NCBI GenBank assembly: GCA_028532915.1
Contig: JAQQAI010000092.1
Location: 1-46,097 of the forward strand
Length of the DNA: 46,097 nucleotides
Reading direction: 5' to 3'
Source: Sphaerochaetaceae bacterium
GTDB lineage: Bacteria; Spirochaetota; Spirochaetia; Sphaerochaetales; Sphaerochaetaceae
Shown here: positions 1 to 46,097 of the stretch, piece by piece
How positions within the stretch are numbered: the stretch's first letter is position 1
How the letters are laid out: every line of letters starts with the position of its first letter
Position numbers and translations under genes: made by a program
The notes under the pieces: generated by a model
What the model was told of the DNA's origin: nothing
Seen by the model: the letters and a program-made list of their open reading frames with translations, nothing else
Database searches by the model: none

Positions 1-549
1 CTCTGGCCACACTTTTTTACTAATCTGATATTTTTTCCCTTCCCTATTAAGAAAAACAATTCTATGACTATGATTTTTTGAGTCCAGAGCTTAATTTTCA
101 TCATCAAAGAAAACTTTGAATAGATTTTATCCCAATGGATAATAGCGATAATTATTCATATATCACTTGGCCTAATATTGTTAGAATAATGAGAGAATTT
201 GGAAAGAATAAAATAAAACTTGAAATTAACTATTTTCAAGTGTAACCTATTGAAAAGATTTTATAGGAATTACATGAGTTTAGTATGTTGCACAATTTTT
301 GCACAACGGAATGGACAAGAACTTTGCATACAGTCGGTACAATCTTGAAATTTTCTACTGTATGGACAATTTTTGTCTTTTCACTCATTTGTGAGGACCG
401 TCCGGGGGAGCTAGAAAAACATGGAGTCAAATCTTTCTTATGAAAGATTTTGACTCTTTTTCTTTTTAACTCTCATTCATTGATTTTTCACGCTTTAACA
501 ATAGTTTGAGTCTAGTATTCTAAGGAAATGTACCTCATTTCAGTGAAAG
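1..549. other. AT-rich stretch with no convincing gene
   Basis: This stretch is visibly richer in A and T than the rest of the window and shows no ORF with both a good ribosome site and recognisable protein. A 36-codon ORF at 135-245 (+) has no Shine-Dalgarno sequence. The octamer TTGCACAA occurs twice in direct orientation (288-295 and 299-306), and CATACAGT (327-334) is inverted at 357-364. A strong hairpin sits at 424-456. It may be decayed or foreign DNA, but nothing in it identifies a mobile element. Confidence 0.5.
424..467. terminator. Rho-independent terminator, possibly bidirectional
   Basis: A 14-base arm (424-437) pairs with 442-456 with one bulged T and a four-base loop. On the + strand it runs straight into a T-rich tract (457-467). 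On the - strand a run of five T follows four bases after the stem, so it could end the methyltransferase-like transcript that stops at 550. No + strand gene is visible upstream. Confidence 0.65.
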
Positions 550-1185
550 TCATGATTTCGGCTGATACCTGAAGATGTAGGCGAAAGCCTTCTTCGTGAA
601 ATTCTCCCCCACCATCCTTTTGATTACTTTCTCCCGGTTGATGGGTGTTCCATCTTTTTTTATGAGGTAAGTATCGAGATTCTCTTTTGAGATTGTAAAG
701 TTGTCTGTATTTCTTCTTATAACTGCGACCAGCTGATAATCCTTATCTACCGATGCAAGGGAAGAATCTCCGTGGCTGTTGTTGCACACTATTATCCCCC
801 CCTCTTTCAGATAACCTTTGCAGATTTGCGAGATAAACCCGGCATAGAAGGAAAACATGACATCAAAGATTCCCTTCTGAACAGGAAGCTTTTCCGAATA
901 GTCTGACTGGTACCAGTCTATGACAGGGTCTTGCGGATAGACTTTGTTTTCGGCAATGAACTCTCTGACTTTAGAATCCTCAAAGAAGGCAGAAAGTCTT
1001 CTGTCACTATCGATATAGGTCATTTCGCTTATGAACAATGACGGGGTGATATGAACGAACGAACCGGGATAGATGCCTTTCTGCGGATGATATCTGTCCG
1101 CAACAACTTCGAACAGCTGTCGCCGTTCGTCTTGTTTTTCCACGAAATACCTGTGATACAGTTTCGGTATTGAATGATCGCTCAC
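550..1185 (-). CDS. class I methyltransferase-like protein, function unknown
   Basis: Predicted 211-residue soluble protein. The start is a GTG at 1185, chosen because AAGGAGG (1190-1196) lies four bases upstream; an ATG farther upstream adds 57 residues with no ribosome site. The order of elements suggests a Rossmann methyltransferase fold: MTYIDSD (residues 55-61) looks like the strand ending in an acidic residue that would hold the ribose of S-adenosylmethionine, FDVMFSFYAGF (107-117) like strand 4, and YLKEGGIIVCNNS (125-137) like strand 5. A typical glycine-rich motif I is not obvious, so cofactor binding is uncertain. The substrate is unknown. It stands alone, divergent from the cyclase-like gene, and is followed by a hairpin at 424-456. 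Confidence 0.7.
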   Translation of the reverse strand: MSDHSIPKLYHRYFVEKQDERRQLFEVVADRYHPQKGIYPGSFVHITPSLFISEMTYIDSDRRLSAFFEDSKVREFIAENKVYPQDPVIDWYQSDYSEKLPVQKGIFDVMFSFYAGFISQICKGYLKEGGIIVCNNSHGDSSLASVDKDYQLVAVIRRNTDNFTISKENLDTYLIKKDGTPINREKVIKRMVGENFTKKAFAYIFRYQPKS

Positions 1186-1474
1186 GCGGCCTCCTTGTTC
1201 ACTCAATGATAGCATATAAATCAACAGTCGACGAATCTTTTGATAAACCTTATTACATATCTCCCTGCAGCCTTGCAGAATGCAAATTGGGTTCTGCAGA
1301 TCCTCAAAGCAATAGTCATTGAATTTCAGGATCATCATCAACAAAGAAGATCGCACTTACTGCTTTTTATACCATATGAAACAGTCCATAAGTGTAAATC
1401 AAATAGGCATTAAAATACCATCGGCGGTGGATATCTGCATAGTTTTTTATTATATTCTGGTTAGGGAAAGCGCA

Positions 1475-2611
1475 ATGAACAAAAGTGATGAACAACGAGA
1501 CCTGTTCATGCTCACAGGTCCTCTGGCCAAGAAGGGTTACGACTGGTGGTGGCATAATTTCACAGGATATGATGACGAAACCGGTTAAGCAAAATCCTTT
1601 TTTATCGAATACTATATCTGTAACCCGGCTCTTGGTTCTGATGAACCGATTCTTGGACAGAAAGAGGAAAATCTAATTTCCGGCAGAAAACCTTCCTACG
1701 CTATGATCAAAGCGGGAACATGGGGAACTGACGCCCGGCAGATAAATAACTTCTATCCTGTTTCAGACTTCTTATCAAACACAAATCATCTGGATATCAC
1801 AATCGGAGAGAATACTCTAAGTGAGAAACATCTGAAAGGTTCAGTCTCTTTGAGCAGGGAAGAAGCTGTTTCTCATAAAGAATACATGAGTCAGTACGGA
1901 TCTATGAGCTGGGACTTAAAAGTGGAAAAGAAGATCGCCTTTAATGTCGGATATGGAGCCTCATCTTTTTTCAGAAAGATTCAGGCCTTCGAGATGTATT
2001 GGCACGCAGAAGGAATAAAAAGCGAATTTACAGGAAAAGTCACTCTCGATGGAAGATCATACACGGTCAGCAGGGAAAGTTCTTTCGGTTACGCGGATAA
2101 GAACTGGGGTAGAGATTTCACTTCCCCCTGGCTATGGCTCAGCAGCTGCAATCTCAGAAGCCAGATAACAGGAAAGCCCCTACGGAATTCAGCTGTGGAA
2201 TTCGGCGGTGGAAAACCCAAGATATTCATGGTACCGCTGAACAGGAAGATTCTCGGAGGTCTATTTTATGAAGGGATCATGTATGAATACAACTTCTCGA
2301 AATTCTGGCAGAATCCGACAGTCGCCTTTGATTTCACTGAAGGGTCAAAAGTACACTCGTGGGATATAGAAGCGAAAAACTATAATTCCAGAATTGTTCT
2401 CCATGTCGAATGTCCGGTCGATGAAATGCTTCTTATCAACTATGAGGCCCCTAACGGAAAAAAGCTTCATAACCGTCTTTGGAATGGAGGAACAGGATAC
2501 GGCATAATACGTCTCTATAAGAGAAACGGGAAAATTGAGAATTTGGCTGACCGTATTGAGATAAGGAATGCGGGATGTGAATACGGAAAGCATTGCCGGA
2601 GAGCCATCTGA
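1475..2611 (+). pseudogene. tocopherol-cyclase-like protein with an in-frame TAA
   Basis: The reading frame from ATG 1475 encodes a protein resembling the bacterial tocopherol cyclase family (lipocalin-like beta fold), with an N-terminal LAKKGYDWWWHNFTG stretch and later KPSYAMIKAG and SFGYADKNWGRDF. A single TAA at 1586-1588 interrupts it at codon 38. Both sides stay in the same frame, and the codons just after the stop (AKSFFIEYYICNPALG) still read as the family continuation, so this is a nonsense change with no shift. A GAA to TAA change is the simplest explanation. The next in-frame ATG is 1703, which would give a 302-residue product lacking the conserved tryptophan segment. No strong ribosome site precedes 1475. 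Sequencing error is the main alternative. Confidence 0.75.
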
Positions 2612-2624
2612 GAGACGCCTGCTG

Positions 2625-2990
2625 CTATCTTTCAGTTGTCATACGGTTACTCTTCCACACAAAAAGGAACAGCAGAGAAATCACCCACAGTGGGACCGGA
2701 AGAATCAGAAAGCTGATGAGTTCGAAATCATCAACTATCATGATGAAATAGAATAATCCGGCGACTCCGTAAAGGATTGCTCCTGCAGCCGGGTGGTGCC
2801 ATGAGACAGCAAGGACCACGGCAAGCAATATGACGGGAATATTGTGAATAACAAATCCGATTAACTTCTGCCATACTGTCAAATCCTGTTGCTGCCAAAC
2901 ATCTAATGAGAACAGAAATATGAATGCTATGAACAAGAGAGAGAGAATTCTCGGTATCCATACGATATGAGATTTTTCCGCAGGTTTCAT
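2625..2990 (-). CDS. small four-helix membrane protein
   Basis: Predicted 121-residue inner-membrane protein with about four hydrophobic segments (residues about 10-28, 42-60, 68-85 and 92-110) and a short basic tail. The start at 2990 is preceded by AAAGGGGG at good spacing. A conserved-looking core lies around WHHPAAGAILYGVAGLFYF. It resembles uncharacterised small membrane proteins of the DUF7670 kind, but the family name is from memory and no function is known. The cyclase-like gene ends only 13 bases away in convergent orientation. Confidence 0.75.
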   Translation of the reverse strand: MKPAEKSHIVWIPRILSLLFIAFIFLFSLDVWQQQDLTVWQKLIGFVIHNIPVILLAVVLAVSWHHPAAGAILYGVAGLFYFIMIVDDFELISFLILPVPLWVISLLFLFVWKSNRMTTER

Positions 2991-3054
2991 AACACACCCC
3001 CTTTCAGTAGAAGAATACCACTTATAATCCTTTACCGTAATGCTTTACATATAA

Positions 3055-3081
3055 CAACAGGTCGCTTTCGGCGACCTGTTG
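3055..3081 (-). terminator. strong hairpin after the permease gene
   Basis: An 11-base perfect stem, CAACAGGTCGC (3055-3065) with its complement at 3071-3081 and a five-base loop, sits nine bases beyond the permease stop codon at 3090. The downstream T tract on the - strand is poor (TTATATG), so it may be a weak or factor-assisted terminator, or an mRNA-stabilising end. Confidence 0.6.
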
Positions 3082-3089
3082 AATCATTT

Positions 3090-4517
3090 CTATAGCTCCT
3101 GCTGTCCCATCATATCGTTTTCAGGCTTTTTCGAAACCCGCTGATTCTGCATGTTTCTCGGTAGAACGATATTCAGGAAGATCGCTACAAGACCTCCCGT
3201 GGTTATCGGAGAAGAGAACATGCTTTTGAAAAACGGTGAGAAATACTGGAGAATCTCGGGTATAAGGATTACCCCGATTCCCATTCCCAGTGAAATAGCT
3301 ATGATCATCACTCCTCTTCGGTTGAGAACACTTGTCGATATGATTCTGATACCACCTGCGGCTATCGTCCCGGCTAGAACGAGCACGGCACCACCGATCA
3401 CAGGATATGGGATCACACTGAACAATCCTCCGACGATCGGGAAAATACCGAATAGCGCGAGGAATCCCGCTATGATGAAGCCGACATAACGTGAAGCGAC
3501 ACCGGTCATCTGTATCACACCGTTGTTCTGAGAAAACGTCGTGACAGGGAAGCTGTTGAAACATGATGAAATCGCCGAGTTCACCCCGTCGGCAAGGACA
3601 CCACCTGCTATACGGTTCATGTAAAGTTCACCTTCCACACTCTCTCCGCTGATCATGCTTGTCGCAGTAAGATCTCCCATAGTCTCTACCGTTGTGATAA
3701 GATACAGTAGCATCATCGGAATGATATATGGTCCTGCAATTTTCAGTCCGAACTTGAATGGTATGGGGACTGTGAGCAGTGAGAGAGAACCGATTGATGA
3801 AAAATCGACTCTTTTGAGTACGACTGCAACAATATAACCGACGAGCATACCGAAGAAGATAGATCCCATCCTAAACCACTTATTCCTGATCCGGTTGAAG
3901 AAGATGATTGAAAACAGAACGATCGCTGCAAGAACAAGATTCTGGAAACTTCCAAATTGCTCAGGAAGAACATTATAGATATAGGTTCCTCCTCCAATGT
4001 CCCTCATCGCAACAGCAATGAGATTGATTCCTATGAGAAGAACGATTATCCCGCTTACCAAGGGAGTAATTATCTTCTGCAGAAGAGGAATGAACCGGCT
4101 GAATATGATCTCCACGACAGAGCCCAGAAGAGCCGTCCCTGCAATGGTCGCTATCATTTCAGGTTGCGTCGCGCCGTTAGCCTTTGCCCACAGACCGATA
4201 GCAGTGACAGTTGCAAGAAAGGTAAAACTTGTTCCCTGAATAGCCAGTAGACCGGAACCGACAGGCCCTATCTTCCGACATTGGATGAATGTGGCTATAC
4301 CTGATACCAGCAGTGACATCGATATAAGATAACTTTTCATCGCAGAATCGAGACCCAGTGCACCGGCGACAACTATCGGAGGGGTTATGATCCCGATGAA
4401 GATTGCTGCTGCATGCTGAAGAGCGGCAACCAGTGCCTGTCCGATCGGCGGTTTTTCATTTAAACTGAATATCAGCTCACTGCGCGCTTCATCACGCTGT
4501 TGACTGCTTAAACTCAT
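3090..4517 (-). CDS. NCS2 purine permease, xanthine/urate type
   Basis: A 475-residue cytoplasmic-membrane symporter of the nucleobase:cation symporter-2 family. The signature SQNNGVIQMTG is at residues 329-339. The residues that define the substrate site in E. coli XanQ all have counterparts six positions along: Glu278, Asp310, Gln330 and Asn331. The FPVTTFSQNNG segment fits the xanthine/uric acid branch better than the uracil branch. About 12-14 membrane segments are evident, and length is normal. GAGGAG lies five bases before the ATG. The leader carries repeated GTAATATT boxes and an inverted repeat. No purine catabolic gene is adjacent, so the exact substrate is inferred. Confidence 0.93.
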   Translation of the reverse strand: MSLSSQQRDEARSELIFSLNEKPPIGQALVAALQHAAAIFIGIITPPIVVAGALGLDSAMKSYLISMSLLVSGIATFIQCRKIGPVGSGLLAIQGTSFTFLATVTAIGLWAKANGATQPEMIATIAGTALLGSVVEIIFSRFIPLLQKIITPLVSGIIVLLIGINLIAVAMRDIGGGTYIYNVLPEQFGSFQNLVLAAIVLFSIIFFNRIRNKWFRMGSIFFGMLVGYIVAVVLKRVDFSSIGSLSLLTVPIPFKFGLKIAGPYIIPMMLLYLITTVETMGDLTATSMISGESVEGELYMNRIAGGVLADGVNSAISSCFNSFPVTTFSQNNGVIQMTGVASRYVGFIIAGFLALFGIFPIVGGLFSVIPYPVIGGAVLVLAGTIAAGGIRIISTSVLNRRGVMIIAISLGMGIGVILIPEILQYFSPFFKSMFSSPITTGGLVAIFLNIVLPRNMQNQRVSKKPENDMMGQQEL

Positions 4518-4553
4518 AGAGACTCCTCATTGAATAATTATGGTTTAAGCATT

Positions 4554-4683
4554 GTAGCATTGAATTTGCCTCAAGGCTACAAATTTGTTGCGTTTTGTTG
4601 CGCCTAAGATATTTATCAATCTGTAACGATCTACAATATAACGGGTAATATTTGTAATATTTCCATTTCTGTTGTAATATTAC
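4554..4683 (-). promoter_or_regulatory. permease leader with repeated GTAATATT boxes and an inverted repeat
   Basis: Between the permease start and the divergent gene, GTAATATT occurs at 4645-4652 and 4654-4661, and the perfect palindrome GTAATATTAC at 4674-4683. Closer to the gene, TTGTAGC and GCTACAA form an inverted repeat of seven bases within about 4554-4590. These look like operator sites or a leader structure, but the regulator is unknown. The sequence does not match the purine riboswitch core. Confidence 0.35.
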
Positions 4684-4772
4684 TGGTAGAAAGAACCGAA
4701 ACATCCTTGTCGAATCATCTTAAAAAGGCTCCTTTATCCTTGTCATTTACCCATAATGGAGGGAATTAATAG

Positions 4773-5153
4773 ATGAAGAATGTAAAAAAGTATGTAATTA
4801 TCAGTGCTGCGGTCATTGTACTGATGATAATTCTGTTACTCCTATTATCAATAGGTGAAATGACCAACATTAAGAAAACTTTCAATATGATCGTGATCAT
4901 TGCTACTGTCGTGACATTGTTGATAATCTGGCTAAAGTATTATAATGATATGAAGTCCGTTATGCTTGGAGAAACCGAAGATGAAGCCACGGTAACAGCG
5001 CACACTGGGACACAATGTGAGATAGAGGGTCTCTATCAGTGCACTGAACATGAAAACAGACAGATAAATATGAAAGTAGGTAAAAGATTTCCTCCATGCA
5101 AAGGAGATACTAAAGGACACAGTTGTGACTGGGTTCTGATCAAAAAAGAGTAA
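4773..5153 (+). CDS. small membrane protein with a cysteine-containing C-terminal domain
   Basis: Predicted 126 residues: two membrane helices (about 7-27 and 37-54), then a soluble tail. The tail has Cys82, Cys90, Cys109 and Cys118 in a pattern G-x-Y-x-C ... KVGKRFPPC ... SCDW. This resembles short single-domain proteins in which a G-x-Y-x-C strand is followed by F-P-P-C and a tryptophan, which may bind metal. GGAGGG lies upstream of the ATG, and a perfect terminator follows at 5173, so it is probably a single-gene transcript. No function is assigned. The combination of helices with this tail is unusual to me. Confidence 0.75.
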   Translation: MKNVKKYVIISAAVIVLMIILLLLLSIGEMTNIKKTFNMIVIIATVVTLLIIWLKYYNDMKSVMLGETEDEATVTAHTGTQCEIEGLYQCTEHENRQINMKVGKRFPPCKGDTKGHSCDWVLIKKE

Positions 5154-5172
5154 GTTTAAGATCATTAACACC

Positions 5173-5203
5173 GGCCTCCTTCGTAGAAGGAGGCCAATTT
5201 TTT
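5173..5203 (+). terminator. Rho-independent terminator
   Basis: A perfect ten-base stem GGCCTCCTTC (5173-5182), three-base loop and complement (5186-5195) are followed by AATTTTTTGC. It ends the transcript of the small membrane protein stopping at 5153. Confidence 0.9.
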
Positions 5204-5324
5204 GCTTTATATGTATAAATGAACGATATTACTTACATCGAAAATCTTCATCACATAAGATCCCGGCAATCTTCTTCCCAATACATCATCATAAGTGTTA
5301 TTGCAATCTCGTATGCAATATAGG

Positions 5325-5524
5325 GCTCCTTCACGGTAAGCTACCGTGCAGTGTTTGACGTTGTTCCCCATACAAACTCACTCCATTCATTTGGCTCAGG
5401 ATTCTAGCTCTCACTTCCTTCAGATTCCACCTCACGATGGACACCATTGCCTTCAGCTAGCGGTAGGCACTGCAACCCCCACAGAGAACTTTCACCTCCT
5501 AGATAAGCACCATGCTCGGCGCAC
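5325..5524 (-). mobile_element. group II intron remnant, 5' end only
   Basis: Read on the - strand from 5524, the sequence begins GTGCGCC and continues with CTAGGAGGTGAAAG, CTACCGCTAGCTGAAGGC and TCGTGAGGTGGAATCTGAAG, which I recognise as domain I of bacterial group II introns. The match weakens beyond about 5325. No reverse transcriptase ORF and no domain V hairpin can be found, so the element is truncated and cannot splice. Its 5' end lies immediately after the T tract of the 5'-nucleotidase terminator (5528-5553), the kind of site used by class C introns. Class assignment is inferred from that position and not from a full structure. 5204-5324 holds nothing I recognise. Confidence 0.75.
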
Positions 5525-5527
5525 TTT

Positions 5528-5553
5528 AAAAAAGGACCACCCGAAGGTGGCCC
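5528..5553 (-). terminator. terminator of the 5'-nucleotidase gene
   Basis: On the - strand GGGCCACC, loop TTCG and GGTGGTCC are followed by six T. It lies about 20 bases after the stop codon at 5573, and the group II intron 5' end begins three bases beyond the T tract. Confidence 0.92.
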
Positions 5554-5572
5554 TTTACATCATATATGACGA

Positions 5573-8359
5573 TTATTTCATGTTGTGTTCTACAAGGTAA
5601 TCTGTCAGGACTTCGTCCAGGCCTTTACCGTACATGACAACTGGTTTATCAAGCATTGTGTATCCGTCACCACCGGCAGCTAAGAAATCGTTAGTTGCCA
5701 ATGTGTAGGTAGCATCCTTGTCGATGGACTTACCGTTCACGAGTACTCTCTTGATTCTGTTACCAGGATCACTGTAGCGGCTGTAGATGATTCTCATGTT
5801 TGCAGTCTGCGGGAAGCCTCCGTTTGTTTCAGGAAGTCTTGAGTATCCCCATTCGAGTGCATCGTAGATATCCTGTCCAGTAACCTCAACAACGATTACG
5901 ACGTTGTTGAAGGGCAGTACAGTGATGATATCTCCGCGAGTCACATCGCCGGCTTCAATCGATGCTCTGATTCCACCGCCGTTTGTCAGTGCAACATCTG
6001 CACCGGTGGCTTCAATCATAGCCTCTGCAATCATATTACCAAGGTTGGTAGGTTTAGTTCTGACGTTTGCTCTTTCGCCGTCGAGTTTCACAGGAGTATA
6101 AGCGACAACTTCCTGAGTGATCTCAGCGAGTTTTGCTTTCTGCGATTCGATGTATGCGAGAACTTCAGGATCTTCTTTTACTTCCTTGATTCCCAGCATC
6201 TGGGCGAATTCACTTGTTGAAGGATCAGAGACCTGTTCAGCTGAAATCAGGTAGGCATTCTCATCAACAGCCTTTCCGTTTCTCACCTGGATCTCTACGA
6301 TACCGACATAATTCATATATTCGCCGGCAGAAGCGATCAGAGTGTCTTCGACTCTCATTCCGTTCTCAAGAACATCATGGCTGTGTCCATCGATGAACAA
6401 GTCGATTCCATCGATATTCTCAGCGATCATTTTGCTTGTGACTCCATATGAACCGTCTTCATCAAGACCGACATGACCGAGTACGATCACATAATCTGCT
6501 CTTCTGTTCACTTCATCGACAAGAGCCTGAGCGTTGTTCACGACCTCATCGCTCATGAAGGAGAGTCCCTTAACATTCTTCGGATGAGTCTTAGTCTCTG
6601 TGTCAGGAGTTGTAAGTCCGATCACACCGACTGTGAATCCGTCGAAGTAGTACAGCTGGTATGGCTGGAAGACCATATTACCGTCTTCGTCAAGGATGTT
6701 TGCAGAAAGAACTTTGATATCGGTCGCTGCTTCAGCAATCTTAGCAGCTTCAATAAGTCGTTCTTTACCATAGTTGAATTCATGGTTTCCTGGAGCAACG
6801 GCATCATAACCGAGCATATCCAGCAGAACTCCGGCTGTTTCGCCTTCGAACATATTTGTAAGAAGTGTACCATGAGTGACATCACCTGCATCAAGCACTA
6901 ATGCTTTATCGGTGACCGAACGGCCCATTTTAAGAAGAGTGGCAAGTCTTGCGTATCCGACAACATCGTCACTTGCTTCGATTCGGCCGTGAACATCGTT
7001 TGTATGAACAACATACAGGTTGAAGTTCTTCTCACCGTCGTAAGATTTGACGATTACATCATCATCCACATCAGGCATAGCCTTCTCTACTTTCGCAGGA
7101 GCCATCGGAGCTTTTGCCTCTTCCTTGGCAGGAGCTTCGGCTTTGGCCGGTTTCTCTGCTTTGGCAGGAGCTTCTTTCATCATTGTCTTAGCATATGCTT
7201 TCTTCACATAGTCCACATACGCCATCGTCTCAGGATCTGCAGGTACGTTTGTGATTCCAACTGCTTTCGCCAATGGTGAAGCTTTTGGATTCTGTACATC
7301 TTTCGCTGTGATTCTGATAGGAGTTACAGCAGTCGCCATGTCGTCTTTCACATGAATCTCGACAAGACCTACGCTGCTCATATTCTCTCCGGCATTCACG
7401 ATCGTGGTCATACCGACTTTCTTTCCGCCGGCAGGTGCCATTGCACCTTTTCCATCGACAATCAGATCAATACCATCAATATTCTCTGCGATAACTTCGC
7501 TTGTAATACCGTTGACGTTCCCGATGTTTCCGAGCAGTACTACAAAGTCTGCTACTTTTCGAATCTCATCAACTGCATATTGAGCGTTCTCAACGACTGC
7601 AGGATCAATGAATGAGAGCCCTTCCGTATCTGCTGGGGGGGCAGTTACACCGGCTACCGCTACAACAAAATCGTTGAAGTAGTACAACTGGTATGGCTGG
7701 AAGACCCATTCGCCATCCGCATTCAGCACATTTGCAGACAACACGCGAAGATCACTGTTCTCCTGTGCAAATCGTGCCGCACTCTTGAGATATTCTGCAC
7801 CATATGCGAAATCTTCAGGACCCGGGGCTACTGCGTCATAACCGAGCATGTCAAGTAATGCTCCGGCGGGTTCGCCGTAGAATTTCTCAACCATAGGACT
7901 GCCGCTCGCCACGTTACCTGCATCAAGAAGTAAGGTTTTGTCTGTTAAAGAACGACCATACTTGATCCCGGTTGCAAGCTTTGCATATCCGATCCCTTCA
8001 CCTTCTTCAATCGCTCCGTTGACATCGTTTGTATGTGCAATGTAAAGATCGAATTCAGTGAAGCGGTCATTGCTCTTCACTACCATATCTTCGGTAGGAG
8101 CTTTACGCATCATTTTCGGAGCTTCAGCAACTTCTGGCTCGGCCTCTTCTACTTCAACAGGAGCTTCTACCTCGGCAGGGGCGGGAGCTTCCGGTTCAGC
8201 GACTTCTGCAATCTCTGCTTCTTCTGGACCTACCGGTGCTTCAACAGCAGCCATAGGTGGAATGTCTTCCACCTTTTCTGTTGTCCCACAACCAATAAAC
8301 GCGAAGGCAAGCAAAGTAACTAGCAGTGCCGTGATTAGACTTTTTGAAAGACGTTTCAC
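5573..8359 (-). CDS. lipoprotein 5'-nucleotidase with a dead duplicate phosphatase domain
   Basis: A 928-residue UshA-like protein. The start is GTG 8359, with GAGGAGG six bases upstream. A signal segment ends at a lipobox-like FIGC (Cys24), so it is probably a membrane-anchored lipoprotein acting outside the cytoplasm. After an acidic Pro/Ala/Glu linker comes a first metallophosphatase domain (about 103-385), a Lys/Ala/Pro linker (395-428), a second phosphatase domain (about 446-690) and the C-terminal nucleotide-binding domain (about 720-928). The second copy has all the metal motifs: HTNDVHG 452, LDAGDV 489, GNHE 524, GHVG 628, DGHSH 657. The first has HTNDVNG, DAGNV, GPED, GNIG and DGKGA at those places, so it should be inactive. 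Family members have one phosphatase domain. Nucleotide hydrolysis for purine or pyrimidine salvage is inferred. Confidence 0.95.
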   Translation of the reverse strand: MKRLSKSLITALLVTLLAFAFIGCGTTEKVEDIPPMAAVEAPVGPEEAEIAEVAEPEAPAPAEVEAPVEVEEAEPEVAEAPKMMRKAPTEDMVVKSNDRFTEFDLYIAHTNDVNGAIEEGEGIGYAKLATGIKYGRSLTDKTLLLDAGNVASGSPMVEKFYGEPAGALLDMLGYDAVAPGPEDFAYGAEYLKSAARFAQENSDLRVLSANVLNADGEWVFQPYQLYYFNDFVVAVAGVTAPPADTEGLSFIDPAVVENAQYAVDEIRKVADFVVLLGNIGNVNGITSEVIAENIDGIDLIVDGKGAMAPAGGKKVGMTTIVNAGENMSSVGLVEIHVKDDMATAVTPIRITAKDVQNPKASPLAKAVGITNVPADPETMAYVDYVKKAYAKTMMKEAPAKAEKPAKAEAPAKEEAKAPMAPAKVEKAMPDVDDDVIVKSYDGEKNFNLYVVHTNDVHGRIEASDDVVGYARLATLLKMGRSVTDKALVLDAGDVTHGTLLTNMFEGETAGVLLDMLGYDAVAPGNHEFNYGKERLIEAAKIAEAATDIKVLSANILDEDGNMVFQPYQLYYFDGFTVGVIGLTTPDTETKTHPKNVKGLSFMSDEVVNNAQALVDEVNRRADYVIVLGHVGLDEDGSYGVTSKMIAENIDGIDLFIDGHSHDVLENGMRVEDTLIASAGEYMNYVGIVEIQVRNGKAVDENAYLISAEQVSDPSTSEFAQMLGIKEVKEDPEVLAYIESQKAKLAEITQEVVAYTPVKLDGERANVRTKPTNLGNMIAEAMIEATGADVALTNGGGIRASIEAGDVTRGDIITVLPFNNVVIVVEVTGQDIYDALEWGYSRLPETNGGFPQTANMRIIYSRYSDPGNRIKRVLVNGKSIDKDATYTLATNDFLAAGGDGYTMLDKPVVMYGKGLDEVLTDYLVEHNMK

Positions 8360-8391
8360 GTGTTTCCTCCTCATGGACATTCTTTTGAGTC

Positions 8392-8422
8392 ATTATACAT
8401 TACTACTATAACACACAGACAA
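8392..8422 (-). promoter_or_regulatory. possible promoter of the 5'-nucleotidase
   Basis: On the - strand TATAAT (8392-8397) is preceded by TTGTCT (8417-8422) with a 19-base spacer, longer than the ideal 17. It lies 33 bases before the GTG start. Confidence 0.4.
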
Positions 8423-8482
8423 AATATTGGATACATAAAATTATGGGATTGTAGGGCATTTTAAGCAAAATTTATCACCTAT

Positions 8483-9724
8483 TTAGATGATTTCAAGTAA
8501 AAATCCTTTCAAATAATTTGACTCAGGAAAGCTTATACGGACGGGATGATCACTGCTCTGGTGGAAAAATGAAAGGATGTGAATTTCTTTATGCGCATCC
8601 TTTGCTGCCCACGCTACGGCCATCTTAAGGTCATCGATGCCGACTCCTGCCGAACAGGAAAATGTGGCCACGAGTCCTCCTTTCCTGACTTTTTCGAATG
8701 CGAGCCTGTTGAGATCCTTATAAGCTTTCAGAGCCTGCGGGACCTGTGATTTTACAGAGGCGAGTTTGGGAGGATCGACGATGATCACATCATATTTTCC
8801 GGGATCGATCTTTCTCAGATATTCAAAAACGTTATCTTTGCATGTAGTAACTGCGGCGCTGCTGCCTGCCCGAATCACCCCTTTTTCCTCATTCAGTCTA
8901 ATATGCTGATTCAGTAGAGCAAGAGCCTTCTGTGAAGAGTCGACGGCACATACTGAGCGTGCACCGCTTTTGAGAGCATTAAGGGTGAATCCTCCTGTAT
9001 AGGAGAACAGATCAAGAACATCTTTCCCCTCCGTATATGTGGCGGTGATCCTCCTATTCTCCCTCTGATCGCAGTAGAATCCCGTTTTCTGTCCATTAAC
9101 CGGTACAAGATAATGGATATCATTCTCTCTGCAGGCAGCGAACAGTTCCCGTTCAGAAACAGATTCAACCTTCTTTCCTCCCACATAGAGTCCCGATACA
9201 CTTTTGGAATCTTCCGCGACAAAGGATTCATCAACTTGAACAAAGATTTTAGCCGGATTGATTAGAGATTGCAGCGTTGTGACGAGGACTTGCTTCCACA
9301 TCAGAGCAAAACTTGACGAAAGAAGGATCACGATGGAGCTTGAAAACATATCGACAGCGATCCCCGGAAGGAAATCAGCTTCACCGTGGATAAGTCTGAA
9401 CGCATTCGTATGTCCTTTTGATCCGACAATCAGATTCATTCTGCGCTGTATGCTTTCTCTAACCCGGGAGACTACCCAGTGTTCGTCTATCATATCACCT
9501 GGATCCCAGCTGAGAAGTCTGATCATGATATGAGATGGTGTATCACACCATCCATAGGCGACGAATGTATTGGCGGAATCAACGACTTTCACCACATGGG
9601 GTTCTGTCGGGATATCATTCTTTCTCGGATGCCCGACAGCTCCGCTGAAAATCCACGGATGATGATTTTTCGGCTGCTTCTCTTTTCCGGGTTTCAGTAC
9701 TATCACAGGGATATCCTGTTCCAT
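8483..9724 (-). CDS. rlmI: RlmI-type 23S rRNA cytosine-C5 methyltransferase
   Basis: A 413-residue S-adenosylmethionine-dependent RNA methyltransferase of the RlmI/YccW family, which makes m5C1962 in 23S rRNA in E. coli. An N-terminal PUA-like domain (about 5-75) is followed by a linker domain and a Rossmann domain. Motifs seen: KTGFYCDQREN (213-223), FSYTGGF (240-246, cofactor), DPPK (317-320) and FSCS with the presumed catalytic Cys357. The start is ATG 9724, preceded by AGGAGG; an ATG seven codons upstream lacks one. Length is normal. The terminator of the upstream small gene sits just before it, so it probably has its own promoter or relies on read-through. Confidence 0.92.
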   Translation of the reverse strand: MEQDIPVIVLKPGKEKQPKNHHPWIFSGAVGHPRKNDIPTEPHVVKVVDSANTFVAYGWCDTPSHIMIRLLSWDPGDMIDEHWVVSRVRESIQRRMNLIVGSKGHTNAFRLIHGEADFLPGIAVDMFSSSIVILLSSSFALMWKQVLVTTLQSLINPAKIFVQVDESFVAEDSKSVSGLYVGGKKVESVSERELFAACRENDIHYLVPVNGQKTGFYCDQRENRRITATYTEGKDVLDLFSYTGGFTLNALKSGARSVCAVDSSQKALALLNQHIRLNEEKGVIRAGSSAAVTTCKDNVFEYLRKIDPGKYDVIIVDPPKLASVKSQVPQALKAYKDLNRLAFEKVRKGGLVATFSCSAGVGIDDLKMAVAWAAKDAHKEIHILSFFHQSSDHPVRISFPESNYLKGFLLEII

Positions 9725-9747
9725 CTCAACCTCCTGTAATGGCATAT

Positions 9748-9781
9748 AAAAAGCCTGCGCTTATGTTCGCACAGGCTTTTT
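9748..9781 (-). terminator. terminator of the 56-residue protein gene
   Basis: AAAAAGCCTG (9748-9757) pairs with CAGGCTTTTT (9772-9781), extended on the inside by GC pairs. On the - strand TTTTTATA follows the stem. It lies 19 bases beyond the small gene and about 20 bases before the RlmI ribosome site. It is symmetrical and could work both ways. Confidence 0.85.
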
Positions 9782-9799
9782 ATACTATAGATCGTTCAT

Positions 9800-9970
9800 T
9801 TACATAAGATCTTTTGGTTTGCGTGCGGTATTGCCGCTTTTCTCGCAGTAAGCAACATGACGAAGCTTGCCGTTTTCGAATACTGATTTCATCTTGATTG
9901 TACCGCCCCAGCGACTTGTCATGATCTTCTCACCGCCGCGACGTGCATTCTTCGAAATTCCTCCAGCCAT
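9800..9970 (-). CDS. 56-residue basic protein, unknown
   Basis: A short ORF starting MAGGISKNARRGG with segments TSRWGGTIK and AYCEKSGNTARKPKDLM. It has GGAGGG nine bases before the ATG and a strong terminator directly after it, which supports a real single-gene unit. It is very basic and has one cysteine, no membrane segment and no signal peptide. The composition and arginine/lysine/glycine-rich ends suggest an RNA- or ribosome-associated protein, but I do not recognise a family. It is divergent from yidD. Confidence 0.7.
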   Translation of the reverse strand: MAGGISKNARRGGEKIMTSRWGGTIKMKSVFENGKLRHVAYCEKSGNTARKPKDLM

Positions 9971-10109
9971 ATTAATATCCCTCCACTGGTTACCTTAATT
10001 TAATCATTTGACGTCCCACTATAACAAAATCGCCGATGTTCGTCAAATCTTCTCGCTCTACTTTAGTGAAAAACTTGAATGAAAGAACATTTTCTCCTAT
10101 ACTGAAGCG

Positions 10110-10427
10110 ATGAAACGGTTGTTCCGGTGGCTGAAAAGCGGAATTAGAGAACTCTTTCTGCTGCCGACACATATATATAGAATAATGATCTCTCCCCTCT
10201 TTCCGCCATCATGCATATACTCTCCGTCTTGCAGCCTCTATATGGTGGAGTCTGTCCGCAGACACGGGATATTCAAAGGTTTTCTACTCGGACTTTTCAG
10301 AATCAGCCGCTGTCATCATATATTTTTCCTGGGAGGAGCTGATCCTGTTCCCGAGACATTCTCCAAAGAAGAACTGATCAGCCCTTACAAAATATTCTAT
10401 CGCAGAAGAAAAAAGAAAGACAGGTAA
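10110..10427 (+). CDS. yidD: YidD membrane-insertion efficiency factor
   Basis: A 105-residue member of the YidD family, a small membrane-associated protein that helps YidC insert inner-membrane proteins. The family core is clear: ISPLFPPSCIYSPSCSLY (Cys35 and Cys41), VRRHGIFKGFLLGLFRISRC and GGADPVPE. An amphipathic N-terminal helix is present. The C-terminal tail is rich in Arg and Lys. In many genomes yidD sits with rpmH, rnpA and yidC; here it stands apart from them, facing uridine kinase with a four-base gap. The ribosome site is weak. Confidence 0.93.
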   Translation: MKRLFRWLKSGIRELFLLPTHIYRIMISPLFPPSCIYSPSCSLYMVESVRRHGIFKGFLLGLFRISRCHHIFFLGGADPVPETFSKEELISPYKIFYRRRKKKDR

Positions 10428-10431
10428 GACT

Positions 10432-11040
10432 CTAGACAGTAATATCTTTTATAAACGTGATCAGAACATTGAGTGCATTTTCGTTATGCCCTCCTTCAGG
10501 GATGATGATATCTGCAAACTCCTTAGTCGGTTCAATAAAACTGAAATGACCGGGACGAACGACCTCCAGATACTGGGTGATTACCGAGTCCACAGTTCTG
10601 CCTCTTTCACTCATATCACGTTTCAGCCGTCTGATGAACCGGATATCATCCGGTGTGTCCACATATAGTTTTAGATCGAGCAGGTCCCTGATCGCTTTGT
10701 CATGCAGAACCATCAGCCCTTCGATTATCACTAGCGGTTTTGCCGGGACCTGTATTGTTTCCTCCATCCTCATATGATGAACGAAATCGTACTGAGGCAT
10801 TTCGATCGGGCTGCCCTCTTTGAGCAGCCGCAGGTGTTCATACAGCAGCCCGGTGTCAAACGCATCAGGATGGTCGAAATTATAGGCAGTAATATTTTCG
10901 TTGCTGATGAAGGAAGCTGAATGATAGTAATTATCCTGAGGGATGAATACGAACTCGCTGACAACTTCGCTGATCTTCCTCACTATAGTAGACTTTCCTG
11001 AACCGGAACCGCCGGTTATACCGATTAATTTGACATCCAT
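10432..11040 (-). CDS. udk: uridine kinase
   Basis: A 202-residue P-loop kinase of the uridine/cytidine kinase family, transferring phosphate from ATP or GTP to uridine and cytidine in pyrimidine salvage. Walker A is GGSGSGKST (10-18). PQDNYYH (residues 34-40) carries the substrate-binding aspartate and tyrosines, and YNFDHPDAFD is the usual nucleoside-binding segment. RRLKRDMSERGRT matches the lid region. Length is typical. It ends four bases from yidD in convergent orientation. Confidence 0.93.
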   Translation of the reverse strand: MDVKLIGITGGSGSGKSTIVRKISEVVSEFVFIPQDNYYHSASFISNENITAYNFDHPDAFDTGLLYEHLRLLKEGSPIEMPQYDFVHHMRMEETIQVPAKPLVIIEGLMVLHDKAIRDLLDLKLYVDTPDDIRFIRRLKRDMSERGRTVDSVITQYLEVVRPGHFSFIEPTKEFADIIIPEGGHNENALNVLITFIKDITV

Positions 11041-11089
11041 GTGCCCGTACCACCTCGAATCTTATGTATTTGCCGAATGCCTGAGCATC

Positions 11090-11479
11090 CTAAAATATCT
11101 TCAAAGCCCAACCCAGCGGATAGGCTTGTTCAACTACATACCATATTGCCCCGCACACCTGCGGCGGATTGATGTCACTGTCGCCGGGTCTCACCTCGTA
11201 GATCCTGTGGTGTTTCACCGGAGGAGTTCTCCTGAACAGTACATCATGCTCCGGTTCGGTATCTGAAGATCCATACCACATTTCCCAGAAGGAGGTCTCT
11301 ATTGCGTCTTTCTTCGGAATCGCATGAACGACGGTCAGATCATTTTTCCTCATTACATACCATCGGTGACCGGAGTAAAGTTCCCTGGCTATTTCGATAT
11401 CCGGGAAAACGGTTTTTACAGAGAGTCCTATTTCGGAAAAGGCCTTTGCGACATCGTAAAAGAAGTCCTCATTATTCAC
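11090..11479 (-). CDS. 129-residue soluble protein, unknown
   Basis: The start is GTG 11479, placed six bases after AGGAG (11486-11490); a TTG at 11485 would abut the site. The protein has no signal peptide or membrane segment and is mixed alpha/beta in character, with many aromatic residues (HRWYVMRK, SFWEMWYG, IWYVVEQAYPLGW). I do not recognise a family. It lies between a coiled-coil protein and uridine kinase on the same strand, with gaps of about 50 bases, so it may be in the same transcript. Confidence 0.65.
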   Translation of the reverse strand: MNNEDFFYDVAKAFSEIGLSVKTVFPDIEIARELYSGHRWYVMRKNDLTVVHAIPKKDAIETSFWEMWYGSSDTEPEHDVLFRRTPPVKHHRIYEVRPGDSDINPPQVCGAIWYVVEQAYPLGWALKIF

Positions 11480-11531
11480 AATCAACTCCTAGGATCTAAC
11501 TATTGTTGCATAATTCTCCTCTGTTGAGCAA

Positions 11532-11816
11532 TTATAAAACCGATTTCATTCTATTGACCTGATGCTTCAATCTCGAGATTCGTTTATCAAGAGTACGTAT
11601 ATCGGTCAAAACTTCATTGATCTGATTCTGAATAGACTCACATTTCCTCTGAATGATCCCCTTATCCGCGGAACCTCTTTTGTTCTGTGTACAGTTGAGC
11701 AATGACTGTGAAAGACTTTCATGCAGTTCCCTCTTTTTAGCCAGTTCTTTCTTCAATCTCGCTATCTCTTCTTCATGACGGTTAAGACTTTTCTGTCGGC
11801 TGTCAGATATTCCCAT
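11532..11816 (-). CDS. 94-residue coiled-coil protein, unknown
   Basis: Almost the whole sequence is charged helix with heptad spacing of leucine and isoleucine (for example EEEIARLKKELAKKREL and IRTLDKRISRLKHQVNRM), broken near residue 45 by NKRGSADKG. This suggests a two-helix hairpin. GAGAGG precedes the ATG. There is no signal peptide and no catalytic motif. A structural or adaptor role is possible but not shown. It lies 22 bases after the epimerase gene and may belong to that transcript. Confidence 0.65.
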   Translation of the reverse strand: MGISDSRQKSLNRHEEEIARLKKELAKKRELHESLSQSLLNCTQNKRGSADKGIIQRKCESIQNQINEVLTDIRTLDKRISRLKHQVNRMKSVL

Positions 11817-11838
11817 TTCTACACCTCTCTATCTGAAG

Positions 11839-12702
11839 TCAGACCAGATTCTCTCTGACGAAGGCTGCCGACTTTCGCGCCAGCTCGTCCAGGTCCGGAT
11901 TTTTCACTATCTCTCTCCAGATTCCGATATCTCTTCCCACCGTTCCCCCTTTCATCAGAAAGGGTTCCATCACCAGCGGACCATCGAATGAGACATCATC
12001 AAGAGCCTCTTTTATCTCGGCCCATGGTATCCGTCCGGTACCGGGCATCTTTCTATTCGTCTCTCCGAGATGGAAGGCTCCAAGGAAAGATCCGACCCTT
12101 CTGATTGCTTCAGCGAAAGAATCTTCTTCGATGTTCATGTGAAATGTATCGAGAAGAATTCTGCATCCGGGATGGTCCACCTCGGAGACATATTCGACGG
12201 CTTCACTGCTGTCATTGATGAGAAACTGTTCGAACCGGTTAAGCACTTCTACATTGAGCTGGACATTGCGATCATATGCATAGGGTGCAAGAATTCTCAT
12301 ACTTTCAATGCTCTTTTCCCAGATGGGCTGTTTTGATTCGAGGGAGGCTGGCATCTGGGCAGGCCAGTAGCTGTGGACGGTCCCTCCGATCATTCCGCCT
12401 CCCATCTCGGCTACGGCATCGATCATCCGTTTCATGAAATCCAGCCCTTTTTCTCGCACCCGGGTCTCGAGCGAAGATACATCATACTGTTTTTGCAATC
12501 CTATCCCGTATGACAATATCAGATTCTCATCTTCTGCGGCCTTTTTAAGATCCCTCCGTTCAGCCGGAGAGAGACCGACCACGGTTCCCCCGTTGAGTTC
12601 AAGCTGATCGAATCCCAGCGAAGGAACTTTTGAAATGAACGGGAGAAAATCAACATCCCACTCATGAGTCCAGAAAGCATAATAGATCCCTACCTTTCTC
12701 AT
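11839..12702 (-). CDS. ketose 3-epimerase-like TIM-barrel protein
   Basis: A 287-residue protein of the sugar phosphate isomerase/epimerase superfamily, closest in motif to D-tagatose/D-psicose 3-epimerases. The metal ligands fall at exactly the positions known for the Agrobacterium enzyme: Glu152, Asp185, His211 and Glu246, with Glu158 also present. They sit in EVLNRFE, LLDTFHMNIEE, FHLGETNR and MEPF. It should interconvert C3 epimers of a free ketose using Mn or Co. The start overlaps the kinase stop by ATGA (12699-12702), so the two are translationally coupled; the epimerase probably supplies the sugar for that kinase. The substrate is not determined by sequence. Confidence 0.88.
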   Translation of the reverse strand: MRKVGIYYAFWTHEWDVDFLPFISKVPSLGFDQLELNGGTVVGLSPAERRDLKKAAEDENLILSYGIGLQKQYDVSSLETRVREKGLDFMKRMIDAVAEMGGGMIGGTVHSYWPAQMPASLESKQPIWEKSIESMRILAPYAYDRNVQLNVEVLNRFEQFLINDSSEAVEYVSEVDHPGCRILLDTFHMNIEEDSFAEAIRRVGSFLGAFHLGETNRKMPGTGRIPWAEIKEALDDVSFDGPLVMEPFLMKGGTVGRDIGIWREIVKNPDLDELARKSAAFVRENLV

Positions 12703-14060
12703 ATCTTCTCCTTTTTTCTGTTGATCAGAATGTCTACGAAACTGTTCTTATCTTCCAGAGTTATTTTCCCGATTGCCACCGCACCTATGAGTGCTGCGCC
12801 TAAAGCCGCGGCATCATCAATAGTACTGATGATGACAGGCATGGCAAAGATTCTTTCAAGAGATTCCACAAACAGAGGATTCTTCTGGACCGAGGAGCCT
12901 GTGGCTACGATCTTTTCAACTCTGCCTGCGCTCACATCTTGTCCGAGGAACTCTTTGAGTTCACCGACAATACCATCGACAACGGAACTGACAAGATTGC
13001 CCATTGTAAAATTCTTCAGTGTGAGGTTTTCGAAAGAGGCCTTGAGTCGATCATCATCGCGGGTTCCCGAAAAGAGAGGGTGGCAGATGATGCCGCCGCC
13101 ATTGGCTGCAGCACCGGTTTTTCTCATCATGTCGAAGACAGCCTCATCTGTCACTTCGGTACCCGAAATCTGTTCGCATACCTCTTTGAACAGATCCTTG
13201 AGCCGTTCATAAGCTTTTCCGGCCGTCATGGTGGCACCAACGTGCAAATATCCCAATCCCAGAAATTCACGAAGTTCCATCCGAGGGGATATATCCGAAG
13301 ATGCGCTGAACAGAGAAAGCTGACCGCTCGTACCGATACTTACCAGAGCGGATGAGGAGATATCTGCAACCGAGGCAAAGAATCCGGCCTGATTGTCCCC
13401 AACCGGATACGTTACAGGAATACCATCTTCAGTATATCCTGCGATCTCGAAAGGTCTGCACGATTCGGATGCGAAACTTATCTTTCCCGATTCGATGAAT
13501 TCAAAGATCTCGGGATCGTAATGTTTCGAGACAGGGTCGAAACAGCCCATAGGTCCCATGCAGCTCGGATCGCTTTTTGAAAGAGGAGATCCGATAAGAC
13601 GTGCTGTTATATATTCCAGAATTCCGCAGAAACCCACGGCATCAGGGGGAACCAGGCCGAGTTTCAAATTGGCGAAATGGGTAAGAAAACCGTATCCTGC
13701 CGGTAGAGTAAAGGAGGTCAAGTCGGCAAACAGCTGCTGGATGGACTTGCCCCCGATCATGATATGTGAACGCTGATCGAGCCATGTTGCCAGAGGAGAG
13801 ACGCACATGTTGTTCACATCATAATAGAGGATGCCGTGTACCTGACCTGTGACGGTTATCGAATCGACGGGCCCGGTGATGCTCTCGAGAATCAAACGGA
13901 CAGATCTCTCAATAGCGGCCGGATCCTGTTCGAATGCCCCGTCGACACTGCCGGCAATTCTTCTGTTCTCGAAAGTCGGACCGGTATAACGGATCTCCCG
14001 CTCTCCATCGAACAACGAAGCTCCGATATGAGTTGTTCCGATATCTATTCCAACATGCAT
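12699..14060 (-). CDS. FGGY kinase, sedoheptulokinase-like
   Basis: A 453-residue sugar kinase of the FGGY family. The N-terminal phosphate-binding loop is GIDIGTTHIGASLFD (4-18), followed by TVTGQVHGILYYD, TWLDQRS, GDNQAGF, SIGTSGQL and a C-terminal VATGSSVQKNP. The GQVHG and LATWLDQRS pattern and the short length resemble sedoheptulokinase (SHPK) more than xylulokinase or glycerol kinase. Phosphorylation of a heptulose or related ketose is inferred; transketolase elsewhere in the window could use the product. It has its own promoter at 14079-14107 and is coupled by ATGA overlap to the epimerase gene. Confidence 0.85.
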   Translation of the reverse strand: MHVGIDIGTTHIGASLFDGEREIRYTGPTFENRRIAGSVDGAFEQDPAAIERSVRLILESITGPVDSITVTGQVHGILYYDVNNMCVSPLATWLDQRSHIMIGGKSIQQLFADLTSFTLPAGYGFLTHFANLKLGLVPPDAVGFCGILEYITARLIGSPLSKSDPSCMGPMGCFDPVSKHYDPEIFEFIESGKISFASESCRPFEIAGYTEDGIPVTYPVGDNQAGFFASVADISSSALVSIGTSGQLSLFSASSDISPRMELREFLGLGYLHVGATMTAGKAYERLKDLFKEVCEQISGTEVTDEAVFDMMRKTGAAANGGGIICHPLFSGTRDDDRLKASFENLTLKNFTMGNLVSSVVDGIVGELKEFLGQDVSAGRVEKIVATGSSVQKNPLFVESLERIFAMPVIISTIDDAAALGAALIGAVAIGKITLEDKNSFVDILINRKKEKI

Positions 14061-14078
14061 ATAATACTCCCGTCTTTC

Positions 14079-14107
14079 TTTATAGTATCAATATAAACTA
14101 TAATCAA
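14079..14107 (-). promoter_or_regulatory. promoter of the kinase-epimerase pair
   Basis: On the - strand TTGATT (14102-14107), a 17-base spacer and TATAAA (14079-14084) lie 19 bases before the kinase ATG, with GGGAG between. Confidence 0.6.
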
Positions 14108-14117
14108 AGATCCTGTA

Positions 14118-15329
14118 TTATTTTTCTTCCTCTTTTTTCGCGATAAGAGACGGAAGCAGTACAAAGATGCAGAACAGAGTATTGAATGTGGAAATGAGAG
14201 CAAGAAAGAAAAAGGCCATTCTCATATTCCATGTGGAACTGATGAGCCCGACAAGAGGGAATACGATCACCATCAACAGAGAGAAAAGCATACTCTGGAT
14301 TGACAGCAGCGTGGCCCGTTCCTTCGATTTGAGCAGTTCGTTGATATACGATCCGAATGTTGCAATCAGCAATCCTTCAACGGATCCGGTAAGAATGAAG
14401 AAGAAAGTTGAATATGAGCCGGACAGTGCGATGGCCCAGACACTCACGAGAGGAACAAGCAGCACGATGAGCACTGTATTTCTTCTTCCGAGTATTCGTT
14501 CGATCTTGAAGGCTTTAATCGCTATAAGACCGGTGATGATCGAAGTAACCGCGAATATGAGATTAATGAAACTCTCCCCGTGGCCCTGATTGCTCCAGTA
14601 GATCTGAAGGTAGAAAAATAAGGCAGTATTTATGGTGAACACCGATTCGCTTATGAACATGAGAAAGAGAATCCTCTTATCTTCCTTCAATGACAGGAAA
14701 CTCGCCTTGATATGAAGAATATAATCAGCGGCGACCTTTTTCAGATCCCATCTCTCCTTTTTCTCTCTTCCTATCGTCGTCTCGCTGAAAAAGAGCGCGC
14801 TTATCATTGCAAATAAAGAAAATCCCATTGAGAGGGTAAATACATACGTATATGATATTTCCGCAAGCAACCCTCCTGCAACGAACGCACAGATCGAGGC
14901 GATCTGATAGGTAAGCTCCTGTCTGCCTGCGATATTCATATATGATGAGGCTTTCCCCGTTTCCAATAGAGAATCATAGACCAGCGCATCTCCGGCTCCT
15001 GATTCCAGATTATTCGATACTGCAGTGATCATGAAACCGACAGCTTGAAGAAAGAATGAAGGAGAGAGGAACATGATGGCATAGGCGATGATTGAAACAC
15101 CCCTGCCGATAGCTCTGCTCAGTTTTCTTCCCCACACATCAGCGACTGCTCCCGTCGGGATCTCCATCAGAAAAGAGGCCACATGATACAGCCCTTCGAG
15201 TATACCCAGTTCGATGAGGGAAAATCCCCTCATCGCCAGGTAGATCATCCACACACCATGGGTCAGGTTGAGAGAAGAAAGCGCAACGAACAGATAATTG
15301 AGTCGAATATTCCTGTGATAATTTTCCAT
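14118..15329 (-). CDS. MFS transporter
   Basis: A 403-residue major facilitator superfamily protein with 12 predicted membrane helices. The loop 2-3 signature appears as GAVADVWGRKLSRAIGR near residues 60-76. Helix 1 contains LNYLFVALSSLNLTHGVW. The central loop (about 185-210) is charged, as usual. It resembles the drug- or sugar-efflux-like MFS group, but the substrate cannot be assigned. AGAGAGGA precedes the ATG. It is transcribed toward the kinase, with a 57-base gap containing that gene's promoter, so it may be a separate unit. It is divergent from the carbonic anhydrase gene. Confidence 0.9.
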   Translation of the reverse strand: MENYHRNIRLNYLFVALSSLNLTHGVWMIYLAMRGFSLIELGILEGLYHVASFLMEIPTGAVADVWGRKLSRAIGRGVSIIAYAIMFLSPSFFLQAVGFMITAVSNNLESGAGDALVYDSLLETGKASSYMNIAGRQELTYQIASICAFVAGGLLAEISYTYVFTLSMGFSLFAMISALFFSETTIGREKKERWDLKKVAADYILHIKASFLSLKEDKRILFLMFISESVFTINTALFFYLQIYWSNQGHGESFINLIFAVTSIITGLIAIKAFKIERILGRRNTVLIVLLVPLVSVWAIALSGSYSTFFFILTGSVEGLLIATFGSYINELLKSKERATLLSIQSMLFSLLMVIVFPLVGLISSTWNMRMAFFFLALISTFNTLFCIFVLLPSLIAKKEEEK

Positions 15330-15392
15330 TTGTCCTCTCTTGCTCTTTTTTCTGGATTATCAGTATACTTCCCATACTATGGAGATTCAATA

Positions 15393-15911
15393 ATGATACA
15401 GAATTATAAAGAAAAAAGTCCCGCAGTTGATAAAAGCTGCTTCACAGACGATTCGGCAATCATCATCGGAGACGTGCATCTATCGGAAAACTGCTCTGTA
15501 TGGCCGAATGCCACCATCCGGGGAGATATGGCCGCAATCAGAATCGGAAAGAATTCAAATATTCAGGACAATTGTGTCGTCCATGTCAACAGCGGTATGG
15601 AGACCGTCATAGAAGATAATGTCACAGTCGGGCACGGCGCGATCCTTCATGCCTGCACGATAGAAAGCCATGTACTCATCGGTATGGGAGCCATCGTTCT
15701 CGATCAGGCCGTAATCGGGGAATATTCACTCGTTGCAGCAGGGGCTCTGGTACCTCCCCGAAAGGTGTTCCCTCCCCGGTCTATGATCATGGGAAACCCG
15801 GCCAAGGTCGTAAGACAGCTCACCGATAAAGAAGTTGAAGATATCGAGAAGAACTGCAGTCACTACGTTTCCCTCGCCGCCGAATATCGGGAAGAACAGA
15901 AGAAAGGCTGA
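15393..15911 (+). CDS. gamma-class carbonic anhydrase family protein
   Basis: A 172-residue left-handed beta-helix protein. The hexapeptide repeats are evident, with SVWPNATIRGDMAAIRIG carrying the conserved Arg43 and Asp45. The three zinc ligands are His64, His81 and His86 (CVVHV, VGHGAILH). The start is ATG 15393, preceded by GGAG; the longer ORF upstream overlaps the divergent MFS gene and is not family sequence. Members act as carbonic anhydrases or as YrdA/PaaY-like proteins of unproven activity, so function is only likely. A terminator follows. Confidence 0.9.
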   Translation: MIQNYKEKSPAVDKSCFTDDSAIIIGDVHLSENCSVWPNATIRGDMAAIRIGKNSNIQDNCVVHVNSGMETVIEDNVTVGHGAILHACTIESHVLIGMGAIVLDQAVIGEYSLVAAGALVPPRKVFPPRSMIMGNPAKVVRQLTDKEVEDIEKNCSHYVSLAAEYREEQKKG

Positions 15912-15927
15912 CAGCCGGTCCTCATTG

Positions 15928-15979
15928 TGAAAGTCTCCTTGATTTTCTTCTACAAGGGGATTTTCAGCTTTTTGTCTTT
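15928..15979 (+). terminator. Rho-independent terminator
   Basis: TGAAAGTCTCCTTG (15928-15941) pairs with CAAGGGGATTTTCA (15953-15966), with two G-T wobbles in RNA, followed by GCTTTTTGTCTTT. It ends the carbonic anhydrase transcript before the operator region. Confidence 0.8.
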
Positions 15980-15997
15980 AAAACTGACAACTATATT

Positions 15998-16013
15998 AGT
16001 TAATCGTTTAACT
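15998..16013 (+). promoter_or_regulatory. LacI-type operator 1
   Basis: AGTTAATCGTTTAACT is a 16-base near-palindrome with a central CG, the classic LacI/GalR operator shape. Its centre is 87 bases from that of the second site, a spacing that would allow DNA looping. Confidence 0.7.
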
Positions 16014-16084
16014 TTTTCAACTTATGGAAATAACACGAATTCAAGGTGATTTATCAGTGTTTTTTTTATATTTAACTTCTTTTT

Positions 16085-16112
16085 GGTTATTCGTTTAAGT
16101 TAAAATTTAACT
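16085..16112 (+). promoter_or_regulatory. LacI-type operator 2 with an overlapping palindrome
   Basis: GGTTATTCGTTTAAGT (16085-16100) matches operator 1 at 13 of 16 positions, again with a central CG. It overlaps AGTTAAAATTTAACT (16098-16112), a perfect odd palindrome using the same AGTTAA half-site. Both lie just upstream of the -35 box of the lacI-family promoter. Confidence 0.6.
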
Positions 16113-16123
16113 GTAAAAATTCC

Positions 16124-16152
16124 TTGACTTCACATTTTTTGACTCCTAGTAT
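16124..16152 (+). promoter_or_regulatory. promoter of the polyol operon regulator
   Basis: TTGACT (16124-16129), a 17-base spacer and TAGTAT (16147-16152) lie about 30 bases before the regulator start, with AGAGGAG between them. Confidence 0.7.
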
Positions 16153-16182
16153 GCAGATAGAAGAGGAGTTGAAAAACCAGCG

Positions 16183-17208
16183 ATGAAATCGTCTATCAAA
16201 GAGGTCGCCCATCTAGCAGGAGTCTCTATAGCTACAGTCTCGTACGTACTGAACGGAACGAAAAAAGTACGCCCGGAGACCGAGAAAAGAGTGCTGGATT
16301 CCGTACGTAAACTCAACTACCATGTCAATCCGCTGGCACGGAATCTCCGGAAGGGAGAGAGTAAACTCATCGGATTCGTGGTCAGTGACTTTTCCAACTA
16401 CTTCTTTCAGGAAATCGCCCTGGGAATCGAAAAACAGCTGGCAAAGAGCGGATACAGACTTCTATTGATGGACTCCAAGGAACAGAAGGAAACCGAAGTC
16501 GATAATATCAAAAATATGCTCGCTGGTGCGGTAGATGCTCTGATCATCGCCCCTACTTCCGAAGATTCTTCCTTTCTCCGTCTTCTTCTTGCAAACAATC
16601 CGATGCCTGTGGTCTTCGTTGACCGCCGCCCTGAAGGATATGAAACAGATACCGTATTGGCTACGAACGAAACCGGTGCCTACGATGCTGTAAAAACACT
16701 CATCGACAAAGGACACACTCAGATCGCTTTTCTGGGGTCCCGTCTCGATTCCACCATGCAGGAACGCCTGAACGGATACCGGCGTGCTCTCGAGGAATCT
16801 TCGATACCTGTGAATGCCAATTATATCAGATTCGGTTCACATGAGAGTGTATCACAGCGTTCATTACGCCACGGGATTGTGTACCATCATACATTCGATC
16901 TTATATCCAACTATGACATTACCGCAATCTTCTCAGCGAACAATCTTGCGACAGTCGGAGTATACAGCTGCATCAAGGAGACTAACCTTAAAGTCCCTCA
17001 GGATATAGCGTTCATTACGTTCGACGATTCTTTCTGGCTCACTATGACCACTCCCGCGATAGCCGCTGTCGCGCAGAATCCTGAAGAGATGGGCAAAGTG
17101 GCAGCCAATCTTGCTCTCGAGAAACTTCTCGATTCGCAATCGTTCGAAGAGTATTCGTTTCAGGAGATCAGAATTTCGACACAGTTCATACTTCGCGGAT
17201 CAATCTAG
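16183..17208 (+). CDS. LacI-family regulator of the polyol operon
   Basis: A 341-residue repressor. The helix-turn-helix is at residues 4-25 (IKEVAHLAGVSIATVSYVLNG), and the hinge helix is canonical, NPLARNLR at 49-56, which in LacI proteins inserts into a central CG of the operator. The rest is a periplasmic-binding-protein-like effector domain with the usual GFVVSDFSNYFF and ending ISTQFILRGSI. It is first in the operon, 54 bases before the binding-protein gene, and two CG-centred operators precede it. It probably represses itself and the transport genes until a sugar or polyol binds. The effector is unknown. Confidence 0.93.
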   Translation: MKSSIKEVAHLAGVSIATVSYVLNGTKKVRPETEKRVLDSVRKLNYHVNPLARNLRKGESKLIGFVVSDFSNYFFQEIALGIEKQLAKSGYRLLLMDSKEQKETEVDNIKNMLAGAVDALIIAPTSEDSSFLRLLLANNPMPVVFVDRRPEGYETDTVLATNETGAYDAVKTLIDKGHTQIAFLGSRLDSTMQERLNGYRRALEESSIPVNANYIRFGSHESVSQRSLRHGIVYHHTFDLISNYDITAIFSANNLATVGVYSCIKETNLKVPQDIAFITFDDSFWLTMTTPAIAAVAQNPEEMGKVAANLALEKLLDSQSFEEYSFQEIRISTQFILRGSI

Positions 17209-17225
17209 CACAAAGATAATTTTTG

Positions 17226-17238
17226 ACCCGGTACGGGT
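17226..17238 (+). promoter_or_regulatory. GC palindrome before the binding-protein gene
   Basis: ACCCG, GTA and CGGGT form a small inverted repeat between regulator and binding-protein genes. It could be a weak hairpin or operator. No T tract follows. Confidence 0.25.
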
Positions 17239-17262
17239 TAGAAAAAATAAAGGAGGGAACTT

Positions 17263-18621
17263 ATGAGAAAAGCATTAGTTCTAATTTTGATTGTCTCGTT
17301 ATTGATCGGTACAATGCAGCTTTTCGCTGCCGGAGCCCAGGAGGAAGGCGGTCCTGTCACAGTGAACATCGCATTGGCGAACAATCCGATCTCTCAGGCC
17401 ATGAGCCGGCTCGTGCAGGAAGAGTACAAAGCTGAGAATGTGACCATCAATGTATCTGTACTCCCGGAAAATGATTTAAGACAAAGACTTACAACAGAAG
17501 CATCAACAGGCGGAACAACCTATGATATTTTTTACATCGGTCCTTATGAAGCTCAGACATGGGCCAAAAACGGGTGGCTGGAAAACCTTGAACCATACTT
17601 CGACGACCTTACAGCAGAAGAGATCGAGTGGTATGACAGGGACGACCTGATTCAGGGTATGGTAGACTCGGTGTCTCTTGACGGAGAAGCCTACGCACTT
17701 CCTTTCTACGGTGAAAGTTCTTTCATCATGTACAACAAGGAGCTTTTCGAGAAGAACAATCTGAAGATGCCGGATGAACCTACATGGGAAGAGATCTACG
17801 CTCTGGCGAAGAAGATTCATGACCCTGCCAACGGCATCGTGGGAATGACGATGCGCGGCGCTCCCGGATGGGGAATGAGCGGAGCCCCTTTCGTGACGAT
17901 GGTAAATGCTTTCGGAGGAAGATTCTACGATATGGACTGGAATGCCACCGTCGACACCCCCGAACAGCGTGAAGCATGGAAGATGTACAAGAAGATCCTA
18001 AGAGAAGCCGGACAGGCTGACATCCTCTCTTACACCTATAATGAATGTATCGCTCTGATGTCCTCGGGTAACTGCGGAATCTATTATGACGCCACTTCAA
18101 TCGCACCTCCGCTTGAAGCCGCAGATTCCAAGATCAAAGGAAAAGTCGGATACGTGATGGCGCCGACACAGAAGATGAAATACAACACCGCCTGGCTGTG
18201 GAACTGGGCAATGGGTATCAATCCGAAATCTTCCGATGCTAAAAAGAAAGCCGCATTCGATTTCATGTTGTGGGCCACAAGCAAAGATTACATCAAAAAG
18301 ACAGTGGAACTTGATCCTACAGGATCATCGACACCTCCGGCATCCCGCTCATCCACATATGAACTGCCCGTCTATGCAAAGGCTCCCTATGCCAGCATGA
18401 CACTGAAGACACTGGAAGGAATGGATTTCACCAAACCGACCCTCGATCCGGTGCCGTACGTCGGGCTGCAATACATCGCTATTCCCGAGTTTGCAGATGC
18501 AGGAACCAAGATGACAGAATACCTTGCCGACTATGTGGTAGATAAGATCTCCCTCGACGAAGCAATCAGAAAGACTCAGGCTGTCTTTGAACAGGTCGCA
18601 ATTGACGGAAATTACCGCTAA
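17263..18621 (+). CDS. CUT1-type ABC sugar/polyol-binding protein
   Basis: A 452-residue extracellular solute-binding protein of family 1. An N-terminal signal peptide (about 1-24) ends in LFAAGAQEE, a sequence style common in spirochaete binding proteins; no lipobox cysteine is present. FDIFYIGPYEAQTWAKNGWLE-like and ALPFYGESSFIMYNKELFE-like segments mark the family, which binds oligosaccharides or polyols in the periplasm. AGGAGGG precedes the ATG. A perfect hairpin just after the stop codon separates it from the permeases, as expected for a gene needed at higher level. The dehydrogenases downstream favour a polyol substrate. Confidence 0.93.
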   Translation: MRKALVLILIVSLLIGTMQLFAAGAQEEGGPVTVNIALANNPISQAMSRLVQEEYKAENVTINVSVLPENDLRQRLTTEASTGGTTYDIFYIGPYEAQTWAKNGWLENLEPYFDDLTAEEIEWYDRDDLIQGMVDSVSLDGEAYALPFYGESSFIMYNKELFEKNNLKMPDEPTWEEIYALAKKIHDPANGIVGMTMRGAPGWGMSGAPFVTMVNAFGGRFYDMDWNATVDTPEQREAWKMYKKILREAGQADILSYTYNECIALMSSGNCGIYYDATSIAPPLEAADSKIKGKVGYVMAPTQKMKYNTAWLWNWAMGINPKSSDAKKKAAFDFMLWATSKDYIKKTVELDPTGSSTPPASRSSTYELPVYAKAPYASMTLKTLEGMDFTKPTLDPVPYVGLQYIAIPEFADAGTKMTEYLADYVVDKISLDEAIRKTQAVFEQVAIDGNYR

Positions 18622-18629
18622 AGGAACAT

Positions 18630-18658
18630 GATCTGCCCGGATTCATTTCGGGCAGATC
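18630..18658 (+). promoter_or_regulatory. intra-operon hairpin after the binding-protein gene
   Basis: GATCTGCCCG (18630-18639), nine-base loop and its perfect complement (18649-18658). No T tract follows, so it is more likely an mRNA 3'-end stabiliser or processing/attenuation point than a full terminator. It argues against starting the next gene at 18628. Confidence 0.7.
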
Positions 18659-18732
18659 TTCGCTCAATGGATGCTAAAACATCCTACGAAAAGAATTACA
18701 CCTCAACTATTGGGAGTGTAGATGGAAAAACC

Positions 18733-19626
18733 ATGAAAACGTTGAGAAAAACAGATTACAGATTTCTGCTGCCTGCGGTAATCGTCGTAGCCGTAATGAC
18801 ACAGGTTCCCTTTCTGCTTACGATCATATTCTCCACTCTGCGATGGAATCTGTCGAGACCCGACCTGTCGAGGTCATTCGATAACGTTCAGAACTTCTGG
18901 TATTTTCTGAAGATTGATTCACTTTCCGAAATACCTGAATTCTACTCGATCCTCTGGCAGACCGTTCTGATCACAGGTGTCACGCTCATACTGTGCTCGG
19001 TAGTGGGTTTCCTGCTCGCATTATTATTGGATCACGATATTCCCGGAGTCAACATAGCAAGGACTCTCATGCTCGGACCGTTTTTCGTCATGTCTACAGC
19101 TAGCGGAGTCATCTGGAAGACGACCATCTTCAATACCACTTTCGGATGGTACGGGGTGATCATGAAGGCAATAGGTCTTACTCCGACAGACCTGGTTTCC
19201 TACCACCCTCTCTCAGTGATCATCGTATTGTTCACCTGGCAGTGGATGCCTTTTTTCATTCTCGTGTTACTGGCAGGACTTCAGGGTATTCCCCAGGATC
19301 TTGTCGACAGCATGAAGATAGACGGTGTCAACTGGTTTCAGGGTGTGTTCACGATCAAACTGCCGCTCATCATGAACCATATGAGGGTGGCCGTGATGCT
19401 CGGACTCGTATTCATCATCAAAGAATTCGGACTGATTCTCGTCACGACAGCGGGAGGACCGGGAACCCGTTCCTATACCCTTCCCTACGCTGTGTATATG
19501 CAGGTGTTCAGCGCGAACAACGTCGGCAGGGCCAGTGCCCTCGCAGTGATGACAGTCATTCTTACGCTGCTGCTTGTCAATCTGCTGTACAGGTCTATCG
19601 TGAAGAGAAACGAAAAATACAATTAG
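18733..19626 (+). CDS. ABC sugar permease, first subunit
   Basis: A 297-residue inner-membrane permease (MalF-like) with about six helices. The start is ATG 18733 (MKTLRKTDYRFLLP), because the longer frame from 18628 reads through a hairpin; GGA lies nearby but the ribosome site is weak. The cytoplasmic loop that contacts the ATPase is SMKIDGVNWFQGVFTIKLPL, an EAA-type motif lacking the usual EAA letters but keeping D-G and L-P. The C-terminal region has TTAGGPGTRSYTLPYAVY. It pairs with the next permease. Confidence 0.92.
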   Translation: MKTLRKTDYRFLLPAVIVVAVMTQVPFLLTIIFSTLRWNLSRPDLSRSFDNVQNFWYFLKIDSLSEIPEFYSILWQTVLITGVTLILCSVVGFLLALLLDHDIPGVNIARTLMLGPFFVMSTASGVIWKTTIFNTTFGWYGVIMKAIGLTPTDLVSYHPLSVIIVLFTWQWMPFFILVLLAGLQGIPQDLVDSMKIDGVNWFQGVFTIKLPLIMNHMRVAVMLGLVFIIKEFGLILVTTAGGPGTRSYTLPYAVYMQVFSANNVGRASALAVMTVILTLLLVNLLYRSIVKRNEKYN

Positions 19627-19639
19627 GGGAGGCCGAATC

Positions 19640-20506
19640 ATGGGAGAAAAAACAATCGGACAGGTTCAAAGAACCATAAGACGCAGACATTTTTTGAGAA
19701 GATGGGGACTCGGGATCATCATCTACGTGATTGCCATTCTCTATTTCTTCCCCATCCTGTACATGTTTCTGTCAGGGTTTAAGACTGAACAGCAGGCTGT
19801 GATGCCTACGATTTTCTTCAAACCTACTTTGGACACATACAAGATGGTGCTGAGTGACCCCACGATGTATCAGTATCTGAGAAACTCGCTTGTTCAGGTC
19901 ATCGGAGGAACCGGGATAAGCCTCCTTCTCGGAGTTCCTGCAGCCTTCGCCCTCGTATTCGGAAAATTGAAACACGACAGTTCCAACGGAAAATACTATC
20001 TATGGTTCATCACAACTATCCTGCTTCCCCCTGTCGCCGTACTGATACCTCTGTTTACCTGGTACCAGCAGCTTCATCTTATCAACACACCATTCGGACT
20101 GATGGCTGCATATATCGGTTTTCATACCCCTATAGTCGTATGGATGGTTCACTCGTTCTTCTCAGATCTTCCGCTTGAGATATTCGAGGCGGCAAATCTC
20201 GACGGGTGTTCGAAAAAGCAGCAGCTGTTTCTCATCGCATTACCTCTTGCCAGAACAGGAATCATCTCGGCTGCATTGCTGGTTGCAGTATTTATCTGGA
20301 ATGAGTTCTTTCTGGGATTCAACCTCACAGGAAATCCGACGGCCACCTTACCCGTCTACCTGGCCCGTTTCAGAGAACAGCAGGGTATGTTCGTTGCCCA
20401 GCTTTCGGCATCTTCGACAATAGCGATCCTTCCTGCGATCATTCTGGGATGGATGACACAGAAAGCGCTGGTGAAAGGACTAACCATGGGAGCAGTGAAA
20501 GGATGA
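19640..20506 (+). CDS. ABC sugar permease, second subunit
   Basis: A 288-residue MalG-like inner-membrane permease with about six helices. The ATPase-contact loop is clear: EIFEAANLDGCSKKQQ followed by LFLIALPLA. The N-terminus is basic (RTIRRRHFLRRWG), then the first helix. Its stop overlaps the kinase start by ATGA (20503-20506). No ATP-binding subunit is encoded in the operon, so the transporter presumably uses a shared MsmX/UgpC-type ATPase encoded elsewhere. Confidence 0.93.
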   Translation: MGEKTIGQVQRTIRRRHFLRRWGLGIIIYVIAILYFFPILYMFLSGFKTEQQAVMPTIFFKPTLDTYKMVLSDPTMYQYLRNSLVQVIGGTGISLLLGVPAAFALVFGKLKHDSSNGKYYLWFITTILLPPVAVLIPLFTWYQQLHLINTPFGLMAAYIGFHTPIVVWMVHSFFSDLPLEIFEAANLDGCSKKQQLFLIALPLARTGIISAALLVAVFIWNEFFLGFNLTGNPTATLPVYLARFREQQGMFVAQLSASSTIAILPAIILGWMTQKALVKGLTMGAVKG

Positions 20507-21999
20507 GAGACACGATCCTTGTCTATGATATAGGAACGACAAGCGTGAAGACGGCTCTTTATGATTTCACAGGTGAGCTGCTTTCGTCTGTTCAGGTTCC
20601 TTATAAAACCCGGTATTTCAATAACGGATGGGCCCAGCAGGATCCCGAGGATTACTGGAAAGCAGCAGTCGAGGGAACTTCGCAGCTGCTGAATTCTGTC
20701 GGTTCGACAGCCTGTCAAATACATGTCATATCGCTGTGCGGTCACATGAACGGAGCTTTGTGTATCGATGAGAACGGAAAGGCAACCTACCCTCAGATCA
20801 TCCACTGTGATACCCGGGCAAAGAGCGAATCTGCGATGATAAAAGAACAGTTCGGACAGGATATGCTGTACCGTAGAAGCGGCAACAGGATCGATGAATA
20901 TCTATCGTTGCCCAAGATTCTGTGGATCGCCCGAAATGAGAGTGAATCGTACAGGAAGACACGCCATATCATCAATGCGAAAGACTACCTCAGGGGAAAA
21001 CTTACCGGTATATTCGGATCTACCGATTTCTCGGATGCTTCATTAACGGGAGCTTTAGATATTCATGAGAAACGATGGAATATTCCACTTCTGCAGGAAC
21101 TCGGCCTCGAGGAAAGTCATTTCGGTCCTATTCTCACTTCAACAGAAATAGAGGGGACTTTATCCTCAGAGAGTGCCAGGATACTCAATCTTCCTTCAGG
21201 CATCCCGGTTGCTGCTGGAGGCGGAGATGCATCCTGTTCAACCCGCGGTGCCATGATAACAGACGATCACAGCGGGTATGCGTGTATAGGGTCGAGTGCA
21301 TGGATCTCCCTACTGCAAGGAGCTCCTGTCGATGATCCGCACATGAGGATGCAGCATTTCTTCGATCTCGACGGGGAACATGTCAATGTATGCGGAACTG
21401 TTCAGAGTGCAGGATCCGCTCTCGACTGGGCCAAAGAGCGGTTTATAAGCGACCGATCATTTGAACAGATAGAGGAAGAACTTCAAAGAAGAGAACCTCG
21501 GCGGCCATTGATTGCTCTACCCTATTTCATGGGTGAGAGAACCCCTCATTGGAACGCGGATGCACGGTCCGCACTCATCGGCATGTCGCTTACTACCGAT
21601 TCACTCGATTTGATGGGAGCCTATTACGAGAGTGTGGCTTTTGCACTCGAAGAGGTTATGGAAATCTATGAGGACCTTAATCTTCCGGTAGATACATTCA
21701 CCCTTCTCGGAGGCGGAGCGAAGAGCAGATACTGGAGTCAGATGATAAGTGATGTTCTCAACCGTACTATCACCATCCACCCGTTCTATCAGCATGCGAC
21801 AAGCTACGGGGCATCTCTTGCCGGTGCGGTCGCCGTCGGACAGTACAAGTCACTTGATGAGGCGATCATGGCTGACCGCAGCAACCCCTCTGTGATCACT
21901 GCGGATGCGCAACGGCACGAACGTTACCAAAAGAATATTACATTATACAAGAAAGCATATCGGGCTCTCGAACCTTTGTTCTCACAGCTCGAAACCTGA
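20503..21999 (+). CDS. FGGY kinase, xylulokinase-like
   Basis: A 498-residue FGGY carbohydrate kinase starting at ATG 20503, coupled to the permease gene. It has VYDIGTTSVKTALYDF at the N-terminus, SLCGHMNGALCID, IHCDTRAKSE, PYFMGERTPHWNADAR and LGGGAKSRYWSQMISDVL. These match the xylulokinase branch (compare GERTPHWN and GGGAKS). It should phosphorylate a ketose made by the downstream dehydrogenases, for example xylulose, feeding the pentose phosphate pathway with transketolase (34759-36756). The substrate is not fixed by sequence, since gluconate- and ribulose-type kinases share these motifs. Confidence 0.9.
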   Translation: MRDTILVYDIGTTSVKTALYDFTGELLSSVQVPYKTRYFNNGWAQQDPEDYWKAAVEGTSQLLNSVGSTACQIHVISLCGHMNGALCIDENGKATYPQIIHCDTRAKSESAMIKEQFGQDMLYRRSGNRIDEYLSLPKILWIARNESESYRKTRHIINAKDYLRGKLTGIFGSTDFSDASLTGALDIHEKRWNIPLLQELGLEESHFGPILTSTEIEGTLSSESARILNLPSGIPVAAGGGDASCSTRGAMITDDHSGYACIGSSAWISLLQGAPVDDPHMRMQHFFDLDGEHVNVCGTVQSAGSALDWAKERFISDRSFEQIEEELQRREPRRPLIALPYFMGERTPHWNADARSALIGMSLTTDSLDLMGAYYESVAFALEEVMEIYEDLNLPVDTFTLLGGGAKSRYWSQMISDVLNRTITIHPFYQHATSYGASLAGAVAVGQYKSLDEAIMADRSNPSVITADAQRHERYQKNITLYKKAYRALEPLFSQLET

Positions 22000-22027
22000 T
22001 AGAACATTCATTATGGAGGAAGAGATT

Positions 22028-23038
22028 ATGAATATGAAGGCATTAATTGTGGAAAAACCGAATGTAGCGGTCGTGAAGAACGTACCGATACCGCAATGCA
22101 GAGCTGATGAGATACGAATCAAGGTAGCCGCCTCGGGAATATGTGGTACTGATATCCACATTTACCGGGGTGAGTATCTGGGATCGTATCCGATCATTCC
22201 CGGTCATGAGTTCAGCGGAGTCGTCGATGCAGTCGGGGAAGATGTCACAAGATTCAAAAAAGGAGACCGCGTCGCCGTCGAGCCGAACATCAGCTGCTCC
22301 AATTGCGATTCGTGTTTCAGCAACCGGCAGAATTTCTGCAGAAATTGGGAAGGTATCGGGGTAACCAGATCCGGCGGAATGGCAGAGTATGCCGTCGTTC
22401 CCGAGAATGCTGCATTCTCTATCGGGTCTCTTGATTTCTTCCAGGGAGCTTTCATGGAACCTTTATCATGTGTCCTTCATGGGGTCCAGAAGGCGCGGGT
22501 AAGACTCGGAGACAATATCCTCATCATGGGAGCCGGGCCGATAGGAATTCTCCTGCTCAAGACGGTTCTTGCTCAGGGGGCGGCCGAAGTGACCCAGCTC
22601 GATAAGAACAGGAGCAGACTCGAACTGGCGAAGAAAAGCGGAGCAAGCGCTACGGAAACGGATCTTACAAATCTATCGAATGAACAGTTTGATATGGTAA
22701 TCGATGCGACCGGAGTTCCCTTCCTCATGGAAAAATCGATCGACCTTGTAAGAAAAGGGGGGACCCTCCTGTGGTTCGCGGTTCCTTCACGAGAAGCGAA
22801 GGTGACCATACCGGCTTTCACCTTCTTCGAGAAAGGCCTTCATATAGTGAGCAGTTACACGAGTGTCCGAAACTCGATTCAGGCCATCCGGTCTCTTCAG
22901 TCAAAAAGAATCGATGTGACGGATCTCATCTCGCACAGGCTCCCTCTCGAACAGTTCACTCAGGGCATCGAAACGATAGAAAGAAGCGAAGAGGGAGTAC
23001 TGAAAGTCCTTATAACCTTTGAAGACACAAAGGAGTGA
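22028..23038 (+). CDS. zinc-dependent polyol/alcohol dehydrogenase
   Basis: A 336-residue medium-chain dehydrogenase starting at ATG 22028 after GGAGGAAGAG; the frame continues upstream inside the kinase gene but without family sequence. Catalytic zinc ligands are Cys39, His60 and Glu61 (GICGTD, PGHEF). The structural zinc site is Cys90, Cys93, Cys96 and Cys104. The NAD-binding loop is MGAGPIG. It resembles sorbitol/xylitol/threonine dehydrogenases and likely oxidises a polyol to a ketose with NAD. It is one of three dehydrogenases in this operon. Confidence 0.92.
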   Translation: MNMKALIVEKPNVAVVKNVPIPQCRADEIRIKVAASGICGTDIHIYRGEYLGSYPIIPGHEFSGVVDAVGEDVTRFKKGDRVAVEPNISCSNCDSCFSNRQNFCRNWEGIGVTRSGGMAEYAVVPENAAFSIGSLDFFQGAFMEPLSCVLHGVQKARVRLGDNILIMGAGPIGILLLKTVLAQGAAEVTQLDKNRSRLELAKKSGASATETDLTNLSNEQFDMVIDATGVPFLMEKSIDLVRKGGTLLWFAVPSREAKVTIPAFTFFEKGLHIVSSYTSVRNSIQAIRSLQSKRIDVTDLISHRLPLEQFTQGIETIERSEEGVLKVLITFEDTKE

Positions 23039-23042
23039 AATC

Positions 23043-23831
23043 ATGAAAGATAAAAGATTCACGGGTAAATTATGCATCGTCACGGGGGGAGCGGGAGAAA
23101 TAGGCCTTGCCACCGCATTGAGACTTGCCGAAGAGGGCTCCGATATAGCTCTGATCGATGTGAAGGATATGAAAGAAGCTCAAAGAAGGATATCGGAATT
23201 ACATGTTACCGTCCGTTCATACCATTGTGATGTAAGTGATTTTCGCCAGGTCAATGGCTGCATTGAAGCTGTCACCGAAGACTTTCACTCCATCGATATG
23301 CTGTTCAACAATGCAGGAATTCAGGGAGAGTTCTCCCCTATTCACACCTATAGCCCCGATGATTTTGCAAAAGTCATCTCGATCAATCTGATAGGAGCCT
23401 TCAATGTTCTGCGCTGTGTGTCTGAAGTGATGGTGGCACAGCATCACGGGGTCATCGTGAATACTGCGAGCATGGCGGGAGTCGGTGGCCCGGTAAATAT
23501 GGCGGCTTACGGAGCTTCGAAATTCGGTGTCATCGGTCTCACTCAGACAGCTGCAAAGGACCTTGCTCCCCATAACATCCGTGTCAATGCAATCAGTCCC
23601 GGCTATATGGGTCCGGGATTCATGTGGGATCGTCAGGTAGATCTGCAGGCAGCAGCCAATACCCAGTATTACGACGGAGACAGAGAGAAGGTGGCACAGC
23701 AGATGATCGGCGAGGTTCCGATGAGAAGATATGGAGCGATCGATGAGATACCTGGAGCTGTAGCCTTTCTCATGAGCGAGGATTCTTCATACAGCACCGG
23801 GATCAACATAAAACTTTCAGGCGGAATATAG
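23043..23831 (+). CDS. short-chain dehydrogenase, first copy
   Basis: A 262-residue classical SDR starting at ATG 23043 after AAAGGAG. The cofactor loop is TGGAGEIG (14-21), with NNAG at 89-92 and the catalytic Ser143, Tyr156 and Lys160 (YGASK). An acidic Asp39 after strand 2 favours NAD over NADP. It ends in SGGI, a typical C-terminus. It lies four bases after the zinc dehydrogenase and is probably a polyol or sugar dehydrogenase (xylitol-dehydrogenase-like); the substrate is inferred from the operon. Confidence 0.92.
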
Positions 23832-23844
23832 AAGGAGATGCAGG

Positions 23845-24633
23845 ATGAGTAATTCAATTTTAGAGCGGTTTTCATTAGCCAACAAAACAGCACTCGTCAC
23901 CGGAGGCGGAAACGGTATCGGAAAAGCATACTGCCATGCCCTCGGCGAAGCGGGAGCGAAGGTAGCCGTCATCGACATCAATCTGGAAGCTGCAGAGCAG
24001 ACGGTGAAGGAACTGACAACAAAGAAAGTCGATGCGATGGCGATCAAGACCGATGTCACCGACGAACATGATATCGAGAATATGATCCAGACCATCATAG
24101 ATACCTGGGGAACGCTGACAATTGCCGTAAATAATGCGGGAATGGGTGTCTGGAGTGATGCACTGACAATGCCGTACAAGACGTGGAGAAAAATCCTGTC
24201 CCTCAATCTTGATGCAGTATTTCTATGTGCACGAGCCGAAGCGAGAGTCATGAAAATGAACAGATACGGGAAGATCATCAATACAGCATCGATGTCGGCC
24301 CATATTTCGAACACTCCTCAAAACCAATGCGCCTACAACGCTTCCAAGGCCGGAGTGCTGCATCTGACCCGTTCACTGGCAGCAGAGTGGGCCCCTTTGG
24401 GCATCACAGTGAACTCGATCTCCCCCGGTTACACGAAGACCGCGCTTGTGGACAATCTGCTTCAGACACCTGAAGGGAAAAGCATGCTCCCTCAGTGGCT
24501 CGATAAGATTCCAATGAACAGAATGGCAATGACCAGCGATCTGCAGGGAGCTGTCGTCTACCTTGCAAGTTCAGCAGCAGATTACGTGACGGGGGCCGAT
24601 CTTCTCATCGACGGAGGATACTGCACCTGGTAG
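23845..24633 (+). CDS. short-chain dehydrogenase, second copy
   Basis: A 262-residue classical SDR with TGGGNGIG (19-26), NNAG (96-99), Ser149, Tyr164 and Lys168 (YNASK). It ends LIDGGYCTW, like the mannitol/arabinitol 2-dehydrogenase and sorbose reductase group. Asp44 after strand 2 suggests NAD. AGGAG precedes the ATG, and the previous SDR ends 13 bases before. The last gene of the operon, it ends three bases from the convergent HAD gene. Together the three dehydrogenases may let the cell oxidise several polyols or swap redox state between two sugars. Confidence 0.92.
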
Positions 24634-24636
24634 GGT

Positions 24637-25284
24637 TTACAGATATGTTAGAAGCTCATCAGCGTATTCGATGGTACCGATGATATGTTCGCGTTCTTCC
24701 AGAGAGTGTCCCTTATGAAACCCGAAGCCCCAATCGACTCCGATGAAGTCAATATTCAGCGAAAGCGCTCCATCCAGATCGTGAGGGGTATCTCCTACCA
24801 TGAGAACTTTTGAATAGTCTTCTGCTTTGAGCGCCAGCAGGGCACGTTCTATGATATCAGCTTTGGTGAGAAGCCCCTGCCTGTCGGCTCCTTTGATGAT
24901 CGAAAAATATTTGTAAAGACCTTTTTCTTTCAGAATCTCTATTGCCATTTCTTCCAGTTTCAATGTCGCAACGGCAAGAGTTAGATTACGTGAAGAAAGC
25001 GTCTCGAGCAATGATTCGATCCCCGGGTATATCTGACCGAGAAACATATTTCCTTTAGCGTATTTATCACGATAGATATCACAGGCACTAACGATCTCAT
25101 CCTCGTCAAGACCGCAGGCAAGACGGAAACAGGAAGGAAGAGGAGGACCGACGAACTTTCTCAGCTGGGCTTCAGGGAGTTCATCATATCCCAATTCCTT
25201 CATCGTATGATTCGCAGTTGCAAAGATCCCTTCGGAGGTATCGATAAGAGTACCATCCATATCAAAAACAATAATATCATGCAT
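24637..25284 (-). CDS. HAD phosphatase, phosphoglycolate phosphatase-like
   Basis: A 215-residue haloacid-dehalogenase-type phosphatase. Motif I is DMDGTLID (nucleophile Asp8, acid Asp10), the cap domain is the all-helical class, and motif IV is VGDTPHDLDGA. The KKAD-like lysine lies in GLLTKADII. It resembles phosphoglycolate phosphatase (Gph) and pyrophosphatase PpaX, but substrates vary widely in this family. No Shine-Dalgarno sequence precedes the ATG at 25284. It is convergent with the polyol operon. Confidence 0.88.
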   Translation of the reverse strand: MHDIIVFDMDGTLIDTSEGIFATANHTMKELGYDELPEAQLRKFVGPPLPSCFRLACGLDEDEIVSACDIYRDKYAKGNMFLGQIYPGIESLLETLSSRNLTLAVATLKLEEMAIEILKEKGLYKYFSIIKGADRQGLLTKADIIERALLALKAEDYSKVLMVGDTPHDLDGALSLNIDFIGVDWGFGFHKGHSLEEREHIIGTIEYADELLTYL

Positions 25285-25302
25285 AGAAAGGAGAATAGAG
25301 TA

Positions 25303-25782
25303 TTATCGTCTTTTTCTCAACCTCCCTGCGTTCCCGAAAAGGAGAAGAATGGTACCGGTCAGCAGAAAGCAGAATTTGATATTTGTAGCCAGAACCGGAA
25401 TATACAGATGCTCGACCTGATAGGTACCTGATATCATGACCCCGGCGGTAAAGCTGTTCTCCAGCAGGTCTCCGATACCCGCCAGAATGAACGCCGAAAC
25501 CGGCAGTATCTTTCTTTTTGATATAGATATAAGAAGCGGATAGAACAGAATGATGAACAGAGCATCAATCATGAGGAAGATCGCATACGGTCTCAACTGC
25601 CGAGAAAGCAGATTCAGGTAACATCGCTCGACACCGTTTACAGTGGAAATAAACAGAAGATCGACGATAGCATCGTTGTCGACATCAAGAAATCCGAAGC
25701 CGTCGGTAAGCATCGCCGCATAGAGGAACATGCTCAAGAATATGAGAACATACTGCATTTTTGAAAGTCTTTTATCACTCAT
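25303..25782 (-). CDS. 159-residue membrane protein, unknown
   Basis: Four hydrophobic segments are predicted (about 10-27, 65-85, 93-115 and 125-150), with a conspicuous aspartate-rich segment between the first two (FLDVDNDAIVD) and IGDLLEN in the third loop. The C-terminus is basic (GRLRKRR). AAGGG precedes the ATG. It lies 18 bases before the HAD gene start on the same strand and may be cotranscribed with it. I do not recognise the family. Confidence 0.7.
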   Translation of the reverse strand: MSDKRLSKMQYVLIFLSMFLYAAMLTDGFGFLDVDNDAIVDLLFISTVNGVERCYLNLLSRQLRPYAIFLMIDALFIILFYPLLISISKRKILPVSAFILAGIGDLLENSFTAGVMISGTYQVEHLYIPVLATNIKFCFLLTGTILLLFGNAGRLRKRR

Positions 25783-25871
25783 CGATAGCCCTTCTTGTGA
25801 TCATATTACCACAGATGCTTATCATCTGAAAGAAACGCGTCCGTCGGTGAACTGATCCGGGAAAAACGTCC

Positions 25872-25899
25872 TTGTGTTTATCTATGTTTATACTATAAT
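25872..25899 (+). promoter_or_regulatory. promoter before the mannitol-type dehydrogenase
   Basis: TTGTGT (25872-25877), a 16-base spacer and a perfect TATAAT (25894-25899). Transcription would begin near 25906, leaving a leader of about 190 bases before the dehydrogenase ATG. Confidence 0.6.
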
Positions 25900-25920
25900 G
25901 AGAGATAAGGAGCACACACT

Positions 25921-26106
25921 GTGAAGGTCCCTGATTGCAGGTGCAGATTGTCCGCCATATATCTTCTTATCTACATTTTTTTTGTGCGTGATCTTAAAGC
26001 TGCTTTCTTTCAAGTCAAAGAGCGCATTTCATTAAAACGAGACGTTTTCGTGCTCCAAAGCAGATCGTATGTCGACTCGACAATCCCGGCAGGATATCAT
26101 GAATAA
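25921..26106 (+). CDS. possible 61-residue leader ORF
   Basis: A GTG ORF with AAGG-AG eight bases upstream, lying between the promoter and the dehydrogenase. Its stop overlaps the dehydrogenase start region, so translation could be coupled. The predicted peptide has a hydrophobic stretch (AIYLLIYIFFV) but no recognisable domain. The predicted transcription start is very close to its ribosome site. It may be only an untranslated leader; no other content is visible in 25783-26098. Confidence 0.2.
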   Translation: MKVPDCRCRLSAIYLLIYIFFVRDLKAAFFQVKERISLKRDVFVLQSRSYVDSTIPAGYHE

Positions 26107-27289
26107 GAAGGTGTTCGTTCAATGGGGAGCCGGAAATATCGGAAGAACCCTCCTCTGCCGGATCTTCGGTCAGGCAGGGTACAATCTTGTCTGTATCGAC
26201 AGAAGGAGTGATCTGGTCAGGCAGCTCAATGAATCGGGTTCCTACACTATAGAATCTGTAGGAAGAACGAAGAATGAGACCTGCGTTGTCAGACATGTGA
26301 GCGCTATCGAAACCACCCTTCAATCCCGGATCGACGAGGTCGTCACCTCGGCAGAATATATGGGTATTTCGGTAGGAAAAAAAGCTTTCGAAACTATCAT
26401 CCCCTCTCTTTCACACGCTGTCATGAAACGATGGCTCTCCCGTCCGGAAGACCCGATAGATATCATTATCGCCGAAAATATCATCGACGGGGCGGTGTTA
26501 CTCCGTTCATTACTCAAAACACAGCTTCCAAAGAGTTTTCCTGTCGATTCATATCTCGGTCTGGTGGAAACAAGCATAGGAAAGATGGTACCTCTCCAAG
26601 CTCCCCTCTCATATCTTCATCTCCGCTGCGAACCCGAGAATGAATTGTATGTCGATAGGAACGGCTTTCTGAATCCGGTCCCTAAAAGCCGCAATATACA
26701 TGCAGTCTCTCCTATAACACCATATATCGAAAGAAAATTGTTCATTCAAGACCTGGGTCTCGCCGCAACAGCCTATATAGGACACTATTTTCGCCCTGAA
26801 AGCCATTATATCGACCAGGTTCTGCTTGACGCCCGGGTATTCAACAAAGTGAAAGCTCTTATGCTTCAATCGATGAGAATACTGCTTTCAAAATATCCTG
26901 ACATCTTCACCGAAAAGGATCTTACGAATTATATCGATGATCTGCTTCTCAGGTTCACAAATCCTTCTCTGAAAGACACTGTTTACCGGGTAGGCAAGGA
27001 CCTTCGAAGAAAGCTACACTACACGGAAAGGATCATGGGTGCAGTAATCGCTGCTCATTCGATAGGACTGTGCTGGTACAAGATAGGAGAAGTGTTCTTC
27101 TATGCACTCAATTTTCACCCGCAGCAGTCTGCGAATTCTGAAGATGACCTTTTTCTCAAAAACATTTCAAAGCTTCCCGTCAGAGAACAGATTCTTCAAT
27201 GTTCCTGCCTGGATCGGTCATCCTTGGGTCAAAGTTCGATCATGACGATTCTCAACGCTCTGGAAATAATAAATGAAAAATTCAGATGA
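26099..27289 (+). CDS. mannitol-1-phosphate-dehydrogenase-like protein, altered active site
   Basis: A 396-residue protein of the polyol-specific long-chain dehydrogenase family, normally oxidising mannitol 1-phosphate or a related polyol. The start is ATG 26099. The cofactor loop is WGAGNIGR (9-16), with AENIIDGA at 125 and VETSIGKMVP at 156. The catalytic lysine is present as Lys213 in ERKLF. In the family the next residues read about L/HN-x-G-H-A; here they are QDLGLA, so the conserved Asn is Asp218 and the His is Leu221. RVGKDLRRKL is normal. Activity may be lost or changed. It is not next to a PTS or mannitol gene. Confidence 0.88.
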   Translation: MNKKVFVQWGAGNIGRTLLCRIFGQAGYNLVCIDRRSDLVRQLNESGSYTIESVGRTKNETCVVRHVSAIETTLQSRIDEVVTSAEYMGISVGKKAFETIIPSLSHAVMKRWLSRPEDPIDIIIAENIIDGAVLLRSLLKTQLPKSFPVDSYLGLVETSIGKMVPLQAPLSYLHLRCEPENELYVDRNGFLNPVPKSRNIHAVSPITPYIERKLFIQDLGLAATAYIGHYFRPESHYIDQVLLDARVFNKVKALMLQSMRILLSKYPDIFTEKDLTNYIDDLLLRFTNPSLKDTVYRVGKDLRRKLHYTERIMGAVIAAHSIGLCWYKIGEVFFYALNFHPQQSANSEDDLFLKNISKLPVREQILQCSCLDRSSLGQSSIMTILNALEIINEKFR

Positions 27290-27341
27290 TTCAGCATAAT
27301 TAGTGTTTACCACCTCTATTATTTCTGCAATAGTCTTGGGT

Positions 27342-28259
27342 ATGGAATTACTTATCGGTCAATCTCTCGCTTTAATAACTGCTTTCTGTTTTGCTCAGAA
27401 CTCGCTGATCTATTCTCATGTCGGGAAGATCGTAAGTTCTTCCACCACGGCCCATATCCGGTTATGGATTGCATTTCCGCTCATGCTTGTGCTGCACCTT
27501 CTCTTTCTCGGAACACTTTTCCCCATCGGTATGAATATGAAACAATTCCTGCTCATCGCATTGTCCGGTGTTCTCGGATTCTGTATCGCCGACCTGTTTA
27601 TTTTCAGTTCACTTGTCAAGATCGGAGCACGGCAGACCAGTGTCGTCATGACGACCTCTCCCCTGTTTTCGACCTTATTCGCATGGATTGCGGATAAGGA
27701 GGAGGTTATCTCTTTGCAGCAGGGAATAGGGATAGCGGTTACATTGATCGGCGTAGCATGGGTAGTACTCAGTGATAAACGTTCAGCACAGGAGAAAATC
27801 GGCAGACTGATTCCTGCCGGCGTGATACTCGCCCTTCTCGGAGCAAGCACGCAGGCTCTGGCAATGGTACTGGCGAATGAGGGGATGGACGATCAGGTCC
27901 ATTCGATCTCAGCCAACGTGATCAGGCTCGGCTTCGGCCTGGCCGCGCTGATCATCTATTCAACGGCGAGAAGATCGTTCATTTCGGATTTCAGGAAATT
28001 CACATCGAAAGAAGGCAGAAGAAGCCTGTTCCTCATTTTCCTGGCTGCTCTTGTAGGCCCGATCCTCGGTATCATCCTTTATCTTCAGGCTATGCAGATG
28101 GCTCCGGTCGGGATTGTGACCACATTATCTCAGATGAGCCCTGTGATCCTCCTTCCGATCGACAAGTACATACTGAAAAAATATGTGAGTCCCTTTGCTA
28201 TTATCGGAACATTCGTTGCGGTTTTTGGAACGGTTCTGCTGTTTATCGCTCCGGCCTGA
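27342..28259 (+). CDS. EamA/DMT-family transporter, first copy
   Basis: A 305-residue inner-membrane protein with ten predicted helices in two EamA repeats. The second repeat begins near IPAGVILALLGASTQALAM. The ends of both repeats carry the usual helices before charged loops. The start is uncertain: ATG 27342 (MELLIGQSLALITA) fits the usual N-terminus, but GTG 27303 would add 13 hydrophobic residues, and neither has a good ribosome site. Substrates of this family are mostly metabolites or amino acids. It lies 52 bases after the dehydrogenase gene and may be cotranscribed. Confidence 0.87.
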   Translation: MELLIGQSLALITAFCFAQNSLIYSHVGKIVSSSTTAHIRLWIAFPLMLVLHLLFLGTLFPIGMNMKQFLLIALSGVLGFCIADLFIFSSLVKIGARQTSVVMTTSPLFSTLFAWIADKEEVISLQQGIGIAVTLIGVAWVVLSDKRSAQEKIGRLIPAGVILALLGASTQALAMVLANEGMDDQVHSISANVIRLGFGLAALIIYSTARRSFISDFRKFTSKEGRRSLFLIFLAALVGPILGIILYLQAMQMAPVGIVTTLSQMSPVILLPIDKYILKKYVSPFAIIGTFVAVFGTVLLFIAPA

Positions 28260-28329
28260 TACTTATCATCGTGGACAAAACAGGGGTCTTCCATTACTAT
28301 AGAGAAAACTGTTGTGAGGAGAGTCAATT

Positions 28330-29526
28330 ATGGATTATGAACTTTCGTATGTGCTTGTGAGCCCCTATACCGTTGCAAAAGGCCGAATCGGAGGTGTCCT
28401 CTCCAGGTTGCTGACTCAGGTGGATCTTGAACTTGTAGGAGCTCAGCTGATTGCTCCGGACAACGAATTTGCACAAGAATATGCCCATATTCTGTCCCTG
28501 CAGGGAAAAGGAGCTCTTTCGGAGGCTTCAAAACTTCTTCAGAATTATGTTCTGAACAATATCGCACCTACAGGTAAGAGAGCTCACAGGACTCTGCTCC
28601 TTCTTTTCAGAGGAACGAACGCATGCAGAAAACTCAGCGACATCTGCGGTGCGCTGTATGCTGAAAACAGAGGTGTGGAATCTCTCACCGGAGAAACGAT
28701 CCGGGACACCTACGCCGACCTGATAAAAGATGACCAGACCGGCGAGGTGACTTATTTCGAACCGGCCGTTCTGACTCCCCGAAAACCTGAATATGCAAAC
28801 AGAGCACTGCGTCTTCTGGCAAGATGGCTGCCGTCCCAACCGAACATCGTACATAATGTGACTTATCCTGAATCGGAAAACATTGAACGTTCCTTAGTCA
28901 TTCTCAAGCCCGACAACTGGAATTTCGCCTCTTCCCGTCCCGGTGCGATCATCGATATGTTCAGCAGAACAGGAATGAGGATAGTAGGTGTCAAAGTACA
29001 CCGTATGAGCGTATCTCAAGCTCTCGAGTTCTACAAACCGGTAAAAAAAGCCCTTCAGCAGCGGCTCGCAGAGCCTATCGGGAAGCAGGCGCGACAGTTA
29101 CTGGAATCTAAATTCTCCATTCATCTGAGTGAAAAGGCGGAAAGGAAAATCATAGAAAGCGTCGGAAAAGAGTACGCCGAAGATCAGTTCGAACAGATTG
29201 TGGAATTCATGAGTGGAACCAAATCAGGTGAGTGCCCGGTCGAACAGCTCGATCAGAGCGGAAGTGTGAAATGTATGATGATGGTATATGAAGGAGAATC
29301 AGCTGTCAGCAAGATCAGGGACGTGCTCGGACCGACAGATCCGACAAAAGCTCCCGGGGGAACTGTCCGTAGAGAATTCGGCAGCAATATAATGGCTAAT
29401 ACAGCCCATGCTTCGGCTTCGGTTAAGAATGCTGAAAGGGAGATCGAAGTCGTTGATTTCGATCGAAACTCATGTTCCGAGATCATCAATGCTTATATAA
29501 CACTGTGGGATGAGGATCATCGATAA
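28330..29526 (+). CDS. tandem nucleoside diphosphate kinase-like protein A
   Basis: A 398-residue protein, more than twice the normal NDK length of about 140. The C-terminal half (about 186-378) is a recognisable NDK: SLVILKPDNW, FSRTGMRIVGVKVHRMS, QIVEFMSG, LGPTDPTKAPGGTVRREFG and NTAHASAS with the phosphohistidine His360. An insertion of about 45 residues (235-285) and another before SVKCMM separate the motifs. The usual H-x-S-D-S is H-A-S-A-S here. The N-terminal half (1-170) repeats the fold (YVLVSPYTVAKGRIGGVLSRLL, LLLFRGTNACRKLSDICG) but has no counterpart of the histidine. NDKs swap phosphate between NTPs and NDPs. A close paralogue is at 44894-46081. GAGGAGAG precedes the ATG. Confidence 0.85.
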   Translation: MDYELSYVLVSPYTVAKGRIGGVLSRLLTQVDLELVGAQLIAPDNEFAQEYAHILSLQGKGALSEASKLLQNYVLNNIAPTGKRAHRTLLLLFRGTNACRKLSDICGALYAENRGVESLTGETIRDTYADLIKDDQTGEVTYFEPAVLTPRKPEYANRALRLLARWLPSQPNIVHNVTYPESENIERSLVILKPDNWNFASSRPGAIIDMFSRTGMRIVGVKVHRMSVSQALEFYKPVKKALQQRLAEPIGKQARQLLESKFSIHLSEKAERKIIESVGKEYAEDQFEQIVEFMSGTKSGECPVEQLDQSGSVKCMMMVYEGESAVSKIRDVLGPTDPTKAPGGTVRREFGSNIMANTAHASASVKNAEREIEVVDFDRNSCSEIINAYITLWDEDHR

Positions 29527-29566
29527 GTGTATAAAAGTAAGAGATAATATATTAAGGGTAAGATGT

Positions 29567-29905
29567 ATGAAAAAATATGTATTGTTCGCATTCAACGGTA
29601 ATTCGAACTGTTTTGTCCATGTACTGCTCAATGCACTCGACCTTCATGAAAAAGGATATGAAGTGAAAGTTGTATTGGAAGGAGAGTCTGTAAAACTCGT
29701 GCAGACAATGACGGAATCCTCCAATCCTCTATTCAAAAAGGTTGTCGATCTGCAGCTGATAGACTGCATATGCAGAGGATGTTCCGCAAAACTCGGTGTT
29801 CTTGAGTATAATGAACGGTCAAACCTTCCTGTAGGCGGTGACATGAGCGGTCATCCATCTTTCTCTTCATATATTGAAAAGGGCTACGATATAATCACAT
29901 TGTAA
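29567..29905 (+). CDS. DsrE-like small cytoplasmic protein
   Basis: A 112-residue alpha/beta protein starting at ATG 29567, with the N-terminal strand KKYVLFAFNGNSNCFVHVLL and VKVVLEGESVKLV. Cysteines occur at 15, 67, 69 and 72, the last three as CICRGC just before a helix, the place where DsrE/TusD-type sulfur-carrier proteins hold their active cysteine. It ends GYDIITL. It resembles anaerobe DsrE-family proteins of unproven role. A sulfur or redox task is inferred. It lies 40 bases after the NDK-like gene on the same strand. Confidence 0.85.
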   Translation: MKKYVLFAFNGNSNCFVHVLLNALDLHEKGYEVKVVLEGESVKLVQTMTESSNPLFKKVVDLQLIDCICRGCSAKLGVLEYNERSNLPVGGDMSGHPSFSSYIEKGYDIITL

Positions 29906-30032
29906 CGGCAGCAGTAAGAATGTTATTCCATTACATATTTAAAACCTTTCTATTTAAAGGCGCTATTCTTGTATAAATCAAGCAGATGTTTTATATTTAT
30001 TGGAAAACATCACAAAAGGAAAACACATAAAA

Positions 30033-31121
30033 ATGTCAATTAAACGTCTAATTTGTGCTTTTGGATTGTCCGCTGTGCTAATCGGAACGATTTTCGGATC
30101 TATCGTATTCGAAGCGGCTCCTATAGACCCTCTGTTCAGAGAATTTCTCGCCGACCCGTATTCCAATTCGACATCCTTCCGTCCGTTCTCTGTTTTAAAT
30201 GAAGATGGAGTTCCCCGCGGGATACTGATTGCAGACTCTGAGACCAATCAATATGTCGAAGTCCCGTTCGAAGATCGTTCCTATGAAGATAATCACGATT
30301 TTTATCAGCTCAAAAGTGCCGCGAATATCGGTCTGTGCCGCCTTTCGGTCGACTGGTTTCAGATCGAAGGGTATCTCAACGGTGGTGTAAATACGGTATT
30401 TCAGAACTACGGATCTACCGACACTCTCGGATTTGACGGATTCTACGGTGCTGGAGTGACAGTGAGGCTCTTTGACAAACTTGCAATGCAGTTCGGCTTC
30501 CACCACTTCTCGGGCCACTGGGGTGATGAGACTCTCAAAAGCCTCATAGAAGAAAACGATGACATCGACTGGGATGAAACACGGCTGGTCGAATATACCA
30601 GAGGAAATTCCTGGCTTGCTTCCGTCTCGTTCGAACCCAACGAGATGATTAGGATTTACGGATCGGCGGAACTGCCCAAGAGCTCGGCATGGATCAGACC
30701 TGGTGTCCACGTACCGTCCTACACGGTGAAACCGGGTTCAACCGCAACGAATCAGCAGGACTACATAACGGGTCAGGAAGGTGTCGATTCAACAGTCGAA
30801 TACGATGAATCCTACAGAGCATGGAGACTTCAGGCGGGAAGCGAGCTGCGACTGCCGGTCAGATCGTTCGGATCTGTATTCTTCGCAGGTGACATTCAGT
30901 TTCACCAGGACGGACAGACAGAACATCAGGTCGACGAATATTCACCCGATAATCCATGGGAGATAACCTATAGCGTTGGTGGAGGTTTCGAATTCAATCA
31001 GGGACTCCTCGACCGTAAATTCCGCCTTGAAGGTTATTATGTGAACGGAAGGTTTCCTCTTCTCAACTATTTCTATAAACGATCACAATACGTCGTCTTC
31101 GGCCTTGCCATCGGCGGCTGA
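30033..31121 (+). CDS. DUF1207-like outer-membrane protein, first of a pair
   Basis: A 362-residue exported protein. The start is ATG 30033 (MSIKRLICAF), followed by a signal peptide to about residue 28. The mature part is rich in alternating aromatic strands typical of an outer-membrane beta-barrel. The motif HHFSGHWGDE matches the H-x-S-x-H-x-GDE motif I associate with DUF1207. Later segments include HQDGQTEHQVDEYSPDNPWE, and the end LLNYFYKRSQYVVFGLAIGG looks like a closing strand. AAAGGA lies 13 bases upstream. Function unknown. Its neighbour at 31157 is a clear paralogue. Confidence 0.82.
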   Translation: MSIKRLICAFGLSAVLIGTIFGSIVFEAAPIDPLFREFLADPYSNSTSFRPFSVLNEDGVPRGILIADSETNQYVEVPFEDRSYEDNHDFYQLKSAANIGLCRLSVDWFQIEGYLNGGVNTVFQNYGSTDTLGFDGFYGAGVTVRLFDKLAMQFGFHHFSGHWGDETLKSLIEENDDIDWDETRLVEYTRGNSWLASVSFEPNEMIRIYGSAELPKSSAWIRPGVHVPSYTVKPGSTATNQQDYITGQEGVDSTVEYDESYRAWRLQAGSELRLPVRSFGSVFFAGDIQFHQDGQTEHQVDEYSPDNPWEITYSVGGGFEFNQGLLDRKFRLEGYYVNGRFPLLNYFYKRSQYVVFGLAIGG

Positions 31122-31156
31122 GAAAAAAAACCGAATCACTACTTATCGGAGCGAAT

Positions 31157-32239
31157 ATGAAAAAATTACTCGTCACTATCTGTATCATTCTCTGCTGTCT
31201 TCCTCTGTTATCGGCATCAGATGATGCATTCCTGTCATTTCAGATGTTCAATTCAAAATCACTGTACTACCAGTCTCCCAGCGACCTGTTCAATGCCGCC
31301 AGTACGCTGGAGATCATGATGATCCAGGAAGGACAGCCCAGAACTGTAAGGGCATATCCAGAAGATTCCAGCGGACAATACGAAGATCTGCCGATCTTCA
31401 CTGACGGAAAATATGAAGATGAGAACCTGTATGCCAGGCTGAAGACCGGTGTTGATGTGAGTGTGTTCAGACTCGGACTCTTCCGGGAAAAGGCACAGAT
31501 GGAGCTTGCCTTCTCGGGCTCGCTCAATTCGATCTTCCAGGGATTCGGGGGTGCCGATAACCTCGGATTCGACGGGATATTCTTTTTCGGACCCCAGCTG
31601 CAGCTTTTCGATCTATTCACGGTCAAATTCGGACTTCAACACTATAGCGGACACTACGGAGATGAGACAATCGACAATTATGTCTCGGTCAACGGCGGCG
31701 AAAAAAGAGAGCTTCTCAGCTATACCAGAGACAACAATCTGTTTCTGGGGGTGAGCGTGGAACCGGTGAAGAATCTTCACGTGAAATTCGAAGCGACCAG
31801 ACCGAGACTGAACACATGGATGGGACCTTCAGTCCATATCCCTTCATGGGTACTGAAACCTTCAAACGGACAGCCTCTCAACCCCATCGCCGCAGATAAT
31901 GAGAACGTCCCGGCCTCAGTATATCCCGATTCCTACAAGGCATGGACCCTTCAGAGCGGCATTTCATATGAGATCGCCCTGACACGACAGATCGGACTTG
32001 TCCTTTCAGGAGATCTAAAACTGCATCAGGATGGTCAGACGATGCATCAGATCGGTATGTACGATGAGGACAATCCGTGGGAAAGAGAATATACATTCAC
32101 CGCCGGGCTCGACCTCTTCGATATCGACAGTCTTCACAGAGCTCTGATTCTGGTAACCTATCATGACGGAAGACTTCCCCTGCTCAACTATTTCTATCAG
32201 CGGACAAAGTATGTTTCCGTCTCTGTACAGATCGGATAG
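31157..32239 (+). CDS. DUF1207-like outer-membrane protein, second of a pair
   Basis: A 360-residue exported protein with an obvious signal peptide ending LLSASDD. It shares the order and several motifs of the previous gene: LQHYSGHYGDE, SYTRDN, HIPSWVLKP, HQDGQTMHQIGMYDEDNPWE and LLNYFYQRTKYVSVSVQIG. It therefore arose by tandem duplication and has diverged considerably, with the ends best kept. A barrel in the outer membrane is likely, and the cargo or ligand is unknown. It starts 35 bases after its paralogue, so the two are probably cotranscribed. Confidence 0.82.
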   Translation: MKKLLVTICIILCCLPLLSASDDAFLSFQMFNSKSLYYQSPSDLFNAASTLEIMMIQEGQPRTVRAYPEDSSGQYEDLPIFTDGKYEDENLYARLKTGVDVSVFRLGLFREKAQMELAFSGSLNSIFQGFGGADNLGFDGIFFFGPQLQLFDLFTVKFGLQHYSGHYGDETIDNYVSVNGGEKRELLSYTRDNNLFLGVSVEPVKNLHVKFEATRPRLNTWMGPSVHIPSWVLKPSNGQPLNPIAADNENVPASVYPDSYKAWTLQSGISYEIALTRQIGLVLSGDLKLHQDGQTMHQIGMYDEDNPWEREYTFTAGLDLFDIDSLHRALILVTYHDGRLPLLNYFYQRTKYVSVSVQIG

Positions 32240-32337
32240 AAGATGAAAGAGATAAACAGGAGGGAGACTTTCCCTCTTGTTCTCCCTATTGATTCGTATT
32301 AGTATCACAAGACACACACATAAAAAAGCAGGTCAGT

Positions 32338-33207
32338 ATGGGAAATGAGAAGCAGCTGTATTTAAAGGGTCTATGTATTGCGATAACAGGTGTTATCGTA
32401 TTGAGTTTCGATGCTCTTCTCATCAGACTTTCGGGAACCAGCGGGATAACAGCAGTTTTCTATCGGGCATTGTTCACTTTCATATCGATTACCACCATCT
32501 TCTTCGCCACCCAGAAAAAAAATTCCATTCAGACATTGAAAGATGGTGGACTGCCGATGGTTCTCAGCGGAATCATGTGGGGAATAAGCGGGATGGGCTT
32601 TACCCTCGGAGTGCAGACTGCAGGAGCCGCCAATACTCTCGTTCTGATAGCACTTGCGCCACTGTTCGCCTCCGCTTTCGCATCGATCTTCTACAAGAGC
32701 CGTCCTTCTGTCGTCACGATCATAGCTGCGGTGATTGCCATCATAGGGATCTGGTACATCTACAAAGACGGCTTCGGCGATATGGATATCAGAGGATTCC
32801 TTTTTGCACTCTCGACCCCTCTCTTTCTGGGATGCAATCTTTCGTATCTCAGAGCGCACAAGAACATGAGCAGACCGGCCTCGGTCATGATAGGCGGTAT
32901 GACAGGGAGTCTGCTTGCTTTGATCATATCGGGTGGAGGTCTGGCTATTGAAGGTCAGGCTCTGATCCCTCTTGCCCTCCTTGGTTTGTTCGTAATCCCC
33001 TTCTCTCAGACGATGATAGCCACCGGGACACGGTACATCCGCTCATCAGAGGCGGCTCTCATCAATTCAAGCGAGACCGTCTTGGGAATCTGCTGGGTCT
33101 GGATTTTTCTCGGTGAACAACCTCAGCAGAACTTTCTGCCCGGTGCCGTTCTCGTTATTTTAGCAATCACGGGAAACAGCCTGTATCATGCGAAAGAGAA
33201 ACGGTAG
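32338..33207 (+). CDS. EamA/DMT-family transporter, second copy
   Basis: A 289-residue inner-membrane protein with ten helices in two EamA repeats. The first repeat has YRALFTFISITTIFF, and GVQTAGAANTLVLIALAPLFASAFA ends it in the family manner. The second repeat ends with SEAALINSSETVLGICWVWIFLGEQP, a typical EamA close. The substrate is unknown. It is only distantly similar to the copy at 27342. The ribosome site is weak. It ends three bases from the convergent unknown gene. Confidence 0.9.
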   Translation: MGNEKQLYLKGLCIAITGVIVLSFDALLIRLSGTSGITAVFYRALFTFISITTIFFATQKKNSIQTLKDGGLPMVLSGIMWGISGMGFTLGVQTAGAANTLVLIALAPLFASAFASIFYKSRPSVVTIIAAVIAIIGIWYIYKDGFGDMDIRGFLFALSTPLFLGCNLSYLRAHKNMSRPASVMIGGMTGSLLALIISGGGLAIEGQALIPLALLGLFVIPFSQTMIATGTRYIRSSEAALINSSETVLGICWVWIFLGEQPQQNFLPGAVLVILAITGNSLYHAKEKR

Positions 33208-33210
33208 AAC

Positions 33211-33783
33211 CTAGCCGCACGTATCGAAGGTAAGAACCGCATCCAGAAAACGTTTAAGCTCTCTTCTTCTCCTCAAAGGCTCAAGCATCTGAAAGGCAAT
33301 GATATGGAAAGCCTCCCACATGAAGACCCACCCTCCGATAAGAATCCCGTCTTCGATTATCCTTGAGATGTAGATGTTGTTTATCGGGTTTTTGATCATA
33401 TAATGCATAGAGATGAAAGCAGCAGCGATTACGGCGACAATCACGGCAAGTCTGACCTTCTTAAAAATATCATGCTCTACGAACTGAAGATTAGAATGGT
33501 AATAATGATAATAGCTGCTGGTGATATTTGCCTCTTTCTTAGGATCCTCTTCTATTTTTTTAATTGTGAATACGATCTTCAGACGCCTGCTCAACGGTAT
33601 TTCATGTGAACAGCTGTCAAAGAACCCGGCCAGATCGGGATGAAGATCCCGTTTTCTGATGATGGAGTTATCCCATTGATGGAAATAATCCAGATAGCGG
33701 TCCATACTCACATCGATGATGACCCGGTTGGTCAGCGAATCAGTGCGGTAAATATTTTCATAATATCGTCGGGTCTTTTTCAC
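33211..33783 (-). CDS. 190-residue membrane protein, unknown
   Basis: The start is GTG 33783, without a clear ribosome site. A charged N-terminal region (about 1-105) is followed by two hydrophobic segments (about 108-127 and 140-160) and a basic tail with RRRRELKRFLDAVLTF. The first part has RRLKIVFTIKKIEEDPKKE. I do not recognise a family. It could be an inner-membrane protein with a cytoplasmic N-terminal domain. It is convergent with the EamA gene. Confidence 0.65.
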   Translation of the reverse strand: MKKTRRYYENIYRTDSLTNRVIIDVSMDRYLDYFHQWDNSIIRKRDLHPDLAGFFDSCSHEIPLSRRLKIVFTIKKIEEDPKKEANITSSYYHYYHSNLQFVEHDIFKKVRLAVIVAVIAAAFISMHYMIKNPINNIYISRIIEDGILIGGWVFMWEAFHIIAFQMLEPLRRRRELKRFLDAVLTFDTCG

Positions 33784-33841
33784 AAAGTGAATTATATATC
33801 ATAATTATCGAAACTGATGAGAGTAATTTATAAAATTTCCA

Positions 33842-34624
33842 CTATTTCTTGTACCATTTCTGATACAGAGAATCTTTACGATCACCAAGAGCCGGAAATG
33901 TAGATCTTACGCGAGAAACAGTCTTCTCATCCAGAGGAAACCGGTGGAGATTCGAATGAAGACACTCTCCCTCGACGGCTGATCCGTCGGGTGCGAACAC
34001 ATAAGGTGTCCCTCTGTAGGAATTCCCCTCATCATCAACTCCGCCTCTGTTCACTCCTACCGAGAACATCTGATTCTCGATAGCCCTCGCTTTCAGCAGT
34101 GATGCAAAATGGTCTTCTCTTGAATCGGGCCAGGATGCGATCGTTATCACGGCATCCGAATGTTTGGATACAGCCCTGTACAGTTCCGGAAACCGGAGAT
34201 CATAACAGATCGCCGGCGATATGGAGACCCCGCCAACTTCAGCGTCGCACAGGTATTTGCCTCCGGTGATATACTCATCTTCGTGTGCATATGAGAACGG
34301 ATGGATCTTGTCATAGGTAAACAGTTCTATCCCCTTGTCGCTGCAGAGTGTCGCACTGTTGTAATAGCGGCCCTCTTCATAGCGGACCCATCCGAAAAGG
34401 ATGTGGATATGGTGGATGAGGGCGAGAGTTAGAAAGAAATGATAAGAGCCTGCTATCCTCTCATTCTCGAGACTCTCTTTTCCGAACCCGGTCAGAGTCA
34501 TTTCAGGGAACACGATCAGATCACACCCTGAAGAGGAGGACAACGCAATATCGTGTTCACAGAGGATCTTATTTCTCCTAACCTCCTGCCATACAGTTGG
34601 TACCGTTGATAATGCTATATTCAT
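33842..34624 (-). CDS. nitrilase-family amidase, omega-amidase-like
   Basis: A 260-residue carbon-nitrogen hydrolase. The catalytic Glu-Lys-Cys triad is complete: Glu41 (FPEMTLTGF), Lys106 (YDKIHPF) and Cys140 (ICYDLRFPE). The motif set and length are closest to NIT2/YafV omega-amidases, which hydrolyse alpha-ketoglutaramate and similar amides in methionine salvage and glutamine transamination. The exact substrate is inferred. GGAG precedes the ATG. An inverted repeat around its -10 box suggests an operator. Confidence 0.9.
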   Translation of the reverse strand: MNIALSTVPTVWQEVRRNKILCEHDIALSSSSGCDLIVFPEMTLTGFGKESLENERIAGSYHFFLTLALIHHIHILFGWVRYEEGRYYNSATLCSDKGIELFTYDKIHPFSYAHEDEYITGGKYLCDAEVGGVSISPAICYDLRFPELYRAVSKHSDAVITIASWPDSREDHFASLLKARAIENQMFSVGVNRGGVDDEGNSYRGTPYVFAPDGSAVEGECLHSNLHRFPLDEKTVSRVRSTFPALGDRKDSLYQKWYKK

Positions 34625-34629
34625 AAAGC

Positions 34630-34657
34630 TCCCTATACTGTGATTATATCATAGGGA
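34630..34657 (-). promoter_or_regulatory. promoter -10 within an inverted repeat
   Basis: TATAAT on the - strand (34643-34648) lies between TCCCTAT (34630-34636) and ATAGGGA (34651-34657). A repressor bound there would block the amidase promoter. A weak -35 (TTATGA) lies about 18 bases farther upstream. Confidence 0.4.
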
Positions 34658-34710
34658 ATCTATTTTTCATAACCATTTCAAAAGTGCTATCATTTTTGTT
34701 TATTGACTCG

Positions 34711-34741
34711 AAAAAAAATGGGCATCCTCTATTGGATACCC
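34711..34741 (-). terminator. terminator of transketolase
   Basis: On the - strand GGGTATCC, six-base loop and GGATGCCC (one wobble pair) are followed by A and eight T (34711-34718). It lies 17 bases after the transketolase stop codon. Confidence 0.9.
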
Positions 34742-34758
34742 ACCGCTTTCAGAACTGA

Positions 34759-36756
34759 CTAGTTCAGTACAGATTTCGCAGCTTCATACACTGCATCACT
34801 TGTGATATTGAACAGCTGATACAGCTGACCTGCAGGAGCCGATTCACCGAAAGATCTCATTCCGATGACCTTTCCTTCCAGGCCCACATATTTGTACCAG
34901 AAATCACAGTGTGCGGCCTCTACTGCCACTCTTTTTGTAACCTGACAAGGAAGAACGGACTTCTTGTAATCATCGCTCTGTTTCTCGAAGACTTCGGGAG
35001 AAGGCATCGAGACGACTCTTACTTTCACATTCTCATCCTTTAATCGTGCTGCCGCATCCTGTGCGAGAGCGACCTCGCTTCCAGTTCCGATCAGAATCAC
35101 ATCAGCTTCCCCGTCACAATCGGAAAGAACATATGCGCCTTTGGAAATGTTTTCAAGCTGAGTCTTATCTCTCGGCTGAGGTTCGAGATTCTGTCTGCTG
35201 AGGATCAGAGCACTGGGACCGTCGTCTCTCTTCACCGCTTCTTTCCATGCTACAGCCGTCTCGACAGCATCACAGGGCCTCCAGGAAGTCATATTAGGAG
35301 TGATGCGGAGCATCGTGATCTGTTCTACCGGCTGGTGTGTAGGTCCATCTTCACCCAATCCGATCGAATCATGTGTGAAAACGTACACCACATGAAGTCC
35401 CATGAGAGCTGCCATTCTGATGGCATTTTTCGCGTATTCCATGAAGATGAGGAAGGTTCCGCCGTACGGGAGGAAACCTCCGTGGAGCGCCATGCCGTTC
35501 ATGATCGCAGACATTCCGAATTCTCTTACACCGTAATGGATGTAGTTACCGGAATAATCATCCTTCGTGATCGACTTTGAAGCGGAGCTCATCGTCAGGT
35601 TCGAAGGTGCAAGGTCTGCTGAACCACCGACAAATTCCTGAACCATCGGGGTAAGAACATTCAGAGCCATCTGTGAGGCTTTTCTGGATGCGACCTTGAT
35701 TCCCTCTTTCTGCCACGATTCGATAACAGAATCAAACTGTTCTTCCCAGCCCTCTTCACACTTGCCGTCGAGTCGACGTTTCAGTTCCTTTGCTTCTTGC
35801 GGATAGGCTTTCTCATACTCTTTAAACTTGTCGTTCCATTCGGTTTCGGCCCTGGAACCCTTTTCTCTGCAGTCCCACAGCTTGTAGATCTCTTCGGGGA
35901 TATAGAACGGTTCATCGTATTCCCAGTTCAATGCCTTTCTGGTAAGAGCAACCTCATCGACACCGAGTGGTGCTCCGTGACAGTCTTCCTTGCCCTGTTT
36001 GTGAGGTGATCCGTATCCGATCACGGTCTTGCAGCAGATGAGAGAAGGTTTATCGGTAACGGACTTAGCCTCTTCAATGGCCTTCTCGATCGCCTCGCTG
36101 TCATGTCCGTCTACACCGGTGATCACATGCCAATTGTAGGATCTGAAACGGCCTGCAGTATCATCTGTGAACCATCCGTCCACCTCTCCGTCGATACTGA
36201 TTCCATTGTCATCATAAAGCGCGATCAATTTACCCAGCTTCCATGTTCCGGCAAGAGATGCGACTTCATGACTGATTCCTTCCATCATACAGCCGTCACC
36301 GAGGAATGTGTATGTATAGTGATCGATGATATCGTAGCCTTCTTTGTTGAACTTCGCTGCGAGCATCTTCTCAGCCATCGCCATACCGACTGCATTCGCT
36401 ATTCCCTGACCGAGAGGACCTGTGGTGGTCTCTACTCCGGGAGTCACCTTGTATTCAGGATGGCCTGCAGTCTTTGAATGAAGCTGTCTGAAATTCTTGA
36501 GTTCATCCAGGGGCAGATCATATCCGCTCAGGTGCAGCAATGAATAAAGGAGCATCGACCCGTGTCCGTTCGACAATACGAATCTATCTCTGTCTGCCCA
36601 TGAAGGATTCATCGGATTATGATTCATGACTTTTCTGAATACGACCTGCGCGATATCAGCCATTCCCATCGGAGCGCCGGGATGTCCGCTGTTCGCTTTC
36701 TGGACCCCATCCATACTGAGAATTCTAATTGCGTTCGCTAACGTTCTGTTGTCCAT
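34759..36756 (-). CDS. tkt: transketolase
   Basis: A 665-residue thiamine-diphosphate enzyme of normal length that moves two-carbon units between ketoses and aldoses in the non-oxidative pentose phosphate pathway. Seen in order: [26 protein letters not shown], the cofactor motif [12 protein letters not shown] near residue 153, DDNGISIDG, and in the second half [19 protein letters not shown] and [30 protein letters not shown] precedes the ATG, and a -10 (TATAAT) lies at 36793-36798. It would link both sugar operons and the heptulose kinase to central metabolism. It is monocistronic, with its own terminator. Confidence 0.96.
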
Positions 36757-36901
36757 TCTTTTCTCCCTCTACTTTTTTATTTTCTTTGGAATATTATAGA
36801 TAAAAACAACCGTATCCAGTCTAGTATTATGCGGGTGAAAGGTCAACAAACACTGATAATTATACTCTTGATTTGCCTTTTTTTTAGATATTTCGAGTGG
36901 T

Positions 36902-37672
36902 TCAAATCCTCTTGGCCAGATAACGGACGGACCGCTGCCATAATCTTTTGAAAGCAGGGGAAGATGCAAACTCATGAGGACACCAGTGAGGTCCGATATC
37001 GCTGGTCCATGCTAAAGACCGTCCCTTCCCGTAATCTCTTAGTGCAAGGAGCGGATCTCCTTTATCGGTGGATGCGATCAGGCAAGAATCATCTTTCAGC
37101 GTAACTTCCTGATAACCCAGCAGATAAGAGGGGAACTCGTCTATACCTTCCAGGACCGGATGATCCTCATCTTCTATCACGACGAAGCACCCTTCGGGAG
37201 TTTCCACTCTGTCGTCAAAGGGGAATATCGAAACCGGCAGAATCTCTTCTACGGCAGTGCGATAGTACTTTGCCTTCGCCTCGAATCCCGCGAATGAGAG
37301 ATATCCTCCGGCCATACAGAATCCGCCCCCTTCGCCGACATACTCTTTGAGCAGTTCAAGGCGGTTCACCCCTTTTTTACCTTCGAGGAAAACCTCTTTT
37401 GTGAGCAGAAGCGAATTGGAACCTATATCGCTGAGAATCACCACATCGAACTGTTTAAGCTCATCCAGAGATTTCGGGAATTTTTGGGGAACCTCGTGTG
37501 CACACAGATGCGTGCACACTATCTCTCCGTCCTGCTCGAATGCGTCGAGCAGATACTGATGTCCCGTCTCGAACGTGGAGGAACTGAAATAATCAAATCC
37601 CTTATGGTGAGTGCTCTGACTCATCCATGATTCACCTGCAAGCAGGACTTCAATCTTTTTTCTCTGTTCCAT
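36902..37672 (-). CDS. glutamine-amidotransferase-like protein of a sugar operon
   Basis: A 256-residue protein resembling the PF07090 family, a class I glutamine-amidotransferase-like fold often found beside sugar transport genes. Motifs seen: LLAGESWMSQSTHHKGFD, FDVVILSDIGSNSLLL, EYVGEGGGFCMAGGYLSFAG and YLLGYQEV. A Gly-x-Cys-x-Gly elbow of true amidotransferases is not evident; GGGFCMAGG is the closest. Its activity is unknown. It is the last gene of the CUT2 operon and overlaps the end of the permease gene by 23 bases, with GGAGG nine bases before its ATG. 36757-36901 holds only the transketolase promoter region and no gene. Confidence 0.85.
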   Translation of the reverse strand: MEQRKKIEVLLAGESWMSQSTHHKGFDYFSSSTFETGHQYLLDAFEQDGEIVCTHLCAHEVPQKFPKSLDELKQFDVVILSDIGSNSLLLTKEVFLEGKKGVNRLELLKEYVGEGGGFCMAGGYLSFAGFEAKAKYYRTAVEEILPVSIFPFDDRVETPEGCFVVIEDEDHPVLEGIDEFPSYLLGYQEVTLKDDSCLIASTDKGDPLLALRDYGKGRSLAWTSDIGPHWCPHEFASSPAFKRLWQRSVRYLAKRI

Positions 37673-38687
37673 CTTTAGGAACCTCCGTCACTTTTGCCGG
37701 TACTTTCTTCTCACTGAAATAGTTGAGTACCATTACGAGGATCAGGACACCGCCCCATATGAGGGAAATGTAGTAACTGCTGATTTTCGGGAAACGGTTG
37801 ATCCCTGTTTCGAGCATTCTCAAAAGGATGATTGCAAGGACGACCCCGCTTATCTTCCCTTTTCCTCCTATGGGATTGACGCCCCCGAGAACGACGATCA
37901 GCACACACTGAAGTGTATAGACGGTTCCGTAGTCAGCTCTGGCCGAGTTGTAGTTGGCCAGCATGATCATGCCGCCTAACGCAGCAGCCATCCCGCTGAG
38001 CATGTAGGTCTTGATAATAAGGGTGTCGACTTTCAGACCGCTGAAATAGGCAGCTTTTGAACTGGTTCCCAACAGATAGATCTTCGTTCCGTATGATGTT
38101 TTCGAAAGGAGGAACCAGATTATTAGGGCCATGACAGCGAAAATAATCAATTGTACCGGAATGATCGAGAACATTTTTGCATTGATAGTCTGTGCATAAT
38201 CTCTCGAGAATTTACTCACCGCGTTTCCGTTTGTCATAGCGAGGCAGATTCCGGTAAACAGCTCCCCGCTACCCATCGTCGCAAGTATGGGGGGAATATG
38301 AAACTTGCTGATGAGCAGACCGTTGAATATTCCTGCCAAAGCTCCGATAAGAACGGCCAGAGCAAAAACGAGAAGGATCATTCCCGGAGGAAGACTTCCC
38401 ATCTCATCTGTGAACCTCAGAAGAATGAACGCATTGAGAATACTGGTAAGATTCGCAATCCCCACGACAGAAAGGTCTATCCCTCCGGTTATCATCGTGA
38501 CCATGACGCCGAGACTCATAAGCCCGAATTCAGGGAACTGAGAAGCCATCGTCTGGAAATTCAGCAACGAATAGAACTTGGAGAACTTGGTGAGCGCGAT
38601 GAAGATCATCCAGCCGAATATGATGACAGTGAGCCGTCTGATATGAAGATCGTCCGTAAACGAGAGAAGTTTCGGTGTTTTTTTCAT
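37650..38687 (-). CDS. CUT2 ABC sugar permease, second of two
   Basis: A 345-residue RbsC/LsrD-type permease with about ten helices. The family motif GIDLSVVGIANLTSI (the G-G-I-D-L-S-V segment) and GAIAGIFNGLLI-like region are present, with LGGVNPIGGKGKISGVVLA near the end. The start is ATG 38687, overlapping the previous permease stop by ATGA, with AAGGAGG upstream. It forms the membrane channel together with the 38684-39727 product, the usual heterodimer of AI-2/rhamnose-type CUT2 systems. Confidence 0.93.
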   Translation of the reverse strand: MKKTPKLLSFTDDLHIRRLTVIIFGWMIFIALTKFSKFYSLLNFQTMASQFPEFGLMSLGVMVTMITGGIDLSVVGIANLTSILNAFILLRFTDEMGSLPPGMILLVFALAVLIGALAGIFNGLLISKFHIPPILATMGSGELFTGICLAMTNGNAVSKFSRDYAQTINAKMFSIIPVQLIIFAVMALIIWFLLSKTSYGTKIYLLGTSSKAAYFSGLKVDTLIIKTYMLSGMAAALGGMIMLANYNSARADYGTVYTLQCVLIVVLGGVNPIGGKGKISGVVLAIILLRMLETGINRFPKISSYYISLIWGGVLILVMVLNYFSEKKVPAKVTEVPKDGTEKKD

Positions 38688-39727
38688 CTGACAGCCTCCT
38701 TACGTCGCCCTTTCGTCCGTTTTTCGGTATTCATCCTCATCACCTGATAGGCACTCATTCCCGTACCGACTATGATGAGGGCTCCTACGAATACCGACTT
38801 GTATGAGGTGGGAACCCCTATCAGAATGAGAGAATTCTCGACGATGACGATGAGCAGAGTACCGAGCATCGAACCCAGCAGAGTTCCTCTGCCACCGGTG
38901 ATCAGTGTTCCGCCGAGAACGACTCCCGCGATGATATTCATTTCCATGCCGAGCATGTTCGTCGGGTGGTTCTGCTGCATCATACACGTTCGTATGATAC
39001 CGGCAAGTGAAGCGATCATACCGACGAGTATATACATGATGAATTTTGTCCTCTCGACTCTGAATCCGGCCCTGTGAGCACTCACCTCACTTCCTCCGAT
39101 ACCGTAAATTGCTCTGCCGAACATAGTGTATTTCAGCATCACGAAGACGATGGCCAGTACCACGACGAGGGCAATGAAGGCTACCGGCATGCGGGAAGTA
39201 AGACCTGAAACGGGGTTTTTCGCAATGAAGAGGCTGCTCACTCCGAATTCTCTCATTCCCACGGGAATCGTCGTAAGCTGCTTTGAATTGAGAGCTCCCT
39301 GCATCACGCCCTTGAATACCGAGGAAGAACCGAGAGTTACTATGAGCGCCGGCAGTTTGAAATAGCCGATGAACAGCCCGTTGAAAGCTCCCAGAAGAGC
39401 CCCGATTGCCAGGGCGATTACCAGAGCGAGAAAAACATTTCCCTCATACTGTATGTCCAGGAGGAATTTTGTCGTCGCATAGGCGCTCAGTGATGCCAGA
39501 GCCGGAAAGGACACATCAATCCCTCCCGAGACAATCACCATGAATGCACCGATCGCGAATAGCCCGGGAACAATCATTGCAGAACTTATATCTACGAGAT
39601 TATTTGATGAGAAAAACTGCCCGGAACGTATTTCGATTAACAGACACAAAGCGAGCAGTACAAGAAATACATAGGGCTCATTGCGTCTTGATAGTTTCTT
39701 CAGATAACTTTGTCCGATCGAAGTCAC
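38684..39727 (-). CDS. CUT2 ABC sugar permease, first of two
   Basis: A 347-residue RbsC/LsrC-type permease with about ten helices. It has VIVSGGIDVSFPALASLSAY, GALLGAFNGLFIGYFKLPALIVTLG and VVLGGTLITGGRGTLLGS, the motifs of the family. The start is GTG 39727 with AGGAG upstream. It lies 12 bases after the ATPase gene. Two different permeases in one operon make a heterodimer, as in the AI-2 and rhamnose transporters, and not the homodimer of ribose systems. Confidence 0.93.
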   Translation of the reverse strand: MTSIGQSYLKKLSRRNEPYVFLVLLALCLLIEIRSGQFFSSNNLVDISSAMIVPGLFAIGAFMVIVSGGIDVSFPALASLSAYATTKFLLDIQYEGNVFLALVIALAIGALLGAFNGLFIGYFKLPALIVTLGSSSVFKGVMQGALNSKQLTTIPVGMREFGVSSLFIAKNPVSGLTSRMPVAFIALVVVLAIVFVMLKYTMFGRAIYGIGGSEVSAHRAGFRVERTKFIMYILVGMIASLAGIIRTCMMQQNHPTNMLGMEMNIIAGVVLGGTLITGGRGTLLGSMLGTLLIVIVENSLILIGVPTSYKSVFVGALIIVGTGMSAYQVMRMNTEKRTKGRRKEAVR

Positions 39728-39739
39728 TTCAAACTCCTT

Positions 39740-41224
39740 TTATAACATATAAGAATAGATAGTCTTTTCATCACTTGTCGAAGTGTTGATGTTCGCAACT
39801 ATCTCACCATTTTTCATAACCAGCAGTCTTGAGCAGTTCTCAAGAACTTCGGGAAGATCATCCGAGATGATGATGATTCCCAATCCCTGTCTGGCCAGAT
39901 TCTGCAGTATCGCGTGGATATCGTGTTTGGAGCCGATATCGACACCGACTGTCGGTCCGTTGAGAATCAGGATATCGAGATTGCACGCCAGCCATTTGGC
40001 CAGAACGACCCTCTGCTGATTCCCTCCGGAAAGAGTCTGACAGGCATTGGAAGCCAACGGAGAGGCAACCGACAGTTCTTTCATCCAGTGATCGATCTCC
40101 TTCTCTTTTTTATCCTTATCCATCACCCCGAACAGTTTTGTGAGTTTATCTATCTCACTGATAATGATATTGTCGCCTATACTCTGAGGAAGAAACAGTC
40201 CTTCACTCAGTCTGTCTTCAGGAACATATCCGATATTCTGACCTATCGCATCTCTCACACTATCCAATCTGACCGGCTCCCCGTTCTTGTACCACTGTCC
40301 TTCATCGATCTGTTTTGCACCGAACATCGCCAGAGCGAGCTCGCTCCGGCCGGAATCGAGCAGACCTGTTATTCCCAGTATCTCTCCCTTGTGCAGTTCG
40401 AACGAAATATTTCTGAGGTGCTTTTCGAGTGAGATGTTTCTTGCTTCAAACAGAGCATCCTTTTCGATGTGTTCAGGAATAAAATGGCTCGGATTGAACT
40501 CTCTTCCTGTCATATAGTAGCTGAATTTCTTCTGGTCAAGCTCTTTGGTGCTTCCGGTACCTACGATCTCGCCGTTTCTCAAAATGGTAAAACGTTCGGA
40601 GATCTCGAAGACTTCGTCAAGTTTATGCGAAACGAACAGAATGGCTATTCCCTGTTCTTTCAGCTTCAGAATGATCTCGAACAGACGATGAACCTCTTTT
40701 TTCGTGAGACTTGTGGTCGGTTCATCCATGATAATGAGTTTCGTATTGAACATGAGAGCGCGGCTTATGGCGATCATCTGCTTTTCAGCGACGCTGAGAG
40801 ATCCCACCAATGCATCAAGGTCCACTTTGAAATTGATCTTCTTTACAGACTCTTCTGCGATCTCTCTGATCCTTTTCCAATTTACCCATTTTCTTTTATC
40901 TGCAAGCTCGCTGTTGAGCGCAAGATTCTCCATAACGGTTAGATTGGGAAAGACTGAAAAATCCTGATAGATAACCTGAATACCCTGGTTGATCGCTTCG
41001 ATCGGGGTCATTTTCTGATAATGTCTGCCGTTGAACTCTATTTCGCCTGAATCGGGCGCATATACACCGCTTATCACCTTGATGAGAGTCGACTTGCCGC
41101 TTCCGTTCTCACCGGCGAGACAATGGATCTCCCCGCTTGAAAGAGAAAAGTTCACCTGATTGAGAGCGTGAACCCCGACGAAAGACTTATCTATATTGAG
41201 AGCATTGAGCAATTTCTCGCCCAT
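39740..41224 (-). CDS. CUT2 two-domain ABC ATPase
   Basis: A 494-residue RbsA/LsrA-type protein with two ATPase domains. The first is complete: Walker A GENGSGKST (38-46), LSVAEKQ (143-149), Walker B MDEPT (166-170) and His200. The second has GLLDSGRSEL (287-296) in place of Walker A, a change normal for this family, LSGGNQQ (398-404), and LNGPT (421-425) where LDEPT is expected, so both the Walker B Asp and the catalytic Glu are changed. The start is ATG 41224, five bases after GGGAGG; a GTG at 41227 is too close. It powers the two permeases. Confidence 0.93.
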   Translation of the reverse strand: MGEKLLNALNIDKSFVGVHALNQVNFSLSSGEIHCLAGENGSGKSTLIKVISGVYAPDSGEIEFNGRHYQKMTPIEAINQGIQVIYQDFSVFPNLTVMENLALNSELADKRKWVNWKRIREIAEESVKKINFKVDLDALVGSLSVAEKQMIAISRALMFNTKLIIMDEPTTSLTKKEVHRLFEIILKLKEQGIAILFVSHKLDEVFEISERFTILRNGEIVGTGSTKELDQKKFSYYMTGREFNPSHFIPEHIEKDALFEARNISLEKHLRNISFELHKGEILGITGLLDSGRSELALAMFGAKQIDEGQWYKNGEPVRLDSVRDAIGQNIGYVPEDRLSEGLFLPQSIGDNIIISEIDKLTKLFGVMDKDKKEKEIDHWMKELSVASPLASNACQTLSGGNQQRVVLAKWLACNLDILILNGPTVGVDIGSKHDIHAILQNLARQGLGIIIISDDLPEVLENCSRLLVMKNGEIVANINTSTSDEKTIYSYML

Positions 41225-41265
41225 CACTACCTCCCTTACGTTTCTTTATACTCGCATAAATGAGT

Positions 41266-41295
41266 GCCCTGCCTCTTTTGGTAGAGAGACAGGGC
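41266..41295 (-). promoter_or_regulatory. intra-operon hairpin after the binding-protein gene
   Basis: GCCCTGCCTCT (41266-41276) pairs with AGAGACAGGGC (41285-41295) with one wobble and an eight-base loop. No T tract follows on the - strand. Like the hairpin in the polyol operon, it sits just after the binding-protein gene and probably raises its mRNA level relative to the ATPase and permeases. Confidence 0.65.
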
Positions 41296-41312
41296 TTCAT
41301 AAACTGTATCAA

Positions 41313-42323
41313 TTAGAAACCGAAATCGTAAACGTTATCTGCGTTGATAACGATCCATCCTTCACCTTCTAAGACCTTATCACTACCCTCTTTGAACTTC
41401 ATTCCGGTATAACCGTCGACTCCGAGGTCGACAACACCGGAGATCTCTTCACCGTCAAGAACTTTTTTCGCCAGAGCGATCATAGCCTTTCCTGCAAGAG
41501 CGGGATCCCAGAGTGTCAGAGACTGAACTACACCGCTTTCAAGAAGCGCGGCATTGTCGAGAGGCATACCGGTACCGCTGGTGAAAGCCTTTCCGATCAG
41601 ACCAAGCTCTTCAATCGCACGTGCGACTCCGGGAGCGTCGTAAGATGATGTTCCCATGATACCTTTGAGGTCAGGGTATTTCTTGAACAGCTCTTTCGCT
41701 ACATTGTAGGCAACATCTCCGTTGTCGTTCGATTCAACTCTCGGTTCTGCTTCGAGAAGCATCATATCAGGATAGGCTGCTTTCTGGTGTGCGACACCGG
41801 CATCAGCCCATTCATTATGAGAGCCGTTGGTCAAAGAAGCGACCATAGTCGTATACATACCGGATCCGCCCATCGCTTCTGCGAGGTTGTCCATGATAAA
41901 TGCACCATATCCGGCATTACTGAATGCTTCGATATCATAATCGATATTTTCGAGTGCAGCACCTTCATGGGTGATAACTACGATACCGGCTTCGCGGGCC
42001 TGCTCAAGAACAGGTTCGATCGATTCCAGGTCAACAGGGACGACGCAGAGAGCATCGACGCCCTGGGCGATCAGGTCCTGAATCAACTGAGCCTGCAGCG
42101 TCGCATCGATTTCCGCAGTTCCTTTCTGGTATACATTCAAGCCGGTCTCTTCGGCATATTCATCTACACCGACCTTCATTCTTACGAACCAGGGATTAGA
42201 GGCGTCTTTAGGTACGACCACGATCTCATAATCTCCGTCACTCTCCTGCTGTCCTGAGGCAAAGACCATCATAGGGCTGAGCAACAGAACAAGAAGCATT
42301 GTCATCAAAGTAATTTTTTTCAT
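41313..42323 (-). CDS. CUT2 sugar-binding protein, LsrB/RhaS-like
   Basis: A 336-residue periplasmic binding protein of the ribose/AI-2 class. The signal peptide (about 1-23) ends MVFASGQQES. The mature start IVVVPKDASNPWFVRMKVG and AQLIQDLIAQGVDALCVVPVDLE fit the family; the NPWF segment resembles LsrB and rhamnose-binding RhaS more than RbsB. GGAGG precedes the ATG. It is first in the operon and followed by a hairpin. The ligand (AI-2, rhamnose, another aldose) is not decided by sequence. Confidence 0.92.
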   Translation of the reverse strand: MKKITLMTMLLVLLLSPMMVFASGQQESDGDYEIVVVPKDASNPWFVRMKVGVDEYAEETGLNVYQKGTAEIDATLQAQLIQDLIAQGVDALCVVPVDLESIEPVLEQAREAGIVVITHEGAALENIDYDIEAFSNAGYGAFIMDNLAEAMGGSGMYTTMVASLTNGSHNEWADAGVAHQKAAYPDMMLLEAEPRVESNDNGDVAYNVAKELFKKYPDLKGIMGTSSYDAPGVARAIEELGLIGKAFTSGTGMPLDNAALLESGVVQSLTLWDPALAGKAMIALAKKVLDGEEISGVVDLGVDGYTGMKFKEGSDKVLEGEGWIVINADNVYDFGF

Positions 42324-42353
42324 ACTGTATCCTCCTTCACAGTTTGTATTTTC

Positions 42354-42382
42354 ATCTTAACAGCGCCATATTGAGTTGTCAA
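42354..42382 (-). promoter_or_regulatory. promoter of the CUT2 operon
   Basis: On the - strand a perfect TTGACA (42377-42382), a 17-base spacer and TAAGAT (42354-42359) lie 30 bases before the binding-protein start. Confidence 0.75.
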
Positions 42383-42413
42383 ATAGATATTAATTATTTT
42401 AGTTCAAATAGAT
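42379..42413 (-). repeat. direct repeats overlapping the CUT2 promoter
   Basis: TCAAATAGAT occurs at 42379-42388 and again at 42404-42413, a 25-base period. The first copy overlaps the -35 box. A TTTTAGT half-site like those of the palindrome at 42476 lies between them. They may be activator or repressor sites. Confidence 0.4.
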
Positions 42414-42475
42414 TTATTCATAAACATTCAAAGAAAAAGTACTGTTTTTATCTATCTATGTCCCCGGATTTCAAT

Positions 42476-42499
42476 AATTTACTAAAATTTTAGTAAATT
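42476..42499. promoter_or_regulatory. perfect 24-base palindrome, likely operator
   Basis: The half-site AATTTACTAAAA is followed at once by its exact reverse complement. It lies 48-71 bases before the start of the LacI-family gene and about 150 before the binding-protein gene, in the divergent intergenic region, so it is the best candidate operator. Its centre is AATT, with no CG. Confidence 0.7.
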
Positions 42500-42546
42500 G
42501 AATGATAATGTTTGACTCATAAGAAAACACCCTTTAAGATAAGACC

Positions 42547-43566
42547 ATGGGTATTAAAGAGATTGCAAAGAAAGCGAACGTGTCTGTGACGACTGTCTCT
42601 CTCGCGTTAAACGGCCGCAAAGGTGTAAGTGAAAAAACACGTGAATTGATCAGCCGGATCGCTCAGGAGGAGGGGTACAGAGTCCCTTCCGACAGAGAGA
42701 TCGCCACGACAGATAACGGAATCATACTGTTCGCCCAACTCACAAGAAACGGTAAGATCCTGAACAAGGACCAGCATCATTTCATTCTGGAATACATCAA
42801 CGGGATACAATCTCAGCTTGCATCCACCGGTTATACATTCGAAATGATCAGCGATACGGTTTTACAGATAGACCTTCTGATAGACCGCATCAATAAGAAG
42901 TGTGTAAAAGGTGTCATCATCCTGGGAACTGAACTTCAGGAAGATGACATCATAGCTTTCAGCGAGCTCAACGCTCCCTTTGTCGTGATCGACACCTATT
43001 TCAATTCGATAAAGGCTCATTTCATCTCAATGAACAATATACAGGGGATGTTTCAGATTATCAAAGAATGCAGAGAAATCGGCCATACATCCTTTGCCAT
43101 GATTACTTCATCCATCAGGACGGGAAATATAACCATGAGAGAAAGGGGATTTCATCTTGCTCTGCAGGCGTACGGAATAAGTGAGACGTATCCGCTTTTG
43201 AGTGTACAGCCGGGATTTCTGGGTGCATATGAGGATATGAACCGTTATCTCGATACGAAGCCAAATCTCCCTTCACTTCTGTTCTGCTTCAACGACATCG
43301 CGGCATACGGAATCATCAAAGCGCTGAGGCATCATGGTATCGGAGTGCCGCAGGAGATCTCTGTCGTAGGATTCGACGATATTTCCATGACGACGATGAT
43401 GGACCCTCAACTGAGCACCGTGAAAGTCGCAAACCACATGATAGGAAGGAAAGCGACCTCGGCGCTAATCGAACTCATCGACGGGGGAAACCCTGAAGAA
43501 TACACCACTGAGCTGGTGAGCACCAGTTTCATATTGAGAGACAGCGTCAGAAGACTGAATGATTGA
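42547..43566 (+). CDS. LacI-family regulator with an atypical hinge
   Basis: A 339-residue repressor. The helix-turn-helix is at residues 3-22 (IKEIAKKANVSVTTVSLALN), and the effector domain is of the sugar-binding type, ending LVSTSFILRDSV. The segment joining them is GYRVPSDREIATTDNG (43-58), lacking the usual N-x-x-A-R-x-L hinge helix. The divergent CUT2 operon is the likely target, through the palindrome at 42476. It probably also controls itself. The effector is unknown. The ribosome site is weak. Confidence 0.92.
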   Translation: MGIKEIAKKANVSVTTVSLALNGRKGVSEKTRELISRIAQEEGYRVPSDREIATTDNGIILFAQLTRNGKILNKDQHHFILEYINGIQSQLASTGYTFEMISDTVLQIDLLIDRINKKCVKGVIILGTELQEDDIIAFSELNAPFVVIDTYFNSIKAHFISMNNIQGMFQIIKECREIGHTSFAMITSSIRTGNITMRERGFHLALQAYGISETYPLLSVQPGFLGAYEDMNRYLDTKPNLPSLLFCFNDIAAYGIIKALRHHGIGVPQEISVVGFDDISMTTMMDPQLSTVKVANHMIGRKATSALIELIDGGNPEEYTTELVSTSFILRDSVRRLND

Positions 43567-43574
43567 TGCCGATG

Positions 43575-43724
43575 CTACCGGATTACTTTTTCAGCTATTT
43601 TGGAATGGACGAGAAGGATGGCCGCCAGCAGAGGAAGTGTAGAGATCGTAACATTACACACTCTGAATGAGAAACATCTGAAACTGAGCAGAACCATATG
43701 GCTTAATGATAGAATCTTTTTCAT
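43575..43724 (-). CDS. possible 49-residue membrane peptide
   Basis: An ORF starting MKKILSLSHMVLL at 43724, with AGGAAGG close upstream and one hydrophobic segment (STLPLLAAILLV). No family is recognised, and the opposite strand is also open, so it is only a candidate. The rest of 43567-43851 holds a hairpin and no other gene. Confidence 0.25.
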   Translation of the reverse strand: MKKILSLSHMVLLSFRCFSFRVCNVTISTLPLLAAILLVHSKIAEKVIR

Positions 43725-43810
43725 CTTCCTTCCTCTTGATCTATCATCTAAACCACGTTGTGCAGGCAATGTTACATTCCGTGCGCGAAATTTTTGAGAT
43801 TGTTCGGAAA

Positions 43811-43834
43811 CGGTTCACCTTTCCAGGTGAACCG
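43811..43834 (-). terminator. hairpin after aldose 1-epimerase
   Basis: CGGTTCACCT (43811-43820), loop TTCC and its exact complement (43825-43834) lie 17 bases after the epimerase stop. Only TTT follows on the - strand, so it is a weak or factor-assisted terminator. Confidence 0.55.
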
Positions 43835-43851
43835 CATACCGCCCGTTATGA

Positions 43852-44877
43852 TCAGATTGTCGAAAAACTGTAGATTGTCGTATGGTCGAAATCTTTCTCC
43901 CTGTCATAGAGCGATGAGGGAAAATTATCGTGATTCACCGCATCAGGATAATGCTGTGTCTCCAGGCAGAACCCGTAGTGTTTTTCGTAAGGGGTTCCTT
44001 CCTTATCGACATCGCTGCCGTCAAGGAAATTACCGCTGTAGAACTGAACAGATTCGAGCGTCGTATAGACTTTCATCCGCCTGCCGCTCTCACTTTCGTT
44101 CACCACGGCCAAAGCTGTGGAGAGAGTATTGTCCTCAGCGGCGATCATACAGTGATCATACCCGCCGGCTTTCTCGATTTCGGCTCCGATCTTTTTTGGA
44201 GAAGTGAAATCCAGAGGTGTCGACTTCACTGAAGCGATCACTCCTGTCGGTACCAGTTCATCATCAACGAGCAGATATCTGTCACAGTTGAGATAGAGCT
44301 CATGATCGAGTACTGAATCTGAACCTTTCAGATTGAAATAGGCATGATTGGTAAGATTAAGAGGAGTCTTTCCGCTGCACTTCCCGTGATACTGTATGGT
44401 CAGATTTCCCTCATCATCCAATGAATAGTCAACACTCAGATCAACACCTGCAGGAAAACCCATATCATTTTCCGGAGAATTCAACGTCAGATGGAGAACG
44501 GGACACTTGTCGTCTCCTTTCTCCTCGGCTTCGAAAATCCGGTGATTGAAACCGTCAAAACCGCTGTGGAGAGTATGTTCTCCGGCATTCTTGTCCAGGT
44601 GATAGGTAATACCGTCCAAGGTGAATTCGGCGTTCCGGATCCTGTTGGCATACCGCCCGACTATCGCACCGAAATATGTAGAGTTGTCTTCATATTCTGC
44701 GAGTGTCCCGTAGGACAGAACGACATTAGCCACATTGCCATTCTTATCGGGGACATTCATCTCCACCAGAGTTCCGCCGAACGTGCTGATGACCGCTGAA
44801 TAGGCTCCCGCTTTCAAGGTATACAGATATGCCGTCTCCCCTTTTTTTGTCTGTCCGTGAAGAGTCTTCGTGATCAT
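43852..44877 (-). CDS. galM: aldose 1-epimerase (mutarotase)
   Basis: A 341-residue enzyme of normal length that interconverts alpha and beta anomers of galactose, glucose and related aldoses. Active residues are His104 (HTLHSG), His178 (NLTNHAYFNL), Asp241 (GGYDH) and Glu306 (LETQHYPDA). Also seen are GRYANRI (74-80) and ANRIRNAEF. GGAGGGAGG precedes the ATG. No signal peptide is present. It lies near the CUT2 operon and may serve its sugar, but it has no operon partner except the NDK-like gene 16 bases upstream. Confidence 0.93.
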   Translation of the reverse strand: MITKTLHGQTKKGETAYLYTLKAGAYSAVISTFGGTLVEMNVPDKNGNVANVVLSYGTLAEYEDNSTYFGAIVGRYANRIRNAEFTLDGITYHLDKNAGEHTLHSGFDGFNHRIFEAEEKGDDKCPVLHLTLNSPENDMGFPAGVDLSVDYSLDDEGNLTIQYHGKCSGKTPLNLTNHAYFNLKGSDSVLDHELYLNCDRYLLVDDELVPTGVIASVKSTPLDFTSPKKIGAEIEKAGGYDHCMIAAEDNTLSTALAVVNESESGRRMKVYTTLESVQFYSGNFLDGSDVDKEGTPYEKHYGFCLETQHYPDAVNHDNFPSSLYDREKDFDHTTIYSFSTI

Positions 44878-44893
44878 CCCCTCCCTCCTGTTT

Positions 44894-46081
44894 TTATGAA
44901 ACTATCATCAAGTATGACTTCATTATCTCTGCACAGCTGTTCTCGTGGATTCTCACAACACCCATTTCACGGATAGCGCTTTCCGGAGAATCTGAAGCAT
45001 GTGCAGTATTGACCATGACATTCGAACCGAACTCTCTTCTGATCGTCCCGCCCGGTGCCTTCAGAGGATCTGTAGGCCCGAGAACGTCTCTGATCTTCTG
45101 TATGGCATTCTCTCCTTCATAGATGAGAATCATACACTTCACACTGCCTGGATTGTTCAACTCTTCGAGAGGACACTGACTCGGACGCGATCCCGACATG
45201 AACTCGACGATCTGTTCGAACTGGTCAACTGCATACTCCATGCCGACCGATTCGGTAAGCGCTTGCTGAACACTCTCGGAAAAATGCATGTTGAATTGAT
45301 TCTCAAGATGTTCTTTCGCCTTTTTAGCGAAAATGGGTGACAGTTTCTCTTTGAGGGTATCTTTAACCGAACCGTAGAAGTCAAGACCTTCAGCTACACT
45401 CATCCGGTGAACCTTGACGCCGACAATTCTCAAGCCTGTTCTGCTGAACATGTCGATGATCGTTCCGGGTTTACTTGATGCATATTTCCAGTTGTCCGGC
45501 TTGATGATCACCAGTGACCGCTGAACCTGTTCAGGATTGGGATACACGATATTCTCAACGATATTCTTCTCTTCGGGCAGCCATCGGGCAAACAAGGCCA
45601 GATGGGCATCTGCGGTAGACTGCAGTCTTGGAGTGAGCACTGCCGGCTCGAAATATGTGATATTCGCAGGATCATCATTCGAAACGATCAAATCTGCATA
45701 TGTGTCGCGGATATTCTCACCCGTAAGCAGTTCGATGTTCTTACTTTCAGGGTGAATCGGACCGCAGATAGCACTGAGCTTTTCGCAGGTATTTTCCCCT
45801 CTGAACACAAGAAGAAGTGATCTGTGTCTGCGCCCTTTCGATGGGACCAGATTCTTCTCGACGTATGAAGCCAGCATCTCGTTCGTCTTTCCAACATCAC
45901 CGTCATCGAGTTCTCTGATCAAAGCGGCATAGTCTGATACAAACTGCTGATCCGGAGCAATCATCTGAGCTCCCACAAGTTCGACATCGGAACGAGACAG
46001 CAGGCGCGCCAACACACCACCTGTACGACTTTTTGCAATTGTGTATGGTGTTACCAATACGTACGATAAAGAATTTTCCAT
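44894..46081 (-). CDS. tandem nucleoside diphosphate kinase-like protein B
   Basis: A 395-residue paralogue of the protein at 28330-29526, alike from end to end. The C-terminal half has SLVIIKPDNW (189-198), QIVEFMSG, LGPTDPLKAPGGTIRREFG and NTAHASDS with His361; here the normal H-x-S-D-S is kept, unlike the other copy. The N-terminal half repeats the fold (YVLVTPYTIAKSRTGGVLARLL, LLLVFRGENTCEKLSAICG, GENIRDTYADLI) but has no histidine in the catalytic place. GGAGGG precedes the ATG at 46081, and the gene is complete in the window. It is followed by aldose 1-epimerase on the same strand. Phosphate exchange between nucleotides is likely for this copy. Confidence 0.87.
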   Translation of the reverse strand: MENSLSYVLVTPYTIAKSRTGGVLARLLSRSDVELVGAQMIAPDQQFVSDYAALIRELDDGDVGKTNEMLASYVEKNLVPSKGRRHRSLLLVFRGENTCEKLSAICGPIHPESKNIELLTGENIRDTYADLIVSNDDPANITYFEPAVLTPRLQSTADAHLALFARWLPEEKNIVENIVYPNPEQVQRSLVIIKPDNWKYASSKPGTIIDMFSRTGLRIVGVKVHRMSVAEGLDFYGSVKDTLKEKLSPIFAKKAKEHLENQFNMHFSESVQQALTESVGMEYAVDQFEQIVEFMSGSRPSQCPLEELNNPGSVKCMILIYEGENAIQKIRDVLGPTDPLKAPGGTIRREFGSNVMVNTAHASDSPESAIREMGVVRIHENSCAEIMKSYLMIVS

Positions 46082-46097
46082 GAAACTTTATCCCTCC

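Follow-up and report, generated by a model that had tools for sequence, protein, structure and literature searches.

A metal-site-dead phosphatase module, possibly a spacer, precedes the catalytic head of a lipoprotein 5'-nucleotidase in Sphaerochaetaceae

Here we describe a 5'-nucleotidase gene that encodes, ahead of its catalytic domains, an additional metallophosphoesterase module with a lost metal site and a predicted intact fold. The gene lies in the window, that is, the whole 46,097-nucleotide stretch analysed, which belongs to a draft Sphaerochaetaceae genome (G000) of 2.64 Mb in 96 contigs. We suggest, with a probability of about one half, that such dead domains are structural modules: placed between the lipid anchor and the nucleotidase head, they would serve as a spacer or stalk and possibly for docking.

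The gene occupies positions 5573..8380 of the minus strand, on which all its parts lie, as one uninterrupted open reading frame of 935 codons. An earlier note on this DNA placed it at 5573-8359; the frame stands, and its start moves by 21 bases to 8380. Judging from the relatives, the true start may be Met3 (8374). The protein begins with a signal peptide and lipobox (8288..8380; FIG/C, Cys31), whose leader, starting MRRKHVKRLS, is kept across the family, with K9, R10, L11, S12, G30 and C31 invariant in the family alignment. An Ala/Pro/Glu-rich linker, predicted to be disordered, follows (8087..8287; pLDDT <50 for residues 1-91). Then come the first metallophosphoesterase module, D1 (7175..8086, residues ~99-402), an Ala/Lys/Pro/Glu-rich inter-module linker (7061..7174; pLDDT <50 for residues 403-434), the second metallophosphoesterase domain, D2 (6110..7060, residues 441-757; PF00149, E=3.9e-12), with 8 of 8 metal ligands, and the 5_nucleotid_C substrate-binding domain (5576..6109, residues 758-935; PF02872, E=3.8e-47). 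The motifs GERxxVR, NGGGIRAS, LPFNN and TNDFxAAGGDGY of the latter align with UshA (1ush). Full-length relatives share 75-77% identity with the protein. Hence, the product is probably an exported, lipid-anchored 5'-nucleotidase of the UshA type, its localisation and the activity of its head being predicted from these features.

A hairpin with a T run at 5528..5553 is the likely terminator of the gene. Just past it lies a group II intron remnant (5351-5441, minus strand, upstream edge perhaps near 5524; Rfam RF02001, 34.3 bits), with no reverse-transcriptase frame seen nearby and no second copy in the same genome. Group IIC introns typically insert after terminators.

D1 and D2 are 50.3% identical over 302 residues, at an offset of 343 residues (D119 against D462). 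Their alignment score of 727 lies ~100 SD above that of shuffled sequences (mean 40, SD 6.6, maximum 65, n=200), which excludes a chance likeness and bears out the spacing and lengthwise similarity first noticed in the sequence. The motifs of D2 (NDVHG, DAGDV, GNHEF, GHVG, DGHSH) are intact, and those of D1 (NDVNG, DAGNV, GPEDF, GNIG, DGKGA) are changed. The two ligand sets read DHDNHHHH and DNNPENKA, respectively, so that the earlier claim of a loss of all ligands in D1 is corrected to seven of eight, the Asp of the ND pair being kept. Among the positions invariant in the live relatives (n=77), D1 keeps 1 of the 8 ligands and 61 of the 69 others (Fisher p=1.9e-5); the loss of the ligands is thus selective. 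AlphaFold, with an input alignment made of the window and locus proteins only, predicts an intact fold for D1, with pLDDT mostly 65-92 in ten-residue blocks, its strands and helices following one another as they do in D2; the leader and the inter-module linker are predicted to be disordered.

The C-terminal half of the predicted model resembles UshA and CD73; in a search with the whole model, dominated by D2, UshA 1ho5 gives Z 35.1 with 468 residues aligned at 31% identity. D2 and the C domain match UshA-type enzymes (E. coli UshA, human CD73; type I, Metallophos plus 5_nucleotid_C) over the full length, in sequence as well as in predicted fold, and with all ligands. Unlike these enzymes, the window protein has a lipoprotein leader and, ahead of D2, one more metal lobe that is inactivated. 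In a sequence search D1 alone still matches the structures of UshA and CD73 (E ~5e-8 to 1e-7). Pfam detects only D2 and one 5_nucleotid_C domain, with zero matches when residues 1-409 are searched alone, and neither the Pfam search nor the predicted structure places a 5_nucleotid_C domain after D1. By itself D1 therefore falls outside the UshA type, both the dimetal ligands and a C domain of its own being missing. In UshA-type enzymes both lobes position the substrate (PMC8475336). Since D1 has no second lobe, it was presumably never a complete nucleotidase and would do no nucleotidase work by itself.

Bacillus YfkN, a trifunctional natural fusion of two enzymes (PMC8475336), CpdB-like and UshA-like, is likewise an exported protein with a pair of metallophosphoesterase domains. 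However, the first unit of the window protein is without the C domain and the metal site. We rejected a YfkN-like complete double enzyme on these grounds, and the NCBIfam PRK09419 (YfkN-type) models score far below cut-off. A retained or newly gained other activity or metal site of D1, in which Asn or Asp in place of His or Asp binds another ion or a nucleoside, is very improbable. The replacements are often polar and conserved inside each dead clade, as such a site would have it; however, they differ between clades (NSG/QAVQL against DAGN/GPADF), and the substrate site of the second lobe is absent.

The dead modules fall into two clades. Clade A comprises genera g3 and g5 (support 100/100), with the conserved replacements NSG, SDLG and DGNG; clade B comprises the window's lineage, G046 and large paralogues (96/71), with DAGN and GN.G. 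The two are joined with support of only 64/91, and the tree leaves single and double origin undecided. The dead copy is ancient and common to several genera. The earlier question whether the first copy is always dead has a mixed answer: it is dead in many relatives, and in G022 it keeps seven of eight ligands (DHDEHHHH), at dS 0.365 from its own live partner. This ligand-bearing first copy, of the kind that was expected to point to recent decay, groups as sister with the live domain of its own genome (100/100), and thus represents an independent, younger duplication and not the ancestor of the window's D1. A third line is formed by the stand-alone lipoproteins of G016 and G088, with 5 and 1 ligands left, respectively.

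Because dS from the window's D1 to other genera is saturated, dN/dS was taken from copies within one gene and from close species pairs. In most genes with several dead copies (G046, G058, G002, G131, G132, G133) these differ by a dS of 0-0.005, against ~0.11 between orthologues, which resembles the pattern of homogenised tandem repeats. Copies diverge more in G001, G054 and a paralogue of G046 (dS 0.03-0.22, dN/dS 0.07-0.38); the two of G001 have dS 0.224 and dN 0.015, that is, dN/dS ~0.07. Pooled pN/pS of the dead modules is 0.17. The dead domain is under purifying selection, in some pairs somewhat laxer than the live domain.

That the first copy has been decaying as a relic since the duplication is extremely improbable. 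Its ligands are gone, and in other lineages G022, G016 and G088 give stages that range from a single changed ligand to the change of nearly all. However, dN/dS is low, frame breaks are absent, the 61 of 69 invariants are kept, the dead clades span several genera, and amplification came after ligand loss. Recent decay is rejected by the selection and by the spread of the clades over genera. It is strongly supported that D1 is a pseudoenzyme domain, with a homologous fold, no catalytic residues and maintenance by selection. The kept pseudo-enzyme proposed from the sequence has thus held up in many relatives, on its selection as well as on its predicted fold.

Named relatives belong to Sphaerochaeta, Bullifex, Pleomorphochaeta and uncultured Sphaerochaetaceae or Spirochaetales. 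A dead domain followed by a live one was found in 23 genomes of the family, mostly as a single dead copy (for example in the window, G017, G023 and G048). Two dead copies are present in G001, where an assembly gap separates them, and in G002, G046, G054, G058, G131 and G133, and three in G132, at a spacing of exactly 996 bp; the number thus varies from one to three between species. In the nucleotidase architectures examined, the module sits between the lipobox and linker and the catalytic head. The two-domain form was not found outside Sphaerochaetaceae among 393 genomes of the phylum, a search in which the order is represented by this one family; the matches outside the family are frames of ordinary UshA size (~510-700 aa), almost all with one match per gene. 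A different arrangement is encoded in G118 (L109:4917-11408), where a single dead domain precedes two live ones in a 1,508-aa protein (dead-live-live) and a third live nucleotidase gene follows.

The window's true number may exceed its single copy, which may represent a collapsed array, since near-identical repeats break short-read assembly. Dead modules are present in nine near-closed genomes, in seven of them as at least two copies. A contig ends immediately upstream of the live domain in at least nine draft genomes, the N-terminal flank is found at another contig end in G036, G045 and G005, and in G114 an assembly gap falls within D1. Tandem Repeats Finder, with its period limit of 500, is silent on the module array.

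Other genera have an unrelated module of ~93 aa (YGY), in 1-10 copies, ahead of the live domain in the place of D1, and YGY also makes up small lipoproteins encoded just upstream. No examined protein combines it with the dead phosphatase module. We rejected the possibility that YGY is a degenerate piece of phosphatase, as the profiles are not homologous (hhalign probability 2.8%). It is predicted to form a compact beta-beta-beta-alpha-beta-beta-alpha fold (pLDDT 87.7), for which Foldseek returns no known fold with E <0.001 and VIA gives a best Z of 7.4, a value that common arrangements also reach. A partial profile match to the adhesin 6vs7 (summed E=7.8e-7, best single stretch just 19 bits) is not relied upon. 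G079 (L118:4362-9647) encodes a 1,762-aa nucleotidase with ten YGY copies before its live domain. G009 (L145:3367-4518) encodes a small lipoprotein in which one ~93-aa module is joined directly to a degenerate 5_nucleotid_C domain, with no phosphatase lobe.

Dead modules occur also in other proteins. The genome of the window encodes P0002 (contig C51, L006:5552-10237), a 1,562-aa exported protein. It carries a signal sequence, VEPEPVKA repeats, a dead module of clade B and a FecR-like region, the last at a Pfam E of 0.068 that does not reach the cut-off; its C-terminal ~900 residues are beta-rich and end, as outer-membrane barrels do, on an aromatic residue. P0002 has relatives in several genera and is putatively an outer-membrane beta-barrel protein. 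Two further nucleotidases of this genome are a dead one of 578 aa that has a C domain (C52) and a live one of 600 aa (C54). In G046 (L056:6286-10446) a 1,387-aa protein lacks a nucleotidase domain and carries the dead phosphatase module in three near-identical copies.

The recurrence of the dead module in P0002 makes docking the main rival explanation, although an unlikely one in our judgement. Here the module would bind an envelope partner, such as the dead module of P0002, or a soluble ligand, and so hold the nucleotidase beside a porin or its substrate. The P0002 module is of the same clade B as D1, D1 retains most of the invariant non-ligand positions, and the retromer subunit VPS29 sets a precedent as an inactive metallophosphatase fold that serves as a rigid protein-binding scaffold (PMC3101248). 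VPS29 differs from D1 in being eukaryotic, intracellular, of a single domain and unfused to a live homologue. Against docking, an unrelated module takes the place of D1 in other genera; the barrel of P0002 is itself putative, its C-terminal part matching no Pfam family, and so, purely, is the binding of a partner.

Regulation of the active domain by the dead one, through dimerisation, allostery or a chaperone role in folding, is improbable. It would agree with the fusion directly ahead of the live domain and with the constraint on D1. However, the inter-module linkers are long and predicted to be disordered, the modules number from one to three, in other genera the module is absent or of another kind, and P0002, the 1,387-aa protein of G046 and the G088 lipoprotein carry dead modules with no nucleotidase attached.

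We therefore return to the structural reading. As the module is multiplied in some relatives and replaced by an unrelated one in others, its job is most likely structural, a role that accounts for most of the observations. The module is a duplicate, made in frame, of the metal-binding lobe of the enzyme itself, with the substrate-binding lobe left out. It then lost its metal ligands, while selection preserved its predicted fold. In relatives it has been multiplied in frame and kept near-identical, or the unrelated ~93-aa module takes its place. In the proposed mechanism the working head, made of D2 and the C-terminal substrate-binding domain, would be held off the membrane anchor by the N-terminal module region, which would space and present it and possibly dock envelope partners. 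Of the roles suggested in the earlier note, spacing or surface display fits the evidence best.

Three points stand against a stalk. The window has one dead copy, and variation is known from relatives, between species. A single folded module adds little to the reach of a disordered linker of ~70 residues. The dead domain is conserved more widely than a pure spacer needs and recurs in P0002, which suggests binding.

The nearest described class is that of the Periscope Proteins (SasG, Rib, Sgo_0707; PMC8201768, PMC9704523). Shared features are near-identical tandem folded domains (here in relatives, the window's own protein showing a single dead copy), proline-rich linkers, a position between anchor and head, copy number that differs among close relatives, and the failure of short-read assemblies at the repeats. 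Unlike in the Periscope Proteins, the head here is a lipid-anchored enzyme and not an adhesin, the repeat is ~330 aa long against ~50-165 aa, it derives from the catalytic domain of the same enzyme by duplication and inactivation, and the variation is known between species. We tentatively propose a variable-length surface stalk, a 'Periscope' nucleotidase, in which duplication gave the spacer, ligand loss its inertness and recombination its number; the pseudo-domain may have been reused in the large, putatively outer-membrane protein, perhaps docking the two. No published report of this arrangement was found in the literature searched, which covered few subscription papers.

Upstream of the nucleotidase lies a uridine-kinase-like gene (10432..11040, minus strand; PF00485, E=2.5e-45), and a uridine kinase gene is close upstream in most relatives examined. 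This synteny suggests that the head feeds nucleoside salvage. Further along, at 11839-12702, a D-psicose 3-epimerase (NCBIfam NF051856, above cut-off) belongs to a sugar-utilisation cluster with kinase and ABC transporter genes.

Last, short-read genomes may conceal the copy number of such modules. Pseudoenzymes are usually accounted for singly; here, possible steps are visible in one bacterial family, from a single changed ligand (G022) through a partly dead copy (G016) and single dead copies to near-identical arrays, with an unrelated module in sister genera. The family thus shows a possible stepwise route from a catalytic domain to a building block and offers a testable case. Variable-length arrays perhaps reach beyond adhesins to lipid-anchored enzymes that scavenge nutrients.
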